In this document: one piece after another, positions 1 to 64,000 of the stretch | Numbering within the stretch: position 1 is the first letter of the stretch | Layout: each line of letters opens with the position of its first letter | Assembly (NCBI GenBank): GCA_907163075.1 | Contig: CAJQTY010000001.1 | Span: forward strand, 1,178,001 to 1,242,000 | DNA length: 64,000 nt | Source of the DNA: an uncultured Rhodocyclaceae bacterium | GTDB taxonomy: Bacteria > Pseudomonadota > Gammaproteobacteria > Burkholderiales > Rhodocyclaceae | Reading direction: 5' to 3' | Notes under the pieces: generated by a model | The model's input: only the letters and a program-made list of their open reading frames with translations | What the model was told of the DNA's origin: nothing | Databases searched by the model: none | Position numbers and translations under genes: made by a program

Positions 1-2
1 AC

Positions 3-911
3 GCGAATGATGCGGCAGAAGACAGCCTGATGACTTCGATCAAGCTCATGCAACGCGAACTACGGCGATCGGTGGCCGATGTGCGCGAATCCGCCGAAGC
101 CATTGGAAACGCCGCGCAGTCGATGTCCACGGCCGGGGCGCAAGTGGCGAAAAGCTCGAATGCTCAATCCGAAGCGGCGTCGGCGGTCGCGGCGGCAGTC
201 GAGGAGACATCGGTGAGTATTTCCGAGACGGCCGGCAACGCCCGGCTGGCGGACGAAACCGCCAAGCGCGCGCGTGCCGATATCGAGACGACCCTGGCGA
301 CGGTGCGTGAGACGGCCGACAACGTGGACAAGCTTGCCGGCATGATTGATGAGGCGAGCGGCGACATCGCCAGACTGGCGGAGAGTTCGCGCAAGATCGA
401 CGGCATCGTGCAAACCATCAAGGACATTGCCGACCAGACCAACCTGCTGGCCCTGAATGCCGCCATCGAAGCTGCCCGCGCCGGCGAGCAGGGTCGGGGT
501 TTTGCGGTAGTCGCCGACGAAGTGCGCAAGCTGGCCGAGAATACCGCCAAGTCGACCCGCGAAATATCCGCCCTGATTGGCGGCATCCAATCCCAGGTCG
601 ATGCCGCGGTGGCCCGCATGCGAGAAGCCAACGACAATGCCGGCTCCACCCGAACCCGCGTCGTTGCTTCAACCAGCGCGCTGGATGCGGCAAGCGCCGA
701 CACGGGTCGCGTGACCGAGTCCGTGCAGAGCATTGCCGACGCCGTGCGGGAACAGGACGCAGCGGTTCAGCAAGTCGCCCAGCGCGTTGAGCAGATCGCC
801 CGGATGACCGAGGAAAACACCACAGCCGCAAGCAGGGCGGCCGAGACAGCGCGCGAGCTTGACGACTTGTCCGCCAAGTTGCGGGAGGCCGTGAGCCGGT
901 TCCGGGTCTGA
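3..911 (+). CDS. Methyl-accepting chemotaxis protein, C-terminal part (cut by left edge)
   Basis: Cytoplasmic signalling half of a chemoreceptor that controls CheA/CheW. The frame is open to the left edge, and the residues before the first internal ATG (position 30) look like the end of a HAMP linker, so the true start lies outside the window. The strongest motif is the conserved signalling hairpin ([20 protein letters not shown], then [16 protein letters not shown]) at about residues 130-175 counted from that ATG. It is flanked by long Ala/Glu/Arg-rich coiled coil typical of the methylation helices. There is no C-terminal CheR-binding pentapeptide; the protein ends in SRFRV. The ligand domain is not visible, so the stimulus is unknown. 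Confidence 0.95.
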
Positions 912-1234
912 TCAAGGAACAGATACCAGGCGCTTTCCGGCCTCGAAAAATTCGTGGCCGGGCGTCGTTTCCGAGTTCCTTACACCCGAGCAGGCGATCA
1001 GGAAGGTGCTCGCCGTTCGGCGCGATGCCGGCGGCTTGTACTGGTAGCCCGCTTCCGCCTCGCCGATGTACTTGCCATGGCCGATGTCGATCTTGCCGCC
1101 GATGGCGAAGGTGGACTTTGCCATGGCGCTGCCGGCGGTGCTGCCGATCAGGATCAGAACCAGGGGCGTTTGATCGGGGCCATGGCCATTTTGCGCATGT
1201 TGCGAAAGTCAGCCAACCGTACCCTTGCCGTCAT
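912..1234 (-). pseudogene. Small secreted protein gene with an apparent frameshift in its signal peptide
   Basis: Translated from the ATG at 1124, the minus strand encodes a 70-residue protein beginning MAKSTFAIGGKIDIGHG. In the same frame just upstream the codons read LVLILIGSTAGSAMA, a textbook signal-peptide core and cleavage site, but no start codon precedes it before a stop. One frame over, ATGs at 1234 and 1198 give a basic N-terminus (MRKMAMAPIKRP) that would join this core if about one base changed near 1160-1166. It therefore looks like one short exported protein of about 95-105 residues broken by an indel, either real or a sequencing error. It follows the histidine kinase gene on the same strand. 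I do not recognise the family. Confidence 0.4.
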
Positions 1235-1246
1235 GCCGAAAGCGCC

Positions 1247-4200
1247 TCACTGCAGCGGCCGCTTACCCCAGCGGGCAAGGACCTGGAACAGCATCACCGG
1301 GTCGATCGGCTTGCTCAGATAATCATTCATCCCGGCATCAAGGCAACTTTGCTGGTGTTCCGCCATGGCATGCGCCGTCATTGCGATGATCGGCAGGGCA
1401 TCCCACTGCGGATTGGCGCGAATGTGCCGGGTGGCTTCGTAACCGTCCATCTCGGGCATCTGCATGTCCATCAGGATCAGGTCGTAGGCTCCCTCGGCGG
1501 CGGCGAGAAGTTCCAGCGCGATGCGGCCGTTCTCGGCGACATCCATGTCCACGCCGATCTCTTCGAGCAGGCCGCCGGCGACCATCTGGTTGATCTCGTT
1601 ATCTTCGACCAGCAGGACCCGCAGCCCGCGCAATGCCGTGGCCAGGCCACGCACCGATGCGGGGCGCTCGTCAACGGCATCAATGCCCAGCGCTTCGCGC
1701 AAGGCGGACCGGGTGACCGGTCTCGGCAGCAGCGTGACGCCGGCACCCCATGCCGATTCGCGTAGGATTTCCGTGGCATGCGACGTGAGCAGGATGCGGG
1801 CGAGGGGCTGCCGGTCCGGGGATGCGAGCTGGCGCAACAGCGCCAGGCCGGGCCCGTCGGGAAGATCCTGGTCGCACAGGATGATCTGATGGCCGTCCTG
1901 ACTGAACATCGCCATGGCTTGCTGCACGCTGGCCGCCCGGTCGGTAGCGAGGCCGATTTGACCGATCAGTTGCGCCAGTGCCGTGCTGGTGCGTTCGTGA
2001 CTTGTGACGAGCAGCACGCGCGCGCCCTGGTACGCCGCCGGGAGCGCCGGGAAGGGGCGGGGTGTCGCGGCCGGCGCGACGGGCCAGGTGAAGTGAAAGC
2101 GCGAGCCACGACCGACCGCGCTCTCCAGTTCGAGGACACCACCAGCCACATCGACCAGGCGCTTGCAGATCGACAGGCCGAGACCCGTACCGCCAAAACG
2201 CCGCGTCATCGATTCGTCGGCCTGGCTAAACGGCGCAAAGATTCTCCCGGCCTGCTCCGCCGTCATGCCAATGCCGGTATCGCTGACCGTCAGATCCAGC
2301 GCCATAGCGCCGTCCTGCATCCCCTGCGCCATCCGGCAGGTGAGCACGACCTCGCCGCTGGCGGTGAACTTCACCGCATTGGAGAGCAGGTTGATCAGCA
2401 CCTGGCCAAGGCGCAGTGCGTCGGAACGCAGTTGTCGCGGTACCGCCCGGTCGACCTCGAAGACCAGTTCCAGCCCCTTTTCAGCCGCCCGTTCGCCATT
2501 CAGCGTGACGAGCTGGTTGAGGACGTCATCGAATTCGAAGTCCGCCTGCTCCAGGGTCAGCTTGCCGGCTTCGATTTTGGAGAAGTCCAGAATGTCGTTG
2601 ATGATCCCGAGCAGTCCGAGCGCCGAGCGATGGATTTTCTCGACATATTCGCGTTGCTGGGCGCTCAGCCCGCTGCCCAGGGTCAGGTGGGCCAGACCGA
2701 TGATGGCGTTCATCGGCGTGCGGATCTCGTGGCTCATGTTGGCGAGGAAGGCCGATCGGGCGGCCACCGCCGCTTCGGCGGCTTCCTTGGCCTGCAACAG
2801 GGCATCCTCCGCGCGCTTGCGCTCGGTGATGTCCGCGGACCAGCCAAACACGGCATCGCGACGACTGTCGAACGTACCCTGGCTGAGCGTGATGCTGGCC
2901 CAGAAGGTGCTGCCGTCGCCGCGGCGCATCGGCTCGGCATCGGCGTGGGCGTGGCCGTCGCGCTGCAGGGCCAGAATCAAGGCGGCGCGCGTCTCGGGAT
3001 GCACATAGAGCGCGTGGTCATTCTCGGTGCTCAGGCCGTACAACGCGTATGCCCTCTGGTTGTGGAACAGCACCTCGCCATCCACATCGGTGACGATGAC
3101 CGCGCCGGGCGCCGACTCGAGCAGGTTGAGGAGTTGTTGTTCACGCAGCTTGAGATCTTCGTGATGGGCGACCTCCTGGCTGACGTCAAGCCAGTATCCG
3201 GTCCATACGGCGCCCTGCAATTCGTCCGCATGGCGCGCCGACATGCGTATCCAGCGCTCGCCGCCAGCCTGGATGACCCGGTAATCGATCGACAGCGGCT
3301 GGCCGTTGCGCGCGGCCTTGAGCAACACCCGGATCAAGGCACGCTTGTCCTGCGGGTGCACCTGCCGCAGATGACAGCGCCAGTCGGCAAGCAACTCATC
3401 GCTGCTCAAGCCGAGCACTTCCCGGGCCGGATGCCCGACAAACAGGAAGCCGGGTTCGCCTTGCCGCGCCGGCGGATGCAGGAACTGGAAGACGGCGCAG
3501 GGCAGCGACTCGCTCATGCGCAGCAGCCGTGCATGCGAGGCTTCGGTGACGGCACGCAACTCGCCGTCGCGCGCCGTGCGCATCCGTTCGTTGGCGAGAC
3601 GCCAGCGCTCGCGACGCCGCCAGACGAACATGCCGAATGCGCCAGCGAGCAGGATACCGGCGGCCAGCCGCACGGCCGGTGCCCATTCGTTGGCGTACGT
3701 GCGCTCACGCAACAGGAGGAGTCGCCAGCCACGGCCCTCGTTGTCCCAGTCCAGCTTCTCTTCGGAAACGATATAGCGCCGGCCGCCGATGCTGCCGGCG
3801 CCCGGCGTGAGGCTGGCGGGCAGCGACTCGGGACGTCCTTTGGCGAACAACTTGCCGAATTGCTGGCTTTTACGCAAGGCCACTTCCTGCTCGCCGGACA
3901 AGGGCTCGGCGAGCTTGAACAGCCACTCCTTGCGGTTGGTGGCGTAAACCAGCCCGTCCGGAGAGAGCAGCATGACCGGATCGCCCTGTGCCTGGAGCAG
4001 GCGATCGACGTCTTCCAGGCCGGTCCGCACCACCACGCTGCCCAGCACCCTGGAGTCCTCCGAAACATCGGCGCGGACAGGTGCGGCAAGGTAGATGCCG
4101 CGCACCCCCGAGCTACGCCCCATCACCGGGTCCCGGCTGGTCAGTCCGGCCAGGGTCCGGGCCACGAACGGCCGGGCCGAGCGGTCGGTGCCGACGCCGT

Positions 4201-4624
4201 GGTGAGAACCCTCGTCGTCGACATAAGCGACCGTCACACCATGTTCATCGACGACCTGCATGTTGTCGAGCTTGAAGTGCCGGATCACCGCCCCGAAGTC
4301 CTGATACAAGGCCGACCGGGGATGCGGCCGCTCCCCGCTCACCAGCACGTCCTTGACCAGCGGGTGGATCAATCCCTGCGTGATCAGCGCGCCGAGCAGG
4401 CCACCGTGGCTGCGATCGACCTGTTCGGCGAGTTGCTGGTTGGCCTTGGCCAGATCCTGGGCTTGCCGGAACAGGGTGTCGCGACGGAGCAACGCGGCCG
4501 AGAGCACGGCCATCGCGAGCAGGACGATAACCAGGATCAGCCAGGTTCCGGTCGAAATCAACGGAACGGCCCGAACCAGGTCGGTCTGAGACGGTCGCCC
4601 GGGTGGCAGCGAATCTTTTGTCAC
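1247..4624 (-). CDS. Membrane-bound hybrid sensor histidine kinase/response regulator
   Basis: Two-component sensor of 1125 residues. Order: TM segment (about 26-46), periplasmic double-Cache-like sensor domain (about 50-310), second TM (about 316-335), two PAS domains (about 370-480 and 495-605), HisKA with phospho-acceptor His632 in [10 protein letters not shown], HATPase_c (N box near 745-750, DTGIGM at 782-787, GGTGLGLS at 811-818), then two receiver domains (about 868-980 and 1001-1118). The second receiver has a full set of catalytic residues (E1007/D1008, D1053, K1105). The first keeps Asp918 but has Thr-Ser where the acidic pair should be and Arg for the conserved Lys, so it is probably a pseudo-receiver. 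No HPt domain or partner regulator is encoded nearby. The signal is unknown. Confidence 0.93.
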
Positions 4625-4917
4625 CGCTCAGAAACCCCGGTCACACCATCCAAATTGGTTCCATACCATTTCAGCAAACTCCTGCAGAGGGCACTTTCGG
4701 GAACTATTGGACGTGCATGCCTGCTTGCTGACCTGCCAACGCCAAGTTATTACACATTGTCACAGCAACGAGCAGATTTTTCCACTACCCGGCCGCACCG
4801 CGGACGAAGTATTACGGCGAAAAAGCTTGCCGCACCGGCTTGCCAGATGAATAATCAAACCCGCCAGAAACCGGGGAGAACTGAACTTTTCACCGGCAAC
4901 GAGACAATTGCTTAAAA

Positions 4918-5124
4918 ATGCAGCCAAATACGCATTCTTTCCCGCCGCCGAAGACGCGGTGGAGAGCCCCAAAACACATCCCGGCCAAGGTGATACGTGC
5001 GCTGTCGGACGAGGAAATCCCCTGGTAGGTCGAGGGCACGCAGACCTATCAGGATCTGACCCGGCGCTGCCTGGCGGGCATGGTCGAATGCGAACCGGTG
5101 GCCGAGATGGAAGCCGACCGCTAG
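4918..5124 (+). pseudogene. Possible remnant of a 68-codon gene, interrupted by TAG
   Basis: From ATG 4918 the frame reads plausible protein (PAKVIRALSDEEIPW), hits an in-frame TAG at 5026, and continues without further stops (VEGTQTYQDLTRRCLAG) to TAG at 5122. The acidic C-terminal part has natural-looking composition. I do not recognise a family. This could equally be chance open frame in GC-rich DNA. Confidence 0.25.
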
Positions 5125-5149
5125 GAAAACGCTGATTAAATGAGAAATA

Positions 5150-5219
5150 GTCATTCCGGCGAACGCAGGAATCCATAAAAATCAACGAGTTGGACACCGG
5201 CTTCCGCCGGTGTGACGAA
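5150..5219. repeat. Dispersed repeat with terminal inverted arms
   Basis: The unit starts GTCATTCCGGCGAACGC and ends CCGGTGTGAC, with GTCA/TGAC at its tips and internal stem arms (CACCGGCTTCCGCCGGTG). When translated, this repeat type yields the familiar spurious peptide with HRRKPVSN and DSCVRRND, seen in many proteobacterial intergenic regions. It is a REP/dRS-like element, not a gene. Confidence 0.6.
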
Positions 5220-5278
5220 TAAATCAGCGCCTCGCTAACGTGGTGTTGCACGCGGTCTGGAACTTACGCAATCAACCG

Positions 5279-5352
5279 GTAGGGCCGAAAAGCGCAGCGC
5301 CTTCCGCCATATAAGCCGCGCGGCGGATAACGCTACGCTCATCCGCCGTACG
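5279..5352. repeat. REP-like inverted repeat pair
   Basis: Two about 30-base halves face each other: GTAGGGCCGAAAAGCGCAGC... and ...ACGCTCATCCGCCGTAC. The first half matches the reverse complement of the second at most positions, giving a long imperfect hairpin with GGCGGA/TCCGCC cores. The arrangement resembles a BIME-type doublet of palindromic units. Confidence 0.55.
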
Positions 5353-5412
5353 CAGGTTAAAGCCGAACCGGCGTACCTTTCAAATAAGCGTCATCAAGAT
5401 TGCATCACTACA

Positions 5413-6099
5413 TTAGGCGACTTCTTCGATCGTACCGGCGTGCATGCGCAGCCGGCGGCCGCAGCGCGCGGCTATTTCCTCGTCATGGGTGACCAGGATC
5501 AGCGTCGTGCCGCTCTCGGCGTTGATGGCGAACATCAGTTCGATGATCTGGTGGCCGGTCGCCGCGTCGAGGTTGCCGGTCGGTTCGTCGGCCAGCACCA
5601 GCCGGGGTCTGGGCGCGAAGGCACGGGCCAGCGCGACGCGTTGCTGCTCGCCGCCGGACAGATGCTTGGGGTAATGGCGCAGACGGTGCGCCAGCCCGAC
5701 ACGATCGAGCCAGAACTCCGCCTCCGCTCGCGCATTGGGCGCACCCGCCAGTTCGAGCGGCAGCATCACGTTCTCGATGGCATTGAGCGACGGCAGCAAC
5801 TGAAACGACTGGAAGACAAAGCCGAGCAGGCGGCCGCGCAAGACGGCGCGGGCATCCTCGTCGAGTTGGGCAAGCGGCTCGCCGGCCAGCGCGACCGTAC
5901 CGCTGCTCGGCAGATCGAGGCCGGCCAGCAGGCCGAGCAAGGTCGACTTGCCCGAGCCGGAGGCGCCGACAATCGCCACGGTTTCGCCCGCCGCGACGGC
6001 AAATGAATTCTCGTGCAGAATGGTCAGCGGCTCGCCGCCGTTATCGACGCGTTTGCTCAGCCCGCTGACTTCGACCACTTTTGAGGTTTCCCGACTCAT
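5413..6099 (-). CDS. ybbA: ABC transporter ATP-binding protein, YbbA/LolD type
   Basis: ATPase subunit of a MacB/LolD-class transporter, 228 residues, the same length as E. coli YbbA. Walker A is GASGSGKS (45-52), the signature LSGGEQQRVALARA and Walker B LVLADEP with GNLD follow. In E. coli ybbA lies divergent from tesA and is followed by the large permease gene ybbP. Here the tesA side is conserved, but no FtsX-like permease follows; the next 790 bases are a repeat-bearing spacer. Its ATG overlaps the tesA ATG on the opposite strand in a shared CATG, so each promoter must lie inside the other gene. It may be an orphan, or it may serve a permease encoded elsewhere. Confidence 0.92.
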   Translation of the reverse strand: MSRETSKVVEVSGLSKRVDNGGEPLTILHENSFAVAAGETVAIVGASGSGKSTLLGLLAGLDLPSSGTVALAGEPLAQLDEDARAVLRGRLLGFVFQSFQLLPSLNAIENVMLPLELAGAPNARAEAEFWLDRVGLAHRLRHYPKHLSGGEQQRVALARAFAPRPRLVLADEPTGNLDAATGHQIIELMFAINAESGTTLILVTHDEEIAARCGRRLRMHAGTIEEVA

Positions 6100-6721
6100 G
6101 TTTCGCTTTCAATCAACCTGCACCCGAATTTTGCTGCTCCTCGGCCTCGCGCTTCTTGCCCCGGCCGCACAAGCCGCCCGCACCATCCTCGTTTTCGGCG
6201 ACTCGCTATCGGCCGGCTACGGCATCCGCCAGGACGCCGCGTGGCCGGCACTCCTTTCACAACGCCTGCGCGCCAGGCAACTCGATTATAACGTCGTCAA
6301 CGCCAGCATCTCGGGGGAAACGAGCAGTGGCGGACGTAGCCGGCTCGACGCGGCACTAGAAAAGCACGCGCCGCACATCGTGATCATCGCGCTCGGCGCC
6401 AACGACGGTCTGCGCGGACTGCCGATCGCGACCCTGCGCGACAACCTGACCGCCATGACCAGTCGCGCGCAGCAGCGGAAAGCACGCGTGCTGATCGTCG
6501 GCCAGCGCCTGCCGCCGAACTATGGCGCCTATGCGCTGCAATTCCACGAGGCCTTCGCCGACGTCGCCAGGGCACGCAAAGTGGCGCTGGTGGACTTCCT
6601 GCTCGACGGCATTGCCGAACAGCCGCAACTGTTCCAGGCCGACAACCTGCATCCGACCGCCGCCGCGCAGCCACGCCTGCTCGACAATGTCTGGCGAGGC
6701 CTGGAGCCACTGTTAAAATAG
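6098..6721 (+). CDS. tesA: Arylesterase / multifunctional acyl-CoA thioesterase I (GDSL hydrolase)
   Basis: Periplasmic SGNH hydrolase that cleaves aryl esters, acyl-CoA thioesters and lysophospholipids. The start at 6098 gives 207 residues (E. coli TesA precursor 208) and a good signal peptide (ILLLLGLALLAPAAQA, cleavage near residue 26). Block I is FGDSLSAGYG with nucleophile Ser36, block II Gly lies in GETSSGG, block III is GANDG, and the Asp/His pair is in DNLHPTA. Longer frames upstream run through ybbA antisense and are rejected. mnmH follows 5 bases downstream, so the two are probably co-transcribed. Confidence 0.95.
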   Translation: MFRFQSTCTRILLLLGLALLAPAAQAARTILVFGDSLSAGYGIRQDAAWPALLSQRLRARQLDYNVVNASISGETSSGGRSRLDAALEKHAPHIVIIALGANDGLRGLPIATLRDNLTAMTSRAQQRKARVLIVGQRLPPNYGAYALQFHEAFADVARARKVALVDFLLDGIAEQPQLFQADNLHPTAAAQPRLLDNVWRGLEPLLK

Positions 6722-6726
6722 CCGTC

Positions 6727-7779
6727 ATGAGAAATGGCATCACCCGCGTCGAGCGCATCGAAGACTACCGTCTGTTCGACGAAATCATCGACGTACGCAC
6801 GCCCGCCGAATTTGCCGAAGACCACATTCCCGGTTCGATCAATTGCCCAGTGCTCGACAATCCGCAACGGATCGAGGTCGGCACGCTTTACAAGCAGCAC
6901 TCGCCGTTTGCGGCGAAGCGGCTTGGCGCCGCCTACGTCGCCGAGAACATCGCCCACCACTTGCGCCAGACCTTCCATGAGCGGCCGAACGACTGGCGGC
7001 CGCTGATCGTCTGCTGGCGCGGCGGACAGCGCAGCGGCGCGATGACGCTGATTTTCCGCCGCGTCGGCTGGGACGCCCAGCAACTGCAGGGCGGGTACAA
7101 GGCGTATCGCAAGCAGGTCGTCGACCTGCTTGCCGAACGGCCGCGCCGGATGGCTTTCAAAGTCATCTGCGGCGCCACCGGCAGCGGCAAGAGCCGCTTG
7201 CTCCAGGCCCTGGTGCGACTGGGGGAACAGGTGCTCGATCTCGAGGAACTGGCTTGCCACAAGGGATCGGTGCTCGGCGCCCTGCCCAATTCGCCGCAGC
7301 CCTCGCAAAAGATGTTCGAGAGCGCGCTGCTTGCCGTGGTGCAGGGTTTTGACCCGGCACGCCCGGTTTATGTCGAGGCCGAAAGCCGCAAGATCGGCAG
7401 CATCCACTTGCCGGATGCGCTGCTCGAAACCATGCGCGCCGGCACCTGCATCAATATCGAGGCGACCTTCGAAGCCCGCGTTGAATTCCTGCTGCGCGAC
7501 TACGATTACTTCCTGAACGCGCCCGAGTGGTTCAATTCGCGGCTCGACGTACTGAGCAATCTGCAGAGCAACGCAACTATTCAGCGCTGGCAGGGTCATG
7601 CCAACGATGCGCGCTGGAAAACACTGGTTCGCGAACTGCTCGAACTGCACTACGATCCGCTCTATCGCCGTTCGCAGAACCGCAATTTCACGGAGTTCAA
7701 CACCTCGGAAAACTTTTCCACCAGCGACCTGACGCCGGCCGGCATCGAACGGCTGGCCCGACAAATCGCCGACAACTGA
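6727..7779 (+). CDS. mnmH: tRNA 2-selenouridine synthase
   Basis: Replaces sulfur in 2-thiouridine at the wobble position of certain tRNAs with selenium, via a geranylated intermediate. The N-terminal rhodanese domain (about 15-130) has catalytic Cys96 in IVCWRGGQRSG. A P-loop follows (GATGSGKS, 149-156) with the rest of the NTPase domain to residue 350 (E. coli 364). Function depends on selenophosphate from SelD, which is not in this window. The gene sits close behind tesA and just ahead of an OsmC-family gene. Confidence 0.93.
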   Translation: MRNGITRVERIEDYRLFDEIIDVRTPAEFAEDHIPGSINCPVLDNPQRIEVGTLYKQHSPFAAKRLGAAYVAENIAHHLRQTFHERPNDWRPLIVCWRGGQRSGAMTLIFRRVGWDAQQLQGGYKAYRKQVVDLLAERPRRMAFKVICGATGSGKSRLLQALVRLGEQVLDLEELACHKGSVLGALPNSPQPSQKMFESALLAVVQGFDPARPVYVEAESRKIGSIHLPDALLETMRAGTCINIEATFEARVEFLLRDYDYFLNAPEWFNSRLDVLSNLQSNATIQRWQGHANDARWKTLVRELLELHYDPLYRRSQNRNFTEFNTSENFSTSDLTPAGIERLARQIADN

Positions 7780-7797
7780 CCAACGGAAGGCAAGGAC

Positions 7798-8223
7798 ATG
7801 GAAAACCACAAGCACCCGACCACACTCAACGTCAGTGAAAACGGTCAAGGCCGTTACCAGCAGACGGTGCGTGTCGGCCGGCACGTAGTGATCGCCGATG
7901 AACCTGTCGCCGCTGGCGGTGCCGACGCCGGTCTGGCGCCCTTCGACTTTCTGCTCGCAGCGCTCGGGGCGTGCACCTCGATGACGCTGCGCATGTACGC
8001 CGAGCGGAAGAATCTGCCGGTCACCCGCATCAGCGTCGACTTGACACACCAAAAAATCGACGTGGACGGCGGCGGCAAGGTCGATCGCATCGGGCGCACG
8101 ATCACCGTCGAGGGCGAACTGAGCGCTGCGCAGCGCGAGCGCCTGCTCGAAATCGCCAACAAGTGTCCGATGTATCGCACGCTCCGTTCCGACATCCGGA
8201 TCGACAGCACTATCGCCGAATGA
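7798..8223 (+). CDS. OsmC/Ohr-family peroxiredoxin-like protein
   Basis: Small cytosolic thiol protein of 141 residues. The two family cysteines are present: Cys59 in LGACTSMTL and Cys123 in NKCPMYRTL. This spacing fits the YhfA-like OsmC branch, whose members reduce organic hydroperoxides or have unknown substrates. A purine-rich ribosome site (GGAAGGCAAGG) precedes the ATG, and the 18-base gap to mnmH suggests one operon. The particular substrate cannot be told from sequence. Confidence 0.88.
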   Translation: MENHKHPTTLNVSENGQGRYQQTVRVGRHVVIADEPVAAGGADAGLAPFDFLLAALGACTSMTLRMYAERKNLPVTRISVDLTHQKIDVDGGGKVDRIGRTITVEGELSAAQRERLLEIANKCPMYRTLRSDIRIDSTIAE

Positions 8224-8454
8224 AGCCCGACCGCGGCTCGCCTGGCACGCCCCCCGCTGCGCTGCACAAAGTTCAGCCGGCGGCGGCTTTCAACTGCCCT
8301 GTGCATCGCCGCGTCAAACACTTGCGAGGCGTCCCGAGCACCTTAAAAAAACCGACATTAGCGGTATTTCATCACGAATAATAGGGGTATTCTGTGCTAA
8401 CGTCCCGCACTGCACCATTACCCCCCGGCAATCTCACCAGCAGAGTGAACGACA
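8224..8454. promoter_or_regulatory. Promoter-bearing spacer before the Pat-type gene
   Basis: No gene seen. The AT-rich stretch at about 8340-8400 (around ATTTCATCACGAATAATAG) is the likeliest place for the promoter of the downstream acetyltransferase gene, but I cannot assign clear -35/-10 hexamers. Confidence 0.3.
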
Positions 8455-11148
8455 ATGATTGAACAACACTACCTTACCAGCCTCTTTGAACCCAAATCGG
8501 TTGCCGTCATCGGCGCCTCCGACCGGGAGAATTCGGTCGGTAATGTCCTGTTCAAGAACATCCTTCAGTCGGGATACAAGGGTCGCCTGTACCCGGTCAA
8601 TCCGAAGCACGACACGATCATGGGCATACCGTCGTACAAATCGATCGAGGATATCAGCGCCCGCGCCGAACTGGCTATCATCGTCACGCGCCCGCAGACG
8701 GTTCCCGACATCGTCGAGCAATGCGGCCGCAGCGGCATCAAGAACGTGGTCATCATCACCGCCGGATTCCGGGAAGCCGGGCACTCGGGCGCCGCGCTTG
8801 AGCGCAAGACGCTGGAAGTCGCCCGCAGTTACGGCATCCGTGTTCTCGGCCCCAATTGCCTGGGCATCATTCGCCCCGAACTGGGCCTCAACGCGACCTT
8901 CGCCAGCGTCACCGCCAATGTCGGCAATCTGGCGCTGGTTTCGCAGTCGGGCGCCATGTGTTCGGCCGTGCTCGACTGGGCCAAGAGCAACCGGGTCGGC
9001 TTCTCCAGCGTCATCTCGCTGGGCAGCACCGCCGATATCGACTTCGGCGAGATACTCGACTACCTGGTCTACGACAACCGCACGCATTACATTCTGCTCT
9101 ACATCGAAGGCATACGGAACTCGCGCCGTTTCATGAGCGCACTGCGTTCGGCGGCGCGCATCAAGCCGATCATCCTGCTCAAGGCCGGCCGTCACGCCGC
9201 GGGCTCGGCCGCCGTGCAACTGCACTCGGGAATGATCGCCGGGTCGGACGTGGTTTTCGATGCCGCCGTGCGCCGATCCGGCGTCGTGCGCGTGCAAAAC
9301 ATCGGGCAGCTGTTCTACGCCTCGAAAGCACTCGGTTCGAAGTTCCGCCCGCTCGGCAAACGGCTGGCCATCATCACCAACGGCGGCGGCCCTGGCGCCA
9401 TGGCCGCCGATCGTGCCGGCGACATGGACATCCCATTGGCCGCGCTTTCCGCGGAAACCATTCGGGCGCTAAACGCCAAGATGCCGCCCACATGGTCGCA
9501 GAGCAACCCGATCGACATCGTTGGTGACGCCACGCCCGAACGCTATCGCGACGCCATTCTTGCCGTTGCCGAAGACAGCGGCGTAGACGGCATCCTGGTC
9601 ATGCTCTCGCCGCAAGCCATGACGCAGCCAATGGAAGTCGCGCAGGTGGTGATCGCGGTCAGCGAGCAGACGTCGAAGCCTCTTCTCGCCTGCTGGATGG
9701 GTGAAGAACAGGTCGCCGTCGCGCGCCGGCTGATCGAAAGCTCCGGCGTACCGGCCTTCCGCATGCCCGAGGCGGCGGTCGAACTCTACTATCACATCTC
9801 CACCTACTACCGTAACCAGATACTGCTGCTGCAAACGCCGGAAAGCTCGCGCCAACTCGCCCCGCAGGAAACGCAGGGGGCCAGGATGCTGATCGAGGCG
9901 GTATTGCACGAGCATCGCAAGGTGCTTTCCGAGATGGAGTCGAAAGCGGTGTTGCGCGCCTTCCGCATCCCGGTGGCGCAAACCATGGTCGCCCGCACCG
10001 CAACCGAATCGCTGTTGCTGGCCGAGCAGATCGGCTTTCCGGTGGCCATGAAAGTCGATTCGCCGGACTTGGTCCGCAAGAGCGAAGCGGGCGGCGTGCG
10101 CCTGAATATCAGCAACGCCCCGGCCGCCCGCAACGCCTACCATGACATCATTGAAACGGTGCAGAAAAAACACCCGAACGCGCGCATCAACGGGGTCTCG
10201 ATCGAGCCCTACCTGACCCGTCTGCATGGCCGCGAACTGATGATCGGCGTCGCGCGCGACCCGACCTTCGGGCCGATCATCACCTTCGGCGCCGGTGGCA
10301 GCGAAGTCGAGATTTTCAGCGACCGCGCGGTGGCGCTACCGCCGCTCAACCGCTTCCTGGTCCAGGATCTGATCCGCTCGACACGCGCCGCCCAGTTGCT
10401 CGGCGAATTCCGTAATATGCCGCCGATCAAGATGGAGGCACTGGAAGACGTACTGCTGAACATTTCCGAGATGGTGTGCGAACTTCCCTGGCTGCAGGAA
10501 CTGGACATCAATCCGCTGATCGTCGACGAACACGGCGCCATCGTCGCCGACGCGCGCATCGTCATCGACCACGCCGCGACCACCGGCGACCGCTATTCGC
10601 ACATGGCCATCCACCCCTACCCGTCGCACCTGATCCAGGAATGGGAACAGCCGGACGGACGAACCGTCACCATTCGCCCGATCCGCCCGGAGGATGCCGA
10701 CATGGAACAGGACTTCGTCAAGCGCATGTCGGACGAAAGCAAGTATTACCGCTTCATGGACACCCTGCGCGAACTCACGCAGCCGATGCTGGTGCGCTTT
10801 ACTCAGGTTGACTACGACCGCGAGATGGCCCTCGTTGCCACGCTGCCCGGCGACGACGGGAAGCCGACACAGATTGGCGTGGCGCGCTACGTCACCAATC
10901 CGGACGGTGAAACCGTGGAATTCGCGCTGGCCGTTGCCGACGACTGGCAGAAGCATGGCGTCGGCCGCCGACTGATGGGCGTGCTGATCGAAAGCGCGCG
11001 CCAGAAGGGCTATCGCGCCATCGTCGGCGACGTGTTGACGCAGAACACCAAGATGTTCCGCCTGATGACATCGATCGGCTTTACCATCCATGCGCACCAC
11101 GAAGATCCGGCCGTCAAGCGCGTCGTCTTCCCCCTGCATCCGGTGTAA
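8455..11148 (+). CDS. Pat-type protein: acyl-CoA synthetase (NDP-forming)-like + GNAT acetyltransferase
   Basis: Protein of 897 residues with the architecture of Pat/PatZ (886 in E. coli), which acetylates lysines of metabolic enzymes such as acetyl-CoA synthetase. Order: CoA-binding domain (about 8-130, LGPNCLGIIRP), succinyl-CoA-ligase-like domain (about 150-300), ligase/linker, ATP-grasp domain (about 490-700), and a C-terminal GNAT domain (about 730-895) with the acetyl-CoA loop HGVGRRLMGVL. In known Pat proteins the synthetase part is catalytically dead and acts as a sensor. It is convergent with icd across a shared terminator. Confidence 0.92.
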   Translation: MIEQHYLTSLFEPKSVAVIGASDRENSVGNVLFKNILQSGYKGRLYPVNPKHDTIMGIPSYKSIEDISARAELAIIVTRPQTVPDIVEQCGRSGIKNVVIITAGFREAGHSGAALERKTLEVARSYGIRVLGPNCLGIIRPELGLNATFASVTANVGNLALVSQSGAMCSAVLDWAKSNRVGFSSVISLGSTADIDFGEILDYLVYDNRTHYILLYIEGIRNSRRFMSALRSAARIKPIILLKAGRHAAGSAAVQLHSGMIAGSDVVFDAAVRRSGVVRVQNIGQLFYASKALGSKFRPLGKRLAIITNGGGPGAMAADRAGDMDIPLAALSAETIRALNAKMPPTWSQSNPIDIVGDATPERYRDAILAVAEDSGVDGILVMLSPQAMTQPMEVAQVVIAVSEQTSKPLLACWMGEEQVAVARRLIESSGVPAFRMPEAAVELYYHISTYYRNQILLLQTPESSRQLAPQETQGARMLIEAVLHEHRKVLSEMESKAVLRAFRIPVAQTMVARTATESLLLAEQIGFPVAMKVDSPDLVRKSEAGGVRLNISNAPAARNAYHDIIETVQKKHPNARINGVSIEPYLTRLHGRELMIGVARDPTFGPIITFGAGGSEVEIFSDRAVALPPLNRFLVQDLIRSTRAAQLLGEFRNMPPIKMEALEDVLLNISEMVCELPWLQELDINPLIVDEHGAIVADARIVIDHAATTGDRYSHMAIHPYPSHLIQEWEQPDGRTVTIRPIRPEDADMEQDFVKRMSDESKYYRFMDTLRELTQPMLVRFTQVDYDREMALVATLPGDDGKPTQIGVARYVTNPDGETVEFALAVADDWQKHGVGRRLMGVLIESARQKGYRAIVGDVLTQNTKMFRLMTSIGFTIHAHHEDPAVKRVVFPLHPV

Positions 11149-11363
11149 GCACGCGTCGCAGGCGGTCGAGTCGGTGACGGAGTGACACCCGTCGCCCTCT
11201 CACACCGCCGTACGCGTGGATGCGCCAGCCCTTTGCCCTCGGCGTCCTTCAGACTCGCACTCGACCACAACATCCGTGCCGTTCCACTCACTCTCCTCAT
11301 TGGCGGCCGAGTAGTGGACTTTCACCTCCACGCAAGTGCACTCTGCCGGCCGCACCAAAAAAG

Positions 11364-11386
11364 AAAGCCCCGACTAGCGGGGCTTT
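11364..11386. terminator. Bidirectional intrinsic terminator between pat and icd
   Basis: A stem AAAGCCCCG / CGGGGCTTT (9 bp, loop ACTAG) is followed by TTTT on the plus strand and by a T-rich run on the minus strand (AAAAAAG on plus, 11357-11363). It can serve both converging genes. Confidence 0.85.
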
Positions 11387-11412
11387 TCAGTACGCGCCGA
11401 ACTCGCGGCGAT

Positions 11413-12642
11413 TTACATGCGCGCAATCATCGCGTCGCCGAATCCGGAACACGAAACCTCGGTCGCGCCCTCCATCAGGCGGGCGAAGTCGTAAGTCACG
11501 ACCTTGTCGCCGATTGCCGCTTCCATCGACTTGATGATCATGTCGGCTGCTTCGAGCCAGCCCATGTGGCGCAACATCATTTCGGCCGACAGAATCAGCG
11601 AACCGGGGTTCACGTAGTCCTTGCCGGCATACTTCGGTGCCGTGCCGTGCGTCGCTTCGAAGCAGGCGTATTGGTCAGAGATGTTGGCGCCCGGAGCAAT
11701 GCCGATACCGCCGACCTGTGCCGCCAGCGCGTCGGAGATGTAGTCGCCGTTCAGGTTGGTGGTGGCGATCACGTCGTATTCCGCCGGACGCAGCAGGATC
11801 TGCTGCAGGAAGGCGTCGGCGATGGCGTCCTTGATAACGATACCGTTCGGCAGCTTGAGCCACGGACCGCCGTCGATCTCGACGCCGCCGAATTCGCTCT
11901 TGGCCAAAGCGTAGGCCCAGTCACGGAAGCCACCCTCGGTGAACTTCATGATGTTGCCCTTGTGCACGATGGTCACCGACCGGCGTTTGTTGGCAATCGC
12001 GTACTTGATCGCGGCGCGTACCAGGCGCTCGGTGCCGTCTTTGGAAACCGGCTTGATGCCGATGCCCGACGTTTCCGGGAAACGGATCTTCTTGACGCCC
12101 ATTTCTTCCTGCAGGAACTTGACGACTTTCTTGCAGGCATCGGTTCCCGACTGCCACTCGACGCCGCAGTAAATGTCCTCGGTATTCTCACGATAAATGA
12201 CCATATCGGTTTTCGACGGATCCTTCAGCGGCGAGGGAACACCCTTGAAGTAGCGCACCGGGCGCACGCACTGGTAGAGGTCAAGTTCCTGGCGCAACGC
12301 TACGTTCAGCGAGCGGATGCCGCCACCGACCGGCGTCGTCATCGGTCCCTTGATCGAAACGGAGTACTCCTTCAGCGTATCAAGCGTCTCCTTGGACATC
12401 CAGACATCGGAACCGTACATCTTGGTCGACTTTTCACCGGCATAGACTTCCATCCAGTAAATTTTCTTCTTGCCGCCGTAAGCCTTGGCCACGGCCGCAT
12501 CGACCACCTTCTGCATCACCGGCGTGATATCGACACCAATACCGTCACCTTCGATGAACGGGATGATGGGGTTATCCGGCATTGCTTGACCGGGAACGAT
12601 TTTTTGGCCGCCCTGTGGAACCTTGATCAGACTTTCGCTCAT
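11413..12642 (-). CDS. icd: NADP-dependent isocitrate dehydrogenase
   Basis: TCA-cycle enzyme converting isocitrate to 2-oxoglutarate with NADP. 409 residues (E. coli 416). The substrate loop [16 protein letters not shown] carries Ser111, equivalent to the serine phosphorylated by AceK in E. coli. The catalytic [11 protein letters not shown] and the nucleotide motif HGTAPKYAG are present. It is a single gene with its own terminator downstream and a promoter region upstream. Confidence 0.97.
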
Positions 12643-13078
12643 ATCGCTACTCCATTAAAGTGATTTGGTTACATCCTAGTACCAGTAAAGACACGCCCAT
12701 CTATTGTGTCGCTGAGATTCAGCGTAGCCGCTTAAAATACTCTGGTCACGACCAAAGCGCGGAAAAAGCGCGGGAAGCGCACAATACTGGGCGATAAGCG
12801 CGCGATTGTACCCGTGCTTGGCTACGCCTATATTCGCCATAGTACTCCGTCGCAGCCCGGGAAACGATAGCACGTGTAAAGCGCGTCGGCCTTGAGGTAT
12901 TTTGCCGATGCTTTGTCCGTCTTTTGCCCGCCTGACCGCCAGTTCATTGAACTCGGTCGTGTAGGCCGGTTTCGGAATCTTAATTTCACGCCTTCCAGAA
13001 GTGACTCAATTTTCGGTCACCCTTGGCAAACCAATTTCCGGGACGCTCAATACGGTTTCATCTGCCATGACAATCCCC
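12643..13078. other. Spacer between icd and the HIRAN gene, with an IS remnant
   Basis: About 435 bases without an intact gene. The first 200 should contain the icd promoter (minus strand). From about 12880 to 12990 it holds an IS3-type OrfA remnant. Nothing else is recognisable. Confidence 0.6.
12880..12990 (-). pseudogene. IS3-family OrfA transposase remnant
   Basis: The minus strand encodes EIKIPKPAYTTEF, NELAVRRAKDGQSIGK, close to the helix-turn-helix start of IS3-family OrfA proteins (KxPxPxYTxEFKELAVKRVKDGQSI). The homology stops abruptly after about 32 codons and no inverted repeats or OrfB are nearby, so this is a fragment. It marks the edge of an accessory zone that extends to the tRNA island. 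Confidence 0.65.
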
Positions 13079-13468
13079 TCAGGTATTCAACGAAAGCGAT
13101 ACCTCGATCCGATCCCACGGATTTGATGACTCGCGTAATGCCACGATTGATGCAGAAACGTGACGACCCGAATCCATGAGGTGTGCGATTGTTGAGTTCT
13201 CTGCCCGGGGAACATAGCCAATCTTCACACCATCGAATTCAATCCGCACGGCGCGTGGGTCATAGGGATTATTTGGTTCACGGACCAAACCCAACGGTAC
13301 ACCTGGCATCAGCTGAGACCAAAGCGATTCGCCTTGGTGGTACTGGAACCCTGCTACCGGTGAATGCTGAAGTTCAATTGATTGCTTACCTGCTGCGCGA
13401 GCAGCAGGAGCGACAGTACTGATACCAATGAGTGCTGTAATTCGCTCAAGAAAGAATCGTCGATTCAT
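13079..13468 (-). CDS. Exported HIRAN-domain protein
   Basis: 129 residues. The N-terminus NRRFFLERI plus a hydrophobic stretch ending in AARA resembles a twin-arginine export signal, with cleavage near residue 26. The rest is one HIRAN domain (about 37-125): VAGFQYHQGE, LGLVREPNNPYDPRAVRI, GYVPRAENS. HIRAN domains bind DNA 3' ends or act as modules in helicases and nucleases. As a stand-alone exported protein the role is unknown. A 21-bp operator (13509-13529), shared with the rtcB and WYL genes, lies 40 bases before the start, so it is probably a member of the same regulon. Confidence 0.85.
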   Translation of the reverse strand: MNRRFFLERITALIGISTVAPAARAAGKQSIELQHSPVAGFQYHQGESLWSQLMPGVPLGLVREPNNPYDPRAVRIEFDGVKIGYVPRAENSTIAHLMDSGRHVSASIVALRESSNPWDRIEVSLSLNT

Positions 13469-13508
13469 GGCTGCCTCCTATTCGATATCGATTCAGCCTA
13501 CATGGGGT

Positions 13509-13529
13509 GTGGCTCAAATATTGCGCCAC
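13509..13529. promoter_or_regulatory. WYL-regulon operator, copy 1 (HIRAN gene)
   Basis: GTGGCTCAA-ATA-TTGCGCCAC, an inverted repeat with 9-base arms and one mismatched pair. It lies 40 bases upstream of the HIRAN start and matches the copy before the WYL gene at 19 of 21 positions and the copy before rtcB at 18 of 21. Confidence 0.75.
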
Positions 13530-13541
13530 CCACAGATCATT

Positions 13542-13712
13542 TCACCTCGGCATCCAGAGATAGCCCTGCAACCACAACCGTCTCTCGATATCCTGATCGA
13601 CTTGCGGTGGCGCCTCGCCTGACCAGGCACGCCGAGTAATCAGAATGTCCAGATCGGCATCCTCGTCGCCGAAACGCATCACCGTGGCGCGCACCGAGCT
13701 ATAGTCGAAACT
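13542..13712 (-). pseudogene. C-terminal remnant of an unrecognised gene, truncated by an IS
   Basis: The minus strand reads SSVRATVMRFGDEDADLD then ILITRRAWSGEAPPQVDQ and ends LWLQGYLWMPR. Composition and lack of stops suggest genuine coding sequence. The open frame continues upstream to 13796, but that part overlaps what looks like the left end of an IS256-type element, so the native gene is cut near 13700-13715. It ends 73 bases before the HIRAN gene on the same strand. Family not recognised. Confidence 0.45.
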
Positions 13713-14001
13713 GGTGTATGACCCAAAAGAGATGCGGGGCTTGATAAGGAGGCGTGCCTCTGCCGAAAATTGATTATCGAGATCGATTGACAGCAATCAC
13801 GGAGGACACGCCATGACGAAGGATACGAAGAACGGAAACGCGGAGCAAACGGAAATGGGGCTGTCGCTGGAAGAATTGATCCGGCGCGGCGCGCGGGAAC
13901 TGACTCAGAAAGCCATCGAGGTCGAGGTAAGGGAATTGTTGGCCGACTACGAGAACGTCAAGATGCTGGGCGGACAACGCGCAGTCGTCCGGAATGGCTA
14001 C
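13700..14001 (+). mobile_element. IS256-family insertion sequence remnant (left end and transposase N-terminus)
   Basis: An ATG at 13813 with a strong ribosome site (GGAGGACACGCC) starts MTKDTKNGNAEQTEMG, then LSLEELIRRGARELTQKAIE and RAVVRNGY, the conserved N-terminus of IS256-family transposases (about 400 residues when intact). The homology stops after codon 63 at 13999-14001, exactly where the rtcB stop codon (13998-14000) begins. The upstream bases at about 13700-13812 resemble the left terminal region. The right part of the element is gone, apparently in a deletion ending at the rtcB stop. Confidence 0.8.
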
Positions 14002-15194
14002 CCCTTCACGCAAACCACTTGCTTCAGGGTATGTAGCGTTTCGGTGAGATCCTTCTGGTTCTCCATCACAGCATCAATATCCTTGTAGGCGCCGGGGATT
14101 TCGTCGATGACGCCACTGTCCTTGCGACAGATCACCCCATCGGTCTGCCGCGCGAGATCGGCTTCGGTGAACTGCTTTTCGGCCGCAGTGCGGCTCATCC
14201 GGCGGCCGGCACCATGGGCGCTGGAAGTAAAACTTTCCGGGTTGCCCAAGCCGCGAACTATGTAGCTGCGCGCCCCCATGCTGCCCGGGATGATCCCCAT
14301 GTCGCCTTCGCGCGCCCGGATAGCGCCCTTACGGGTTACCCAGACATCCGCGCCGAAGTGATGCTCCCGAGCCACATAGTTGTGATGACAGTTCACCACC
14401 TCACTGGTGACATCGAAGGGTGGCAGGTGGCGCTTGAGTGCCGCCAGCACCAGATCGACCATGCATTGCCGGTTCTGCAAGGCATATTCCTGCGCCCAAT
14501 GCACCGCCTCGACGTAGTCGTCGAAATGCTCGGTGCCTTCAGGGAGGTAGGCGAGATCACGATCCGGCAACTGGATCATCCAGCGCTCCATGTCCTTGCG
14601 GGCCAGCTGGATGAAGTATCCGGCCATCGCATTACCAATACCGCGACTCCCCGAGTGCAGCATGACCCACACCTGATTGGACTCATCCAGGCAAACCTCA
14701 ATGAAGTGGTTGCCACCGCCGAGGGTGCCGAGTTGCTTGACCCACTTGGTCGTGCCGCAGATGGTCTTTTCCAGCGTCGGATGCTTTTGCAGGATTCGAC
14801 TCAGACCCGTTGCGAACGGCAGGGCTTGATCCTCGAACGACCGTCGGTTGTTATGCATGCCTCGACCAACGGGAACGTCCCTGCTGATCTGGTCGAAGAC
14901 CCCCTTCAAGGATTTTTCGTCCAGATCAGTGGCCGTGATGGAAAGCCGACATGCCACCATGCCGCAGCCAATATCGACGCCGACTGCAGCAGGAATGATG
15001 GCCTTGTGGGTGGCGATCACTGATCCAATCGTCGCCCCAATGCCAAGATGGACGTCGGGCATGGCCGCGACGTGATGATGAATGAAGGGCAGGCTGGCGA
15101 TATTGGCCAGCTGCTGCTTGGAATTGTCATCGACATCGTCGGTCCAGATTTTGACCGGCACTCTCTTGTCGGTCAGAACTTGCTTGATCGGCAT
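13998..15194 (-). CDS. rtcB: RNA-splicing ligase RtcB
   Basis: GTP- and Mn-dependent ligase joining RNA 2',3'-cyclic phosphate or 3'-phosphate ends to 5'-OH ends, used in RNA repair. 398 residues (E. coli 408) with an intact C-terminus VVCVKG. Metal ligands include Asp74/Cys77 in GVDIGCGM and the His in GGGNHFIE; the guanylylated His lies in SSAHGAGRRMSR. E. coli rtcBA is controlled by the sigma-54 activator RtcR. Here a WYL-domain regulator gene lies 73 bases upstream on the same strand instead, and no rtcA or archease is present. A copy of the shared operator stands 54 bases before the start. Confidence 0.96.
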   Translation of the reverse strand: MPIKQVLTDKRVPVKIWTDDVDDNSKQQLANIASLPFIHHHVAAMPDVHLGIGATIGSVIATHKAIIPAAVGVDIGCGMVACRLSITATDLDEKSLKGVFDQISRDVPVGRGMHNNRRSFEDQALPFATGLSRILQKHPTLEKTICGTTKWVKQLGTLGGGNHFIEVCLDESNQVWVMLHSGSRGIGNAMAGYFIQLARKDMERWMIQLPDRDLAYLPEGTEHFDDYVEAVHWAQEYALQNRQCMVDLVLAALKRHLPPFDVTSEVVNCHHNYVAREHHFGADVWVTRKGAIRAREGDMGIIPGSMGARSYIVRGLGNPESFTSSAHGAGRRMSRTAAEKQFTEADLARQTDGVICRKDSGVIDEIPGAYKDIDAVMENQKDLTETLHTLKQVVCVKG

Positions 15195-15248
15195 ACGTTA
15201 CTCCCCTTCACTGTTCCATTCACCAGTGCGAGTATTGTCGAGGAGCAA

Positions 15249-15269
15249 GTGGATCAAATACTGCGCCTC
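15249..15269. promoter_or_regulatory. WYL-regulon operator, copy 2 (rtcB)
   Basis: GTGGATCAA-ATA-CTGCGCCTC, a weaker copy of the shared inverted repeat. It overlaps the stop codon of the WYL gene and lies 54 bases upstream of rtcB, suggesting that rtcB has its own regulated promoter in addition to read-through. Confidence 0.6.
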
Positions 15270-16260
15270 ATGAATTGATCAGATAACAACCGTGGTACAT
15301 CCCGGTCAACGCCGACACCTCGTCGGCTACAGTCCGACGCAGCGACGCGGGCGCTTCGACCTCGACATGTCGTCCGTGGCGCAGGATGTCCATCAGCAAT
15401 TCCCGCTCATCTGAATAAGGCACGCGCAGGCGGTAGCTGCCATCGGGAAAAACTTCAGACTGTTGTTCCCGATGCCAACGCTCGGACTGAACCCAGCGCG
15501 CACGTTCTGGTGAAAAGCGCAGCACGGCCCATGCCTTGGCTTGGCCGCCAAAGATGCCGTAGGCCGAAGAGTAGTGGGCATCCAGCTTGGCCACCGCCAC
15601 ATTGCGCGCTTTCTCGCGCAGCACCTTCACCCGCTGAATGGCATCCACCGAAAAACTACGCAGGTCGTTGCGCAGATGGCACCAGGCATCCAGATACCAG
15701 TTATCGCGGTAGTGGATGAGGCGTTGCGGCGAGATCGTGCGGGTATTGGTCTCGTTTCGCCCACGGTTCCAGGCATCGATCTCGATGCGCTTGCGTTCCA
15801 GCAATGCGATGGTGATATCGGTGAAAAATCGAAGCTCCACGGTGCGCTTGGCCATCGACAGCAGCCGCACCCGCTGCGTGATTTCCGAAGCCGAATGGCC
15901 GGAAGATTCCAGCAACGCGGCCAGGCGCGCCTGCAAAGGAGCAACGTGAGACGACAGGATGCCGGGTTCAAGGTCGCCCAAAAGTTTGTGGGCGGCCAGA
16001 AGCGCGTAGAGTTCACCGGCCGAAAACCACAGCCCGGGCAATTCGTAAGCTGGGCCCGTGGCCTGGATGCTCTCGAATCGATACCCCCCGGCATCGCGAT
16101 CCCAGACGATGGGCGCGTGGAGGCGGTCACGCAGATATTCCATGTCACGCTTGAAAGTGGCGCGCGACACGTCGAGCACTTCCAGAAACACCTCGATCGG
16201 CACCACGCGCCGTTCATGGAGCATTTGGTCGATTTTGTAGAAGCGCTCGGTGCGGTTCAT
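15268..16260 (-). CDS. YafY-type transcriptional regulator with HTH and WYL domains
   Basis: 330 residues: N-terminal winged HTH (about 1-60; MNRTERFYKIDQMLHERR, SRATFKRDMEYLRDRL) and a WYL domain (about 135-215) with the diagnostic DNWYLDAWCHLR, then the C-terminal WCX region. WYL domains bind nucleic-acid or nucleotide ligands and control DNA-damage, CRISPR and phage-defence genes in other bacteria. The gene leads rtcB on the same strand. The near-palindromic operator 28 bases upstream is repeated before rtcB and the HIRAN gene, so I infer that this protein autoregulates and controls all three. Confidence 0.93.
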   Translation of the reverse strand: MNRTERFYKIDQMLHERRVVPIEVFLEVLDVSRATFKRDMEYLRDRLHAPIVWDRDAGGYRFESIQATGPAYELPGLWFSAGELYALLAAHKLLGDLEPGILSSHVAPLQARLAALLESSGHSASEITQRVRLLSMAKRTVELRFFTDITIALLERKRIEIDAWNRGRNETNTRTISPQRLIHYRDNWYLDAWCHLRNDLRSFSVDAIQRVKVLREKARNVAVAKLDAHYSSAYGIFGGQAKAWAVLRFSPERARWVQSERWHREQQSEVFPDGSYRLRVPYSDERELLMDILRHGRHVEVEAPASLRRTVADEVSALTGMYHGCYLINS

Positions 16261-16288
16261 GGGGGCTCGTGATGAAATTAGGATTGTA

Positions 16289-16309
16289 GTGGCTCATATT
16301 TTGCGCCAC
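16289..16309. promoter_or_regulatory. WYL-regulon operator, copy 3 (WYL gene)
   Basis: GTGGCTCAT-ATT-TTGCGCCAC, 28 bases before the WYL start. On the minus strand the operator is directly followed by TACAAT (rc of 16283-16288), a possible -10 box, so bound regulator would sit between -35 and -10. Confidence 0.75.
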
Positions 16310-16584
16310 ACTGGCGAGATAATGCCATCTGCACGGCAAATAACAATAGACAGGTCGATTTTGTCCGCTCAAACCGTCACGCTCAGCCAGAGCCATTATT
16401 TGATTCCCTTGTTGTTCGCATTATGCGAGACAGTTTGGCTTGAGGGATAGTACGGAATTAATAATCAACTGCACCCTGACGCCAGGCTGCCCGAATCGTG
16501 AACGAAAAAAAACCAGTCAGGAAAATTTCGACTGGTTTTTATGATGACTGTTGTGAATCTTGCCATCTGGACCACTTGGAAAGA
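16310..16584. other. Spacer upstream of the WYL gene
   Basis: No gene seen. It contains the terminator of the small membrane protein genes (16511-16537); the rest has no recognisable feature. Confidence 0.5.
16511..16537 (-). terminator. Intrinsic terminator of the small membrane protein genes
   Basis: Stem AACCAGTC / GACTGGTT with an 11-base loop. On the minus strand it is followed by a run of T (A8 at 16505-16512 on plus). It lies about 50 bases after the stop of the second small gene. Confidence 0.8.
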
Positions 16585-16716
16585 CTAGCGATAGTCATGT
16601 TCGTACTCTGATCCGACGTACGAGTTCTCGTTGCGTGTGACGAAGTGACTGACCAACTGCGGTATCGCTGCAATCGCGAAAACGAGTCCAATTGAAGCAA
16701 TGGTGATTAAATTCAT
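16585..16716 (-). CDS. Small single-pass membrane protein (43 aa), paralogue 2
   Basis: MNLITIASIGLVFAIAAIP starts one hydrophobic segment (about 3-26), followed by a short polar tail ending EYEHDYR. A ribosome site AAGAAAGGG lies before the ATG. The gene 20 bases upstream encodes a protein of the same layout ending EEEYDYR. Both finish in Asp-Tyr-Arg after an acidic Tyr-containing stretch, so they look like tandem duplicates. An efficient terminator follows. No family recognised; the predicted topology is N-terminal helix with a cytosolic or periplasmic acidic tail. Confidence 0.65.
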   Translation of the reverse strand: MNLITIASIGLVFAIAAIPQLVSHFVTRNENSYVGSEYEHDYR

Positions 16717-16736
16717 TTCAGTGCCCTTTCTTGAGG

Positions 16737-16862
16737 TTAGCGGTAGTCATACTCTTCTTCGGGTTCCCAATCACGGGGGCCGGTGACGAGTGATGCGATG
16801 ATCGTCGGCAAAAGTGCGATGCCTACGACTAGAACGGTTGAAGCCAATTGACTTAAGCTCAT
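16737..16862 (-). CDS. Small single-pass membrane protein (41 aa), paralogue 1
   Basis: MSLSQLASTVLVVGIALLP begins a hydrophobic helix (about 5-27), then GPRDWEPEEEYDYR. The chosen ATG at 16862 gives 41 residues; an in-frame ATG at 16877 would add MKVNC, and the frame is open further upstream. The ribosome site is weak. It is the first of two tandem small genes that share length, layout and the DYR end. Function unknown; proteins of this size and shape often associate with larger membrane complexes or act as regulatory microproteins, but nothing here shows which. Confidence 0.6.
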   Translation of the reverse strand: MSLSQLASTVLVVGIALLPTIIASLVTGPRDWEPEEEYDYR

Positions 16863-17285
16863 ACAATTTACTTTCATAATGCGCCAGAAGATTTCATCTG
16901 ACGAAATCAATTCTACTGAACCACGGAACAAATATCTGTTGAGGATTTGATTCGCCTCTGTATCAGCTTGTAACGCGGGGGAATTTTCAAAACGGCCGTG
17001 TCAACCGGCGTCCATTGCACTCGTCAAGGACTCGTCAAGCGTACATGTCAATGAACTGTCAATTGACGGGAAGAATCTGAAGGGGATGGAAGACTATCTT
17101 CAGCAAGTCAATAGAAGTGCAATAACGGTGTATGGCTGCGTACATGGCCGCAGCTGGCTTTATGAGCAATCTGCTCAACGACTTGTGTTTCAAGGGGTTC
17201 GGCGAACTGGAACGCTGTATAAACTTTGACAAATAAAAAAGACGCTTAGGATGAAATCTCCTAAGGGACTGATTTAATTGATAAC
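16863..17285. other. Spacer between the small membrane genes and the island
   Basis: About 420 bases with no convincing gene. A 47-codon frame (17086-17229, ends GTLYKL) and an overlapping 34-codon frame (17132-17236) are open, but neither has a good ribosome site. At about 16998-17065 GTCAA recurs five times (including GTCAATTGAC). At the right end lies a hairpin with a T run on the minus strand (17245-17265), probably the original tRNA terminator. Confidence 0.4.
17235..17265 (-). terminator. Intrinsic terminator, probably the displaced native tRNA terminator
   Basis: Stem CTTAGGA / TCCTAAG with a 7-base loop, followed on the minus strand by CGTCTTTTTT. It lies just beyond the left copy of the 3' tRNA repeat, where the tRNA gene would have been before the island inserted. 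Confidence 0.7.
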
Positions 17286-17337
17286 TTATGGTGGTGATGG
17301 GCAGAATTGAACTTCCGACCTATGGGTTATAAATCCA
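17286..17337. repeat. Attachment-site repeat, distal copy (tRNA 3' fragment)
   Basis: 52 bases matching 23650-23701 except for two substitutions (T for G, A for G). Read on the minus strand, 17289-17337 is the 3' portion of a tRNA gene from the anticodon arm through CCA, with the anticodon loop altered. It is the footprint left at the far end of an island integrated into the tRNA gene at 23653-23729. Confidence 0.88.
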
Positions 17338-17465
17338 CAAAAGACCGGATTTATCGGCATTGATTTATATTCACAGACTGGCCTGAAAGCCGCGTATTTA
17401 CTGGCTTTAAGACTAAGGCATCGTTTTCTTGTGTTGCTTCGCGTTGATAGATATACTGTGTTTTT

Positions 17466-17495
17466 GCCTACACAGTGCCTACATGGCGCCTACAC
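17466..17495. repeat. Three 11-bp-phased direct repeats before the integrase
   Basis: GCCTACAC, GCCTACAT and GCCTACAC begin at 17466, 17477 and 17488, spaced one helical turn apart. They end 14 bases before the integrase start. Possible arm-type integrase sites or an operator on one face of the helix. Confidence 0.55.
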
Positions 17496-17509
17496 GGAAG
17501 GAACGAGCG

Positions 17510-18826
17510 ATGAGCAAGCAGGAGAACTTCACGGTTGGCCGGGTTGCTTCCTTCAAATGCGAAGCGGGCAAAAATCAAAGCATCTTCTGGGACGGAAAAA
17601 CGCCCGGCCTTGGTCTGCGCGTAACGAGCGCCGGCACAAAGTCTTACATCTTCGAGACTCGCCTAAACGGTAAGACGCTGCGGATAACGATTGGCGACGT
17701 TCGGACCTGGGGAATTGATGCGGCGCAGACCGAAGCGACCCGCCTTAAAGCAATGGCCGACCAAGGGGACGACCCGCGCCAAGTGAAGGCCGAGAACATG
17801 GCCGCAACCGAAGCGAAGCGGGAAGGTGCCCGCAACGCCGAAGCGCCCGCGATAGACGCATGGCAAGCCTACATTGCCGCCAGACAAGTGAAGTGGAGCG
17901 CCAGCCATAGCCGCGACCATGCGACGGTGAGCAAGGCCGGAGGGGAGCCGCGCACAAGGGGCAAGCGCAAAGGCGAATCAAACAAGACGCAACCCGGCGC
18001 GCTGCTGCCGCTGCTGACGCTGCCACTGGCACAGATTGACGCCGACCGCGTGCGGGCCTGGCTGAAAGACGAAGCCCTAACCCGCCCCACTCACGCCCGC
18101 CTTGCCTTCGGGCTGCTGCGTGCGTTCCTGAACTGGTGCGCCGACCGCCCCGAGTACCGCGCCCACACTCACGCCGACGCCTGCGCTTCCCGCCTGTCCC
18201 GCGACGAACTGCCGAAGAAAGCCGCGAAGGACGATTGTTTGCAGCGCGAGCAATTGCCGCTCTGGTTTGAGCATGTGCGCAAACTGGGCAACCCTGTTCA
18301 TTCTGCCTACCTACAAGCCCTGCTGCTGACCGGCGCGAGGCGTGAAGAACTGGCCGGCCTGCAATGGGCAGACGTAGATTTTCAATGGCAAAGCCTGACC
18401 ATCAAGGACAAGGTGGAAGGGAGCCGCACTATCCCGCTGACGCCGTTTGTCGCTTCGCTGCTGGCTGCTCTGCCGCGCCGTAGTGAATGGGTGTTCTCAA
18501 GCCCCGCCGCCGCGTCTGGCCGACTCATGGAGCCGCGCATAGGACATAACAAGGCTTTGACCGCTGCGTGCCTTCCTGCGCTGTCCCTGCATGGCCTGCG
18601 CCGTTCCTTCGGCACGTTGGCCGAATGGGTTGAAGTGCCAGCCGGGGTTGTTGCGCAAATCATGGGGCACAAGCCTAGCGCCACCGCAGAGAAGCACTAC
18701 CGCCGCCGACCGCTCGACCTGTTGCGCATGTGGCATGTCAAAATCGAAGCTTGGATTTTGGAGCAGGCCGGGATCGAATTCGCGCCAGTACAAGCCGGTT
18801 TTCGGGTAGTTGCCGGTAACACCTAA
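17510..18826 (+). CDS. int: Tyrosine-type site-specific integrase (phage/island)
   Basis: 438 residues from ATG 17510, chosen for its ribosome site (GGAAGGAACGAG) and because the protein then starts like P4-type integrases. The N-terminal arm-binding domain runs to about 90 (GLGLRVTSAGTKSYIF), then the core-binding domain and catalytic domain. Catalytic residues: Arg277 in LTGARREEL, His361 and Arg364 in LHGLRRSFG, His387 in MGHKPSATAEKHY, and nucleophile Tyr397. It lies 172 bases from the distal attachment repeat and reads away from it. It should recognise the tRNA 3' end. No excisionase gene is evident. Confidence 0.96.
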   Translation: MSKQENFTVGRVASFKCEAGKNQSIFWDGKTPGLGLRVTSAGTKSYIFETRLNGKTLRITIGDVRTWGIDAAQTEATRLKAMADQGDDPRQVKAENMAATEAKREGARNAEAPAIDAWQAYIAARQVKWSASHSRDHATVSKAGGEPRTRGKRKGESNKTQPGALLPLLTLPLAQIDADRVRAWLKDEALTRPTHARLAFGLLRAFLNWCADRPEYRAHTHADACASRLSRDELPKKAAKDDCLQREQLPLWFEHVRKLGNPVHSAYLQALLLTGARREELAGLQWADVDFQWQSLTIKDKVEGSRTIPLTPFVASLLAALPRRSEWVFSSPAAASGRLMEPRIGHNKALTAACLPALSLHGLRRSFGTLAEWVEVPAGVVAQIMGHKPSATAEKHYRRRPLDLLRMWHVKIEAWILEQAGIEFAPVQAGFRVVAGNT

Positions 18827-18976
18827 TGACAAACCTTTTTGTAGCATATAAAGTACAAGTAGGCCCGATATTCAGGATTACGTGACGCAGGAAGGGAAAG
18901 ACCCGTTTAAGGACTGGATTGTATCCCTTGCTGACCGCATGGCCAGAGCCCGATTGCTGGCACGAGTGCAACGGAT
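18827..18976. other. Spacer between integrase and IS5 remnant
   Basis: No gene seen on either strand. Confidence 0.4.
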
Positions 18977-19252
18977 GCCTTCGCGCAGCATCAAGCCTTT
19001 CTCGGCAAGGTGGGCTTTGATTGCCGTGAAGATGCGCTCGGTCAGTTTGTTTTCTTCCAGAAGATGCCGGAACTTGAGCAAGGTCGTTGCATCCGGTGCG
19101 GTTTCCCGGCCCAGGTCGATGCCGACAAAGTGGCGGATGGCGTGACTGTCGTACAGGGCGTCCTCGATACCTTCGTCGGACAATCCGAGCGTCTGCTGCA
19201 CGATGTACATGCGCAGCATTCGCTCCAGTCCTATCGGCGGACGCCCGCGTCC
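18977..19252 (-). pseudogene. IS5-family transposase fragment
   Basis: The minus strand encodes GRPPIGLERMLRMY, GLSDEGIEDALYDSHAIRHF, VGIDLGRETAPDATTLLKFR and LAEKGLMLREG, typical of the N-terminal region of IS5-group transposases. Both the extreme N-terminus and all of the catalytic C-terminal half (including the remaining DDE residues) are missing; the frames on either side are unrelated. No terminal repeats are evident. It is an inactive remnant inside the island. Confidence 0.8.
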
Positions 19253-19726
19253 TTGGGCCGATGCGCCGCGCGCTGTCGACCACGGGGCGGGCAAGTGAAT
19301 AAAGACGATGACGCCGAGCAGCGCGAACAACAGGACAAGCCGACAAAGCCGCCGAAGCCTCGCGGCATGTACCGCAGGGTGCCACATGACCCGACCCGAT
19401 GGGTGACGCGGGATGACTGGATGTGCGGGCACGCACCCAGGCCGGTCTGTCGTGCAGGATGACGGCGATATTCGACAATGGCCGCTGCAAGTGGCACGGA
19501 GGCGCTTCGACCGGGCCGAAGACTGAACCAGGCAAAGAGCAGTCGCGTATAAATGGCCGAAAAGGCGGAAGGCCGAAGAAAGAACCGGAGTCATGACATG
19601 TTAATCATGCTAATGTTTCGCTGAAAAATGTCCGTTTCATCTCGCCTGCGCGCCGTTACACTCCGAGAACCTTGCTATCACTGGTGGTTGCGCCTGTTAC
19701 GATGCAAAACGATGTAACAGCAAAAG
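19253..19726. other. Spacer, no gene seen
   Basis: About 470 bases between the IS5 fragment and the metallophosphoesterase remnant. A minus-strand frame is open across part of it but its product (Arg/Cys-rich) does not look like protein. Probably junk left by IS movement. Confidence 0.4.
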
Positions 19727-20176
19727 GTGCGGTTTCATTGTGATGAACACGCTCGCTTCAAGAACCGGAACAAGCCCTGCCTTATTGTTGACGAAGTCGA
19801 CAAAGCTAGACGTGTTGTTGGGCGGCTCAATGGAAGGAAAATCCTGATTGCTGGCAACCACGACGAACACATGAGAAGCGTCCTCGTCGAGTGTTTTGAG
19901 GAGGTTCACGACTACTGGCTCGAAGCAGTAATCGAAGGGCAGCGCATCTTTTTGTGCCACTTTCCAATGTACGAGTGGGAAGGCTTCTTTAGCGGCGTCT
20001 GGCACCTTCACGGGCACCAACACGGCCACGCCCTCGACTCACCGCACGCTTACCGACTCGACATGTCCGTCGAACGCTGGAACTACTTTCCCGTAAGTTT
20101 CAAACAGATCAAGCAAGTAATGGCAAGGAAGACGTTTGACGCAGGGGCGTTTTTTGGGCACAAAAAAATTCGTTAA
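19727..20176 (+). pseudogene. Calcineurin-like metallophosphoesterase, internally deleted
   Basis: 149 codons from GTG 19727. Recognisable motifs: CDEHARF (possible first metal motif D-x-H), GRLNGRKILIAGNHDE (GNHDE motif), LCHFPMYEWEG and HLHGHQHGH (C-terminal metal-binding histidines). In intact family members about 30-40 residues lie between the first motif and GRLNGRK, including the second metal motif Gly-Asp; here they are missing. The protein is therefore probably inactive. Similar small phosphoesterases are common cargo of phages and islands. A real, shortened protein cannot be excluded. Confidence 0.6.
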
Positions 20177-20190
20177 AAATGGAGGTGGGA

Positions 20191-20365
20191 ATGATGGATG
20201 CGCAAGAGCTTAAGAATGCACTGGCTGCGTATTCGGGTACCCAAAGCCAGAGAGATGCTGACGATTTGCGCGGAAAAAGGGGATGAACAGTCTGCTCGCA
20301 TGCTGGCGATGATGGATGCTGTGAAGGGGATGTTTAAGAACCTGAAGAAGAGCGCTAAGCGGTAA
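20191..20365 (+). pseudogene. Possible small gene split by a frameshift
   Basis: A strong ribosome site (GGAGGTGGGA) precedes ATG 20191, giving MMDAQELKNALAAYSGTQ and stopping at 20284. In the +1 frame ATG 20255 gives MLTICAEKGDEQSARM, MLAMMDAVKGMFKNLKK and stops at 20363. Both halves look like parts of one charged, helical about 55-60-residue protein joined near 20255-20280. It lies directly behind the phosphoesterase remnant. Family not recognised. Two overlapping small genes are the alternative. Confidence 0.3.
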
Positions 20366-20540
20366 CTTCGATTATAGGGACATGATTACCCCCTTGGCAG
20401 CCCCAACTTCTCTACCGCAGCCCGCAGACCGTTATGCCACCGGGATTATCGGTATTCATAAGCACCCGACGGTATACTTTTAAGGCGTTCTCGATGATTT
20501 TAGCTAATGCGACTAAAGATTGGGCTCGGGCAATGCTCTC

Positions 20541-21026
20541 CTAACGTTTGGCGCTACTCAACAATTGTCGTTGCTTTAGTCGCTGGTAGGATTGTTTTAA
20601 CTTCAGTGCATCAGAAGCAATAGCTTGGACTTGCTCTGATCCTTCCGCAATTGGGGAGCCGTGTTCGTCTTCAAAATGGGAGCCCGTTATTGACTTCTTC
20701 AAGCTTAGTATGGCTGCGCGACATTGACGAAGCTCTACGTCATTGCTCGACACTTCAGACAACATGCCCGTACTAGAGGAAATGTCTTGAAGATTCAGCT
20801 TTAGTGCTAGTTCAAACTCGGTATTGCGAGGATTTGTGTGGTATTTCAGTGCACAGTCCAGTAGCCCTGTAACATCACTTGAGAGTCTGTCTGCAATTCC
20901 TACCAACATCTCTCGCCGTGACTTGTCTATATCTCTAGCCACAGAGAGCTTGTGAACGACAATCCATCCAGCTACGACAGACGCAACCTGAATCAATGTT
21001 TGCATGATCGAACCATCACCAGACAT
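20541..21026 (-). CDS. Small membrane-anchored protein, last gene of the island operon
   Basis: 161 residues: short N-terminus, one hydrophobic segment (about 8-25, MQTLIQVASVVAGWIVVHKL), then a largely helical cytosolic region with many Ser, Lys and Gln. It starts 4 bases after the STAS-like gene's stop, so it is translated with it. The layout (one TM anchor plus soluble helical domain) fits a membrane effector or tether. I do not recognise a family. The nearby genes suggest it belongs to the GHKL/STAS module. Confidence 0.6.
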   Translation of the reverse strand: MSGDGSIMQTLIQVASVVAGWIVVHKLSVARDIDKSRREMLVGIADRLSSDVTGLLDCALKYHTNPRNTEFELALKLNLQDISSSTGMLSEVSSNDVELRQCRAAILSLKKSITGSHFEDEHGSPIAEGSEQVQAIASDALKLKQSYQRLKQRQLLSSAKR

Positions 21027-21030
21027 CCAT

Positions 21031-21351
21031 CTACCTTAATTGACGTGACGCGTCTTCAATATAGCTATTGACCTCTTCAAGCAAGGTCTCGTCTGCTGTA
21101 ACGATATGCAGTTTGGATTTTAAGACTTCTGAAGGAGTATTGAGGGCGCGTACTAGCCCCCCAAAAGCCTCTTCAAGAAACGATGAGCCATAACCTATGG
21201 TTCCATCTAGCTCTACAGTTACTTCCTCGCCTGCTTTTATCGCTGGTTCGAGGTGCTTCTCTCTGAATGCCTCACCACTGGTGTTGCCGTTTTTCTTATA
21301 TCTTCCAGAAGGGAAGCGAGTGAAATCTCGTGCAACATTAACAATTTTCAT
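21031..21351 (-). CDS. STAS-like domain protein (DUF4325)
   Basis: 106 residues. The core VELDGTIGYGSSFLEEAFGG (about 46-65) and the flanking alternation of strands and helices match the STAS-like DUF4325 family, which is usually encoded next to or fused with GHKL ATPases. STAS/GHKL pairs work as anti-sigma/anti-anti-sigma type partner switches in other bacteria. Here the gene overlaps the upstream ATPase gene by 14 bases, so expression is coupled. In classical switches a serine of the STAS domain is phosphorylated by the ATPase; Ser56/Ser57 are candidates by position, which is inference. Confidence 0.82.
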   Translation of the reverse strand: MKIVNVARDFTRFPSGRYKKNGNTSGEAFREKHLEPAIKAGEEVTVELDGTIGYGSSFLEEAFGGLVRALNTPSEVLKSKLHIVTADETLLEEVNSYIEDASRQLR

Positions 21352-22414
21352 GATTCAGTTCCTTCATAGGCAGCTTCCACCACACGATGGTCCCGCCGAT
21401 ATCAATACCCACGTCGCCGTTAGTACGACTCAATTCGTGGTCATCTTCATACTCGTAGCGCATCCAACCAGTATTGCTCAACACTACCAGTTCTCCGTTA
21501 CCATGTTTTTTCAGTAACGACAGCACGTCACGAGAGCCTTTCCCACGACTGGTTTCATGAGTACCAGTCCTGCCATACTCCATGGCAGTATCAATCGCCA
21601 GAGCGTCCCGATTCGCCCCTGAAAATGCGGATGTGAAAGTTGCTATAAATTGCTCAGGAATAGTTTCGTTTATGGTCTGGCGATACCCACATCCTCTGTC
21701 ACAAACTGCAAGGGTGAAGACACCCTCACGGATTTGCGAGAACATCCACCATTTCGTGTCCGCAAGGCCGGAAAAACCGTCCTGACGCGGCTTCTTGTAA
21801 GCGTGGTCAACCGAATTCGCAATTGCCTCATTGACGCTTCGCCACACCCCGCTCACTTCCAATTGTTTGACATGCTCGCGATTCGCTCGCTCAGCAATTG
21901 CTTCGATTAGTTCACCATAGGTCTCGCCGGACTGAGTATTGCCTTTTGTTGCTTTCCAGTAGACGACATCTTCTCGCTCAGGAATTAGGTCGCAGCGATC
22001 TTCCGTCAGGTTGTAGAGTCCAATTTGCTTGAGCACCTCACGTGGCCGTCTTCTCATAGGGTCTCGAATCGAGATTGGTTTTGGTAAGTCAGACAACGAG
22101 ATGATTCGATCTAGTTCAGCAAACAGCAATATCGTTCCGGGGACGTAAAAGTGTTCTGTGTCCTTGAAGTCCAACCTAGTTTGCTGCATTTTTACCAACA
22201 CCTGATCGGAGACGGCTCGCAAGAACTTTACGACAGCTTTGCCAGACCCTTGGATCAGGTCGAACGACCTTGGCGCTTTTATGATTGCTCCGGGCCGCAC
22301 GTATTTATCTTCAGGCTTCGTCAATACCTTGCACTTGCGAGATTGACGCTGCGCCTCACGATATCGCGCAAGCCGTTTAAGGCGCTCTCGAAGCTTAAGA
22401 GTCGGTCGTTTCAT
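21338..22414 (-). CDS. GHKL-type ATP-binding protein
   Basis: 358 residues. The C-terminal half is a HATPase_c fold: N box VNEAIANSVDHAY (194-206, with Asn195 and Asn200), G1 box VCDRGCG (237-243), G2 region SRGKGSRDVL (289-298). The N-terminal about 180 residues have no recognised domain. There is no HisKA domain or phospho-acceptor histidine, so this is not a sensor kinase; it resembles anti-sigma-like or MORC/defence-type ATPases. It overlaps the TPR gene (ATGA) and the STAS-like gene (14 bases), indicating one translationally coupled module. Confidence 0.82.
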   Translation of the reverse strand: MKRPTLKLRERLKRLARYREAQRQSRKCKVLTKPEDKYVRPGAIIKAPRSFDLIQGSGKAVVKFLRAVSDQVLVKMQQTRLDFKDTEHFYVPGTILLFAELDRIISLSDLPKPISIRDPMRRRPREVLKQIGLYNLTEDRCDLIPEREDVVYWKATKGNTQSGETYGELIEAIAERANREHVKQLEVSGVWRSVNEAIANSVDHAYKKPRQDGFSGLADTKWWMFSQIREGVFTLAVCDRGCGYRQTINETIPEQFIATFTSAFSGANRDALAIDTAMEYGRTGTHETSRGKGSRDVLSLLKKHGNGELVVLSNTGWMRYEYEDDHELSRTNGDVGIDIGGTIVWWKLPMKELNHENC

Positions 22415-23295
22415 TCAAGTTCCGAGAGATGCTTCGCTGGCGCTCGCGAAGTGTCGCGAGGAACGTCGATGCCGAGTTCCTTAAATTCCCGAATGTATCG
22501 GTACATCGTGCCTCTACTTATGGCTGTTTCGACGTGATCGCGACCTTTTGTGCGATATTCGTGCAGAAATTCAGCCATCATCCAAGCTTTCATTTGCCCG
22601 AAGTGCTGCTTAAGCAGGTCTACCTTCAGCGCTTCTGGCCGGTGCTCTTCGATGGAATCAAGGCACTGGGCGAGGCCCATCAGGGCGGATGGTGTGTTCG
22701 GGGCAAGTGATACGGCTTGGCGGAAGTATGGGAGCGCTTCCTGCGGCTTGCCGGCGCGTGCGAGCGTCGCGGCGAGGTTTTGCTTCACCAGCGCATTGTC
22801 GGGCTGGATTTTGGTTGCGGCCTTCAGGACGATTTCGGCTTCTTCATAGCGCTCCAGCTTTGCGAGGGAGACGCCAAGGGCTATCGCTGCATTGTCGTAG
22901 CTCGGGTCGAGGTTGAGACATTTGTTGAGCGGGGCCAGCGATTCTTGGACGCGGTCAAGTTCAGAGAGGGCGACGCCGTAGTTGAATGCGATGTCTGGAT
23001 CATCAACCATTCCGAACATGGCTTCTAATCCCGGTAGGGCATCTTCGATGTAGCCGTGTTGGAGCAACCCGAGCAGGTATGCCTTCGGCTCGATCCCTTG
23101 CTGCGGGACTGCGACAACGCGCAGGAAGCCGTCTGAGACTACGACGGCAGCGCTCCAGCCTTTGGCTGCGTACTCAAGCGCGTATCGCGTGATCAGCGCT
23201 TCGTCGAAGCCGGGATCGTCACGTGCTGGCAGATCGTTGCGGTTGAGCGCGTCGAGGGGAAGCTGAAAGATTTCGGGTGCTTGGGGCGTTGTCAC
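22411..23295 (-). CDS. TPR-repeat protein, first gene of the island operon
   Basis: 294 residues starting at GTG 23295. A unique N-terminal segment (1-80) is followed by tandem TPR units (about 83-215): DDPDIAFNYGVALSELDRVQ, ALGVSLAKLERYEEAEIVLK, QNLAATLARAGKPQEALPYF, LMGLAQCLDSIEE. The tail (215-294) is charged and contains a possible small helix-turn-helix-like segment (VETAISRGTMYRYIREFKEL). TPRs mediate protein contacts, so this is probably the sensor or scaffold of the TPR-GHKL-STAS-membrane module. The stop overlaps the ATPase start. Confidence 0.8.
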   Translation of the reverse strand: MTTPQAPEIFQLPLDALNRNDLPARDDPGFDEALITRYALEYAAKGWSAAVVVSDGFLRVVAVPQQGIEPKAYLLGLLQHGYIEDALPGLEAMFGMVDDPDIAFNYGVALSELDRVQESLAPLNKCLNLDPSYDNAAIALGVSLAKLERYEEAEIVLKAATKIQPDNALVKQNLAATLARAGKPQEALPYFRQAVSLAPNTPSALMGLAQCLDSIEEHRPEALKVDLLKQHFGQMKAWMMAEFLHEYRTKGRDHVETAISRGTMYRYIREFKELGIDVPRDTSRAPAKHLSELE

Positions 23296-23313
23296 GAATG
23301 GGGCCTGCTGGGA

Positions 23314-23333
23314 AAAATCGAAAGGTCGATTTT
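23314..23333. promoter_or_regulatory. Perfect 8-bp inverted repeat before the TPR gene
   Basis: AAAATCGA-AAGG-TCGATTTT, 18 bases upstream of the GTG start. On the minus strand it is followed by TTCCC, so it could be an operator, an attenuator-like hairpin or a block to translation. Confidence 0.45.
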
Positions 23334-23370
23334 ACCCCTCGCCGACTGATTCCAGCGATGCAATATAATT

Positions 23371-23388
23371 ACTTGCGATCAGGCAAGT
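23371..23388. promoter_or_regulatory. Second inverted repeat upstream of the island operon
   Basis: ACTTGC-GATCAG-GCAAGT, perfect 6-bp arms, adjacent to an AT-rich stretch (CAATATAATTA, 23361-23371) that could hold the promoter. Confidence 0.35.
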
Positions 23389-23610
23389 ATTCGCACTCAG
23401 GTCAAATGCAGGTCAGAAAACACGGTCGTTTTCCAACACTTTCGAGGGTTTCCCCGGACGAACTTTTTGGAAGCTTGATCGAGCGTTTTGGTACTGCGGA
23501 CCCTTGGATTGTTCTTGTTGTTTTTCAGAAACAAAGGCGAGAGGCTTTGTTTGGCAGGGTTTCGAGGGGTGTAGGTCTCTTGAAAAACTTAGACCTGCAA
23601 TTGACCCAAG

Positions 23611-23636
23611 AAAAAGGCCAACTCGCTGAGTTGGCC
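23611..23636 (-). terminator. Terminator downstream of the tRNA gene, carried by the island
   Basis: Stem GGCCAACTC / GAGTTGGCC with 3-base loop, followed on the minus strand by TTTTTC. It lies 17 bases past the tRNA 3' end and inside the island boundary, so the element appears to bring a replacement terminator. Confidence 0.85.
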
Positions 23637-23649
23637 TAAGTCCTTGATT

Positions 23650-23701
23650 TTATGGTGGTGATGGGCAGAATTGAACTGCCGACCTATGGGTTATGAATCC
23701 A
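23650..23701. repeat. Attachment-site repeat, tRNA-proximal copy
   Basis: Matches 17286-17337 at 50 of 52 positions and includes the 3' half of the intact tRNA gene through the anticodon. Marks the tRNA-side junction of the island. Confidence 0.88.
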
Positions 23702-23729
23702 TCGCTCTAACCAACTGAGCTACATCACC
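23653..23729 (-). tRNA. tRNA with CAU anticodon (tRNA-Met, or tRNA-Ile2)
   Basis: 77 nt including an encoded CCA. Acceptor stem GGTGATG / CATCACC, D-arm GCTCAGTTGGTTAGAGC, anticodon loop TTCATAA (CAT), T-arm GGCAG-TTCAATT-CTGCC. Pair 31-39 is an A-C mismatch. The acceptor starts with a normal G-C pair, so it is not the initiator. CAU also occurs in the lysidine-modified Ile2 tRNA; identity is not certain. It is the integration target of the island. Confidence 0.93.
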
Positions 23730-23743
23730 GGGTAGGGCGCGAA

Positions 23744-23773
23744 ATTATAGAGTTATGCAGGCTTGGCGGTCAA
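23744..23773 (-). promoter_or_regulatory. Sigma-70 promoter of the tRNA gene
   Basis: On the minus strand TTGACC (23773-23768), an 18-base spacer and a perfect TATAAT (23749-23744), 14 bases before the tRNA 5' end, followed by a GC-rich discriminator (GCGCCC) typical of stringently controlled stable RNA promoters. Confidence 0.85.
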
Positions 23774-23818
23774 GTTTTACCGCCACACAAGGCGCGAAAG
23801 CTTGTCTATAATGGCGCG

Positions 23819-24175
23819 ATGCCACTACCCGCATCCCTTGTTGCCTCGATTATCAGCGCGATTATTGAAACCGCGGCGCAAAGTTCAAGAACGGCTCCGG
23901 TGCAGTACGAAATTTACTCGGCAACCCGCACGCTGCCGCCGGAAGCCAAATTGGGCGTCATGCTGCCACCGAAGGGCGATGGCCTGGTGGTGATCAATGG
24001 AGAGTCATTGCCGCTGGCACCGACGGCGCAATTCCGCAGTCAGCAGAACCTGATCGTCATGACGATGAGCATCCAGGAAACGAAAGACGTTGTGTATCTC
24101 ACCGATTCTTCCGGAGCGATCTATCGCGTCTGGATGCTCAGCCCCGCCGAAGTTTCGGTACTTCCAAGAAATTGA
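23819..24175 (+). CDS. Conserved hypothetical protein upstream of miaB
   Basis: 118 residues, no signal peptide or clear TM. The N-terminus is helical ([15 protein letters not shown]); the rest looks like a small beta-rich domain ([35 protein letters not shown]). It ends 10 bases before miaB and reads the same way, so it probably shares the transcript. I do not recognise a domain. The ATG was chosen because no stop-free extension with a ribosome site lies upstream. Confidence 0.65.
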
Positions 24176-24185
24176 TCAAGAAAAA

Positions 24186-25547
24186 ATGGTAAAAAAACTG
24201 TTCATCCGCACCTTCGGGTGCCAGATGAACGAATACGATTCGGACAAAATGGCCGACGTGCTCGCTGCTTCTGAAGAAATCGTCAAGACCGACAACCCCG
24301 AAGATGCCGATATCATTCTCTTCAATACCTGCTCGGTGCGCGAGAAGGCACAGGAACGCGTTTTTCACGACCTTGGCCGGGTGCGGCCGCTGAAGCGGCT
24401 CAAACCCGACCTGATCATCGGCGTCGGCGGTTGCGTGGCGAGCCAGGAGGGCGCCGCCATTGTGGCCCGCGCGCCGTACGTCGATGTCGTTTTCGGGCCG
24501 CAAACCCTGCATCGCTTGCCGCAGCTGATCGCCGACCGGCGCCGTCTGCGCCACTCGCAGGTTGATATCTCGTTCCCGGAAATCGAGAAGTTCGACAATC
24601 TGCCGCCAGCCAAGGTCGACGGGGCTTCGGCCTTCGTTTCGATCATGGAGGGGTGCAGCAAGTTCTGCTCGTTCTGCATCGTGCCCTTCACGCGCGGCCA
24701 GGAAGTCTCGCGCCCCTTCGACGACGTGCTGACCGAAGTCGCCGGCCTGGCCGGGCAGGGGGTCAAGGAAGTGACGCTGCTCGGGCAGAACGTCAATGCC
24801 TACCGGGGCGCCATGGCGGGCGGCGAAGCGAATGTTGGTGAACTCGCCGATCTGGCGCTGGTCATCGAATATATCGCCGAGATTCCGGGCATCGAGCGCA
24901 TCCGCTATACGACGTCGCATCCGCGCGAGCTCTCGCAGCGACTGATCGACGTTTATACGAAGGTGCCGAAGCTGGTGTCGCACCTGCACCTGCCCGTGCA
25001 GTCGGGTTCCGACCGTGTGCTGGCGGCGATGAAGCGCGGCTATACGGCGCTCGAGTACAAGAGCCTGGTGCGCAAACTACGCGCCGCGCGGCCCGATCTG
25101 TCATTGTCGTCCGATTTCATCGTCGGTTTTCCCGGCGAGACCGCGGACGACTTCGAAAAAACCATGAAGCTGATCGACGACGTCGGCTTCGACGCCTCCT
25201 TCTCCTTCCTTTACAGCGCCCGCCCAGGCACGCCGGCCGCCGAACTGCACGACGCTACGCCGCACGCGGTTCAGCTCGAGCGCCTGATGCGCCTGCAAAA
25301 ACGAATCGAGGAACTGGCGCAGACCGTTTCCGAGGCGATGGTCGGCAGCGTCCAGCGCGTGCTGGTCGAGGGCCTGTCGAAGAAGAACGAGAACGAACTG
25401 GCTGGGCGTACCGACAACAACCGAATCGTCAATTTTGTCGGCGGGTCTGCCAACAGCGCTCGCCTGATACACCGCTTCGTAGACGTGCGCGTTACCGCCG
25501 CACTGCCGCATTCGCTGCGTGGCGAAATCCTGACCAGCGAATCATGA
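24186..25547 (+). CDS. miaB: tRNA-2-methylthio-N6-dimethylallyladenosine synthase
   Basis: Radical-SAM methylthiotransferase acting on i6A37 of tRNAs reading UNN codons. The start at 24186 gives 453 residues (E. coli 474); an upstream in-frame ATG at 24090 lies in the preceding gene and is rejected. The auxiliary cluster is held by Cys12, Cys49 and Cys83, the radical-SAM cluster by Cys157, Cys161 and Cys164 (CSKFCSFC). A TRAM domain is at the C-terminus. Its stop overlaps the phoH start (ATGA), as in the conserved miaB-ybeZYX-lnt operon. Confidence 0.97.
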
Positions 25548-26533
25548 GCGCCAAAGCCACCGCCAAGTCGCGCGCCGTCGAGCTGTTACTCTCGCCGGTC
25601 AACAATCACCAGCTCGCCAATCTGTGCGGCGCGCTCGACGAGAACCTGCGCCAGATCGAAACGGCGCTCGACGTCTCGATCGCCCGGCGCGGCGAACGCT
25701 TCACCCTGCGCGGAGAACGGGAACAGACGGCGCGCGCCTCCGAGGCGCTGCAAACCTTCTACGCGCAGGCCAAGAACACGCTTTCGGTCGACGAGATCCA
25801 GCTCGGCCTGATCGAGCTGATCAGCCGCCCGTTGCGCCGCGATGCCGCTGGCGGCGGCCAGTCGCCGGCGCTGATGACGCGCAAGACCGAGCTGCACGGC
25901 CGCACGCCGCGCCAGGTCGAGTACCTCAAGCACATCCAGGAGCACGACATCACCTTTGGCACCGGACCGGCCGGCACCGGCAAGACTTATCTGGCGGTGG
26001 CCTCGGCGGTCGACGCCATTGAGCGCGAACTGGTGCAGCGCATCGTGCTCACCCGCCCGGCGGTCGAAGCCGGCGAGCGGCTCGGTTTCCTGCCCGGCGA
26101 TCTGGCGCAGAAGGTCGATCCCTACCTGCGTCCGCTCTACGACGCGCTCTATGACCTGATGGGTTTCGACAAGGTGGCCAAGCTCTTCGAACGCGGCGCC
26201 ATCGAAATCGCCCCGCTGGCCTACATGCGCGGGCGCACGCTGAACCACGCCTTCATCATCCTCGACGAAGCGCAGAACACGACGCCCGAACAGATGAAGA
26301 TGTTTCTCACGCGCATCGGCATCGGCGCCAAGGCCGTGGTTACCGGCGACGTGACGCAGATCGACCTGCAGCGCGGGCAAAAGAGCGGGCTGATCGAGGC
26401 GCGTCAGATTCTCCGTGAGGTGCGCGGCATCGCCTTCACCGAGTTCCAGAAGGAAGATGTCGTCCGTCATCCGCTGGTGGCGCGCATCGTCTCCGCCTAT
26501 GAAGCGCACACCGCCGCGCTGGAAGGCAAGTAG
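25544..26533 (+). CDS. ybeZ: PhoH-family NTPase (YbeZ)
   Basis: 329 residues (E. coli YbeZ 346). N-terminal about 100 residues form a KH-like region; the P-loop is GPAGTGKT (141-148), Walker B LDEAQNT follows. YbeZ is a putative RNA-helicase-like ATPase that works with the endonuclease YbeY in rRNA maturation. Here ybeY follows immediately (26534), supporting this. Confidence 0.95.
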
Positions 26534-27022
26534 ATGAGCAACCGGCGCCTGAATCTCAGCGTGCAATACGCATGCCACAAGGCGGCACTACCGGTGCGTC
26601 CGCAGATCCGCCGCTGGGTGCGCGCTGCGCTGGACATCGACCGCGCGTGCGGCGGGCAAATCACGGTGCGCTTTGTCGACGCCGAGGAAGGGCAGTCGCT
26701 CAATCGTGACTATCGCGGCAAGGACTACGCTACCAACGTCCTCTCCTTTTGTTACGAGGCCGAGCCGCTCATCTGCGGCGACCTCGTCGTCTGTGTGCCG
26801 GTCGTCGAACGCGAAGCGGCCGAGCAGGGCAAGTCCACGGAAGCCCATTTTGCCCACCTCGTCGTGCACGGAATCCTGCATTTGCGGGGCGATGACCACG
26901 AAGCCGGAAAAAAACAGGCGCGCGCCATGGAAGAACGCGAGCGCGCCGTTCTCGCGGCACTCGGTTATGCCGACCCCTACTCAGGAGAAAAGCAAGGATT
27001 GACCTCGTCACTCGCCACTTGA
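26534..27022 (+). CDS. ybeY: Endoribonuclease YbeY (16S rRNA maturation)
   Basis: 162 residues (E. coli 155). Zinc motif H-x3-H-x5-H is present as His112, His116 and His122 in [11 protein letters not shown]. YbeY processes the 3' end of 16S rRNA and contributes to ribosome quality control. It starts directly after the ybeZ stop. The catalytic Arg is probably Arg61 in [16 protein letters not shown]. Confidence 0.96.
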
Positions 27023-27025
27023 TCT

Positions 27026-27865
27026 ATGGACATTAACCCAAGCACCCGACCCAAGTTTTTCGAACGGCTTTCGTCCATCCTCTTGCGCAAGCCGGAAGAC
27101 AGGGAACAGCTCATCCAACTGCTGCATTCCGCTCACGAACGCAAGCTGCTCGACGCCGACGCGCTGTCGATAACCGAAGGCGCGCTCGCCGCGTCCGAGA
27201 TCAGCGTGCGCGATGTCATGGTGCCGCGTGCGCAGATGCAGGTCATCGACATCGGCGCCCCGCTCGAGGCCATCGTCGCCCAGTTCAACCACACCGCGCA
27301 CTCCCGCTTTCCGGTGGTTGACGGCAGTCGCGACAACGTCATCGGACTCTTGCTGGCCAAGGACCTGCTGCGGCACGGCAAGGAAAAATTCAACCTGCGC
27401 GACTGGCTGCGCCCCGCCGTATTCATCCCCGAGTCCAAGCGCCTGAACGTGCTGCTGCGTGAGTTCCGGGTGTCGCGCAACCACATGGCGGTGGTGGTCG
27501 ACGAATATGCCGGCGTCTGCGGACTGATCACCATCGAAGACGTTCTCGAGCAGATCGTCGGTGACATTGAGGACGAGTACGATTTTGACGAAGCCGACGA
27601 TAATATCCGGCTCGACCAGACGGGCCGTTACCGCGTCAAGGCGCAAACGCCGATCGGCGATTTCAATGCGCTTCTCGGTACGCATTTTAGCGACGAGGGA
27701 TGCCACACGGTGGGCGGTCTGGTCCTGAATCACCTGGGACGAGTGCCGAAGCGCAGCGAGCTCGTCGAACTCGAGGGTCTGCGCTTCCAGGTCTTGCGCG
27801 CCGACGGTCGGCGGCTGTACACGCTGTTTGTCAGCCGTGCGCAGGACGCGGATGGCGCAGCTTAA
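27026..27865 (+). CDS. ybeX: CorC/YbeX family CBS-domain protein
   Basis: 279 residues with two CBS domains (about 65-185: MVPRAQMQVIDIGAPL, SRFPVVDGSRDNVIGLLLAKD, VVDEYAGVCGLITIEDVLE) and a C-terminal CorC/HlyC domain. It has no TM segment. E. coli YbeX is linked to Mg/Co efflux and to ribosome metabolism. It lies 3 bases after ybeY and its last codons overlap lnt. Confidence 0.94.
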   Translation: MDINPSTRPKFFERLSSILLRKPEDREQLIQLLHSAHERKLLDADALSITEGALAASEISVRDVMVPRAQMQVIDIGAPLEAIVAQFNHTAHSRFPVVDGSRDNVIGLLLAKDLLRHGKEKFNLRDWLRPAVFIPESKRLNVLLREFRVSRNHMAVVVDEYAGVCGLITIEDVLEQIVGDIEDEYDFDEADDNIRLDQTGRYRVKAQTPIGDFNALLGTHFSDEGCHTVGGLVLNHLGRVPKRSELVELEGLRFQVLRADGRRLYTLFVSRAQDADGAA

Positions 27866-29396
27866 GCCCGGCCTCCTGCCGCCATTCGCCGCGCTCCTGC
27901 TCGGCGCCGCCAGCGTGCTGGCGTACGCGCCGGTCGGCTGGTTTCCCTTGCTCTGGCTGACGCTGGGCGGACTGTTTGCGCTGCTTGGCAGGGCGGCGAA
28001 CGCTAACCGGGGCGCGGCGCATGGCGCCTTGATCGGCGCCGCTTTTGGCTTCGGCCTGTTCATGGGCGGGGTGTCATGGGTCTATGTCAGCCTCAGCGTT
28101 TTCGGCGGCATGCCGGCCCCGGTGGCGGCACTGGCGACCTTTCTGTTCTGCGCCGGTTTGTCATTTTTACCGGCGCTGGCGGGGGCGCTGTTCGTGCGTT
28201 TTTCGCCGGCCGGCTGGTGGCTGCGCAGCCTGTTTTTCGCGGCACTGTGGGTGCTCGGCGAATGGCTGCGTTCGTGGGTGCTTACCGGCTTCCCGTGGCT
28301 CGCCGTCGGCTATGCGCAGGTGCCAACCAGCCCGCTCGCCGGCTTCGCGCCGCTGCTTGGGGTCTTCGGCGTCTCGCTGGTCAGCGTGCTGTTCGCCGCG
28401 CTGCTGCACGAGGCGTTCGCGCGCTGGCGTTCGCGCCAAGCCTGCCCGGCGACGACACGGCTACGCTGGTGTCCGCTCTACCCCCTGCTCGCTGCCGTCG
28501 TTCTGCTCACCGCCGGCGCCGTGCTGCGCGGCCAGCCGTGGACAACGCCGCAGGGCGAGCCGCTGAGCGTCGCCCTGTTGCAGGGCAATGTGGCGCAGGA
28601 CCTCAAATGGCGTCCGGAAAAATTCAGCGAATCGCTACGCACCTATTACCGTCTGGCGCTGGAAAACCCGGCGCAACTCACCGTGCTGCCCGAGACGGCG
28701 CTGCCGGCGTTTCTCGGACAGGTTCCCGGCGAGTATCTCGATGAACTGAAAAAGCTGGCCGAGCGCGCGCAGGGCGACCTGCTCTTCGGCATCGTCGTCG
28801 GTGACTCGACGCGCTACGCCAATGGCGCGGTAAGCGTCGGGCGATCGCCGACGCAAATCTACAGCAAGTCGCACCTGGTGCCTTTTGGCGAATTCGTGCC
28901 GCCCGGCTTTGCCTGGTTCCTGGCGATGGCCAGCATCCCGATGTCCAGTTTTACCCCGGGCGAGATCAGGCAGGCGCCGATGAACATTGCCGGGCAAAAG
29001 CTGGCCGTGAACATCTGCTACGAGGACGCCTTCGGCGAGGAAATAATCCGCGCGCTGCCGGAAGCGACGCTGCTGGCCAATCTCTCCAATGTGGCCTGGT
29101 TCGGCGACTCGCTGGCGCCGGCGCAACACCTCCAGATCGCCCAGATGCGCGCGCTCGAAACCGGGCGCATGATGCTGCGCGCGACCAATACCGGAATGAC
29201 CGCCATCGTCGGCGCCGATGGCCAGGTTCAGGGCGTGCTCAAGCCCTTCACGCGCGCCGCCTTGCGCGGCGAAGTGCGCGCTTACGTGGGTGCGACGCCC
29301 TACGTGCGCTGGGGCAACTGGCCGGCGATTATTGCGGCCCTGCTGCTGGTCGCTTTCATCGTCGGACGCAACGCGTTATCCTCAAGCCCTCGGTAA
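27852..29396 (+). CDS. lnt: Apolipoprotein N-acyltransferase
   Basis: Last step of lipoprotein maturation in the inner membrane: N-acylates the lipidated cysteine. 514 residues (E. coli 512) with several TM segments in the first about 200, then a nitrilase-like periplasmic domain. Catalytic triad: Glu in LPETALPAF, Lys in YSKSHLVPFGE, Cys in NICYEDAFG. The start at 27852 overlaps the ybeX stop by 14 bases. Confidence 0.96.
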   Translation: MAQLKPGLLPPFAALLLGAASVLAYAPVGWFPLLWLTLGGLFALLGRAANANRGAAHGALIGAAFGFGLFMGGVSWVYVSLSVFGGMPAPVAALATFLFCAGLSFLPALAGALFVRFSPAGWWLRSLFFAALWVLGEWLRSWVLTGFPWLAVGYAQVPTSPLAGFAPLLGVFGVSLVSVLFAALLHEAFARWRSRQACPATTRLRWCPLYPLLAAVVLLTAGAVLRGQPWTTPQGEPLSVALLQGNVAQDLKWRPEKFSESLRTYYRLALENPAQLTVLPETALPAFLGQVPGEYLDELKKLAERAQGDLLFGIVVGDSTRYANGAVSVGRSPTQIYSKSHLVPFGEFVPPGFAWFLAMASIPMSSFTPGEIRQAPMNIAGQKLAVNICYEDAFGEEIIRALPEATLLANLSNVAWFGDSLAPAQHLQIAQMRALETGRMMLRATNTGMTAIVGADGQVQGVLKPFTRAALRGEVRAYVGATPYVRWGNWPAIIAALLLVAFIVGRNALSSSPR

Positions 29397-29414
29397 TAAC
29401 CGGAGAATGGCTCC

Positions 29415-29840
29415 ATGACATTGCTTTCGTGGTCAGAGCAGTATCTCATCGGCAATGAGCTGATCGATGCCGAACACGAGGAGTTGTTTCGCCTGATCAA
29501 CGACTTCCACAGCCGCTGGCTGAATGCGCACGATCGTCAGGATATCGCCAGGGTATTCAATCAGTTGGTCGTCTACGCCGAGATGCATTTTCGGCATGAA
29601 GAAACGGTCATGGAGGCGGCGGGCTACCCGAGGCTTGCCGAGCACCAGCAAATCCACGCGTCGATGATCGACACGATCTTCGATCTGCACAAGTCGCTGA
29701 TGGAAGAGAGCCCACAGCTTGAAATGAAAACGATGAAGTTCGTCAAGTCCTGGCTGGTTGAGCATATCCTTGAAACCGACTATCTTTTCCGCGACTTCCT
29801 GGCGCGCCACGAGAAATCCGCGGAAGCCGACGCACACTAG
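29415..29840 (+). CDS. Bacteriohemerythrin
   Basis: Single-domain O2-binding diiron protein, 141 residues. Expected iron ligands are all present: His21, His58 and Glu62 (HFRHE), His77 and His81 (HQQIH), His117 and Asp122 (HILETD). Such proteins store or deliver oxygen, or sense it for aerotaxis, in microaerophiles, in keeping with the cbb3 oxidase cluster further right. It is separated from lnt by 18 bases and may be co-transcribed. Confidence 0.94.
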   Translation: MTLLSWSEQYLIGNELIDAEHEELFRLINDFHSRWLNAHDRQDIARVFNQLVVYAEMHFRHEETVMEAAGYPRLAEHQQIHASMIDTIFDLHKSLMEESPQLEMKTMKFVKSWLVEHILETDYLFRDFLARHEKSAEADAH

Positions 29841-29900
29841 CCGGCCGGCCGTTCCCGCGGCGTACCGATGGCATCAACGACGCTTTTCGAAAGAACACAA

Positions 29901-30809
29901 ATGTCAGACCAGACCATTCACAAGCAACTCATCGAGACCGCCGGAATCAAGCTGGCCAGTTCGACTGAACTCTATCCGGAACGGCATCAGTCCGCTGACG
30001 CCGGTTTGCCGATGCTGGTCGTCGAAAACTCACTCGGGCGCGCCGTGATCGCCCTGCAGGGCGCGCATGTGATGGCCTTTCGGCCTGCCGGTCAGCGCGA
30101 AATGCTGTGGCTCTCGCCCAAGTGCGTGCTGCAAGCCGGCAAGCCGATTCGCGGCGGCATTCCGCTGTGCCTGCCGTGGTTCGGCCCGGGGCCGGACGGC
30201 AAGTCGATGCACGGCTTTGCGCGGACCACGGCGTGGTCGCTCATCGCCGCCGAGATTCTGGTGGACGGTACGACCCGGCTCAGCCTGGCGCTGGAAGGCG
30301 AGGCGTCGGTTTGCGCGTTGTGGCCGCATGCTTTTGCCTTCCGCCTCGACGTCGTCGTCGGCAGCGAATTGAAGCTGGCGATGACGGTGGAAAACCGTGG
30401 TGACGACGCGGCGCCTCTGGCCTTCGCGTTCCACACCTACTTCGCCGTGTCGAACGTCGCCCAGGTCAGCGTGACCGGGCTGGAGGGAAAGACGTTCATC
30501 GACAAGATGGACAACTCCGCACGCAAGCCGCAGAACGGCGAGCTGACGATCAGCGGCGTGACCGACCGCATTTACCTCGACGTGCCGGCCCGGCAGTCCC
30601 TGAAAACCCCGGTGGGGGATATTCACATCGAATCCGCGATGCGCTGCGCCGTGGTGTGGAATGCCGGGAGCAACGACAAGACCATTCCCGACATCGGCGA
30701 AGGCAATCATGTCGGCTACCTCTGCGTCGAGCGCTGCGATGTCGCCGATTACGCCGTGACACTTCAGCCGGGCGGGATATATCGGGCGGCAATGAGCTTG
30801 TCCTGCTGA
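29901..30809 (+). CDS. D-hexose-6-phosphate mutarotase (YeaD family)
   Basis: Aldose-1-epimerase fold enzyme interconverting alpha and beta hexose-6-phosphates. The start at 29901 (MSDQTIHK) gives 302 residues; an in-frame ATG at 29868 has no ribosome site. Family motifs: GGIPLCLPWFGP, MHGFARTTAW (catalytic His), FAFHTYFAVS, and a C-terminal VCVER-like stretch (LCVERCDV) with the catalytic Glu. Confidence 0.92.
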   Translation: MSDQTIHKQLIETAGIKLASSTELYPERHQSADAGLPMLVVENSLGRAVIALQGAHVMAFRPAGQREMLWLSPKCVLQAGKPIRGGIPLCLPWFGPGPDGKSMHGFARTTAWSLIAAEILVDGTTRLSLALEGEASVCALWPHAFAFRLDVVVGSELKLAMTVENRGDDAAPLAFAFHTYFAVSNVAQVSVTGLEGKTFIDKMDNSARKPQNGELTISGVTDRIYLDVPARQSLKTPVGDIHIESAMRCAVVWNAGSNDKTIPDIGEGNHVGYLCVERCDVADYAVTLQPGGIYRAAMSLSC

Positions 30810-31301
30810 GCCTTGCGGCGCGCCCACGCGCGCCAGTATTCTCCATTCGCCAATTCGGGTATGCGCCTGAAGCGGTTCCTGACCTTGCGCTCGGCTGTAG
30901 CCGGTGGTGAGCTGTAGATACCTCAGCAGCACACCGCGCTCGCGTTTGTTGCGCTGCGGGTAGTCCAAGCGTTCAAGCACGCCACTGATGTGGCCATAAC
31001 GCTCCCTGCCGTTACCAGACGCAGAAAACTCGATCCGCGTACTGGCCTTCAGAAATTGTTCTGATCTGTTCAACCATACAAGGCCGCGTCTCGTTCGTGT
31101 CGATCACCATCCTTGTGATGATCAACCACGTGTCAATCCAACCTCGCTCATTTCGCTTCCGGCGCATAGCACACTGGACGAGACTCCTGATTGCAAATTG
31201 CAGGATAATCAAGGATAATCCAGCGTTTTCCGGAGCCGGGCACCGACGTATCCAATATTCACGTCGAGCCGGCTAGATTTGACTTACAGGAATTTCTCCA
31301 C
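30810..31301. other. Spacer before rpmE with a transposase remnant
   Basis: About 490 bases. The left part (30885-31073) is a transposase fragment on the minus strand. The right part should carry the rpmE promoter; a repeated AGGATAATC (31202 and 31212) is visible at about 31200-31220, but no clear promoter can be assigned. Confidence 0.5.
30885..31073 (-). pseudogene. Integrase-core type transposase, N-terminal fragment
   Basis: The minus strand encodes QFLKASTRIEFSASGNGRER, YGHISGVLERLDY and GVLLRYLQLTTGYSRAQ, the N-terminal DNA-binding part of a DDE transposase/integrase family (typical pattern: Q-F-L-x-A-S-x-x-I-E-F ... G-x-x-x-R-Y-L ... T-G-Y-S-R-A-Q). Beyond this the frame is lost and the catalytic domain is absent, so it is a dead remnant directly downstream of the mutarotase gene. 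Confidence 0.6.
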
Positions 31302-31517
31302 ATGAAATCCGATATCCATCCCGATTACAACGAAATCGAAGTCACCTGCTCCTGCGGCAACGTGTTCAAGACCATGTCCACGATGAAGAAAGCGCTTCAT
31401 GTCGAAGTATGTTCTTCCTGCCATCCGTTTTATACCGGCAAGCAGAAGATGATCGACACGGCAGGTCGCGTTGAGAAATTCAACAAAAAGTACGGCGCAA
31501 TGCGCAAGCCAGCCTAA
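31302..31517 (+). CDS. rpmE: 50S ribosomal protein L31, zinc-binding form
   Basis: 71 residues (E. coli 70). Four zinc-ligand cysteines are present: Cys16, Cys18, Cys37 and Cys40 (CSCGN, CSSCHPF). A single gene with its own terminator. No Zur box is recognisable upstream. Confidence 0.97.
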
Positions 31518-31550
31518 GTCAGAAAACGAGTTCACGCGGACTCAGCGAAA

Positions 31551-31576
31551 AGGCAGCCGCAGGCTGCCTTTTTTTG
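31551..31576 (+). terminator. Intrinsic terminator of rpmE
   Basis: Stem AGGCAGCC / GGCTGCCT with loop GCA, followed by seven or more T, 33 bases after the stop codon. Confidence 0.92.
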
Positions 31577-31613
31577 TTTAGCCGAACCGTTATCCAACAA
31601 CCTCGACCCGGCC

Positions 31614-33323
31614 ATGCCATTTCTCCCGGAAAATCCGCGCTTCAAAGGAATTTCCCTGCCGCCCAGCGGCTGGGTGCTGGCGGTGTTACTGGTCGTCTAC
31701 ATTTTCATCGGACTGATCGGCCATGACCCCTGGAAGAACGACGACGCGATCTCGATTGGCATCGCGTACGACATCGCCCGCAGCGGAAACTGGCTGATCC
31801 CGCACCTCGCCGGGCAGCCTTACCCGGACGCGCCGCTCTATTACTGGACAGCGGCAACGACTGTCCACCTGTTTTCCTGGCTGCTGCCCGTGCATGATGC
31901 GGCGCGTCTGGCCAGCGGCCTATACACTCTTCTCGCACTCGAGTTCATTCTGCTCGCCGCGCGCGAGCTGCATGGCCGTGATCATGCTGCGGCGGCACCA
32001 TTGATCCTTGCCGGAAGCATAGGCTTCCTGTTTCACGCGCACGAGGCGCAGCCCATGCTGGCAGCGCTCACCGCACACACGGCAGCGTACTGGGCGCTGA
32101 TCCTGCTACCACGCCGCCCGCACTTTGCGGCGGCGGTATTCGGCGCCGCCGTCGCACTTGGCTTTCTCGCCAACGGACTGCTCCCCGTACTGACGCTGCT
32201 GCCGGTGACGATTTTCGCCCTGTGGCAATCGGCGAACCGAAAAACAAGCACATTCCTCATCACGAGTGCCATTGCACTGGCTTTTTTGCTTTCGGCGTTG
32301 TGGCTGATCCCCCTGCAAATGAGTGCGCCACGCTATCTTGCGAGCTTCCTGCAGGGCGAGGTGGCGACCCTGACAAAGGCCGTATCGCCCTTCTCCAACA
32401 TCCTGCGCTACCTGAACCTGCTGCTCTGGTACGCTTGGCCCGCGCTCCCGTTGGCGGCCTGGGCGCTTTGGTCGAAACGACGCATTCTCGAAACAAGACC
32501 GCTGGCGCTTCCAATTTTCTCGTTCCTGTCGGTGTGGCTCATTCTGGGACTGACGGTGGAACTGCGCAGTGCCGCCGCATTGCTGCTTTTGCCGCCGCTG
32601 GTTCTGCTCGCCGTCCCCGGCGTGACCTCTCTGCGCCGTGGCGCGGCAAACGCCTTCGACTGGTTCGGCATGATGACCTTTACCATTTTTTCGGCCGTCG
32701 TCTGGATCGTCTGGAGCGCGATGGCCTTTGGCTGGCCGGAACGACTGGCACGCCAGGTGGTGCGACTGGAACCCGGTTTCGTTGGCCACTTCAGCCTGAC
32801 TGCATGCATTTTCTCGCTACTGGTAACGATCGTCTGGTTCTGGCTGATCGTCACCAGTCCGCGTTCCCCGATGCGCGGCATCATGCACTGGATGGCCGGG
32901 CTGACCTTGTTCTGGCTGCTCCTGGCGGTGCTGTGGATGCCCTGGATCGACTACGGCAAGACCTACCGCCCGCTCTCCGCCTCCTTGGCCAAGGCCCTGC
33001 CGGCTAAGCGTAACTGTATCGCCAATGCCAACTTGCATGATTCGATTCTTGCCTCGCTGGATTACTTCGACAAAATCAGGACCATTCCGCTGCGCTATGA
33101 TGCCGGGAAGGCGTGCGACTGGTTGCTGGTTCATGGCGAAGCACGCGACGCGGCGGCCATTTCAGCAGCCGGATGGCGAAAGGTATGGGAGGGCAGGCGG
33201 CCAAGCGACCGTCGCGAAAGCGATAAATTCCGTCTCTACCGACGCGAAGGCAAAACGAGAACGTCGCCTGCGCTATCCGACATCCCGGTAAGGAGCGCTG
33301 AAGAGCCGTCGGCACGCCCGTGA
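31614..33323 (+). CDS. ArnT/PMT-like membrane glycosyltransferase (GT39/83 type)
   Basis: 569 residues with about 11-12 TM segments. The N-terminus has the family pattern of an acidic first loop (DPWKNDDAISIGIAYDIARSG) and YPDAPLYYW, as in ArnT-like lipid-phosphate sugar transferases. The C-terminal about 100 residues form a soluble periplasmic domain and the last 25 are low-complexity. The substrate is unknown; no lipid A or undecaprenyl-sugar genes are adjacent. Likely role: glycosylating an envelope lipid or polymer. Confidence 0.8.
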   Translation: MPFLPENPRFKGISLPPSGWVLAVLLVVYIFIGLIGHDPWKNDDAISIGIAYDIARSGNWLIPHLAGQPYPDAPLYYWTAATTVHLFSWLLPVHDAARLASGLYTLLALEFILLAARELHGRDHAAAAPLILAGSIGFLFHAHEAQPMLAALTAHTAAYWALILLPRRPHFAAAVFGAAVALGFLANGLLPVLTLLPVTIFALWQSANRKTSTFLITSAIALAFLLSALWLIPLQMSAPRYLASFLQGEVATLTKAVSPFSNILRYLNLLLWYAWPALPLAAWALWSKRRILETRPLALPIFSFLSVWLILGLTVELRSAAALLLLPPLVLLAVPGVTSLRRGAANAFDWFGMMTFTIFSAVVWIVWSAMAFGWPERLARQVVRLEPGFVGHFSLTACIFSLLVTIVWFWLIVTSPRSPMRGIMHWMAGLTLFWLLLAVLWMPWIDYGKTYRPLSASLAKALPAKRNCIANANLHDSILASLDYFDKIRTIPLRYDAGKACDWLLVHGEARDAAAISAAGWRKVWEGRRPSDRRESDKFRLYRREGKTRTSPALSDIPVRSAEEPSARP

Positions 33324-33384
33324 GGCAACACGGGCGGTTGCCGAGTAATGTACATGTCGAAAGAGGCAGATCCCGGCGTTTCGA

Positions 33385-33930
33385 TCAAAGCCTGATGAAG
33401 TGTTCGCGATAATATTTCAACTCCTCAATGGACTCGCGAATGTCGGCTAGCGCCGTGTGATCGGCTTTCTTGATGAAGCCCTTGGCCAGTTCCGGCTTCC
33501 AGCGTTTGCAAAGCTCCTTGAGCGTACTGACGTCAAGGTTGCGGTAGTGAAACCACGCTTCCAGTTGAGGCATGTAGCGCACCATGAAACGGCGATCCTG
33601 TCCGATCGTATTGCCGCACATCGGACTCGCTCCCCGCGGCGCGTAGTCTTGCACAAAAGCCAGCGCGGCAGCCTCGACCGCCGATTCATCAAGCACCGAG
33701 GCCTTGACCTTGCCAATCAGGCCTGAACGACCATGTGTGCTTTTGTTCCAATCGTCCATCGACTCAAGCAGGGCATCGGACTGATGGACGACCCATACCG
33801 GCGATTCGGCGATTGCGACTAGATCGTTGTCGGTTACAATCATTGCCAGTTCGATGATGCGCTCACGCTCGGGATCAAGTCCGGTCATTTCCATATCCAG
33901 CCAAACGAGATGATTCGCGTCCTGTGCCAT
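33385..33930 (-). CDS. orn: Oligoribonuclease
   Basis: DEDDh 3'-5' exonuclease that degrades 2-5-nt RNAs and pGpG. 181 residues, identical in length to E. coli Orn. Asp12 and Glu14 lie in [11 protein letters not shown]; the third and fourth acidic residues and the [11 protein letters not shown] motif (His in place, Asp in DIRES) follow. Divergent from the M48 protease gene. Confidence 0.97.
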
Positions 33931-33974
33931 ATAATCTGCCCGAACTCACTAAAAGGTCATTTTCTCACAGCTGC

Positions 33975-35207
33975 ATGATCAATACCTTCTCTCTTGCCTT
34001 TCTGCTCGCGCTAGCGCTGATGGTAGCGCTTCGTTTCTGGCTGGCCTGGCGTCAGACGTCCCACGTTCTGGCGCATCGCGCCGCGGTTCCCGATCAGTTT
34101 GCCGGCCGCATAGCGCTTTCAGCCCATCAAAAGGCGGCCGACTACAGCGTGGCCCGAACCCGGTTTGGCCAGCTCGCGCTGCTTGTCGAAATTGCCGTGT
34201 TGCTGGCCTTCACTTTTGGCAGCGGCCTGCAGACTCTCCACGATTTTTGGATAGCCAGGCTCGACGGCATGGCTTATGGGCTGGCAATGGTTTTCAGCGT
34301 CATGTTCATCTCGGGTGCTGTGGATCTTCCCCTCGCCTTGTTCGCTCAATTCGTCATCGAAGAGAAATTCGGCTTCAACCGCATGACGTTGAAGTTGTTC
34401 CTCGTTGACCTTGTCAAGCAGACTGCACTTGGCGTGCTGATCGGCACTCCGCTGCTGCTTGCCATTCTCTGGCTGATGGCGCAAATGGGCGAGCTTTGGT
34501 GGTTGTACGCCTGGCTGTTCTGGTGCGCCTTCAACCTGCTTATCCTCTTCATCTACCCGACCTGGATCGCGCCGCTATTCAACAAGTTTTCACCGCTCGA
34601 CGATGCTCCGCTCGTTGCCAGAATAAATGCCCTGCTGCAGCGTTGCGGATTTTCCACGTCGGGGCTATTTGTAATGGATGGCTCAAAACGTTCAAGCCAT
34701 GGCAATGCCTATTTCACCGGTTTCGGAAAATCCAAGCGCATCGTGTTCTTCGACACTCTGCTCAAACGCCTGCAGCCGAATGAGTTGGAGGCTGTTCTTG
34801 CGCACGAGCTCGGTCACTTCAGTCACCGCCATGTGATCAAGCGCATCGTTCTGCTCTTCGTTATCTCGCTCGCGTTCCTGGCCGTACTCGGCCAGTGGAT
34901 GAATGCGCCCTGGTTCTTCAACGGCCTCGGAGTGTCCGCGCAAAACACCGTCCTGGCGCTGATTCTTTTCTTTCTCGTCGTCCCGGTATTCACCTTCCTG
35001 CTGACACCACTAATGAGCCTGCTTTCGCGCCGTCACGAATTCGAGGCCGACCGTTACGCCGCGGAGCACAGTTCGGCGAGCGATTTGGTCAAGGCCCTCG
35101 TCAAGCTCTACCAGGACAATGCGGCAACGCTGACCCCAGACCCGCTGCACTCACTGTTCTATGACTCGCACCCCCCCGCTGCTCTACGTATCGCGCGACT
35201 GATTTGA
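33975..35207 (+). CDS. M48 family zinc metalloprotease (STE24-type)
   Basis: 410 residues from ATG 33975 (an earlier in-frame start at 33924 would overlap orn and lacks a membrane-protein N-terminus). About six TM segments; HELGH zinc motif in AVLAHELGHFSHRH and third ligand Glu in EFEADRYAAEHS. Related to CAAX proteases and to membrane-protein quality-control proteases such as HtpX. Its stop overlaps the start of rsgA (TTGA). Confidence 0.93.
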   Translation: MINTFSLAFLLALALMVALRFWLAWRQTSHVLAHRAAVPDQFAGRIALSAHQKAADYSVARTRFGQLALLVEIAVLLAFTFGSGLQTLHDFWIARLDGMAYGLAMVFSVMFISGAVDLPLALFAQFVIEEKFGFNRMTLKLFLVDLVKQTALGVLIGTPLLLAILWLMAQMGELWWLYAWLFWCAFNLLILFIYPTWIAPLFNKFSPLDDAPLVARINALLQRCGFSTSGLFVMDGSKRSSHGNAYFTGFGKSKRIVFFDTLLKRLQPNELEAVLAHELGHFSHRHVIKRIVLLFVISLAFLAVLGQWMNAPWFFNGLGVSAQNTVLALILFFLVVPVFTFLLTPLMSLLSRRHEFEADRYAAEHSSASDLVKALVKLYQDNAATLTPDPLHSLFYDSHPPAALRIARLI

Positions 35208-36070
35208 AGCTCGCAGGCACCATTGTCGCTGCGCACGGCCGCCAATATCTGGTTGAAATGGCCGACGGCGAGACGCTGCGCTGTTTTCCGCGCGGGAAAA
35301 AAAGCGATCTGGCTTGTGGCGACCATGTCAGCGTACAGCGCACGGGTGATGCCCAGGGCGTGATCGACTCGATTGAGCCGCGCAGTACACTGCTCTACCG
35401 TTCAAATGAGTTCAGACAGAAGCTGATCGCTGCCAACGTGACGCAGATCATTGCCGTCGTTGCCACCGAGCCTTCGTTTTCCGACGACCTCGTCACGCGC
35501 TGCACGATCGTTGCCGAAAGTCAGGGCATCAGAATGCTGATCGTGCTGAACAAATGCGACCTGAACGAGCGCGTTACCAAATCCGTTCAAGCCTTGATGC
35601 AGTTCGAAAAACTGGGTTACCCGGTGCTCAGACTTAGCGCACGCGCCGGCGCCGATGCGCTGCTCCCGTATTTGTCTGGCCACAGCAACGTGTTTGTGGG
35701 TCAATCCGGAATGGGTAAATCAACTCTGACCAACGCCCTGATTCCCGGCGCCAATGCGCCGACGCGCGAGATCTCTGAAGCCCTCGATTCCGGCAAGCAC
35801 ACCACGACGCACGCTACGCTCTATCGGCTCAACGCGACATCGTCGCTGATCGACTTGCCCGGATTACAGGAGTTTGGCCTGAGCCACCTCTCGCCGGACG
35901 CGATCGAGCATGGCTTCCTGGAACTCAGGCCGCTACTCGGTCAATGCCGCTTTCGAAATTGTCGCCATGACCGCGAACCGGATTGCGCCGTGCATGCGGC
36001 CGTCAAGTCCGGAAAAATCAATCCCCGCCGCTATGCCGTTTTCCGTTCCCTCTGTGCCGAAGTCTGCTAA
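35204..36070 (+). CDS. rsgA: Small-subunit-dependent GTPase A (30S assembly)
   Basis: Circularly permuted GTPase in late 30S maturation. 288 residues (E. coli 350, longer tail). The start is TTG at 35204, overlapping the protease stop. Order: OB domain (1-75), G4 NKCD, G1 GQSGMGKST, G3 DLPG, and zinc domain with CRFRNCRHDREPDCAV. Confidence 0.96.
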   Translation: MKLAGTIVAAHGRQYLVEMADGETLRCFPRGKKSDLACGDHVSVQRTGDAQGVIDSIEPRSTLLYRSNEFRQKLIAANVTQIIAVVATEPSFSDDLVTRCTIVAESQGIRMLIVLNKCDLNERVTKSVQALMQFEKLGYPVLRLSARAGADALLPYLSGHSNVFVGQSGMGKSTLTNALIPGANAPTREISEALDSGKHTTTHATLYRLNATSSLIDLPGLQEFGLSHLSPDAIEHGFLELRPLLGQCRFRNCRHDREPDCAVHAAVKSGKINPRRYAVFRSLCAEVC

Positions 36071-36087
36071 CCCCATAGGAGAAGTCC

Positions 36088-36366
36088 GTGACAGACATCA
36101 TCGTCCGCCGCAAACACGGCAAGAACCACGCCGAGGCCCGAGCATCGGCCGAACATATGGCCTCCGAGCTCAAGGAGGAATTCGACCTCAACTACGCATG
36201 GGATGGTGACGTACTGCGCTTCAAACGACCCGGCGTATCGGGCCAACTCGCGCTCGACGCTGAAGATGTTGTCCTGAACATCCATCTTGGCTTTTTTCTC
36301 TCGGCGCTCAAGCCACGTATCGAACGCGAAGTTCACAAGTTTTTTGATGAGAACTTTCAATCCTGA
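36088..36366 (+). CDS. Polyhydroxyalkanoic acid system family protein
   Basis: 92 residues of the PHA_gran_rgn type: IVRRKHGKNHAEARASAEHM, ELKEEFDLNYAWDGDVLRF, FLSALKPRIEREVHKFF. Members are encoded near PHA synthesis or granule genes in Gammaproteobacteria and Betaproteobacteria; the biochemical role is unclear. Eighteen bases after rsgA, and the first gene of a storage-lipid neighbourhood. Confidence 0.85.
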   Translation: MTDIIVRRKHGKNHAEARASAEHMASELKEEFDLNYAWDGDVLRFKRPGVSGQLALDAEDVVLNIHLGFFLSALKPRIEREVHKFFDENFQS

Positions 36367-36500
36367 ACGTCGCAGTTAGCGTCGCCGAGGCGGTCCGGCA
36401 AGTTTCAAATCAAGCCGCTCGGCATTTTCAGCGCCAGGTTGCGGTGCTATGCTGATTGCAGGACATAACGAACTCGACCAACCGGTCGCCGGGCAGGCTT

Positions 36501-37148
36501 ATGGATATCAAACCGAAGCGAAGAACACGCGAGCGCATACTTGAGGCCAGCCTGCGGTTGTTCAACGATTTTGGCGAACCCAATGTAACCACGACGCTGA
36601 TTGCCGACGATCTGGATATGAGTCCGGGCAATCTGTATTACCACTTCCACAACAAGGACGAGATTGTCGAAGCCATCTTTTCCGGATTCGAGCGCGAGAT
36701 CGAAGAAATCCTCTCCGTTCCGTCGAATCGGCAAGCCGACGTGGATGACATCTGGCTGTTTCTGCACCTGTTGTTCGAGCACATCTGGAAGTACCGGTTT
36801 TTCTATCGCGACCTGAACGATCTGCTGACCCGAAATCGCACGCTGGAGGTGCATTTCAAGCGCATCCTCGCCCACAAGGTGTTGACCGCGACCCTTCTCT
36901 GCCAAGGGCTTGTCTCAGCCGGCGCCATGCGTGCATCCGACAGCGAGTTGCGTGCGCTGGCGACCAACATGGCGGCAATTGCCACCTACTGGCTATCCTT
37001 CGAGTACGCCCGCGATCCGCGCGGCAACAAGGAGAACGAAAGAATCGGCCGTGGTGTCTATCAGGTAATGGCCATGGTTTCACCCTTCCTGATTGGCGAA
37101 GCGCGGTCACTGCTTGAAAAACTGTCTGTCGAATACCTGAAACACTAG
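36501..37148 (+). CDS. TetR-family transcriptional regulator
   Basis: 215 residues from ATG 36501. Helix-turn-helix at about 29-50 (VTTTLIADDLDMSPGNLYYHF), then a helical ligand domain. The HTH type (SPGNLYYHFHNKDEI) is shared with regulators of fatty-acid or acyl-CoA genes. Its position beside storage-lipid genes suggests control of the acyl-CoA reductase or wax-ester synthase. An earlier in-frame ATG (36456) has no better ribosome site. Confidence 0.9.
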   Translation: MDIKPKRRTRERILEASLRLFNDFGEPNVTTTLIADDLDMSPGNLYYHFHNKDEIVEAIFSGFEREIEEILSVPSNRQADVDDIWLFLHLLFEHIWKYRFFYRDLNDLLTRNRTLEVHFKRILAHKVLTATLLCQGLVSAGAMRASDSELRALATNMAAIATYWLSFEYARDPRGNKENERIGRGVYQVMAMVSPFLIGEARSLLEKLSVEYLKH

Positions 37149-37190
37149 CTCCCCGATAAACCATCAAGCCCGAACTTGCCGGAGAAAACC

Positions 37191-37964
37191 ATGTCCTGGA
37201 AAAAATTCCCCAATTCTGACAAGGCGTTTTCTTACGTCGGTGCAGCGCTCAAGAAGAACTGGGGGCGCTTGCATCGAGGGGATTGCGAACCGTTCCCGGA
37301 CAATGTGAAGGTTCAGGATGCCTGGCGAAGCTATCATGCAGGCGACTTCGGCAAGGCCATCGAACTGGGACTTTCCTGCGGCATGGCTGGATACGCGGTG
37401 GCCAACAAGGCCGCTACCGTATACGCCAGTTATCTCGAAACCGATGACGATCGAAAGCGCAGCCTGCTACTCGAAGCGGCCCAACGCTGTGAAGACCAGC
37501 AGAAGGCGATGCCAGACTACGTCAATGCCTGGTATCTGCACGCTTTCGCCCTCGGTCGCTACAGCCAGAGCATCTCGGTGGTCAAGGCCCTGGCCGAGGG
37601 CCTGGGCGGCAAGATCAAGCACAGTCTGACGCAAACGCTATCGCTTGAACCGAAGCACGCCGATGCGCACATCGCACTGGGCACCTACAATGCCGAAGTT
37701 ATCGACAAGGTCGGCTCACTGGTCGGCGGCCTGACTTACGGTGTAAAGAAACAGATCAGTGTAGAGCACTTCGAAAGCGCACTTAAGCTCAATCCAGAGT
37801 CGGCCATTGCCAGAGTTGAGTTCGCCAACGGGTTGGCCATGATGTTCGGCAACGCCAAAATCAAGGATGCCGAGCGCTATTACCGGGAAGCGGCAGCCTG
37901 CAAGGCGGCTGACGCGATGGAATGGCTTGACATCGAAACAGCAAAATCCGAACTCGAAAATTGA
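37191..37964 (+). CDS. TPR-like helical-repeat protein
   Basis: 257 residues from ATG 37191 (MSWKKFPNSDKAF). Contains helical repeats resembling TPRs (AWRSYHAGDFGKAIELGLSC, HADAHIALGTYNAEVIDKVG, FESALKLNPESAIARVEFAN). No signal peptide. Its place beside the TetR regulator, and convergence with the wax-ester synthase, suggest a link to storage granules, but this is inference. Confidence 0.75.
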   Translation: MSWKKFPNSDKAFSYVGAALKKNWGRLHRGDCEPFPDNVKVQDAWRSYHAGDFGKAIELGLSCGMAGYAVANKAATVYASYLETDDDRKRSLLLEAAQRCEDQQKAMPDYVNAWYLHAFALGRYSQSISVVKALAEGLGGKIKHSLTQTLSLEPKHADAHIALGTYNAEVIDKVGSLVGGLTYGVKKQISVEHFESALKLNPESAIARVEFANGLAMMFGNAKIKDAERYYREAAACKAADAMEWLDIETAKSELEN

Positions 37965-38031
37965 GTGATTCCAAGTTGGCGCGTGGGCCGAGGAAATGGA
38001 CTGACGCGAATCCGTGTTTCCCTGGATCGGG

Positions 38032-39522
38032 TCAGTCGTCTTTACCCAGCGCCTCTTCAACGGCTTGAGGATCACCAAGACGCGCCCATGGCTCCATCAG
38101 CACCAGCCAAAGTAATTTTTCGAATTCAAGGGCAAAGCGTTCGATGATACGCTCGGGTTCATCAACGATGAGTTTGTCGGTAATCAGCCCAAACTGAACC
38201 TGCCCATCGTATGAAAGAATGCTGACGCCAATTCCAATATTGCCCGACTGAGGCACCCAGAACATCTGCTGCTTGAGCTTGACCCCGGCCAGATAGCGCG
38301 CCTGCGGTGGCCCCGGGACATTGGTCATCACCGCGGTCGCCTTGCTGGCCAGCAAATCGAGCACCTGCTGCTGCAAAAACTTGGGCGCCATGCCAACCAG
38401 GCCGAGAATGCTGTACGTTACCGGAGCCTGATAGGAACTCTTGAGTGCTTCCATGCGTGCACGCGTGGCATACAACCGGGCAAGCGGATTGTCGATTCCG
38501 ACCGGCAGTTCCAGCGCGACGAGGCCAAAACGGTTGCCCAGGCTGTCTTTTCTGCTTGCGTCACGAAGATTGACCGGAACCATGGCACGAATCTCGGTAC
38601 CCTCGGCCGCATCGCCCTTTTCCAGCAAATAGCCGCGCAAGGCGCCGGCCACGGCGGAGAGCAGCAGATCGTTCACGGAACACCCCAGAACGCGTCCAAC
38701 AGCCTTGACCTGCGCCAACGGGATCGGTTCCGACCACGCTACGCGCTTGACCGTGCCGGGCTTGCCTTTCAGGGGCGTTTCGCTGTCGTTGGGCATCAGG
38801 GCGAGCTTGCTGACCTCATTGGCAATCGCGCCAGCGACGCTGGCATAGTCACGGATGGTACTCGGCTCCTTGCGCAAACCCTGATAGTGCCCCCACAGAT
38901 TGCCGCCAATGCGAATCGAGGCAAGCGCCAGGTCGGTAATCGGTTCGGCAATGTTTTTCCAGAACAGATCATCGTCATCCGCCTCATTTTTTTCCACGGC
39001 CGGCGTGCGCCCTCCCGTGGATGGCGTCAAGTCACCGTCCTCTGGCGCATCGGCGTAGTCGTCAGTTAGTGAATTCAGCACGCCAATCAGTGCAATTCCA
39101 TCCGCAATTGCGTGGTGTACCCGAACAACTACGGCCGAGTCGCCTTCAGCGGTTTCGACAAGTTGATATTCCCAGCGTGGCCTTGAGGGGTTGAGTGGCT
39201 CGCTGGCCCTTTCGGCAACGAATTTCTGAAGTTCACGTTTGCCGCAAGGGGACGGCAGCAGCGACTGCCGGATATGGGCATCGATATCGAAGTCGACATC
39301 ATCAACCCACCAAGCGCCATCGGAATCCTGCTCGGCAATTTGACGAAAGCGGGGATACCGCAGCAAACGCTTGGTGACGGTGCGCTTGAAGCGCGCTGCA
39401 TCCAGTCTTCCCTCGAAAATCATCACACCGATGATTTGCATCAGATTGGCAGGCCGATCCATACGCAACCATGCCGTATCGACATTGGCCATGCGTTCTC
39501 GGACGCGCTCTCGTGAAGTCAT
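38032..39522 (-). CDS. Wax ester synthase / acyl-CoA:diacylglycerol acyltransferase (WS/DGAT)
   Basis: Condenses acyl-CoA with fatty alcohol or diacylglycerol to make wax ester or triacylglycerol. 496 residues from ATG 39522 (an alternative in-frame ATG is at 39540). The catalytic HHxxxDG motif is HHAIADG (136-142) and PLNPSRPRW precedes it. A fatty acyl-CoA reductase-like gene is 2.1 kb away on the other side of a lipase and a phasin, which together would form a wax-ester pathway. Confidence 0.93.
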   Translation of the reverse strand: MTSRERVRERMANVDTAWLRMDRPANLMQIIGVMIFEGRLDAARFKRTVTKRLLRYPRFRQIAEQDSDGAWWVDDVDFDIDAHIRQSLLPSPCGKRELQKFVAERASEPLNPSRPRWEYQLVETAEGDSAVVVRVHHAIADGIALIGVLNSLTDDYADAPEDGDLTPSTGGRTPAVEKNEADDDDLFWKNIAEPITDLALASIRIGGNLWGHYQGLRKEPSTIRDYASVAGAIANEVSKLALMPNDSETPLKGKPGTVKRVAWSEPIPLAQVKAVGRVLGCSVNDLLLSAVAGALRGYLLEKGDAAEGTEIRAMVPVNLRDASRKDSLGNRFGLVALELPVGIDNPLARLYATRARMEALKSSYQAPVTYSILGLVGMAPKFLQQQVLDLLASKATAVMTNVPGPPQARYLAGVKLKQQMFWVPQSGNIGIGVSILSYDGQVQFGLITDKLIVDEPERIIERFALEFEKLLWLVLMEPWARLGDPQAVEEALGKDD

Positions 39523-39619
39523 CGCATGTTCTCCGAACAAAAACTCGGTTCACATGATAACAAGCTCCAGCACAAGATCGCTAATTGGAACAGAAGGACA
39601 CGAAAAAAGCGGCGAAAAA

Positions 39620-40837
39620 TCAGACGTTTTGAAGTTCCAGCCAGCATTCGAGATCATGCAGCGAAGATTCAAGCGCCGTTGCCGTCGAAACGAGGTTCGG
39701 ACGACGTTTGTCACTCAGCAGCGAGCGGCTGTGGTCACGAAGCACGGATACGTTCAGGCGAATGCCATGGCGCGCGAAGATCGGTACAAGCTCATGGCGG
39801 CGCTGGTAAAGATCACGGCGGGTTCGCTGATAGGCGTGTTCGCATAAGCGACGACGACTGCGGTAGCTAAAGACATTGGTAAAGAACATATCTGCATCAT
39901 CACGGGACGGCTCGAACAAAACCACATCTGAGCCCTCGTATTCCAATCGATAGCGATCCATACCGGTTCGCATGCGGGAATGGATGATGGCACGGAAAGT
40001 TTGCGCCAATACGACCGGCAGACCTCCGTCGACCAAATGCTCCTGCGTGTGAGAGGCATGCTCACCGTGCTGATGCCTGGCCGCCAACTCGGAATTGAAT
40101 GGCACCAGTGGATTGATGCAGATCACCAGATCGGCGCCCTCGCGCAATGCCACCGAGGCATGCAACGTCTTGATCAATGCACCGTCGACAAAATAGCGCT
40201 CACCGATTTTGACTGGCGGAAACAATCCGGGCAAAGCCGCGCTGGCCTGAACAGCCAGAGATATTGGAACGTCATCATGCCCTGTCTCGCCAAATGCGAC
40301 GGACTCGCCCGAATCCAGATCCGTTGCCACGAGAAACAGTTTATGTTTGAGTTGACGAAAATCGTTGCTCCGGCCCACGGACGAAAACAATCTGCGGAGC
40401 AGTTGCTCTATTCCCGCATTGTCAAAAACACCAGCCGGCAGAGCATGACTCAAGCGCATGAAGGACTCGAACAGCCCGAGATGCCATGGATCGGAAAAAT
40501 AATGCCTGATGGAAGACCAGAGCAAGGGGGGAACGGACCGTGCGCGCTTGATGTATTCACCGAAGGCCAGGCGCAACAGCATCTCGGGATCGAACACTTC
40601 GTCCGCATCATTCTCAACGAGCATTCGAGCTAGCGTGGCCGGTTGCAAGCCATTGGCCAATGCGGCCGCAATAAACCCCCCGGAGCTAACCCCTACGAAA
40701 AAATCAAACTCATTGAAGTCTGCCCCATCAAGCGCCTCGGCCAACGCGGCCATCGCTCCGACCTCATAGATGCCTCCAACCGGCCCGCCTCCGGCAAGAG
40801 CCAAGCCTACCTTCGAACGCGAGGCTGCGGTGACCAT
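39620..40837 (-). CDS. Patatin-like phospholipase/lipase
   Basis: Ser-Asp dyad hydrolase; the start at 40837 gives 405 residues (an in-frame ATG lies at 40873). Oxyanion loop AGGGPVGG (15-22), nucleophile Ser51 in GVSSGG, catalytic Asp in FVDGALIK. Patatins of this kind release fatty acids from membrane or storage lipids. Encoded between WS/DGAT and the phasin gene on the same strand; probably used in turnover of stored lipid. Confidence 0.9.
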   Translation of the reverse strand: MVTAASRSKVGLALAGGGPVGGIYEVGAMAALAEALDGADFNEFDFFVGVSSGGFIAAALANGLQPATLARMLVENDADEVFDPEMLLRLAFGEYIKRARSVPPLLWSSIRHYFSDPWHLGLFESFMRLSHALPAGVFDNAGIEQLLRRLFSSVGRSNDFRQLKHKLFLVATDLDSGESVAFGETGHDDVPISLAVQASAALPGLFPPVKIGERYFVDGALIKTLHASVALREGADLVICINPLVPFNSELAARHQHGEHASHTQEHLVDGGLPVVLAQTFRAIIHSRMRTGMDRYRLEYEGSDVVLFEPSRDDADMFFTNVFSYRSRRRLCEHAYQRTRRDLYQRRHELVPIFARHGIRLNVSVLRDHSRSLLSDKRRPNLVSTATALESSLHDLECWLELQNV

Positions 40838-40954
40838 CAATTGTCTCCAAAAAAACGGCGGGCACGACAACATCGCCGTAACGCCCGGCCTTCCGAGTGA
40901 TCAATGCAGATCGTAACCCGACAGGCCGAACTCCCGCCCGAACCCCGTGCAAAT

Positions 40955-41494
40955 CTAGTTATTGTTCGCGATATTCTTCAGCACATCCGCCGGAGTGACT
41001 GACGGAACAGCTTTCGGTACAACCGGCTTGGCAACGGCCTTGACGGCTGGCTTGGCTGCGGGTTTTACTGCAGCGGCCTTGACGGCCGGCTTGGCCGCCG
41101 CTTTCGGTGCTGCCTTGCTTTCGGTCAAACTCTGCACAACGGCGGTCAACTCGACGACACGTTTCGAAAGCTTGTCGATGTCCTTCTTGCTCGGCACGCC
41201 GAGACTGCTGAGCGCACGCGCAACTCGATCCTCGAATACTTGCTCAAGGCGATCCCACGTACCTGCCGCCTTACCGGCCACCACGGCGATCTTCTCGTCC
41301 GTCATCTTGCGCGTGCGCGCCTGGATGGTTTCGCCTTCCTTGACCAGCGCCTCGAAAACCTTGCTGCCCTCTTCCTGAGCTTTTGCAAAAGCGCCGAGCC
41401 CGGCCAGCCAGATTTGCTGCGCGGAATCCTTGACCGTAAGCGCAAGTTGATTTTCGGTCAAACCACCTGCCAATGCTTTCAGTTTCTTGCCCAT
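40955..41494 (-). CDS. Phasin-family granule protein with Ala/Lys/Pro tail
   Basis: 179 residues. N-terminal about 125 residues form the phasin-like helical domain (QIWLAGLGAFAKAQEEGSKV, LVKEGETIQARTRK). The tail (about 128-170) is a run of AKPAVKAA-type repeats like histone H1, as in PhaF/PhaI-type phasins that tie PHA granules to DNA. Divergent from the acyl-CoA reductase gene. Confidence 0.9.
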   Translation of the reverse strand: MGKKLKALAGGLTENQLALTVKDSAQQIWLAGLGAFAKAQEEGSKVFEALVKEGETIQARTRKMTDEKIAVVAGKAAGTWDRLEQVFEDRVARALSSLGVPSKKDIDKLSKRVVELTAVVQSLTESKAAPKAAAKPAVKAAAVKPAAKPAVKAVAKPVVPKAVPSVTPADVLKNIANNN

Positions 41495-41642
41495 TTCATT
41501 CTCCTAAACGTAAATCAAAAAAGGTCGGCAAGCATTCTTTTCCTTGCCCCTTTGCTGCATTGTAGGGACAATTAATAGAGGGAGCATACTAATAGCCTAG
41601 GCAATACGCTCTAAAATAACGTAAGCAAACGAGGAGGGATTC

Positions 41643-43634
41643 ATGAACTATTTCGTGACCGGTGCCACCGGCTTTATCGGCAAGCGGCTTGTTGCCAAAC
41701 TACTTGCACGACCTGACAGCGTCATCTATTTTCTCGTTCGCAAGAGCGAGTTGCAGCGAATTGGCGAATTCCGCGAGTACTGGGGCGTCGATGAGACACG
41801 CGCGATCCCTGTCGTCGGCGATCTCACCGAGCCAGATCTCGGTGTTTCGAAGTCGGATATGCGGAAACTGAAAGGCAAGATCACGCACTTTTTCCATCTT
41901 GCCGCAATTTACAACCTTAAGGCCAGCGCCGAGGATCAACAGCGCGCCAATGTGGATGGGACGCGAAACACGGTTAGCCTGGCCGATGCCATCGCGGCGA
42001 AACATTTTCACCTGGTCAGCTCGATTGCCTCGGCGGGCCTGTACGAAGGTCTCTTTCGCGAAGACATGTTTGAGGAGGCCGAGAATCTCGATAATCCCTA
42101 CTTCCGCACGAAACACGATTCGGAAGCCATCGTGCGCAAAGAGTGCCGCGTTCCATGGCGCATCTTCCGGCCAGGCATTGTTGTAGGCGACTCATGTACG
42201 GGCGAGATGGACAAGATCGACGGGCCGTACTATTTCTTCAAGCTGATTCAGAGGATGCGCAAGCTCCTGCCAAGCTGGATGCCGACCATAGGCATTGAAG
42301 GCGGACGTATCAACGTCGTTCCGGTCGATTTTGTTGTTGCTGCGATGGACTACATCGCACACTTCAAAGACGAAGACGGCAAGTGCTTCCACCTGACCGA
42401 TCCGAACCCCATGCGCGTTGGCGACCTGCTCAACAGTTTCGCCCGCGCGGCCCACGCGCCGGAGATGACCGTGCGCATCAATGCGGCAATTTTTGGGTTT
42501 ATTCCCCGCAATGTACGCAAGGCGCTGTTCGCGTTGACGCCGATTCGCCGTATTCGCAACGCGGTGATGAAGGATCTCGGTCTCCCTGATAGCATTTTCG
42601 AGTTCATCAACTACCCGACTCGCTTCGATTGCCGTGAAACCCTGCGCGTACTCAAAGGCAGTGATATTGCCGTGCCGCCGCTCGATACCTACGCCTGGCG
42701 CCTGTGGGACTACTGGGAACGCCATCTTGATCCGGACCTGTTCATTGATCGCACCTTGCGCGGACAGGTTGAAGGCAAGGTTGTGGTAGTCACCGGAGGC
42801 TCTTCGGGTATCGGCAAAGCCACCATCCGAAAAATTGCCGAAGCTGGCGCAATCGCCGTAACGGTTGCCCGTGACCCACAACAACTGGAAGAAACACGCC
42901 GCGAGTTTGAAGCGGCCGGACTAAAGCTGATTACCCACGAAGTCGACATTGCATCGAAGGAGCAATGTGATGCTTTTGTCAAAACAATGGAAGAGCAGTA
43001 TGGCGGTGTCGATATTCTGATCAACAACGCAGGGCGCTCAATACGCCGCGGGATAGAAAACTCGTTTGATCGTTTCCACGATTTCGAACGCACGATGGAG
43101 GTCAATTATTTTGGTGCGCTTCGTCTGACCATGGGACTGCTACCCGGGATGATCAAGAAGAAAAAGGGGCATGTGGTCAACATTTCGTCGATTGGCGTTC
43201 TGACCAATGCTCCGCGCTTCTCGGCTTATGTTGCCTCAAAGGCCGCCATGGATGCCTGGACCCGTTGTGCAGCTTCAGAGTTTGCCGACCGCCAAATCGA
43301 CTTTACGACCATCAACATGCCCCTCGTCAAGACACCGATGATTTCGCCGACCAAGCTTTATGAGCAAGTTCCCACGCTCACGCCGGAGGAAGCTGCGAAC
43401 CTGGTTGTCGAGGCCCTCATTCACAAACCGGTGCGTATTGCGACCCGGCTTGGCATCTTTGGCGCCCTGCTGCATTCGATAATGCCGAAGGTCGCGCAAA
43501 TCATCATGAACACCAGTTTCCGCATGTTCCCTGACTCCGTTGCGGCCGGTCGCAACAAGGAAACAGCGGCACTGCAAAATCCATCTGCGGATCAGATTGC
43601 CTTTGCCCAAATCATGCGCGGCATGTATTTCTGA
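41643..43634 (+). CDS. Fatty acyl-CoA reductase-like protein (two fused SDR domains)
   Basis: 663 residues. First domain (1-about 375): extended SDR with TGATGFIGK (7-15) and YFRTK, resembling male-sterility/FAR reductases. Second domain (about 380-663): classical SDR with TGGSSGIGKA and YVASK. The length and domain pattern match the Marinobacter fatty acyl-CoA reductases that make fatty alcohol for wax esters. NADPH-dependent reduction of acyl-CoA to alcohol is inferred from this. A ribosome site AGGAGGGATTC precedes the ATG. Confidence 0.88.
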   Translation: MNYFVTGATGFIGKRLVAKLLARPDSVIYFLVRKSELQRIGEFREYWGVDETRAIPVVGDLTEPDLGVSKSDMRKLKGKITHFFHLAAIYNLKASAEDQQRANVDGTRNTVSLADAIAAKHFHLVSSIASAGLYEGLFREDMFEEAENLDNPYFRTKHDSEAIVRKECRVPWRIFRPGIVVGDSCTGEMDKIDGPYYFFKLIQRMRKLLPSWMPTIGIEGGRINVVPVDFVVAAMDYIAHFKDEDGKCFHLTDPNPMRVGDLLNSFARAAHAPEMTVRINAAIFGFIPRNVRKALFALTPIRRIRNAVMKDLGLPDSIFEFINYPTRFDCRETLRVLKGSDIAVPPLDTYAWRLWDYWERHLDPDLFIDRTLRGQVEGKVVVVTGGSSGIGKATIRKIAEAGAIAVTVARDPQQLEETRREFEAAGLKLITHEVDIASKEQCDAFVKTMEEQYGGVDILINNAGRSIRRGIENSFDRFHDFERTMEVNYFGALRLTMGLLPGMIKKKKGHVVNISSIGVLTNAPRFSAYVASKAAMDAWTRCAASEFADRQIDFTTINMPLVKTPMISPTKLYEQVPTLTPEEAANLVVEALIHKPVRIATRLGIFGALLHSIMPKVAQIIMNTSFRMFPDSVAAGRNKETAALQNPSADQIAFAQIMRGMYF

Positions 43635-43641
43635 TCGCTTT

Positions 43642-43678
43642 GTCATGCGTCGCGAGCCTGACCGCTGCGACGCATGAC
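43642..43678. repeat. Perfect 12-bp inverted repeat ahead of the proQ-like gene
   Basis: GTCATGCGTCGC, a 13-base loop, then GCGACGCATGAC. Located between the reductase stop (43634) and the ProQ/FinO start. There is no T run, so it is not a standard terminator. An ATG at 43674 lies inside the 3' arm. Confidence 0.75.
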
Positions 43679-43721
43679 GAAGCTGTACGCCTCCTTCAGA
43701 TCATTCAAATTCAGATTCAAT

Positions 43722-44147
43722 ATGCTCATGAATGCCCCCAACCCGACCGAAAATCGAAGCCAGAATGCACGTGCGCTGCTCAGAACACTGCAGGAAAATT
43801 TTGCGGTGTTTCGCGAGTACTCACCGCTGGCCATCGGTATTGACAAGCAACTCCTCGCGCAATTGCCCGAGCTTGACCGCAAAACCCTGCGCATCGCGCT
43901 GGGCATGCATACCCACTCGCTCCGCTATCTCAAAACAATGGAGAAAGCGCCCCACCGGCTCGATCTTGCGGGCAATTCAGCCGAAGAAGTGATCGAAGAG
44001 CACCGCAGTCATGCTGCTCTAGTCCTGCGTGAACGCTTCAAAAAGGACGCCGAACGGCGCAAGGCTCAACGCGAGGCAGAAGCGCTGGAGTTACAGCGAG
44101 CCGAGAAACTCAAACAACTGCTCGGCAAATTCGGCAAGAGCAAATAG
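43722..44147 (+). CDS. ProQ/FinO-domain RNA chaperone
   Basis: The start at 43722 (MLMNAPNPTEN) gives 141 residues; 43674 would add 16. ProQ/FinO fold at about 10-100 (LLRTLQENFAVFREYSPLAI, ALGMHTHSLRYLKTM, RLDLAGNSAEEV), then a basic coiled-coil tail (ERFKKDAERRKAQREAEALE). Binds structured small RNAs and mRNA 3' ends. The strong upstream hairpin may be its own regulatory target, which is inference. It is the only clear RNA-chaperone gene in the window. Confidence 0.9.
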   Translation: MLMNAPNPTENRSQNARALLRTLQENFAVFREYSPLAIGIDKQLLAQLPELDRKTLRIALGMHTHSLRYLKTMEKAPHRLDLAGNSAEEVIEEHRSHAALVLRERFKKDAERRKAQREAEALELQRAEKLKQLLGKFGKSK

Positions 44148-44183
44148 ACTACTCCAGCGCCTCCGGCAAGCAGGCAGAGCCGA

Positions 44184-44339
44184 TCAACTGAGCCTTTTGT
44201 TGTTTCTCATCTCTGCCTCTTCTTCGTGCATCTTCCTGCTGTAGAAGCGCGAAAACCAGATTGCCATACAAATTATGAACACGATACCAATCAAACTAAA
44301 GAGTCCGATATCGCTTGTAAATAGCATTTTCCAGGCCAT
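44184..44339 (-). CDS. DUF3149 small membrane protein of the cco cluster
   Basis: 51 residues: MAWKMLFTSDIGLFSLIGIV, one TM helix (about 12-31), then a charged tail (RKMHEEEAEMRNNK). This is the DUF3149 pattern, often found after ccoG/ccoH in Betaproteobacteria. It starts 3 bases past the ccoH stop with a good ribosome site (GGGGAGGT inside the ccoH end). Role in oxidase assembly is only inferred from its position. Confidence 0.8.
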   Translation of the reverse strand: MAWKMLFTSDIGLFSLIGIVFIICMAIWFSRFYSRKMHEEEAEMRNNKRLS

Positions 44340-44341
44340 TA

Positions 44342-44902
44342 TTACCTCCCCTTGTTTTGAGAATTACCACCGGAACCCACTACCGCCCTTGCCTCGGCCG
44401 GCAACCGCACCGACGTGTCTTTTTCAATAAACCAGTCGCCGGTCAAACGCCACTCGCTGCTCACGTCCTCCAGGGCGATATGCCAGCGGCCAGCGAGCCT
44501 GGCACCCAGTTTGCCCGTATAAAACCCGGTGCCATCGGCACGCAAGAGAACGTTCTGATCAAGCCCGGAACGGGTCGGATGAGTAATGCGCAACTTAAGG
44601 ACTTCCGCCAGCACGGCGTCCGGCATACCACGTAACAGAACCCGAACCTCCGAACCATCTGCACTCTGCATCACTTCGGCCTGCAAGCCAAGACTGACAG
44701 CTTTCTGGTCACGGGCCGTCACCTGGTTTACCGCCAGACCCTGTTTGTAGTAATCGTCATCAACCAGGCCATCATTGCTGACGACCGCCAGATAAGTCGT
44801 AATCACTCCGGCTACGATGACAATAAATGGCCCCAGCATGAGCAGCCACGGACCGCGATAACGGTACCAGGGCAATATTTTTTTAGGAAGACTGTCGTTC
44901 AT
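44342..44902 (-). CDS. ccoH: FixH/CcoH family cbb3 assembly protein
   Basis: 186 residues: one TM near 20-42 (WLLMLGPFIVIVAGVITTYL), then the FixH domain with DDYYKQGLAVNQ and a periplasmic beta-domain. It helps insert copper or stabilise CcoN during oxidase assembly. It overlaps ccoG by ATGA. Confidence 0.88.
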   Translation of the reverse strand: MNDSLPKKILPWYRYRGPWLLMLGPFIVIVAGVITTYLAVVSNDGLVDDDYYKQGLAVNQVTARDQKAVSLGLQAEVMQSADGSEVRVLLRGMPDAVLAEVLKLRITHPTRSGLDQNVLLRADGTGFYTGKLGARLAGRWHIALEDVSSEWRLTGDWFIEKDTSVRLPAEARAVVGSGGNSQNKGR

Positions 44903-46314
44903 GGCATGAAGAAAGTTGTTTTCTCGCGTGCTGCGATTTTGTCATGATTCATCGCTCTGATTTCAAAAAGAATCTTGTTGGAGCCCTTGCTTGCGACTCC
45001 GTCTTCGACTGACGCAACAACAAGAACTTTCTTGTTGGACGCCGCTGGTACCTCAATGATCCGCTCGCCTGAAATGTCAATACCTTCGACCCCGCTGACA
45101 CTGATAGCGTACCGATGCGCCATCTCGTCGGTATTCATGATGTGCAAGGTGAAGACGTTCTCGATTCGTCCGTCATCCGCCTCGCGGTAGAGCGTCGAGC
45201 GGTCACGCAAGACATCGACCTTCAATGGAATGCGGGTAGTCAGACTCCAGACGGTCGCGGCAACGATCAGCAGCAGGATCGAGGTATAAAGTATGGTACG
45301 CGGCCGCATCAGATGGGCGAGAATATCGCGCGGCGCGTAGTGCTTGGCCATCGCATTTTCGGTGGAGTAACGCACCAGGCCGCGCGGGTAACCCACCTTG
45401 TCCATCACCGTATCGCAAGCATCGATGCAGGCGGCACAGGCAATGCATTCGTACTGCAGGCCGTTACGAATATCAATACCGGTCGGGCAGACCTGTACGC
45501 AGATCCCGCAATCGACGCAATCGCCGAGATTACTGGTCTTCGCGTCAATACCCTTTTTGCGCAACGCGCGCGGTTCGCCGCGTTCGGCATCATAAGTAAT
45601 GATCAAGGTATCCGGATCGAACATGACACCCTGAAAACGCGCGTAGGGGCACATGTATTTGCAAACCTGCTCGCGCATGAAACCGGCCATCAGGTACAGG
45701 AAGGCCGCATAGAACAGTATCCAGAATATTTCCCAAGAGCCGAGCGTATGGTTGACCATCGAAACTACGAGTTCCTTGACCGGCGTAAAGTAGCCGACGA
45801 AAGTGATACCCGTCCACAACGCCACCAGTAGCCAGACTGAATGCTTGGCAAGCTTTATACGGAATTTGCGCGAATTCATTGGCTGCGCGTCGAGTTTCAT
45901 GCGCGCCGGCCGCTCGCCCTCGACCTTGCGCTCGATCCACATGAACAACTCGGTATAGACCGTCTGCGGGCAGGCATAACCGCAAAAGAGCCGCCCACCG
46001 ACCGCTGTCACCAAAAACAGCAAATACGCTGAAATGACCAGCAGGACAGCCAGATAGATCGCGTCCTGCGGCCAGAAAACCATGCCGAAAATATAGAACT
46101 TGCGCTCGACCAAATGGAAGAGAACGGCCTGGCGCCCGCTCCAGTCGATCCAGCATAGACCATAGAACAGGGCTTGAGTAAAGAACACCATACCCCAGCG
46201 CCAGTTATTGAAAAGCCCCTTGACGCTGCGTGCATAAACCGTCTTGTGCTTCTCGTACAATCCCGACGTATTGATGACGACAGGTTTGCCAGGGTTGCTT
46301 ACCGCTTTGTTCAT
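44899..46314 (-). CDS. ccoG: cbb3 oxidase accessory protein CcoG (FixG/RdxA)
   Basis: 471 residues with about five TM segments and two [4Fe-4S] clusters (CVDCGICVQVCP, CIACAACIDACD). Related to copper reductases of cbb3 biogenesis. The C-terminal part is an Ig-like periplasmic domain. A terminator separates it from ccoP, so it has its own promoter. Confidence 0.95.
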   Translation of the reverse strand: MNKAVSNPGKPVVINTSGLYEKHKTVYARSVKGLFNNWRWGMVFFTQALFYGLCWIDWSGRQAVLFHLVERKFYIFGMVFWPQDAIYLAVLLVISAYLLFLVTAVGGRLFCGYACPQTVYTELFMWIERKVEGERPARMKLDAQPMNSRKFRIKLAKHSVWLLVALWTGITFVGYFTPVKELVVSMVNHTLGSWEIFWILFYAAFLYLMAGFMREQVCKYMCPYARFQGVMFDPDTLIITYDAERGEPRALRKKGIDAKTSNLGDCVDCGICVQVCPTGIDIRNGLQYECIACAACIDACDTVMDKVGYPRGLVRYSTENAMAKHYAPRDILAHLMRPRTILYTSILLLIVAATVWSLTTRIPLKVDVLRDRSTLYREADDGRIENVFTLHIMNTDEMAHRYAISVSGVEGIDISGERIIEVPAASNKKVLVVASVEDGVASKGSNKILFEIRAMNHDKIAAREKTTFFMP

Positions 46315-46416
46315 GTTATCCAGTCCTAATCAATTTCAGAATTACACGATACTCTTATATTCTATACAAGAGACCATGCAATTGTGCCATCGATCAAATA
46401 CGAACTTTGCTCAAAA

Positions 46417-46452
46417 TCAAAAAAAAGCGGGGCAACCCAAGTTGCCCCGCTT
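46417..46452 (-). terminator. Intrinsic terminator after ccoP
   Basis: Stem AAGCGGGGCAAC / GTTGCCCCGCTT (12 bp, loop CCAA) followed on the minus strand by a T run. It ends the ccoNOQP transcript before ccoG. Confidence 0.92.
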
Positions 46453-46466
46453 GCTTTCCAAGAAAA

Positions 46467-47399
46467 TCAGTTCTTCTCGGTGCCCGTGCTCAGACCCAGC
46501 ACATAAGCAGAAAGCAGATGTATCTTGGCGTCGCCAAGAAACTCCTTCCAGGCCGGCATTTTGTTGGCACGCCCCGCGGTAATCGTTTCGACAATCTTGG
46601 CCTCGGAACTGCCGTACAGCCAGACCTTGTCCGTCAGGTTGGGAGCCCCGAGTGCTTGCATGCCCTTGCCATCCTGACCGTGACAGGCAAAGCACACGGC
46701 CTCGTACTTCGTCTTACCCTTGGCCGCGAGTTCACTGTTATTCGACAGCCCCGAGAGCGATCGGACGTAATTGGCAACTTCCTTGGCACCGGATTCTCCA
46801 CCAACCGCATCCGGGTTGCCGCCATAGGGCGGCATCATGCCCATACGACCGTTCGCAATGGTTTCCACAATCTGTTCCGGTGCACCGCCCCACTGCCAAT
46901 CCTTGTCGGTAAGATTCGGAAAACCCTTATCTCTCGAACCTTGGGCAGCGGCACCATGACACTGCATACAATAGGTCTGAAACAGGCGTCCGCCCATTTC
47001 CATGGCCTCCTTGTCAGCGGCTACGGCCTTTAGATCCATCTTCAGATACTTGTCGAATAGCGGCTTGACCTTGGCGTCCATGCTGTCGACTTCCTTCTTG
47101 TGCTCATTGGCCGACGACCAGCCGAACACGCCCTGAAAACGGCCGAAAGTTGGATACAAAACGCCGTAAACCAAGGCAAATACAACGGTGAGGTAAAACA
47201 GCCACATCCACCACCTGGGCAGCGGATTATTGTACTCGGCCAGCGTTTCGTCCCACACGTGCCCCGTCGTGTCTGTCGTCTCAGCACCGGCCGGATGGTG
47301 GATGCTTTGTGACCAGAGGAAGGCGCCGCAAGCAAGGATACTTACCAGCACAATAAGGATGACATACCAGTTCCAGAACTCACTTACAAAATCGCTCAT
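46467..47399 (-). CDS. ccoP: cbb3 cytochrome c oxidase subunit III (diheme)
   Basis: 310 residues: N-terminal TM region (about 10-85) and two cytochrome c domains with CMQCH (144-148) and CFACH (236-240). Accepts electrons from soluble c-type cytochromes and passes them to CcoO/CcoN. It overlaps ccoQ (ATGA). Confidence 0.97.
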   Translation of the reverse strand: MSDFVSEFWNWYVILIVLVSILACGAFLWSQSIHHPAGAETTDTTGHVWDETLAEYNNPLPRWWMWLFYLTVVFALVYGVLYPTFGRFQGVFGWSSANEHKKEVDSMDAKVKPLFDKYLKMDLKAVAADKEAMEMGGRLFQTYCMQCHGAAAQGSRDKGFPNLTDKDWQWGGAPEQIVETIANGRMGMMPPYGGNPDAVGGESGAKEVANYVRSLSGLSNNSELAAKGKTKYEAVCFACHGQDGKGMQALGAPNLTDKVWLYGSSEAKIVETITAGRANKMPAWKEFLGDAKIHLLSAYVLGLSTGTEKN

Positions 47400-47593
47400 G
47401 ATGTTTTCCTTTGTTCGTTGCGCGAGGAAAGGCCGAGTTCAATCCGATCCGCTTCCTCTTCCGCAAAAGGCAAGTTGGCAGCTTCTGCAAAGCGCTGTTT
47501 GTTGCTCTTTAAGCCATAAGCCCACCAAATGATGCCCAAAAAAGTCAGCATGGAGACTACCGTGACGATGGATCTCAGATCGTTGATATCCAT
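47396..47593 (-). CDS. ccoQ: cbb3 oxidase subunit IV
   Basis: 65 residues, one TM helix (about 8-28, IVTVVSMLTFLGIIWWAYGL) and a charged tail. Stabilises the complex. Lies 4 bases after ccoO. Confidence 0.9.
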   Translation of the reverse strand: MDINDLRSIVTVVSMLTFLGIIWWAYGLKSNKQRFAEAANLPFAEEEADRIELGLSSRNEQRKTS

Positions 47594-47597
47594 GGCT

Positions 47598-48212
47598 TTA
47601 CTTGGCGCCTTTCAGTTCGAGCCCCATGCCTTGCAGATAGGCGACCAGAACGTCCAGTTCGGTCTTGCCTTCAAGCTGCTTGCTGGCGCCAGCAATTTCC
47701 TCGTCGCTATAGGGCACACCCACAGCTCGCAAGGCAGTCATCTTGGCCCCAATGGTCGAGGCGTCGACCGCGGCCTTGCTGAGGAAGGCGTAAGCCGGCA
47801 TGTTTGACTCGGGAACCACATCGCGGGGATTGATCAGGTGAGCGCGATGCCACTCGTCGGAGTAACGGCCGCCGACCCGATGCAAATCCGGGCCAGTACG
47901 CTTCGACCCCCACTGGAACGGGTGGTCATACACGAACTCGCCGGCCACCGAGTAATGACCATAGCGCTCTGTCTCGGCGCGGAACGGACGGATCATCTGC
48001 GAGTGGCAGTTGTAACAACCTTCTCGGATATAGATGTCGCGTCCGGATAACCGCACCGGGTCGTAGGGCTTCAAACCTTCAACCGGAGTCGTTGTCGATT
48101 TTTGGAAAAAGAGCGGGACAATCTCGAGCAGCCCGCCCCAAATGATGACCAGAACTGTCAGGACGATCAGCAAGCCGACATTACGTTCTATTGAATCGTG
48201 CGTAAGTTTCAT
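47598..48212 (-). CDS. ccoO: cbb3 oxidase subunit II (monoheme)
   Basis: 204 residues: TM anchor (about 12-32) and one heme site CYNCH (66-70) with the Met ligand further on. Follows ccoN by 18 bases. Confidence 0.97.
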
Positions 48213-48230
48213 TTTATTGGATCCTCCCTG

Positions 48231-49673
48231 TTATGCGTGATGACCGGCCGGAACCAGCACAGGTGCATCAACCGTACTTCCGCCCGCCATCGTCTTGAAC
48301 ATGTTGTAGGCCATGATCAGCATGCCCGACAGGAACAGTACTCCACCCACCAGACGGATCGCATAGAACGGGTAGGTCACCTTGACCGTTTCGACGAAGC
48401 TGTAAGCCAGCGTGCCATCGGCGTTGCCCGATCGCCACATCAGGCCCTGCATCACGCCGGAAATCCACATCGAAGCGATATAAAGCACGATACCGATGGT
48501 CGCCACCCAGAAGTGCACCGTCATCAGTTTGACACTGTGCATCTCGGGTTTTCCGAAGAGGCGCGGCAACAGGTAGTACATCGAGCCGATCGTGACCATG
48601 GCCACCCAACCCAGCGCTCCGGAGTGCACGTGACCGACGGTCCAGTCGGTGTAGTGCGACAGCGCATTCACGGTCTTGATCGACATCATCGGCCCTTCGA
48701 AGGTCGACATGCCGTAGAAGGAAAGCGAGGTGATCAGGAACTTGAGGATCGGATCGTCGCGCAGCTTATGCCAGGCACCCGACAGCGTCATGATGCCGTT
48801 GATCATGCCGCCCCAGGACGGTGCCAGCAGAATCAGCGAGAAGACCATACCGACCGATTGCGTCCAGTCCGGCAGTGCCGTGTAGTGCAGGTGGTGCGGG
48901 CCGGCCCACATATAGGTGAAGATCAGCGCCCAGAAGTGCACGACCGACAGACGGTACGAATACACGGGACGTCCGGCCTGCTTCGGGACAAAGTAGTACA
49001 TGAGGCCGAGGAAGCCGGCCGTCAGGAAGAAGCCTACGGCGTTGTGGCCGTACCACCACTGGACCATTGCGTCCTGAACACCGGCGTAGGCCGAGTAGGA
49101 CTTGGGCGTCAGGATGCCGGCGGCGAAAACTGGAATCTCGGCACTATTGACCAGATGCAATACCGCGACGGTCAGAATCATGGAGCCGAAGAACCAGTTG
49201 GCCACATAAATGTGACTGACTGTTCGCTTGGCGATCGTTCCGAAAAACACAATGGCGTAGGAAACCCAGACCACCGTGATCAGGATGTCGATCGGCCACT
49301 CAAGCTCGGCGTACTCCTTGCCGGTTGTAAAACCCAGCGGCAGGGACAGTGCGGCAAGGAGAATCACCAGTTGCCAGCCCCAGAAGGTGAAGGCGGCCAG
49401 ACCGCCGGCGAAAAGACGGGCGTGACTTGTACGTTGAACAATGTAATACGAAGTTGCAAAAAGCGCGCAACCGCCGAAAGCAAAAATTACCGCATTCGTA
49501 TGGAGCGGACGCAAACGACCGTAAGACAACCACGGCCCGAAATTAAGTTCAGGCCAAACCAGCTGCGCGGCAATTATGACGCCGACCAGCATGCCGACGA
49601 TGCCCCAGATAACCGTCATCACGGCAAATTGCCGCACAACCTTGTAGTTGTACGTAGATTGAATTTCCGACAT
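48231..49673 (-). CDS. ccoN: cbb3 oxidase catalytic subunit I
   Basis: 480 residues from ATG 49673 ([13 protein letters not shown]), which has the ribosome site AGGGAGGTAGG; an in-frame ATG at 49709 is less likely. Twelve TM helices with the heme b/b3 and CuB histidines (for example in [26 protein letters not shown]-like and HVHSGALGW). High-affinity terminal oxidase for microaerobic respiration. A perfect FNR box lies about 105 bases upstream. Confidence 0.97.
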
Positions 49674-49776
49674 GGACCTACCTCCCTTTTCATTTAAACC
49701 AAAATGCAAGAACTGGCCGCTTGAATGACAACCTCGTAAACACCTTTTAACAATAGTGTTATTTTAACCACAAAAT

Positions 49777-49790
49777 TTGATATAGATCAA
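49777..49790. promoter_or_regulatory. FNR/ANR box upstream of ccoN
   Basis: TTGAT-ATAG-ATCAA, a perfect match to the FNR consensus, centred at about 49783.5. If it is a class II site (-41.5), transcription of ccoN would start near 49742. Fits microaerobic induction. Confidence 0.9.
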
Positions 49791-49833
49791 TTCAGCGCAT
49801 GCGTGCGCACCAAACAAATCCTTGCCAATCCGG

Positions 49834-50004
49834 TCACCCGGCCTTGCCGGAGCTATCGTCGTGCTTGTCCTTGTCCATCAGTATCCGGTACCCCGGCCCT
49901 TCCAGATCGTCATACTGTCCGCTACGCAGCGACCACCAAAAGGCGATGCCGATTATGAAAACCAGAATAACCGATAAGGGTACAAGGAGATACATAATTT
50001 CCAT
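49834..50004 (-). CDS. ccoS: cbb3 oxidase maturation protein CcoS
   Basis: 56 residues: MEIMYLLVPLSVILVFIIGI is one TM helix, then FWWSLRSGQYDDLEGPGYRI, the CcoS/FixS signature. Its ATG overlaps the ccoI stop (TGATG). Confidence 0.93.
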   Translation of the reverse strand: MEIMYLLVPLSVILVFIIGIAFWWSLRSGQYDDLEGPGYRILMDKDKHDDSSGKAG

Positions 50005-52448
50005 CAAAACTCCCTGTGTCTCTGTAAGCGAAGCGAATTCAGCACGACCAGCAGCGAACTGCCGGACATGCCGATGCCGGCCATCCACGGCGTGATGAAA
50101 CCGAGCATGGCCATCGGCAGCGCGACCAGGTTATAGGCGAACGACCACAGCAGATTTTGCCGGATAACGCGCAATGAACGACGCGCGACGGCGAATCCTC
50201 GCCACAGATGATCGAGATTTTCCGAAAGCAGCACCAGATCGGCCTGCGTCCGCGCCAGGTGCGAGCCGCCGCCCATGGCCACCGACACCTGGGCCTGCGC
50301 CAGCACCGGGGCGTCATTGACCCCGTCTCCGATCATCGCCACGACGGCCCCGCCGGCCTGCAGGCGGCTGACATAGTCGTGCTTGCCCTGCGGCGTGACG
50401 CCGGCTTCGACGTCGTCGATACCGAGCGCCAGCGCCACCTTGTCGGCGACCGGCGCCGCGTCGCCGCTGAGCAAGCTTACGTGCCGCCCGTCGGCACGCA
50501 GTTTGGCGACCGTTGCCGCCGCTTCCGGCCGAATTTCATCGCCGAAGCGGAACAGCGCCAGCCAGCCCGCGCCACCGCCCAGGGCGATTACCGTATCACT
50601 GCTGGCAACGAAGGCGCGCGCCGCGTCCGGCAGCGGCCGGTCAAACAGCGCCGACACATAATCCGGACGCCCGACGCGCACCGCGTCGCCCTGATGCAGC
50701 GCATCGATCCCGCTGCCAGGTTCGTTCGACACTTCGGTCACCAGCGGCAGGCCGATGCCGGCCGCCGCCTCGCGCAGCGCGGCCCCGATCGGATGCTCGG
50801 ACGCCTGTTCGACGGCGGCTGCCAGCGCCAGGCACGACTCCCGGTCGAGTCCGCCGAGCGGCAAGACATCCAGCAGCGTCATCTGGCCGGTGGTCAGCGT
50901 CCCGGTCTTGTCGAACACAAAGTGCGTGGCCCGCGCCAGCGTCTCGATGGCGTGGCTGCGCGTTACCAGCAGGCCGGCCCGCGCCATGGCGCCACTGGCC
51001 ACCGTCAGCGCCACCGGCGTCGCCAGCGACAAGGCGCAGGGACAACTCACCACCAGCACGGAAACCGTTATCCACAAGGCCTTCGCCGGGTCGACAAACC
51101 ACCACGTCAGGGCCACAGCGGCGGCAATCAGCAACAGGGCCAAAATGAAGTGGCCGGCGATACGATCGGCGATCTCGACGATGCGCGGCTTTTCCATCGC
51201 CGCGCGTTCCATCAGCCGGATGATCGCCGACAGCCGCGTCGCCTCACCCACCTGCTCGACCTCGATGAACAGCGGGCTCTCCATGTTGACCGCGCCGCCG
51301 GTTACCGCCGAGCCCGGATGCTTGGCAACCGGCGCGCTTTCCCCGGTAAGCAGCGACTCGTCGGCGCAGCTGACCCCGGCGAGCACGTGACCATCGGCCG
51401 GAATCGTCTCGCCCGGCTTGACCAGCACCACGTCGCCGGGTTCAAGCTCGGCGGCCATGACTTGCTCCGGCGATTGATTCCGCGGATAGCCGGCAATACG
51501 CGCGGCAAGGGACGGCATCAGCCGGGCCAGCGCTTCGGTGACGCTTACCGCGCGCTGGCGCGCCGTCATTTCAAGGAAGCGCCCGCCGAGCAGGAAGAAA
51601 ACGAACATCGTCACCGAGTCGAAATAGACCTCGCCCGATGCCGTCAGCGTCGCCCACACACTGGCCGCAAAAGCCGCTCCGACACCCAGTGCGACCGGTA
51701 CGTCCATGCCCACCCGACGCATTCGGAGGTCGCGCCAGGCGCCGCGAAAAAAGGGTGCGGCCGAGTACACCACGACGGGAATGGTCAGCGCCAGGCTCGC
51801 CCAGCGCAGCAGCGATTCGATATCGGGCGCCATGTCGCCCACCCCGGCGACATAGACCGGGAAGGCGTACATCATTACCTGCATCATCCCGAAACCAGCC
51901 ACGAATACCCGCCACAGGGCGCCGCGTCGCTCCTTGCGCGCCAGTTCCTCGTGCTTCGCCGCATCGTAGGGATAGGCGCGATAGCCGATGGCCGCGATCG
52001 CCGCCAGGATGCCGGACAATTGTATCCGGCGCTGATCCCAGCGCACGCGGGCGCGCCGTGTCGCAAAATTGATCTCGACGCCGCTCACTCCCGGGAGTTG
52101 GGCCACGTGCCGCTCGTTCAGCCAGATACACGCGGAGCAGGTAATCCCCTCGATGATCAGCGACGCCTCGCGCTCGCTTTCGCCAAGCACGCGCACGAAG
52201 CTCTTCTGGAAATCGGCGTTGTCATAGAGCTTGAGTCCCTCGAGAACGGCTGGCAGCGCCTCGCGCGGAGAGTCCGGCAAGGCATCGCGGTTGCGGTAAT
52301 AATCGGCCAGCCCGTTGTCCACGATCGCCTGCGTCACGGCGTGGCAGCCGATACAGCACATGGCCCGTGGCTGATCGTCGATGTTCACCGACAAGTCGAC
52401 GTCAGGCGGTACCGGCAACCCGCAGTGGTAGCATTTTTCGTGACTCAT
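50004..52448 (-). CDS. ccoI: Copper-translocating P-type ATPase CcoI/FixI
   Basis: 814 residues. N-terminal Cys-rich segment (CYHCGLP, CCIGCHAV), HMA domain with GITCSAC, eight TM helices, CPC copper motif (SCPCALSLA), phosphorylation site DKTGTLT and hinge GDGVNDAP. Exports copper for the CuB site of cbb3 oxidase. It leads ccoS; both precede ccoNOQP on the same strand. Confidence 0.97.
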   Translation of the reverse strand: MSHEKCYHCGLPVPPDVDLSVNIDDQPRAMCCIGCHAVTQAIVDNGLADYYRNRDALPDSPREALPAVLEGLKLYDNADFQKSFVRVLGESEREASLIIEGITCSACIWLNERHVAQLPGVSGVEINFATRRARVRWDQRRIQLSGILAAIAAIGYRAYPYDAAKHEELARKERRGALWRVFVAGFGMMQVMMYAFPVYVAGVGDMAPDIESLLRWASLALTIPVVVYSAAPFFRGAWRDLRMRRVGMDVPVALGVGAAFAASVWATLTASGEVYFDSVTMFVFFLLGGRFLEMTARQRAVSVTEALARLMPSLAARIAGYPRNQSPEQVMAAELEPGDVVLVKPGETIPADGHVLAGVSCADESLLTGESAPVAKHPGSAVTGGAVNMESPLFIEVEQVGEATRLSAIIRLMERAAMEKPRIVEIADRIAGHFILALLLIAAAVALTWWFVDPAKALWITVSVLVVSCPCALSLATPVALTVASGAMARAGLLVTRSHAIETLARATHFVFDKTGTLTTGQMTLLDVLPLGGLDRESCLALAAAVEQASEHPIGAALREAAAGIGLPLVTEVSNEPGSGIDALHQGDAVRVGRPDYVSALFDRPLPDAARAFVASSDTVIALGGGAGWLALFRFGDEIRPEAAATVAKLRADGRHVSLLSGDAAPVADKVALALGIDDVEAGVTPQGKHDYVSRLQAGGAVVAMIGDGVNDAPVLAQAQVSVAMGGGSHLARTQADLVLLSENLDHLWRGFAVARRSLRVIRQNLLWSFAYNLVALPMAMLGFITPWMAGIGMSGSSLLVVLNSLRLQRHREF

Positions 52449-52714
52449 TGCCGCTCGGTTCTACGACCCGGAAATAAAAGAGCGCCGGCTTTCCGCCCGC
52501 GCCCCAAGGAGCGAGGAGTATATGTCAGTTCCGTAGTGTACGGATCGTCCCGGGAAGATGAGCCGGGCTACGCGGCCGTCAACGCGCCCGGCGACGGTGG
52601 ACGGCCCGCCTGTCGTTGCGTCGTCGTGCTCGTCGTGCTCGTCACGCCAGAAAGCCGGCGCGAAAGCCGTTATAATTCAGCCCTTTTCCGTTTTTACCCC
52701 GACCCCCCATCCCG

Positions 52715-53638
52715 ATGCTCGTTTATCGCGGTTTTTCTCAGACAGCGCCCACCGCCACTGTACTCACCATCGGCAATTTCGATGGCGTACACCTTGGCCA
52801 TCGTGCGCTTCTCGCCCGGCTGAAAGCCATCGCCGAGCAAGACAACCTGCTGCCAGCGGCGCTTACCTTCGAGCCGCACCCGCGCGAGTTCTTTGCCCCC
52901 GAGTCGGCACCGGCACGCCTGTCCACCCTGCGCGAAAAACTCGAACTGATCGCCGACGAGGGCGTGGCAATGGCCTGGGTCTGCCGCTTCAACGCCCGGT
53001 TTGCCGCTCTTTCGGCAGAGGAATTCATCGCCCGCCTGCTGATCGGCAGCGCGCGCGTCAAGCATCTGATCATCGGCGACGACTTCTGTTTCGGCGCCGG
53101 GCGCCGCGGCAACTTTGCCATGCTGCGCGCCGCCGGCGAAGAATTCGGTTTTCAGGTTGAAGCCATGCGCAGCGTCACGCTAGCCGGCCAACGCGTGTCA
53201 AGTTCGGCGGTGCGCAGCGCACTGGCGGCCGGGCAGATGGAACAGGCCGCTGGCCTGCTCGGCCGCCCGTACTCGATCGACGGCCGGGTGGTGCATGGCA
53301 ACAAGCTGGGCCGCCAGTTCGGCTTTGCCACCGCCAACATCCGTATCAAGCACGACCCACCGCCACTGCTCGGCGTCTTCGCCGTCGAAGTCAAGGGCGT
53401 CAACGGCCTGACGCTCAAGGGCGTGGCGAATCTCGGTTTCCGCCCGAGCATCGATCGGGTTCTGCGACCCTTGCTCGAAGTGCACCTCCTCGACTTCGCC
53501 GGCGACATCTACGGCCGCCACCTTAACGTCCGCTTCGTACACAAGCTGCGCGACGAAATGAAATTCCCCAACTTCGACGCGTTGAAGGCACAAATCGCCA
53601 GCGACGTCGAAGCCGCAAAAAACCATTTCAAGCTTTGA
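52715..53638 (+). CDS. ribF: Bifunctional riboflavin kinase/FAD synthetase
   Basis: 307 residues (E. coli 313). N-terminal nucleotidyltransferase (GNFDGVHLGHRALL, about 19-32) makes FAD; the C-terminal riboflavin kinase domain (about 185-305) makes FMN, with GRQFGFATANIR. A TATAAT at 52670-52675 may be its promoter. Heads the ribF-ileS-lspA-fkpB-ispH operon, the same order as in E. coli. Confidence 0.96.
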   Translation: MLVYRGFSQTAPTATVLTIGNFDGVHLGHRALLARLKAIAEQDNLLPAALTFEPHPREFFAPESAPARLSTLREKLELIADEGVAMAWVCRFNARFAALSAEEFIARLLIGSARVKHLIIGDDFCFGAGRRGNFAMLRAAGEEFGFQVEAMRSVTLAGQRVSSSAVRSALAAGQMEQAAGLLGRPYSIDGRVVHGNKLGRQFGFATANIRIKHDPPPLLGVFAVEVKGVNGLTLKGVANLGFRPSIDRVLRPLLEVHLLDFAGDIYGRHLNVRFVHKLRDEMKFPNFDALKAQIASDVEAAKNHFKL

Positions 53639-53647
53639 GTAAATGCC

Positions 53648-56443
53648 ATGGCTGACTACAAGAACACACTTAACCTCACCGACACGCCCTTCCCCATGCG
53701 CGGCGACCTCGCCAAGCGCGAACCGCAGTGGGTTGCGGCCTGGCAGGCGGAAAAACTCTACGAGCAGATCCGCGAGGCGGCGAAGGGACGCCCGCTCTTC
53801 ATCCTGCACGACGGCCCGCCCTACGCCAACGGCGACATCCACATCGGCCACGCGGTCAACAAGATCCTCAAGGACATCATCGTCCGCTCGAAGACGCTGG
53901 CCGGCTTCGACGCGCCCTACGTTCCGGGCTGGGACTGCCACGGCCTGCCGATCGAACACCAGATCGAAAAACTGCACGGCAAGCACATCGCCGGCGACAA
54001 GGTGCGCGAACTGTCGCGCGCCTTTGCCGGCGAGCAGGTTGAACGGCAGAAGAAGGACTTCATCCGTCTCGGCGTTCTCGGCGAGTGGGACAACCCCTAC
54101 CTGACGATGGCCTTCAAGACCGAGGCCGACGAAATCCGTTCGCTCGGCAAGATACTGGAGAAGGGCTACCTGTACCAGGGTCTGAAGCCGGTCAACTGGT
54201 GCCTGGACTGCGGTTCGGCGCTGGCCGAGGCCGAAGTCGAACACGAGGACAAGAATTCCCCGGCCATCGACGTCGCCTTCGAAGTGCATCCGAATCATGC
54301 CGAGAAAGTCGCCAGGGCTTTCGGCCTGACACATCTGCGCGCCCCGGCGTTCGCTGTCATCTGGACCACCACGCCATGGACCCTGCCGGCCAACGAGGCG
54401 GTTAGCGCTCACCCCGAATTCGACTACGACCTGATCGACACGCCCAAGGGTTCGCTGATCCTCGTCCGCGAACTGGCCGACGCCTGCCTCAAGCGCTATG
54501 ACCTGGAAGGCACGGTCATCGGCTCGGCCAAGGGCAAGGCCCTTGAGCATGTACTGCTCAAGCATCCCTTCCAGGAGCGCGACGTGGCCATCATCTGCGG
54601 CACGCACGTTACGCTCGAAGCCGGTACCGGACTCGTGCATACCGCCCCGGCGCACGGCGCCGACGACTACCAGATCGGCAAAGTCTATGGCCTGCCGGTC
54701 GTCAATCCGGTCGGCGACGATGGCCGGTTCCTCGCCAATACGCCGGCCCTTTCGCTTGCCCCTTTGGCCGGAAAAACCGTCTGGGAGGCCAATCCGCTGG
54801 TCCTCCAGGAACTCGAAGCCAGGGGACGCCTGCTCAAGCACGAACGCATCACGCACAGCTACCCGCACTGCTGGCGGCACAAGACGCCGATCATCTTCCG
54901 CGCCACGACGCAGTGGTTTGTCGGCATGGATCACAAGGACAAGGAGGATGCCGCGACGCTGCGCTGGATCGCCGAGCGCGCTGTCGATGAAACGCAGTTC
55001 TTCCCGACCTGGGGCCGCGCGCGGCTGGAAGCGATGATGAAAACCCGCCCGGACTGGTGCGTTTCGCGCCAGCGCAACTGGGGCGTGCCGATTCCCTTCT
55101 TCCTGCACAAGGAAAGCGGCGCCCTGCATCCGCGCACGCCGCAACTGGTCGAGGAAGTCGCGCTGCGCGTCGAAAAATCCGGTATCGAAGCGTGGTTCTC
55201 GCTTGATCCCAGGGAATTGCTGGGTGAGGAGGCCGCCGACTATCGCCAGATGAGCGACACGCTCGACGTCTGGTTCGACTCCGGCGTCACGCACGCCAGC
55301 GTCCTGCGCGGCTCGCACCAGGCCCAGCTTGGCTACCCCGCCGACCTTTACCTCGAAGGCTCCGACCAGCATCGCGGCTGGTTCCAGAGTTCGCTGCTCA
55401 CCGGCTGTGCGATCGACGGGCGCGCTCCGTACAAGGCGCTGCTGACGCATGGCTTCGTGGTCGACGGCAAGGGCTTGAAGATGTCCAAGTCGAAGGGCAA
55501 TGTGATCGCTCCGCAAAAGGTGTCCGACACCCTTGGCGCCGACATCCTGCGCCTGTGGACCGCGGCCACGGACTACTCGGGCGAACTCTCGATTTCCGAC
55601 GAAATCCTCAAGCGCGTGGTCGAGGCCTACCGGCGCATCCGCAACACTCTGCGTTTCCTGCTCGCCAATACCGCCGATTTCGAACCGGAGAAAGACCTGC
55701 TGCCACCCGCGCAATGGCTGGAAATCGACCGCTACGCGCTGGCCATGACGCGCCAGATGCAGGCGCAGTGCGAAGCCGATTACGGTAAATACGAATTCCA
55801 CCGCGTCGTTCAGGCACTGCAGACCTTCTGTTCGGAAGACCTCGGCGGCTTTTACCTCGACATCCTCAAGGATCGCCTGTACACCGCCGCTGCCGACTCC
55901 AAGGCGCGCCGTTCCGCACAGAGCGCGCTGTGGCACATCACGCAAACCTTCGTCAAGCTGATGGCGCCGATTCTCTCGTTTACCGCCGAGGAAGTCTGGC
56001 AAACGATCAGCAGCACGCAACAGTCGATCATGCTGCAAACTTGGCAGCCGCTGCCGGCGCCGGCTGACGAAGCGGGGCTGCTCGACAAGTGGAGCAAGAT
56101 CCGCGGCTACCGAGCCGAGGTCACGCGCGCCCTCGAGGAACTCCGTGTCGCCGGCCGGATCGGCTCGTCGCTGCAAGCCGAGGTGCGGATTCATGCCGAC
56201 GGCGAGAAGTACGACATCCTCGCCTCGCTCGCCGACGACCTTCGCTTCGTGCTCATTTGCTCGAAAACCAGCCTCGTGCGCAGCGCCGAGGAGAAACTCG
56301 AATGCGCCGCGCTCGGCGACGCCAAATGCGAGCGCTGCTGGCACGTGCGCGACGACGTTGGCGCCGATGCCGGGCATCCGGAAATCTGCGGCCGTTGCGT
56401 GAGCAACCTTTATGGCGAGGGTGAAACACGTGCCTGCGCGTAA
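53648..56443 (+). CDS. ileS: Isoleucyl-tRNA synthetase
   Basis: 931 residues (E. coli 938). Class I HIGH motif (GDIHIGHA) near residue 60-67, editing domain with [20 protein letters not shown], anticodon-binding helices, and a C-terminal zinc finger (CERCW ... CGRCVSN). Nine bases after ribF. Confidence 0.98.
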
Positions 56444-56942
56444 CATCAAGTCCTGGCTCTGGCTGGCGGCGACGATCATCGTCCTCGACCAGATCAGCAA
56501 GTGGATCGTGCTCGGCACCTTGCAGCCCGGCGATTCGCGCTACGTCGCGCCGTTCTTCAACTGGGTACTGACCTTCAACGCCGGCGCGGCGTTCAGCTTT
56601 CTGTCGGATGCCGGCGGCTGGCAACGCTGGTTCTTCACCGTGCTGGCGCTCGGCGTCTCGGGCTGGATCGTCACCCTGCTGCGCCGTCACACCAGTGAAT
56701 TCCGGCTTTCGCTGGCGCTCACCCTGGTGCTCGGCGGTGCGCTCGGCAACGTCATCGACCGCGTCCGCTTCGGAGCCGTCGTCGATTTCATCCAGTGGCA
56801 CGTGGCCGGTTATTACTGGCCGGCGTTCAACGTCGCCGACTCGGCAATCACGATTGGCGCGATTTTGCTGGTCTGGGATCAATTCGCGACGAAACCCGAT
56901 GGCGGACGCGCTGTCGAACCCGACCACAATGGTTCGAGATAA
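56412..56942 (+). CDS. lspA: Lipoprotein signal peptidase
   Basis: 176 residues from ATG 56412, or 173 from GTG 56421. Four TM helices; the catalytic aspartates are in [12 protein letters not shown] and [11 protein letters not shown]. Overlaps ileS by 32 bases. Cleaves prolipoproteins after lipid attachment; works upstream of Lnt, encoded at 27.9 kb. Confidence 0.96.
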
Positions 56943-56950
56943 GCCGCTCA

Positions 56951-57406
56951 ATGAACAATCCAGCCGATTCCTCCGCACGCACCGTCAAGCCCGACAGCTA
57001 CCTGACGCTCCATTACCGCCTGTCCGACGGCGCCGGAGTCGAGTTTGTCAGCACCTTCGACCTCTCGCCGGCCACCCTCCAGATGGGCAGCGGCCAGCTC
57101 GCCGAGCCGCTTGAGCAGTGCCTCATCGGCTTGCGCCCGCGCCATCGCCATGTCTTCGAACTCGATTCCAGGGCAGCGTTCGGCGAACACAATCCGCAAC
57201 TGGTCGAGCGCATTGCGCGCAGCGCCCTGCCGCCGGGAATCGAGCTCAGGGAAAACTCGCTGATCGAGTTTGGCGCGCCGGACGGCGGCCCCGGTTTTGC
57301 CGGATTTCTGCGCGAACTGACCGACAGCACCGCCCTCTTCGACTTCAACCATCCGCTCGCCGGCAAGCCGATTCGTTTCGAAGTCGAAATCATCGGCATA
57401 ATGTAA
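56951..57406 (+). CDS. fkpB: FKBP-type peptidyl-prolyl isomerase (SlpA/FkpB)
   Basis: 151 residues (E. coli 149). FKBP fold with an inserted flap ([38 protein letters not shown]), the IF domain having chaperone activity. Nine bases after lspA and nine before ispH. Confidence 0.93.
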
Positions 57407-57414
57407 GGCCCGCC

Positions 57415-58335
57415 ATGCACATCATTCTCGCCAACCCGCGCGGCTTCTGCGCCGGTGTCGAACGCGCCATCGCCATTGTCGAACGCGCCATCGAAAAGTT
57501 CGGCGCACCGATCTATGTCCGCCACGAAGTCGTGCACAACAAGTTCGTCTGCGATGACCTGCGCGCCAAAGGCGCCGTGTTCATCGACGACCTGAGCGCC
57601 GTGCCAGTAGGCTGCACGGTCATTTTCAGCGCCCACGGCGTCTCGCAGGCGGTCCGCCAGGAAGCGGCCGCGCGCGGCCTCAAGATCTTTGACGCCACCT
57701 GCCCGCTGGTGACCAAGGTCCACGTCGAAGTCGCCAAGATGAGCAAGGAAGGCCGCGAGATCATCATGATCGGGCACAAGGGACACCCGGAGGTCGCGGG
57801 AACCATGGGACAAAGCCCGCAAGGCATGTATCTCGTTGAAACCGTGGCCGACGTTCAGCACCTTGCCGTCGCGGACCCGGCCCGGCTCGCCTACGTCACG
57901 CAAACCACGCTGTCGGTCGATGATGCCGAAAAGGTGGTTTCCGCCCTCAAGGAACGCTTTCCCGCGATTACCGGCCCCAAGCGCGACGACATCTGCTACG
58001 CCACGCAAAACCGCCAGGATGCGGTCAAGGAACTCGCCACCAAGAGCGACGCCGTCATCGTCGTCGGCAGCCAGTCCAGCTCCAATTCCAACCGCCTGCG
58101 CGAAGTTGCCGAACTGCTCGGCGCCAAGGCCTACCTGATAGATCGGGCCGAGCAGATCGAACCGGCCTGGCTAGCGGGTATCGAGCGGATCGGCGTGACG
58201 GCTGGCGCCTCGGCTCCGGAAGTGCTGGTGCAACACGTCGTCGAGCGGCTCGCCGACGGACAGGCGGGGCACGTCAGCCAGCTCCACGGCGTCGAAGAAA
58301 ACGTCACCTTCGCGCTACCGAAAGAATTGCAGTAG
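57415..58335 (+). CDS. ispH: 4-hydroxy-3-methylbut-2-enyl diphosphate reductase
   Basis: Last step of the MEP isoprenoid pathway. 306 residues (E. coli 316). Iron-sulfur ligands Cys12 ([10 protein letters not shown]), Cys96 (DATCPLVTK) and Cys194 ([11 protein letters not shown]). The long upstream open frame lies inside fkpB and is rejected. Confidence 0.97.
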
Positions 58336-58538
58336 ATCACGCGCGGCCCTCGTCGGCGCAACGGCGAGTGCCTCCGAAGCCCGCCGAGCGGCGTCGATGC
58401 CATGGCTCCGGACAAGCGGCCGGCGGTCGCTTGAACAAACCATTCATCGGTCACAGCGAACCACTTATCGGCTGCCACCGATAGCTCCGTGAAATTCGAC
58501 TATTCTGCAAGCAAATCCACTAACACATTGGGGTTTGC
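58336..58538. other. Spacer between ispH and the pilin genes
   Basis: About 200 bases with no gene. The pilin promoter is expected here; the AT-richer stretch near 58490-58530 is the likeliest place, but no consensus could be fixed. Confidence 0.3.
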
Positions 58539-59012
58539 ATGCACAAGACGACAGCAAGACGAGCAAAAACGCAGTCGGGTTTCACCCTGATCGAACTGAT
58601 GATCGTGATTGCCATCGTCGGCATTCTGGCGTCAGTCGCGCTCCCGGCCTACAACGAATACATCCTGCGCGCCCAGCTGACCGAAGCGTTCAATGCGCTT
58701 TCGGAGAGCCGGGTAAAAATGGAGCAGTCGTTTCAGGACAATCGACGCTACGCCACCGCGGCGGGTGGGGAGGCCTGCCCGGCGCTCGCCATTCCCGGCA
58801 ATCTCAAGTACTTCACGGTCGCCTGTGCGGTCACGCCAGCCGACGGGGCGGCCGATGAGTTCTATACCCTTACCGCGACCGGCATTTCCGGCAGTCCGAC
58901 AGCCAGCTTCACGTACACCGTCACCCCTGCGGCCAAGGCGACCACGGCGACCAAGTGGTCGACGACGAGCACCACCTGCTGGCTGATCAAGGCTTCCGGG
59001 GAGTGTTACTGA
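58539..59012 (+). CDS. Type IV pilin-like protein (PilE type)
   Basis: 157 residues. Prepilin leader ends TQSG with cleavage before Phe15; [15 protein letters not shown] follows, with Glu at mature position 5 (Glu19). The C-terminal disulfide pair is probably in [13 protein letters not shown]. Could be a minor or the major pilin. It leads the pseudopilin genes, whereas in Pseudomonas pilE is last in the cluster. Confidence 0.92.
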
Positions 59013-59557
59013 TGCCCGGCCGGCGTCTCCGCGGCTTTTCGCTCATCGAGCTGGTGGTAACGATCGCCGTGCTGGGTATTCTGACCATGCTCGCGCTGCC
59101 CAGTTTCTCGCGCTGGATCGCCAACACACAGTTGCGGAGCATGGCCGAATCCATCCAGAACGGATTGCGCCTCGCGCAACGGGAGGCCGCCGCGCGCAAC
59201 GGGACGATCACCCTGATACTGACCAACGATGCCGAACCGGGCTGTTCGGCGACGGCCGAGACGAGCGGCGTCAACTGGGTCGTCTGCTCCGACTCGACGG
59301 TGATTCAGACCAGCGTTGGCAAGGCAGGGAGCGCTGGCGCCGCGGTCACCTCGGATTTTGATTCAATCAGCTTCAACGGGCTGGGCCGGACGAATCTCGG
59401 CGAGGCCGCGACGGTCCTGGTCACCAGCAGCAATGGCGAATGCGCGACGAGTTCGGCGGACGGCGTGCGCTGCCTGAATGTGCTGATTTCACCGGGCGGC
59501 AAGGTCCGCCTCTGCGATCCACTCCTGCCCGCCGGCGACCCGTCGGCGTGCAGCTGA
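59012..59557 (+). CDS. fimT: GspH/FimT-type pseudopilin
   Basis: 181 residues. Leader MPGRRLRG, then FSLIELVVTIAVLGILTMLA with Glu13; globular GspH domain with Cys pairs (EPGCSATA, NWVVCSD). Its ATG overlaps the pilE-like stop (TGATG). It initiates pilus assembly with PilV, PilW and PilX. Confidence 0.92.
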   Translation: MPGRRLRGFSLIELVVTIAVLGILTMLALPSFSRWIANTQLRSMAESIQNGLRLAQREAAARNGTITLILTNDAEPGCSATAETSGVNWVVCSDSTVIQTSVGKAGSAGAAVTSDFDSISFNGLGRTNLGEAATVLVTSSNGECATSSADGVRCLNVLISPGGKVRLCDPLLPAGDPSACS

Positions 59558-59575
59558 ATTCATGCGAGAAGATAC

Positions 59576-60016
59576 ATGAAAGCGATCCCACAGGGCGACA
59601 CCAGGAACCGGCAATCGGGCGTAGTGATCCTTGAGGCGCTGATCGCCATCTTCATCTTTTCGATTGGCATTCTCGGGCTGGTCGGCACGCTTTCGGCTTC
59701 GGTCACCAACGCTTCGGAAGCCCAGTATCGGACCGAGGCGGCGTTTCTTGCGGAAACCCTGATCGCCGAACTCCGCATAGCCAATCCGACAACGCGCGCG
59801 TCGGACTATGGCTCGCCGTCGGGAACTTCGTTTCTCGCCTGGGAAGAACGGGTGACAAGTGGCACAAGCGCTCTCCCCGGGGCTGGCAAGACGGCGAATC
59901 TGCCAACCGTCGTTTTTTCCGGAACCGCTGACCGGACGGTGCTGGTTACGCTCAAATGGCAGGCGAAAAACGACAGTGCCACACGTCAGTACGTTGTCGA
60001 AACCGCACTGGAGTAG
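59576..60016 (+). CDS. pilV: Type IV pilus minor pilin PilV
   Basis: 146 residues. Leader to QSG15, then VVILEALIAIFIFSIGILGL with Glu20 at mature position 5. Typical PilV short C-terminal domain. It continues the operon. Confidence 0.92.
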   Translation: MKAIPQGDTRNRQSGVVILEALIAIFIFSIGILGLVGTLSASVTNASEAQYRTEAAFLAETLIAELRIANPTTRASDYGSPSGTSFLAWEERVTSGTSALPGAGKTANLPTVVFSGTADRTVLVTLKWQAKNDSATRQYVVETALE

Positions 60017-60024
60017 CCCCCGCT

Positions 60025-61359
60025 ATGCGTGACAAGCCGTTGCACCTTTCACGCCGCACCTCGATGCGTGGTTTCAGCCTGATCGAACTGATGGTCGGGA
60101 TCGTTATCGCGCTGGTCGCCACCCTCGTGATCTTTCAGGTATTTGCGGTCAGCGAGTCGTACAAGCGATCGACCACGGGCGGCAGCGACGCCATGCAGAG
60201 CGGGGGCTTCTCCGCCTATGCGCTGAGTCGGCTGATCGGCGCAGGCGGATCCGGCTTCGCCGCAGCACCGAGCGCGGTCGGATGTCCGCTGGGTATATTT
60301 CGGGTTGGCGCGGCTGGCGGCGGTCAGCTCTTTGGGCAAACCGCCTCACCCTATCGCATCGCAACAGCCCTGCCGGCTCCGTTTGAAAGCGCGATCAATT
60401 TCAAGCTGACGCTGGTCCCGGCGCTGATCATTGCCGGTGCCGACAACGATACGCCGGACAGCATCATGGTTATGGCCGGCAACCACCCGTCCATGGGCCG
60501 CCACGTCGAGGTCCAGTCGCAGGGTGCCGACACCATCACCCTGCCCAACGTGGTCGGCATCAACAATTCGCAAGACAGTGCAGGCAATCCACAACACGAT
60601 CTGTTACTCGGCATCGACCGGGAACCGGAAGCCGCGCGTGCAGCGGATACAACGTGCGACATCGTGGAAGCCGTCGAAGCACCGTCATCCACCGCGCCGT
60701 TCACCATCCCGAACCCGGTGTTGCTGAGCACCGGCGCCAACTTCAGCGGTCCGAACCGGCTCACGGGGACAGGCGCCCCGAATTACTATTCCAGAAGCGT
60801 GGTTGTCAGCAACCTCGGTCCGGTCTCGGCGACCGATCCGGTTCCCGGATCAGGCCCGCAATTCGTCGTATTGGGCGTCGGCAGCGATGGCACCACGCCC
60901 AACGCCCTCCTCGCCCTCAACCTGATCACCGGCTACTGCCCGGCGGTGGCCACCGGTTGCGCGGCCGCCAACAGTTGGGCAAGCCAGAGCCTCGCCGACA
61001 ACATCATTTCGATCAAGGCCATTTACGGCGTCGCCGCCGGTGTGCTCGACACTGGCGTCAGCAGTTGGGAAGACCCGGCCTCCTCGCCCTGGGACGCGCC
61101 GGCCCTGTCGGCGAACAGAAACAACCTGCTCAGGCTGAGGGCGGTCCGCCTGGCCGTGATCGCCCGCAACGCCCAGCCCGAGAAGACGGCGGATACGGCC
61201 GCCGAGGGCGAACCGGGTTTTTCGCCCGCGACCTTCACGCTGTTTGGCGACACGGCGGCGGCCAAGACCGTCAACAACCCCGACCGGCATTATCGCTACA
61301 AGGTTTTCGACATCACCATCCCGCTACGCAACATGGTTCTGATGACCCAAAATCCCTGA
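60025..61359 (+). CDS. pilW: Type IV pilus minor pilin PilW
   Basis: 444 residues from ATG 60025 (or from 60064, MRGFSLIEL). Leader then FSLIELMVGIVIALVATLV. The large C-terminal region (residues about 60-440) is long for PilW and rich in Gly/Ser/Thr. It is 8 bases after pilV. Confidence 0.9.
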   Translation: MRDKPLHLSRRTSMRGFSLIELMVGIVIALVATLVIFQVFAVSESYKRSTTGGSDAMQSGGFSAYALSRLIGAGGSGFAAAPSAVGCPLGIFRVGAAGGGQLFGQTASPYRIATALPAPFESAINFKLTLVPALIIAGADNDTPDSIMVMAGNHPSMGRHVEVQSQGADTITLPNVVGINNSQDSAGNPQHDLLLGIDREPEAARAADTTCDIVEAVEAPSSTAPFTIPNPVLLSTGANFSGPNRLTGTGAPNYYSRSVVVSNLGPVSATDPVPGSGPQFVVLGVGSDGTTPNALLALNLITGYCPAVATGCAAANSWASQSLADNIISIKAIYGVAAGVLDTGVSSWEDPASSPWDAPALSANRNNLLRLRAVRLAVIARNAQPEKTADTAAEGEPGFSPATFTLFGDTAAAKTVNNPDRHYRYKVFDITIPLRNMVLMTQNP

Positions 61360-61366
61360 GGACACG

Positions 61367-62029
61367 ATGAGTTCCAAACTATCCGCGCGTGCGACATCGC
61401 GCCTTGCCCCGCCGCTTGCCGGACAGCGCGGTGTCGTGCTGTTTATTGCACTGATCGTCATGGTCGCCATGTCGCTAGCGGCCATTGCCCTGGTTCGTTC
61501 CGTCGACACGGCCAACCTGGTGGCGGGAAATCAGGCGTTCAAACAGGGCGCCCTGAATGCCACGGACCTCGGCGTCGCTACCGCCATGGACAGATTCAGC
61601 ACTGCCGTGGTGAACTCGGCGCTGTCCTCGGATGCCCCCACTCATTCGGACCTGGCCTCGAGCTGTTACCGGGCCAGCACCTTCCTGCCCGGCGAACTGG
61701 ACGGGCGCGGTATTCCGCGGCTCCTGCTCGACCCGACGACGGCGCAGGCGCCGTTTAGCGAAGCTTTTGACGCCACCTATACCGCCGCCAACAACTGCAG
61801 CTTCACCAATACCAACGGGGAAACTGTCCGCTACATCATCGATCGTCAATGCGATGCTTCGGGTGCTCCGACCATCCCCAATTGCAACCTTGTTTCCACG
61901 TCTACGTCCGGCAGAACCGACAGCGACCTGCATACCGGCAGCGAATCGGTCGCAATCTACCGGGTCACCGTCCGCGTTGACGGACCGCGACATACCACCA
62001 GCTTTGCGCAAGTCATATTCCGGCCATGA
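61367..62029 (+). CDS. pilX: Pilus assembly protein PilX
   Basis: 220 residues. QRGVVLFIALIVMVAMSLAA is the N-terminal helix; PilX proteins lack the Glu5 seen in the others, as here. C-terminal domain with several Cys. It starts 7 bases after pilW. Confidence 0.9.
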   Translation: MSSKLSARATSRLAPPLAGQRGVVLFIALIVMVAMSLAAIALVRSVDTANLVAGNQAFKQGALNATDLGVATAMDRFSTAVVNSALSSDAPTHSDLASSCYRASTFLPGELDGRGIPRLLLDPTTAQAPFSEAFDATYTAANNCSFTNTNGETVRYIIDRQCDASGAPTIPNCNLVSTSTSGRTDSDLHTGSESVAIYRVTVRVDGPRHTTSFAQVIFRP

Positions 62030-62105
62030 ACACGAAGCCTCTGCCCGAACAACGGCCGATCAATGGCAATCGGCGCCGCCACGACGCAGCAACCGAGGAG
62101 CAATC

Positions 62106-64000
62106 ATGATCTCTGCCTATTTACCCCGACGCGCGAAGCCGGCCCTGACGCTATTGCTGGCGCTGTCCGCGGCCTGCCCGGTACAGAACACCCTGGCGGC
62201 GGCCACAGCCATTGCCGACCAGCCGATCTTCGTGACCAACAACGTGCCGCCCAACATGATGCTGGCCTTGTCGGTCGAGTGGCCAACCGGAGTGGTCGGA
62301 GCGTACAGGAGCGCGTATGTCGAAGCCACGCGCTATGTCGGCTATTTCGACCCGACCTTTTGCTACAGCTACTATTCCGCCAATGGCGCAACGGTCAGCA
62401 ACACCCCCGCAACACCGTTGGCGGGTACGCGAACGGCGGATGCAGCGGCTGAGGAGTATTTCAGGCCGGTCGCCCTGGCCATCGGAACCTCGCTCCACCA
62501 GTGCAACGGCTCGTCGTTCAGCGGAAATTTCCTCAACTGGGCCACGGCTCACGCGCTCGATGGTTTCCGCTTTACGATGACCGGCGGCGATCGCGTCATC
62601 GACAACGCGACGACCACGGTCGTCGAAAAATCCCGTCACACCGGCCAGGGCGGCACCGGGCAGTTCCCGGTCAAGGACGGCTCTGCCGTCAGGGCCACGG
62701 CCAGCCCGTTTGGCGCCTGGGGCAATTTGTACGCCCGGGTAAGCAACGGTACCACTGAACTCAATCCGTTCAATGACATCAAGACCCGCGGCCGCGTCGT
62801 GCAGATCAGCAACAAGAACACTTTCCCGGCGCACAACCCGCCCAACGACCTGACTTACACCTTTCTTGTCCGGGTGCAGGTGTGCGACAGCACGAATACG
62901 AACGCCAGCCTGAGGTTTGAGTACGCCGGCAGCGACAACTACAACTCCTGCCTCGGCTATCCGGTGGGCAGCGACACGCCAACGGTCTACAAGCCCGTTG
63001 GCCTGCTTCAGAAAAACGCCCAGAAAATGCGCTTTGGCGCCACCGGATATCTGCTCGACAGCGCCGACGCCAGGGCCGGAGGAGTACTTCGCGCGCGCCA
63101 GAAATCGATCGGACCCAACCTGGTGGTCGCCAACGGCCCGGCCATTGCCAACGCCAATGCGGAGTGGGACGCCGACACCGGGATATACGTACGCAACCCA
63201 GACGCGGCCGACGCTACCGCCAGCTCCGTGGCGAGCGGGTCGGAAATATCGTACAGCGGGGTGATCAACTACCTGAACAAGTTTGGCAAACTCAGCACAT
63301 CCAACTTCAAGAGCATTGATCCTTTCGGCGAACTCTATTATTCCGCCTTGCGTTCCCTGCGCAACATGAGCCCCGTGCCCGAATATGTGGCCGGGATGAC
63401 CGCCGCCATGTATGACGGCTTTCCGGTGATCACGACAACGGTCGCGGAACCTTCCGCCCCCTTTACGCCGGGCAACCTGGCTCCCTTGCCCATCCAATAC
63501 TCGTGCCAGCAGAACAATGTGGTCGGCATCGCCGACACCAACTGCCATACGGATGTATTCGTGCCCGGCAACACGCTGGCCGGCTATGCCGGCCACCCGT
63601 CTCTCGGGCTTACCGACACGGACCCGGTCAACCCGGCAAACGACATCAATGTCGTAACGCTCGGCAATGCCATTGGCGCGCTTGAATTTTCGCCGGCCAA
63701 GACACTGGGGACCACGTATCAGGGCGGCGGTGGCCGGCGCAACACCTTTCACATCGCATCGCTTGCCTACTGGGCGAACACCAAGGACATGCTCCCGGAC
63801 AATGCCGCCAAGCCCTGGACAACCGGCAAGCAGCAGGCCAAGTCGTATTTTGTCGACGTGCGTGAAAACGGCAGCGACGGGATGATCAACAACCAGATGT
63901 GGCTCGCCGCGAAATATGGCGGCTTCGATGACCGCAACAGCAACAACCCCCTCCTTGCCGGAAAACCGGCGAGCCTGGATACCTGGCACACCAACACCGA
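62106..64000 (+). CDS. pilY1: PilY1-type pilus tip adhesin (runs off the right edge)
   Basis: The frame from ATG 62106 is open to the end of the window (631 codons and 2 bases seen). N-terminal signal peptide (LTLLLALSAACPVQNTLAAA) and the typical PilY1 start DQPIFVTNNVPPNMMLALS. Many Cys-containing stretches follow. PilY1 caps the pilus with the minor pilins. PilY1 usually exceeds 1000 residues, so the C-terminal beta-propeller lies outside. Confidence 0.9.
   Translation, partial: MISAYLPRRAKPALTLLLALSAACPVQNTLAAATAIADQPIFVTNNVPPNMMLALSVEWPTGVVGAYRSAYVEATRYVGYFDPTFCYSYYSANGATVSNTPATPLAGTRTADAAAEEYFRPVALAIGTSLHQCNGSSFSGNFLNWATAHALDGFRFTMTGGDRVIDNATTTVVEKSRHTGQGGTGQFPVKDGSAVRATASPFGAWGNLYARVSNGTTELNPFNDIKTRGRVVQISNKNTFPAHNPPNDLTYTFLVRVQVCDSTNTNASLRFEYAGSDNYNSCLGYPVGSDTPTVYKPVGLLQKNAQKMRFGATGYLLDSADARAGGVLRARQKSIGPNLVVANGPAIANANAEWDADTGIYVRNPDAADATASSVASGSEISYSGVINYLNKFGKLSTSNFKSIDPFGELYYSALRSLRNMSPVPEYVAGMTAAMYDGFPVITTTVAEPSAPFTPGNLAPLPIQYSCQQNNVVGIADTNCHTDVFVPGNTLAGYAGHPSLGLTDTDPVNPANDINVVTLGNAIGALEFSPAKTLGTTYQGGGGRRNTFHIASLAYWANTKDMLPDNAAKPWTTGKQQAKSYFVDVRENGSDGMINNQMWLAAKYGGFDDRNSNNPLLAGKPASLDTWHTNT

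Follow-up and report, generated by a model that had tools for sequence, protein, structure and literature searches.

The window analysed here, 64,000 nucleotides of an uncultured Rhodocyclaceae bacterium, contains a gene group that is read, with somewhat more confidence than doubt, as the reduced version of a defence cassette under WYL control, in which the WYL protein would act as an activator from operator-promoter units. Three near-identical 21-bp sites are found upstream of the genes for a WYL-WCX regulator, the RNA ligase RtcB and a small HIRAN protein. Judged by its placement at other loci, the operator has the WYL protein as its most likely binding partner, and the genes that it probably activates are exchangeable defence genes, often accompanied by one for a small, possibly exported HIRAN protein. 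The features are as follows.

13079..13468, minus strand: small HIRAN protein, 129 aa (hmmscan, PF08797, 3.2e-19, 69 bits)
13495..13500, minus strand: -10-like TAGGCT, separated from operator copy 1 by 8 bp
13509-13529: operator copy 1, GTGGCTCAAATATTGCGCCAC, before HIRAN, 40 bp to its ATG (13468)
13542..13745, minus strand: remnant that corresponds to the final 67 residues of a 355-aa protein from the island on contig C3
13998..15194, minus strand: RtcB RNA ligase, 398 aa (hmmscan, PF01139, 1.3e-132, 443.5 bits)
15234..15239, minus strand: -10-like GACAAT, separated from operator copy 2 by 9 bp, fitting the relaxed [TG]ANNNT only
15249-15269: operator copy 2, GTGGATCAAATACTGCGCCTC, before rtcB, 54 bp to its ATG (15194), overlapping the WYL stop codon
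15268..16260, minus strand: WYL-WCX transcription regulator, 330 aa (hmmscan, PF13280, 3.7e-19, and PF25583, 1.1e-17)
16275..16280, minus strand: -10-like TAATTT, separated from operator copy 3 by 8 bp; a TACAAT directly adjoins this operator copy as well
16289-16309: operator copy 3, GTGGCTCATATTTTGCGCCAC, before WYL, 28 bp to its ATG (16260)

Operator sites beside WYL genes

The three near-palindromes, one before each gene, are present as an earlier sequence-only reading had described them, with 19/21 positions shared by copies 1 and 3 and 18/21 by copies 1 and 2 (counted by eye). In the bacterium's own genome (5.2 Mb), the six places that match the pattern of that reading with at most one mismatch all fall in two islands, namely the window and contig C3; at two mismatches seven further places appear, including one within the C3 island. 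The four pattern matches found in the window with up to three mismatches are only modestly rare, being reached by 4/100 shuffles with a pattern that was itself derived from the window sites. The real support for an operator is its conservation at other loci, not the match count in the window.

The consensus is GTGGCTCA-N5-TGAGCCAC, the window copies having one degenerate arm. At a score of at least 14/16 and within 200 bp of WYL, it was found in 39/120 homologous loci (28/80 + 11/40), as opposed to 0/120 (0/80 + 0/40) for a reversed control motif under the same criteria, and in 10/1326 and 3/695 random windows; the set of 80 was taken from at least 582 WYL relatives. No site of 13/16 or better was present near WYL in 61/119 loci. 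Raw motif counts were 24/369 genomes at up to one mismatch versus 19/369 for the control, the latter counted by eye, and 62 sites at 13/16 in the whole stretches versus 29 for the reversed control; only the placement beside WYL and the spacing to the -10 are telling. The recurrence beside WYL supports the claim of a local regulon sharing one operator. Among the papers listed for the operator letters with WYL, none was relevant as judged by titles and the starts of abstracts.

It is improbable that the three sites are relics of an old promoter unit, copied by duplication and devoid of a shared regulator. The wyl and HIRAN genes are indeed paralogous between the two islands (90.9% and 60.1% nucleotide identity, respectively), and the window lacks some genes of the C3 island. 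However, the operator adjoins WYL genes of approximately 50% protein identity with different neighbours, and 61/67 site contexts remain distinct after collapsing those 70% alike over 111 bp. Autoregulation by the WYL protein, also proposed from the sequence, is doubtful because copy 3 has the same sequence as the site that separates WYL and hsdM on C3 and that also faces the divergent hsdM; an upstream site of at least 14/16 is found only in L156 of the seven closest scored loci (L152, L153, L155-L159).

Promoter geometry and the WYL protein

A -10-like hexamer follows the operator at 8-9 bp, in one orientation. The TAGGCT that precedes HIRAN in the window also does so, at identical spacing, in C3 and in the Sulfuritalea locus L152. 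Among 61 non-redundant WYL-flank sites, a set that excludes the window and L009, the 122 sides carry TANNNT at N8/N9 in 25 cases, as against an average of 1.0 for each of the other spacings (binomial P approximately 3e-20). For sites downstream of WYL, this geometry is seen in 16/31 in the forward and 0/31 in the reverse direction, while only 5/30 upstream sites have it toward WYL. No -35 element emerges above background at the WYL-flank sites (mean match 2.00 of 6 versus 2.33 for control hexamers). In the two islands of the genome itself, 7/7 operators have [TG]ANNNT at N8/N9 toward a gene (4/7 with strict TANNNT), the motif having been relaxed only after GACAAT had been seen; on either side, [TG]ANNNT was found at 2/15 control sites and 3/31 other sites of the genome. 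A fixed distance to the -10 with no -35, as in DriD and PafBC, is therefore found statistically, at 25/61 non-redundant sites, and in the two islands. Reckoned from the hexamer, the proximal half-site would centre near -25.

Both PF13280 and PF25583 are above cut-off in the window protein, identifying it as a WYL-WCX regulator; in its C3 paralogue HTH_11 scores 1.8e-4, below cut-off. Against solved chains, phmmer gave PafBC at 2.4e-14, PafC at 4e-10, 8tp8, which is DriD according to PMC11804915, at 1.1e-5, and the CapW structure 7tb5 at 9.9e-4. The Acinetobacter BrxR chain 7T8K (so identified in PMC9122588) was absent among the eight matches at 1e-3, some of which are titled only 'WYL domain-containing protein'. 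Membership of the BrxR family is not supported, given the absence of 7T8K, nor is that of CapW, given the marginal match and the position of the site, which ends 8-9 bp before the -10-like hexamer and not over the -10. As to the ssDNA-binding residues of the WYL domain, R174, Y189 and R201 align with Arg, Tyr and Arg of PafC, and S204 and A207 fall on its essential R201 and R204 (taking chain numbers as the published ones). Across 37 operator-positive loci the recognition helix, SxATxKRD, hardly varies, but it is largely kept in the 61 negative loci as well, and hence does not discriminate between them.

These data also bear on the possibility, doubtful though deserving attention, that the WYL protein is a repressor like BrxR and CapW, which would occupy the operator, block RNA polymerase and be released on infection. 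The site overlaps the promoter and its arms are 5 bp apart, as in BrxR sites. In the portions of the literature cited, both defence-linked WYL proteins are described as repressors (PMC9122601, PMC9122588): BrxR recognizes inverted repeats of 11 or 10 bp with 5 bp between them, the E. fergusonii protein repressing (PMC9122601, PMC9122589), and CapW, a repressor of CBASS, recognizes palindromes of 19-24 bp that lie over the -10 (PMC9122588). However, repression needs neither a spacing held at 8-9 bp nor the missing -35 excess, and phmmer ranks PafBC far above CapW, with BrxR 7T8K absent from the eight matches at 1e-3.

Island structure and cargo

Contig C3 carries a fuller, paralogous island with four operator sites, one lying between the WYL and hsdM genes and the others upstream of an Mks/Wadjet-like operon, of rtcB and of HIRAN. 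The junction between the two islands lies inside the operator, copy 2 being the point where the rtcB block and the WYL block meet relative to C3, so that the repeated operators apparently delimit a slot for exchangeable cargo. Among loci with WYL proteins 76-98% alike, the slot between WYL and HIRAN holds Mks-like genes plus rtcB, rtcB, an ORF of up to 721 aa, one of 91 aa, or nothing. A role of the sites as recombination or recognition elements of a mobile island, in place of one as operators, is very improbable. Such a role would agree with the junction and with the serine recombinase and two ParB/RepB-like genes (Pfam) at L009, look-alikes of which occur in L152. Against it stand the position of the sites 28-55 bp before start codons in both islands and their one-way spacing to the -10-like hexamer.

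In the C3 Mks/Wadjet-like operon, Pfam gave MksE at 3.4e-10, DUF3584 at 4.8e-210 and DUF7281 at 2.1e-23; PADLOC gave JetB/JetC only at about 7e-4, and a 405-aa protein has no family. The operon was discarded as a conserved companion, none of the 14 JetC-relative loci examined having a 14/16 site; JetC relatives of 24-30% identity occur in 17 other genomes among 398. The full 355-aa C3 protein matches no Pfam, NCBIfam or PADLOC family, and was set aside as a marker, with no confirmed relatives on viral contigs, one weak plasmid match and one relative at 45% in L055. The model of orf229 has pLDDT 60 and a best PDB match of E 0.36. Weaker sites also occur elsewhere in the genome, upstream of McrBC and of a type I-E cas3-cse1 operon, and there too the gene-facing side has a -10-like hexamer at N8.

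The window rtcB is the same as the C3 copy at 1196/1197 nt, and its product is assigned as an RtcB ligase from the family profile and the HGAGR and VDIGCG stretches, which align with TTHA1785. As part of a conserved core RtcB was rejected: none of the 120 WYL loci carries it. A close RtcB is found in 37/369 class genomes, its own included. At the 29 other RtcB loci (L123-L151, up to 1.5 kb on each side, some ended by the contig) there is neither a 13/16 site nor a related WYL gene, and wider stretches of five RtcB and three plasmid loci contain no related WYL and no 14/16 site, with 13/16 sites in four of these eight. At a fourth plasmid locus, L083, one 14/16 site lies approximately 4.9 kb from rtcB, without a nearby gene start, and the Methylomonas plasmid L080 has a WYL gene 2.6 kb from rtcB that is not matched by tblastn with the window WYL at 1e-4. 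RtcB thus appears as a local passenger: the operator precedes rtcB in the window and in C3, and this link was seen in a single genome. Genes with a HIRAN domain, in contrast, occur with 7/8 of the closest WYL genes among the matches listed.

The HIRAN assignment comes from both profile and fold (model pLDDT 80; Foldseek to 3k2y 1.4e-6 and to the HLTF HIRAN domain 4s0n 3.9e-6). Its start, MNRRFFLERI...APAARA, is Tat-like as judged by eye, which agrees with the export proposed earlier; the protein may thus be exported by Tat, an unexpected location, if true, for a DNA-end binder. Among the literature matches listed for HIRAN, twin-arginine and WYL, none was relevant.

Proposed mechanism and comparison with known systems

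In the scheme that we infer, which extends to WYL binding and activation, the ligand, Tat export, recombination at the repeats, the roles of all proteins and that in defence, a WYL-WCX homodimer would bind the 21-bp palindrome 8-9 bp before the -10 of a promoter without a recognizable -35. The trigger would be a nucleic-acid signal of infection or damage, ssDNA being the first guess from DriD and PafBC. Activated WYL would then recruit RNA polymerase, so that genes with the operator-promoter unit would be switched on together: HIRAN, rtcB and perhaps wyl in the window, and in C3 also the type I methylase gene and the Mks/Wadjet-like operon. Tat-exported HIRAN would bind DNA ends outside the cytoplasm, and RtcB would repair RNA cut during the conflict. 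Because the cargo is bounded by operator copies, recombination between these could replace or remove it. A putative nucleic-acid damage response without RtcR, as first suggested, would fit the geometry common to DriD and PafBC.

A wider generalization is tentative and, as it stands, unlikely: that this WYL clade of Beta- and Gammaproteobacteria comprises damage-triggered immunity activators, one dimer and operator with an adoptable, -35-less promoter unit firing restriction, condensin-type defence, CRISPR-Cas and RNA repair together genome-wide, with Tat-exported HIRAN as a frequent partner. An activator-like conserved operator would add a second logic beside that of the repressor-type defence WYL regulators, the operator promoter would make the defence-inducing signal directly testable with one short promoter, and defence modules could be sought via the operator.

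The Rtc RNA repair operon (RtcR, RtcB, RtcA) also has an RtcB ligase beneath a ligand-sensing regulator, but here WYL adjoins rtcB instead of the CARF protein RtcR, and no rtcA was recognized among the neighbouring ORFs of the window or C3 island. The pairs of ARPP with WYL and of ARPP with HIRAN that have been published (PMC9503650) recall L042, where WYL, operator, ARPP-1 and an ADP-ribosylglycohydrolase are together, whereas the part of that paper cited here does not include a shared operator or a Tat-type HIRAN. BrxR and CapW, repressors of BREX and CBASS, share the regulator beside defence genes and the palindrome, with the 5-bp arm spacing in BrxR, but CapW sites overlap the -10, and phmmer matches CapW only at 9.9e-4 and does not list BrxR 7T8K at 1e-3.

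PafBC of mycobacteria is the top match among solved chains. In the cited parts of the reports, PafB binds at -24 (PMC12340889), and PafBC contacts near -24/-26 and sigma adaptation are described (PMC11804915, PMC12340889), as is a heterodimer on a non-palindromic site (PMC6789036). The present case differs in having one protein and a palindrome, and in not keeping two essential PafC arginines. Caulobacter DriD, the WYL activator of a non-SOS damage response, uses a pseudo-palindrome of 20 bp that keeps a single distance to a weak -10, with a poor -35 of 1-2 matches out of 6 (PMC12340889, in the part cited). Its operator, ATACGAC-N7-GTCGTAT in the same source, is different, the phmmer match is only 1.1e-5, and its targets are repair genes instead of a defence island. 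Overall, the operator layout, as compared with these systems, is closer to that of DriD and PafBC, activators that respond to ssDNA, than to that of the repressor CapW.

Operator sites in the window and in a sister island

The three near-palindromic 21-bp sites of the sequence-only reading were borne out on recheck, coordinates and match counts included, each lying before one of the following genes:

13079-13468, minus strand: small HIRAN gene, site 40 bp before the start
13998-15194, minus strand: rtcB, site 54 bp before the start
15268-16260, minus strand: WYL gene, site 28 bp before the start

A tyrosine integrase (PF00589, PF13356) is encoded at 17429-18826, 1.1 kb past operator copy 3, that before WYL.

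A whole-genome scan with the earlier pattern gave 13 places with at most two mismatches; all six with at most one mismatch are confined to the window and a single stretch of contig C3 (L009), where one of the seven 2-mismatch places also lies. L009 is a fuller paralogue of the window island, with a 98% identical WYL protein and the gene order divergent hsdM, WYL, four Mks/Wadjet-like genes (products: DUF3584, SMC-like; MksE-like; 405 aa, without assignment; DUF7281, weakly matching toprim), rtcB, a gene for 355 aa, HIRAN and a gene for 229 aa. Its four operators lie between WYL and hsdM and before the SMC gene, rtcB and HIRAN. The operon is named Mks/Wadjet-like rather than Wadjet because the PADLOC matches to JetB/JetC are weak (approx. 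7e-4). A serine recombinase and two ParB/RepB-like genes adjoin the cassette in L009 (16-3282, by Pfam) and in L152, the locus of a close relative (13848-17211, by likeness), as if both cassettes rode the same kind of mobile element.

Window positions 13998-15268 align to L009 6165-7436 and positions 15249-16390 to L009 13808-14949, the two blocks sharing 20 of 21 operator bases as overlap, with the Mks-like genes missing between them in the window. Thus, as read from the alignment, the islands differ by a segment bordered by operator repeats, which may have been lost from the window or gained in C3. The rtcB coding sequences differ at one of 1197 nt, compared with identities of 90.9% for wyl and 60.1% for HIRAN, which suggests a recent exchange of rtcB. 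Of the 355-aa gene the window keeps a remnant that corresponds to the last 67 residues; the approximately 250 bp between it and rtcB (13746-13997), where a plus-strand ORF begins (13813) and Pfam gave no match, are perhaps an insertion remnant.

Conservation beside WYL genes and variable cargo

WYL homologues (1e-40) were found in 96 of 369 class genomes, own included. Neighbourhoods were examined at 40 loci from a first search, among them the third WYL of the own genome (L047), and at 80 from named genomes (80 of at least 582 relatives). Sixteen arm positions were scored, accepting T or G at the single varying arm base, with a threshold of at least 14/16. An operator was present within 200 bp of WYL in 28/80 and 11/40 loci, one locus being counted twice (L182 and L045 are one contig); the reversed motif gave 0/80 and 0/40 at the same threshold and distance, and random windows from the same loci 10/1326 and 3/695. 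By identity to the window WYL, positive loci numbered 3/9 (>65%), 10/14 (55-65%), 23/71 (50-55%) and 3/26 (<50%). Outside the window the palindrome GTGGCTCA-N5-TGAGCCAC is often complete or nearly so; in the window one arm is degenerate. The operator is real and kept next to WYL genes, operator and promoter form a portable unit, and the island is of defence type.

The association of WYL, operator and RtcB holds in this genome; none of the other loci examined showed it. Autoregulation by WYL, also proposed, agrees with the site before WYL in the window and L009 (16/16 in both, the latter facing hsdM too), but in the closest relatives (L152, L153, L155-L159) the best score there is 8-12/16, except 14 in L156, so that among these relatives the conserved place of the operator is before cargo or HIRAN rather than wyl.

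Seven of the eight closest named loci (L152-L159, WYL identity 67-88%) have a HIRAN-domain gene close to WYL; L154 has none within 10 kb upstream of WYL, and its contig stops 92 bp after WYL. An operator precedes HIRAN by 41-43 bp in L152 (16/16), L153 (15/16) and L086 (16/16, HIRAN without signal), and scores 12/16 in L155. The proposed export of HIRAN finds support in a twin-arginine start (RRxFL or similar, by eye) in the window protein and in 7/15 HIRAN proteins overall (also L009, L152, L153, L155, L215 and L058); the other 8/15 are fused, start differently or have no twin-arginine stretch. The WYL-HIRAN interval contains:

L009: Mks-like genes, rtcB and the 355-aa gene
window: rtcB and the 355-aa remnant
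L152: an ORF of up to 721 aa, of no Pfam or NCBIfam family
L153: a hydrophobic 91-aa protein
L155: empty

In L153 an RNA-repair nucleotidyltransferase (RlaP) and a HEPN gene lie upstream of WYL. Among other loci, cas3 genes follow in L186, L216, L220 (all by Pfam) and L189 (by likeness); in L042, ARPP-1 and an ADP-ribosylglycohydrolase follow.

A 220-240-aa protein, helical by low-confidence prediction and with a hydrophobic stretch close to the C-terminus, is encoded after HIRAN or next to WYL (L009:3913-4602, L153:12111-12803, L155:11414-12130, L156:216-941); it gave no family above cut-off and no fold match. PcfJ-like proteins, in L159 with a HIRAN domain, adjoin the site or WYL (L242:2001-2021 and L159:3372-5402). 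A divergent gene of 172-200 aa, with a common stretch like LLFKLSAxxRCR, recurs upstream of WYL in L049, L052, L226 and L231; the L226 copy matched no Pfam family.

Reach across the genome

With at most three mismatches the palindrome occurs at 38 places, seven of them in the two islands, compared with 16 for the reversed control; 23 of the 31 outside lie within ORFs of at least 100 aa (control, 13/15, 15 of the 16 sites being read). The remaining eight include a 13/16 palindrome 44 bp ahead of a cas3-cse1 operon of type I-E (L239:4654-4674; G000:C1:567272-567292; GAAAAT at 8 bp) and a 14/16 one 265 bp ahead of an McrBC pair (L238:4001-4021; G000:C1:2344238-2344258; GAGAAT at 8 bp), both hexamers lying toward the genes. 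Since -10-like hexamers at non-island sites (3/31) do not exceed the control (2/15), both are leads only as candidate operator-linked genes.

Promoter geometry and known WYL regulators

With window and L009 taken in, 418 sides were counted: TANNNT follows the operator at 8 bp on 28 of them and at 9 bp on 20, where the mean over 40 spacings is 3.7. In 61 sites, with both islands left out and similar contexts collapsed, the two spacings together gave 25, any other spacing 1.0 on average. Past the WYL stop, 16/31 sites have this geometry toward the next gene and 0/31 backward. The window hexamers are TAGGCT (HIRAN, 8 bp), GACAAT (rtcB, 9 bp) and TAATTT (wyl, 8 bp); toward a gene at these spacings, 7/7 own-island operators have [TG]ANNNT, a relaxation adopted only after GACAAT was seen, and 4/7 the strict TANNNT. 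At 16-18 bp, the best match to a -35 scores 2.00/6 on average, versus 2.33 for control hexamers.

Such tightly held -10 spacing without a -35 fits the need of an activator contacting RNA polymerase. However, BrxR and CapW, the WYL repressors of BREX and CBASS, both repress; sites upstream of WYL aim the geometry at WYL in only 5/30 cases; the window WYL lacks two arginines that are essential in PafC; and the recognition helix is also kept in operator-negative loci. The WYL activators PafBC and DriD are switched on by ssDNA (extracts of PMC11804915 and PMC12340889), PafB binding being placed at -24 in the latter, which also describes DriD sites at a single distance from weak -10 elements, with -35 matches of 2, 2, 1, 1 and 1 of 6. 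The operators studied here resemble those of DriD in their fixed distance to a weak -10 and poor -35, whereas they differ from that of CapW, which as a repressor has a site covering the -10 (extracts of PMC9122588), by ending 8-9 bp before the -10-like hexamer.
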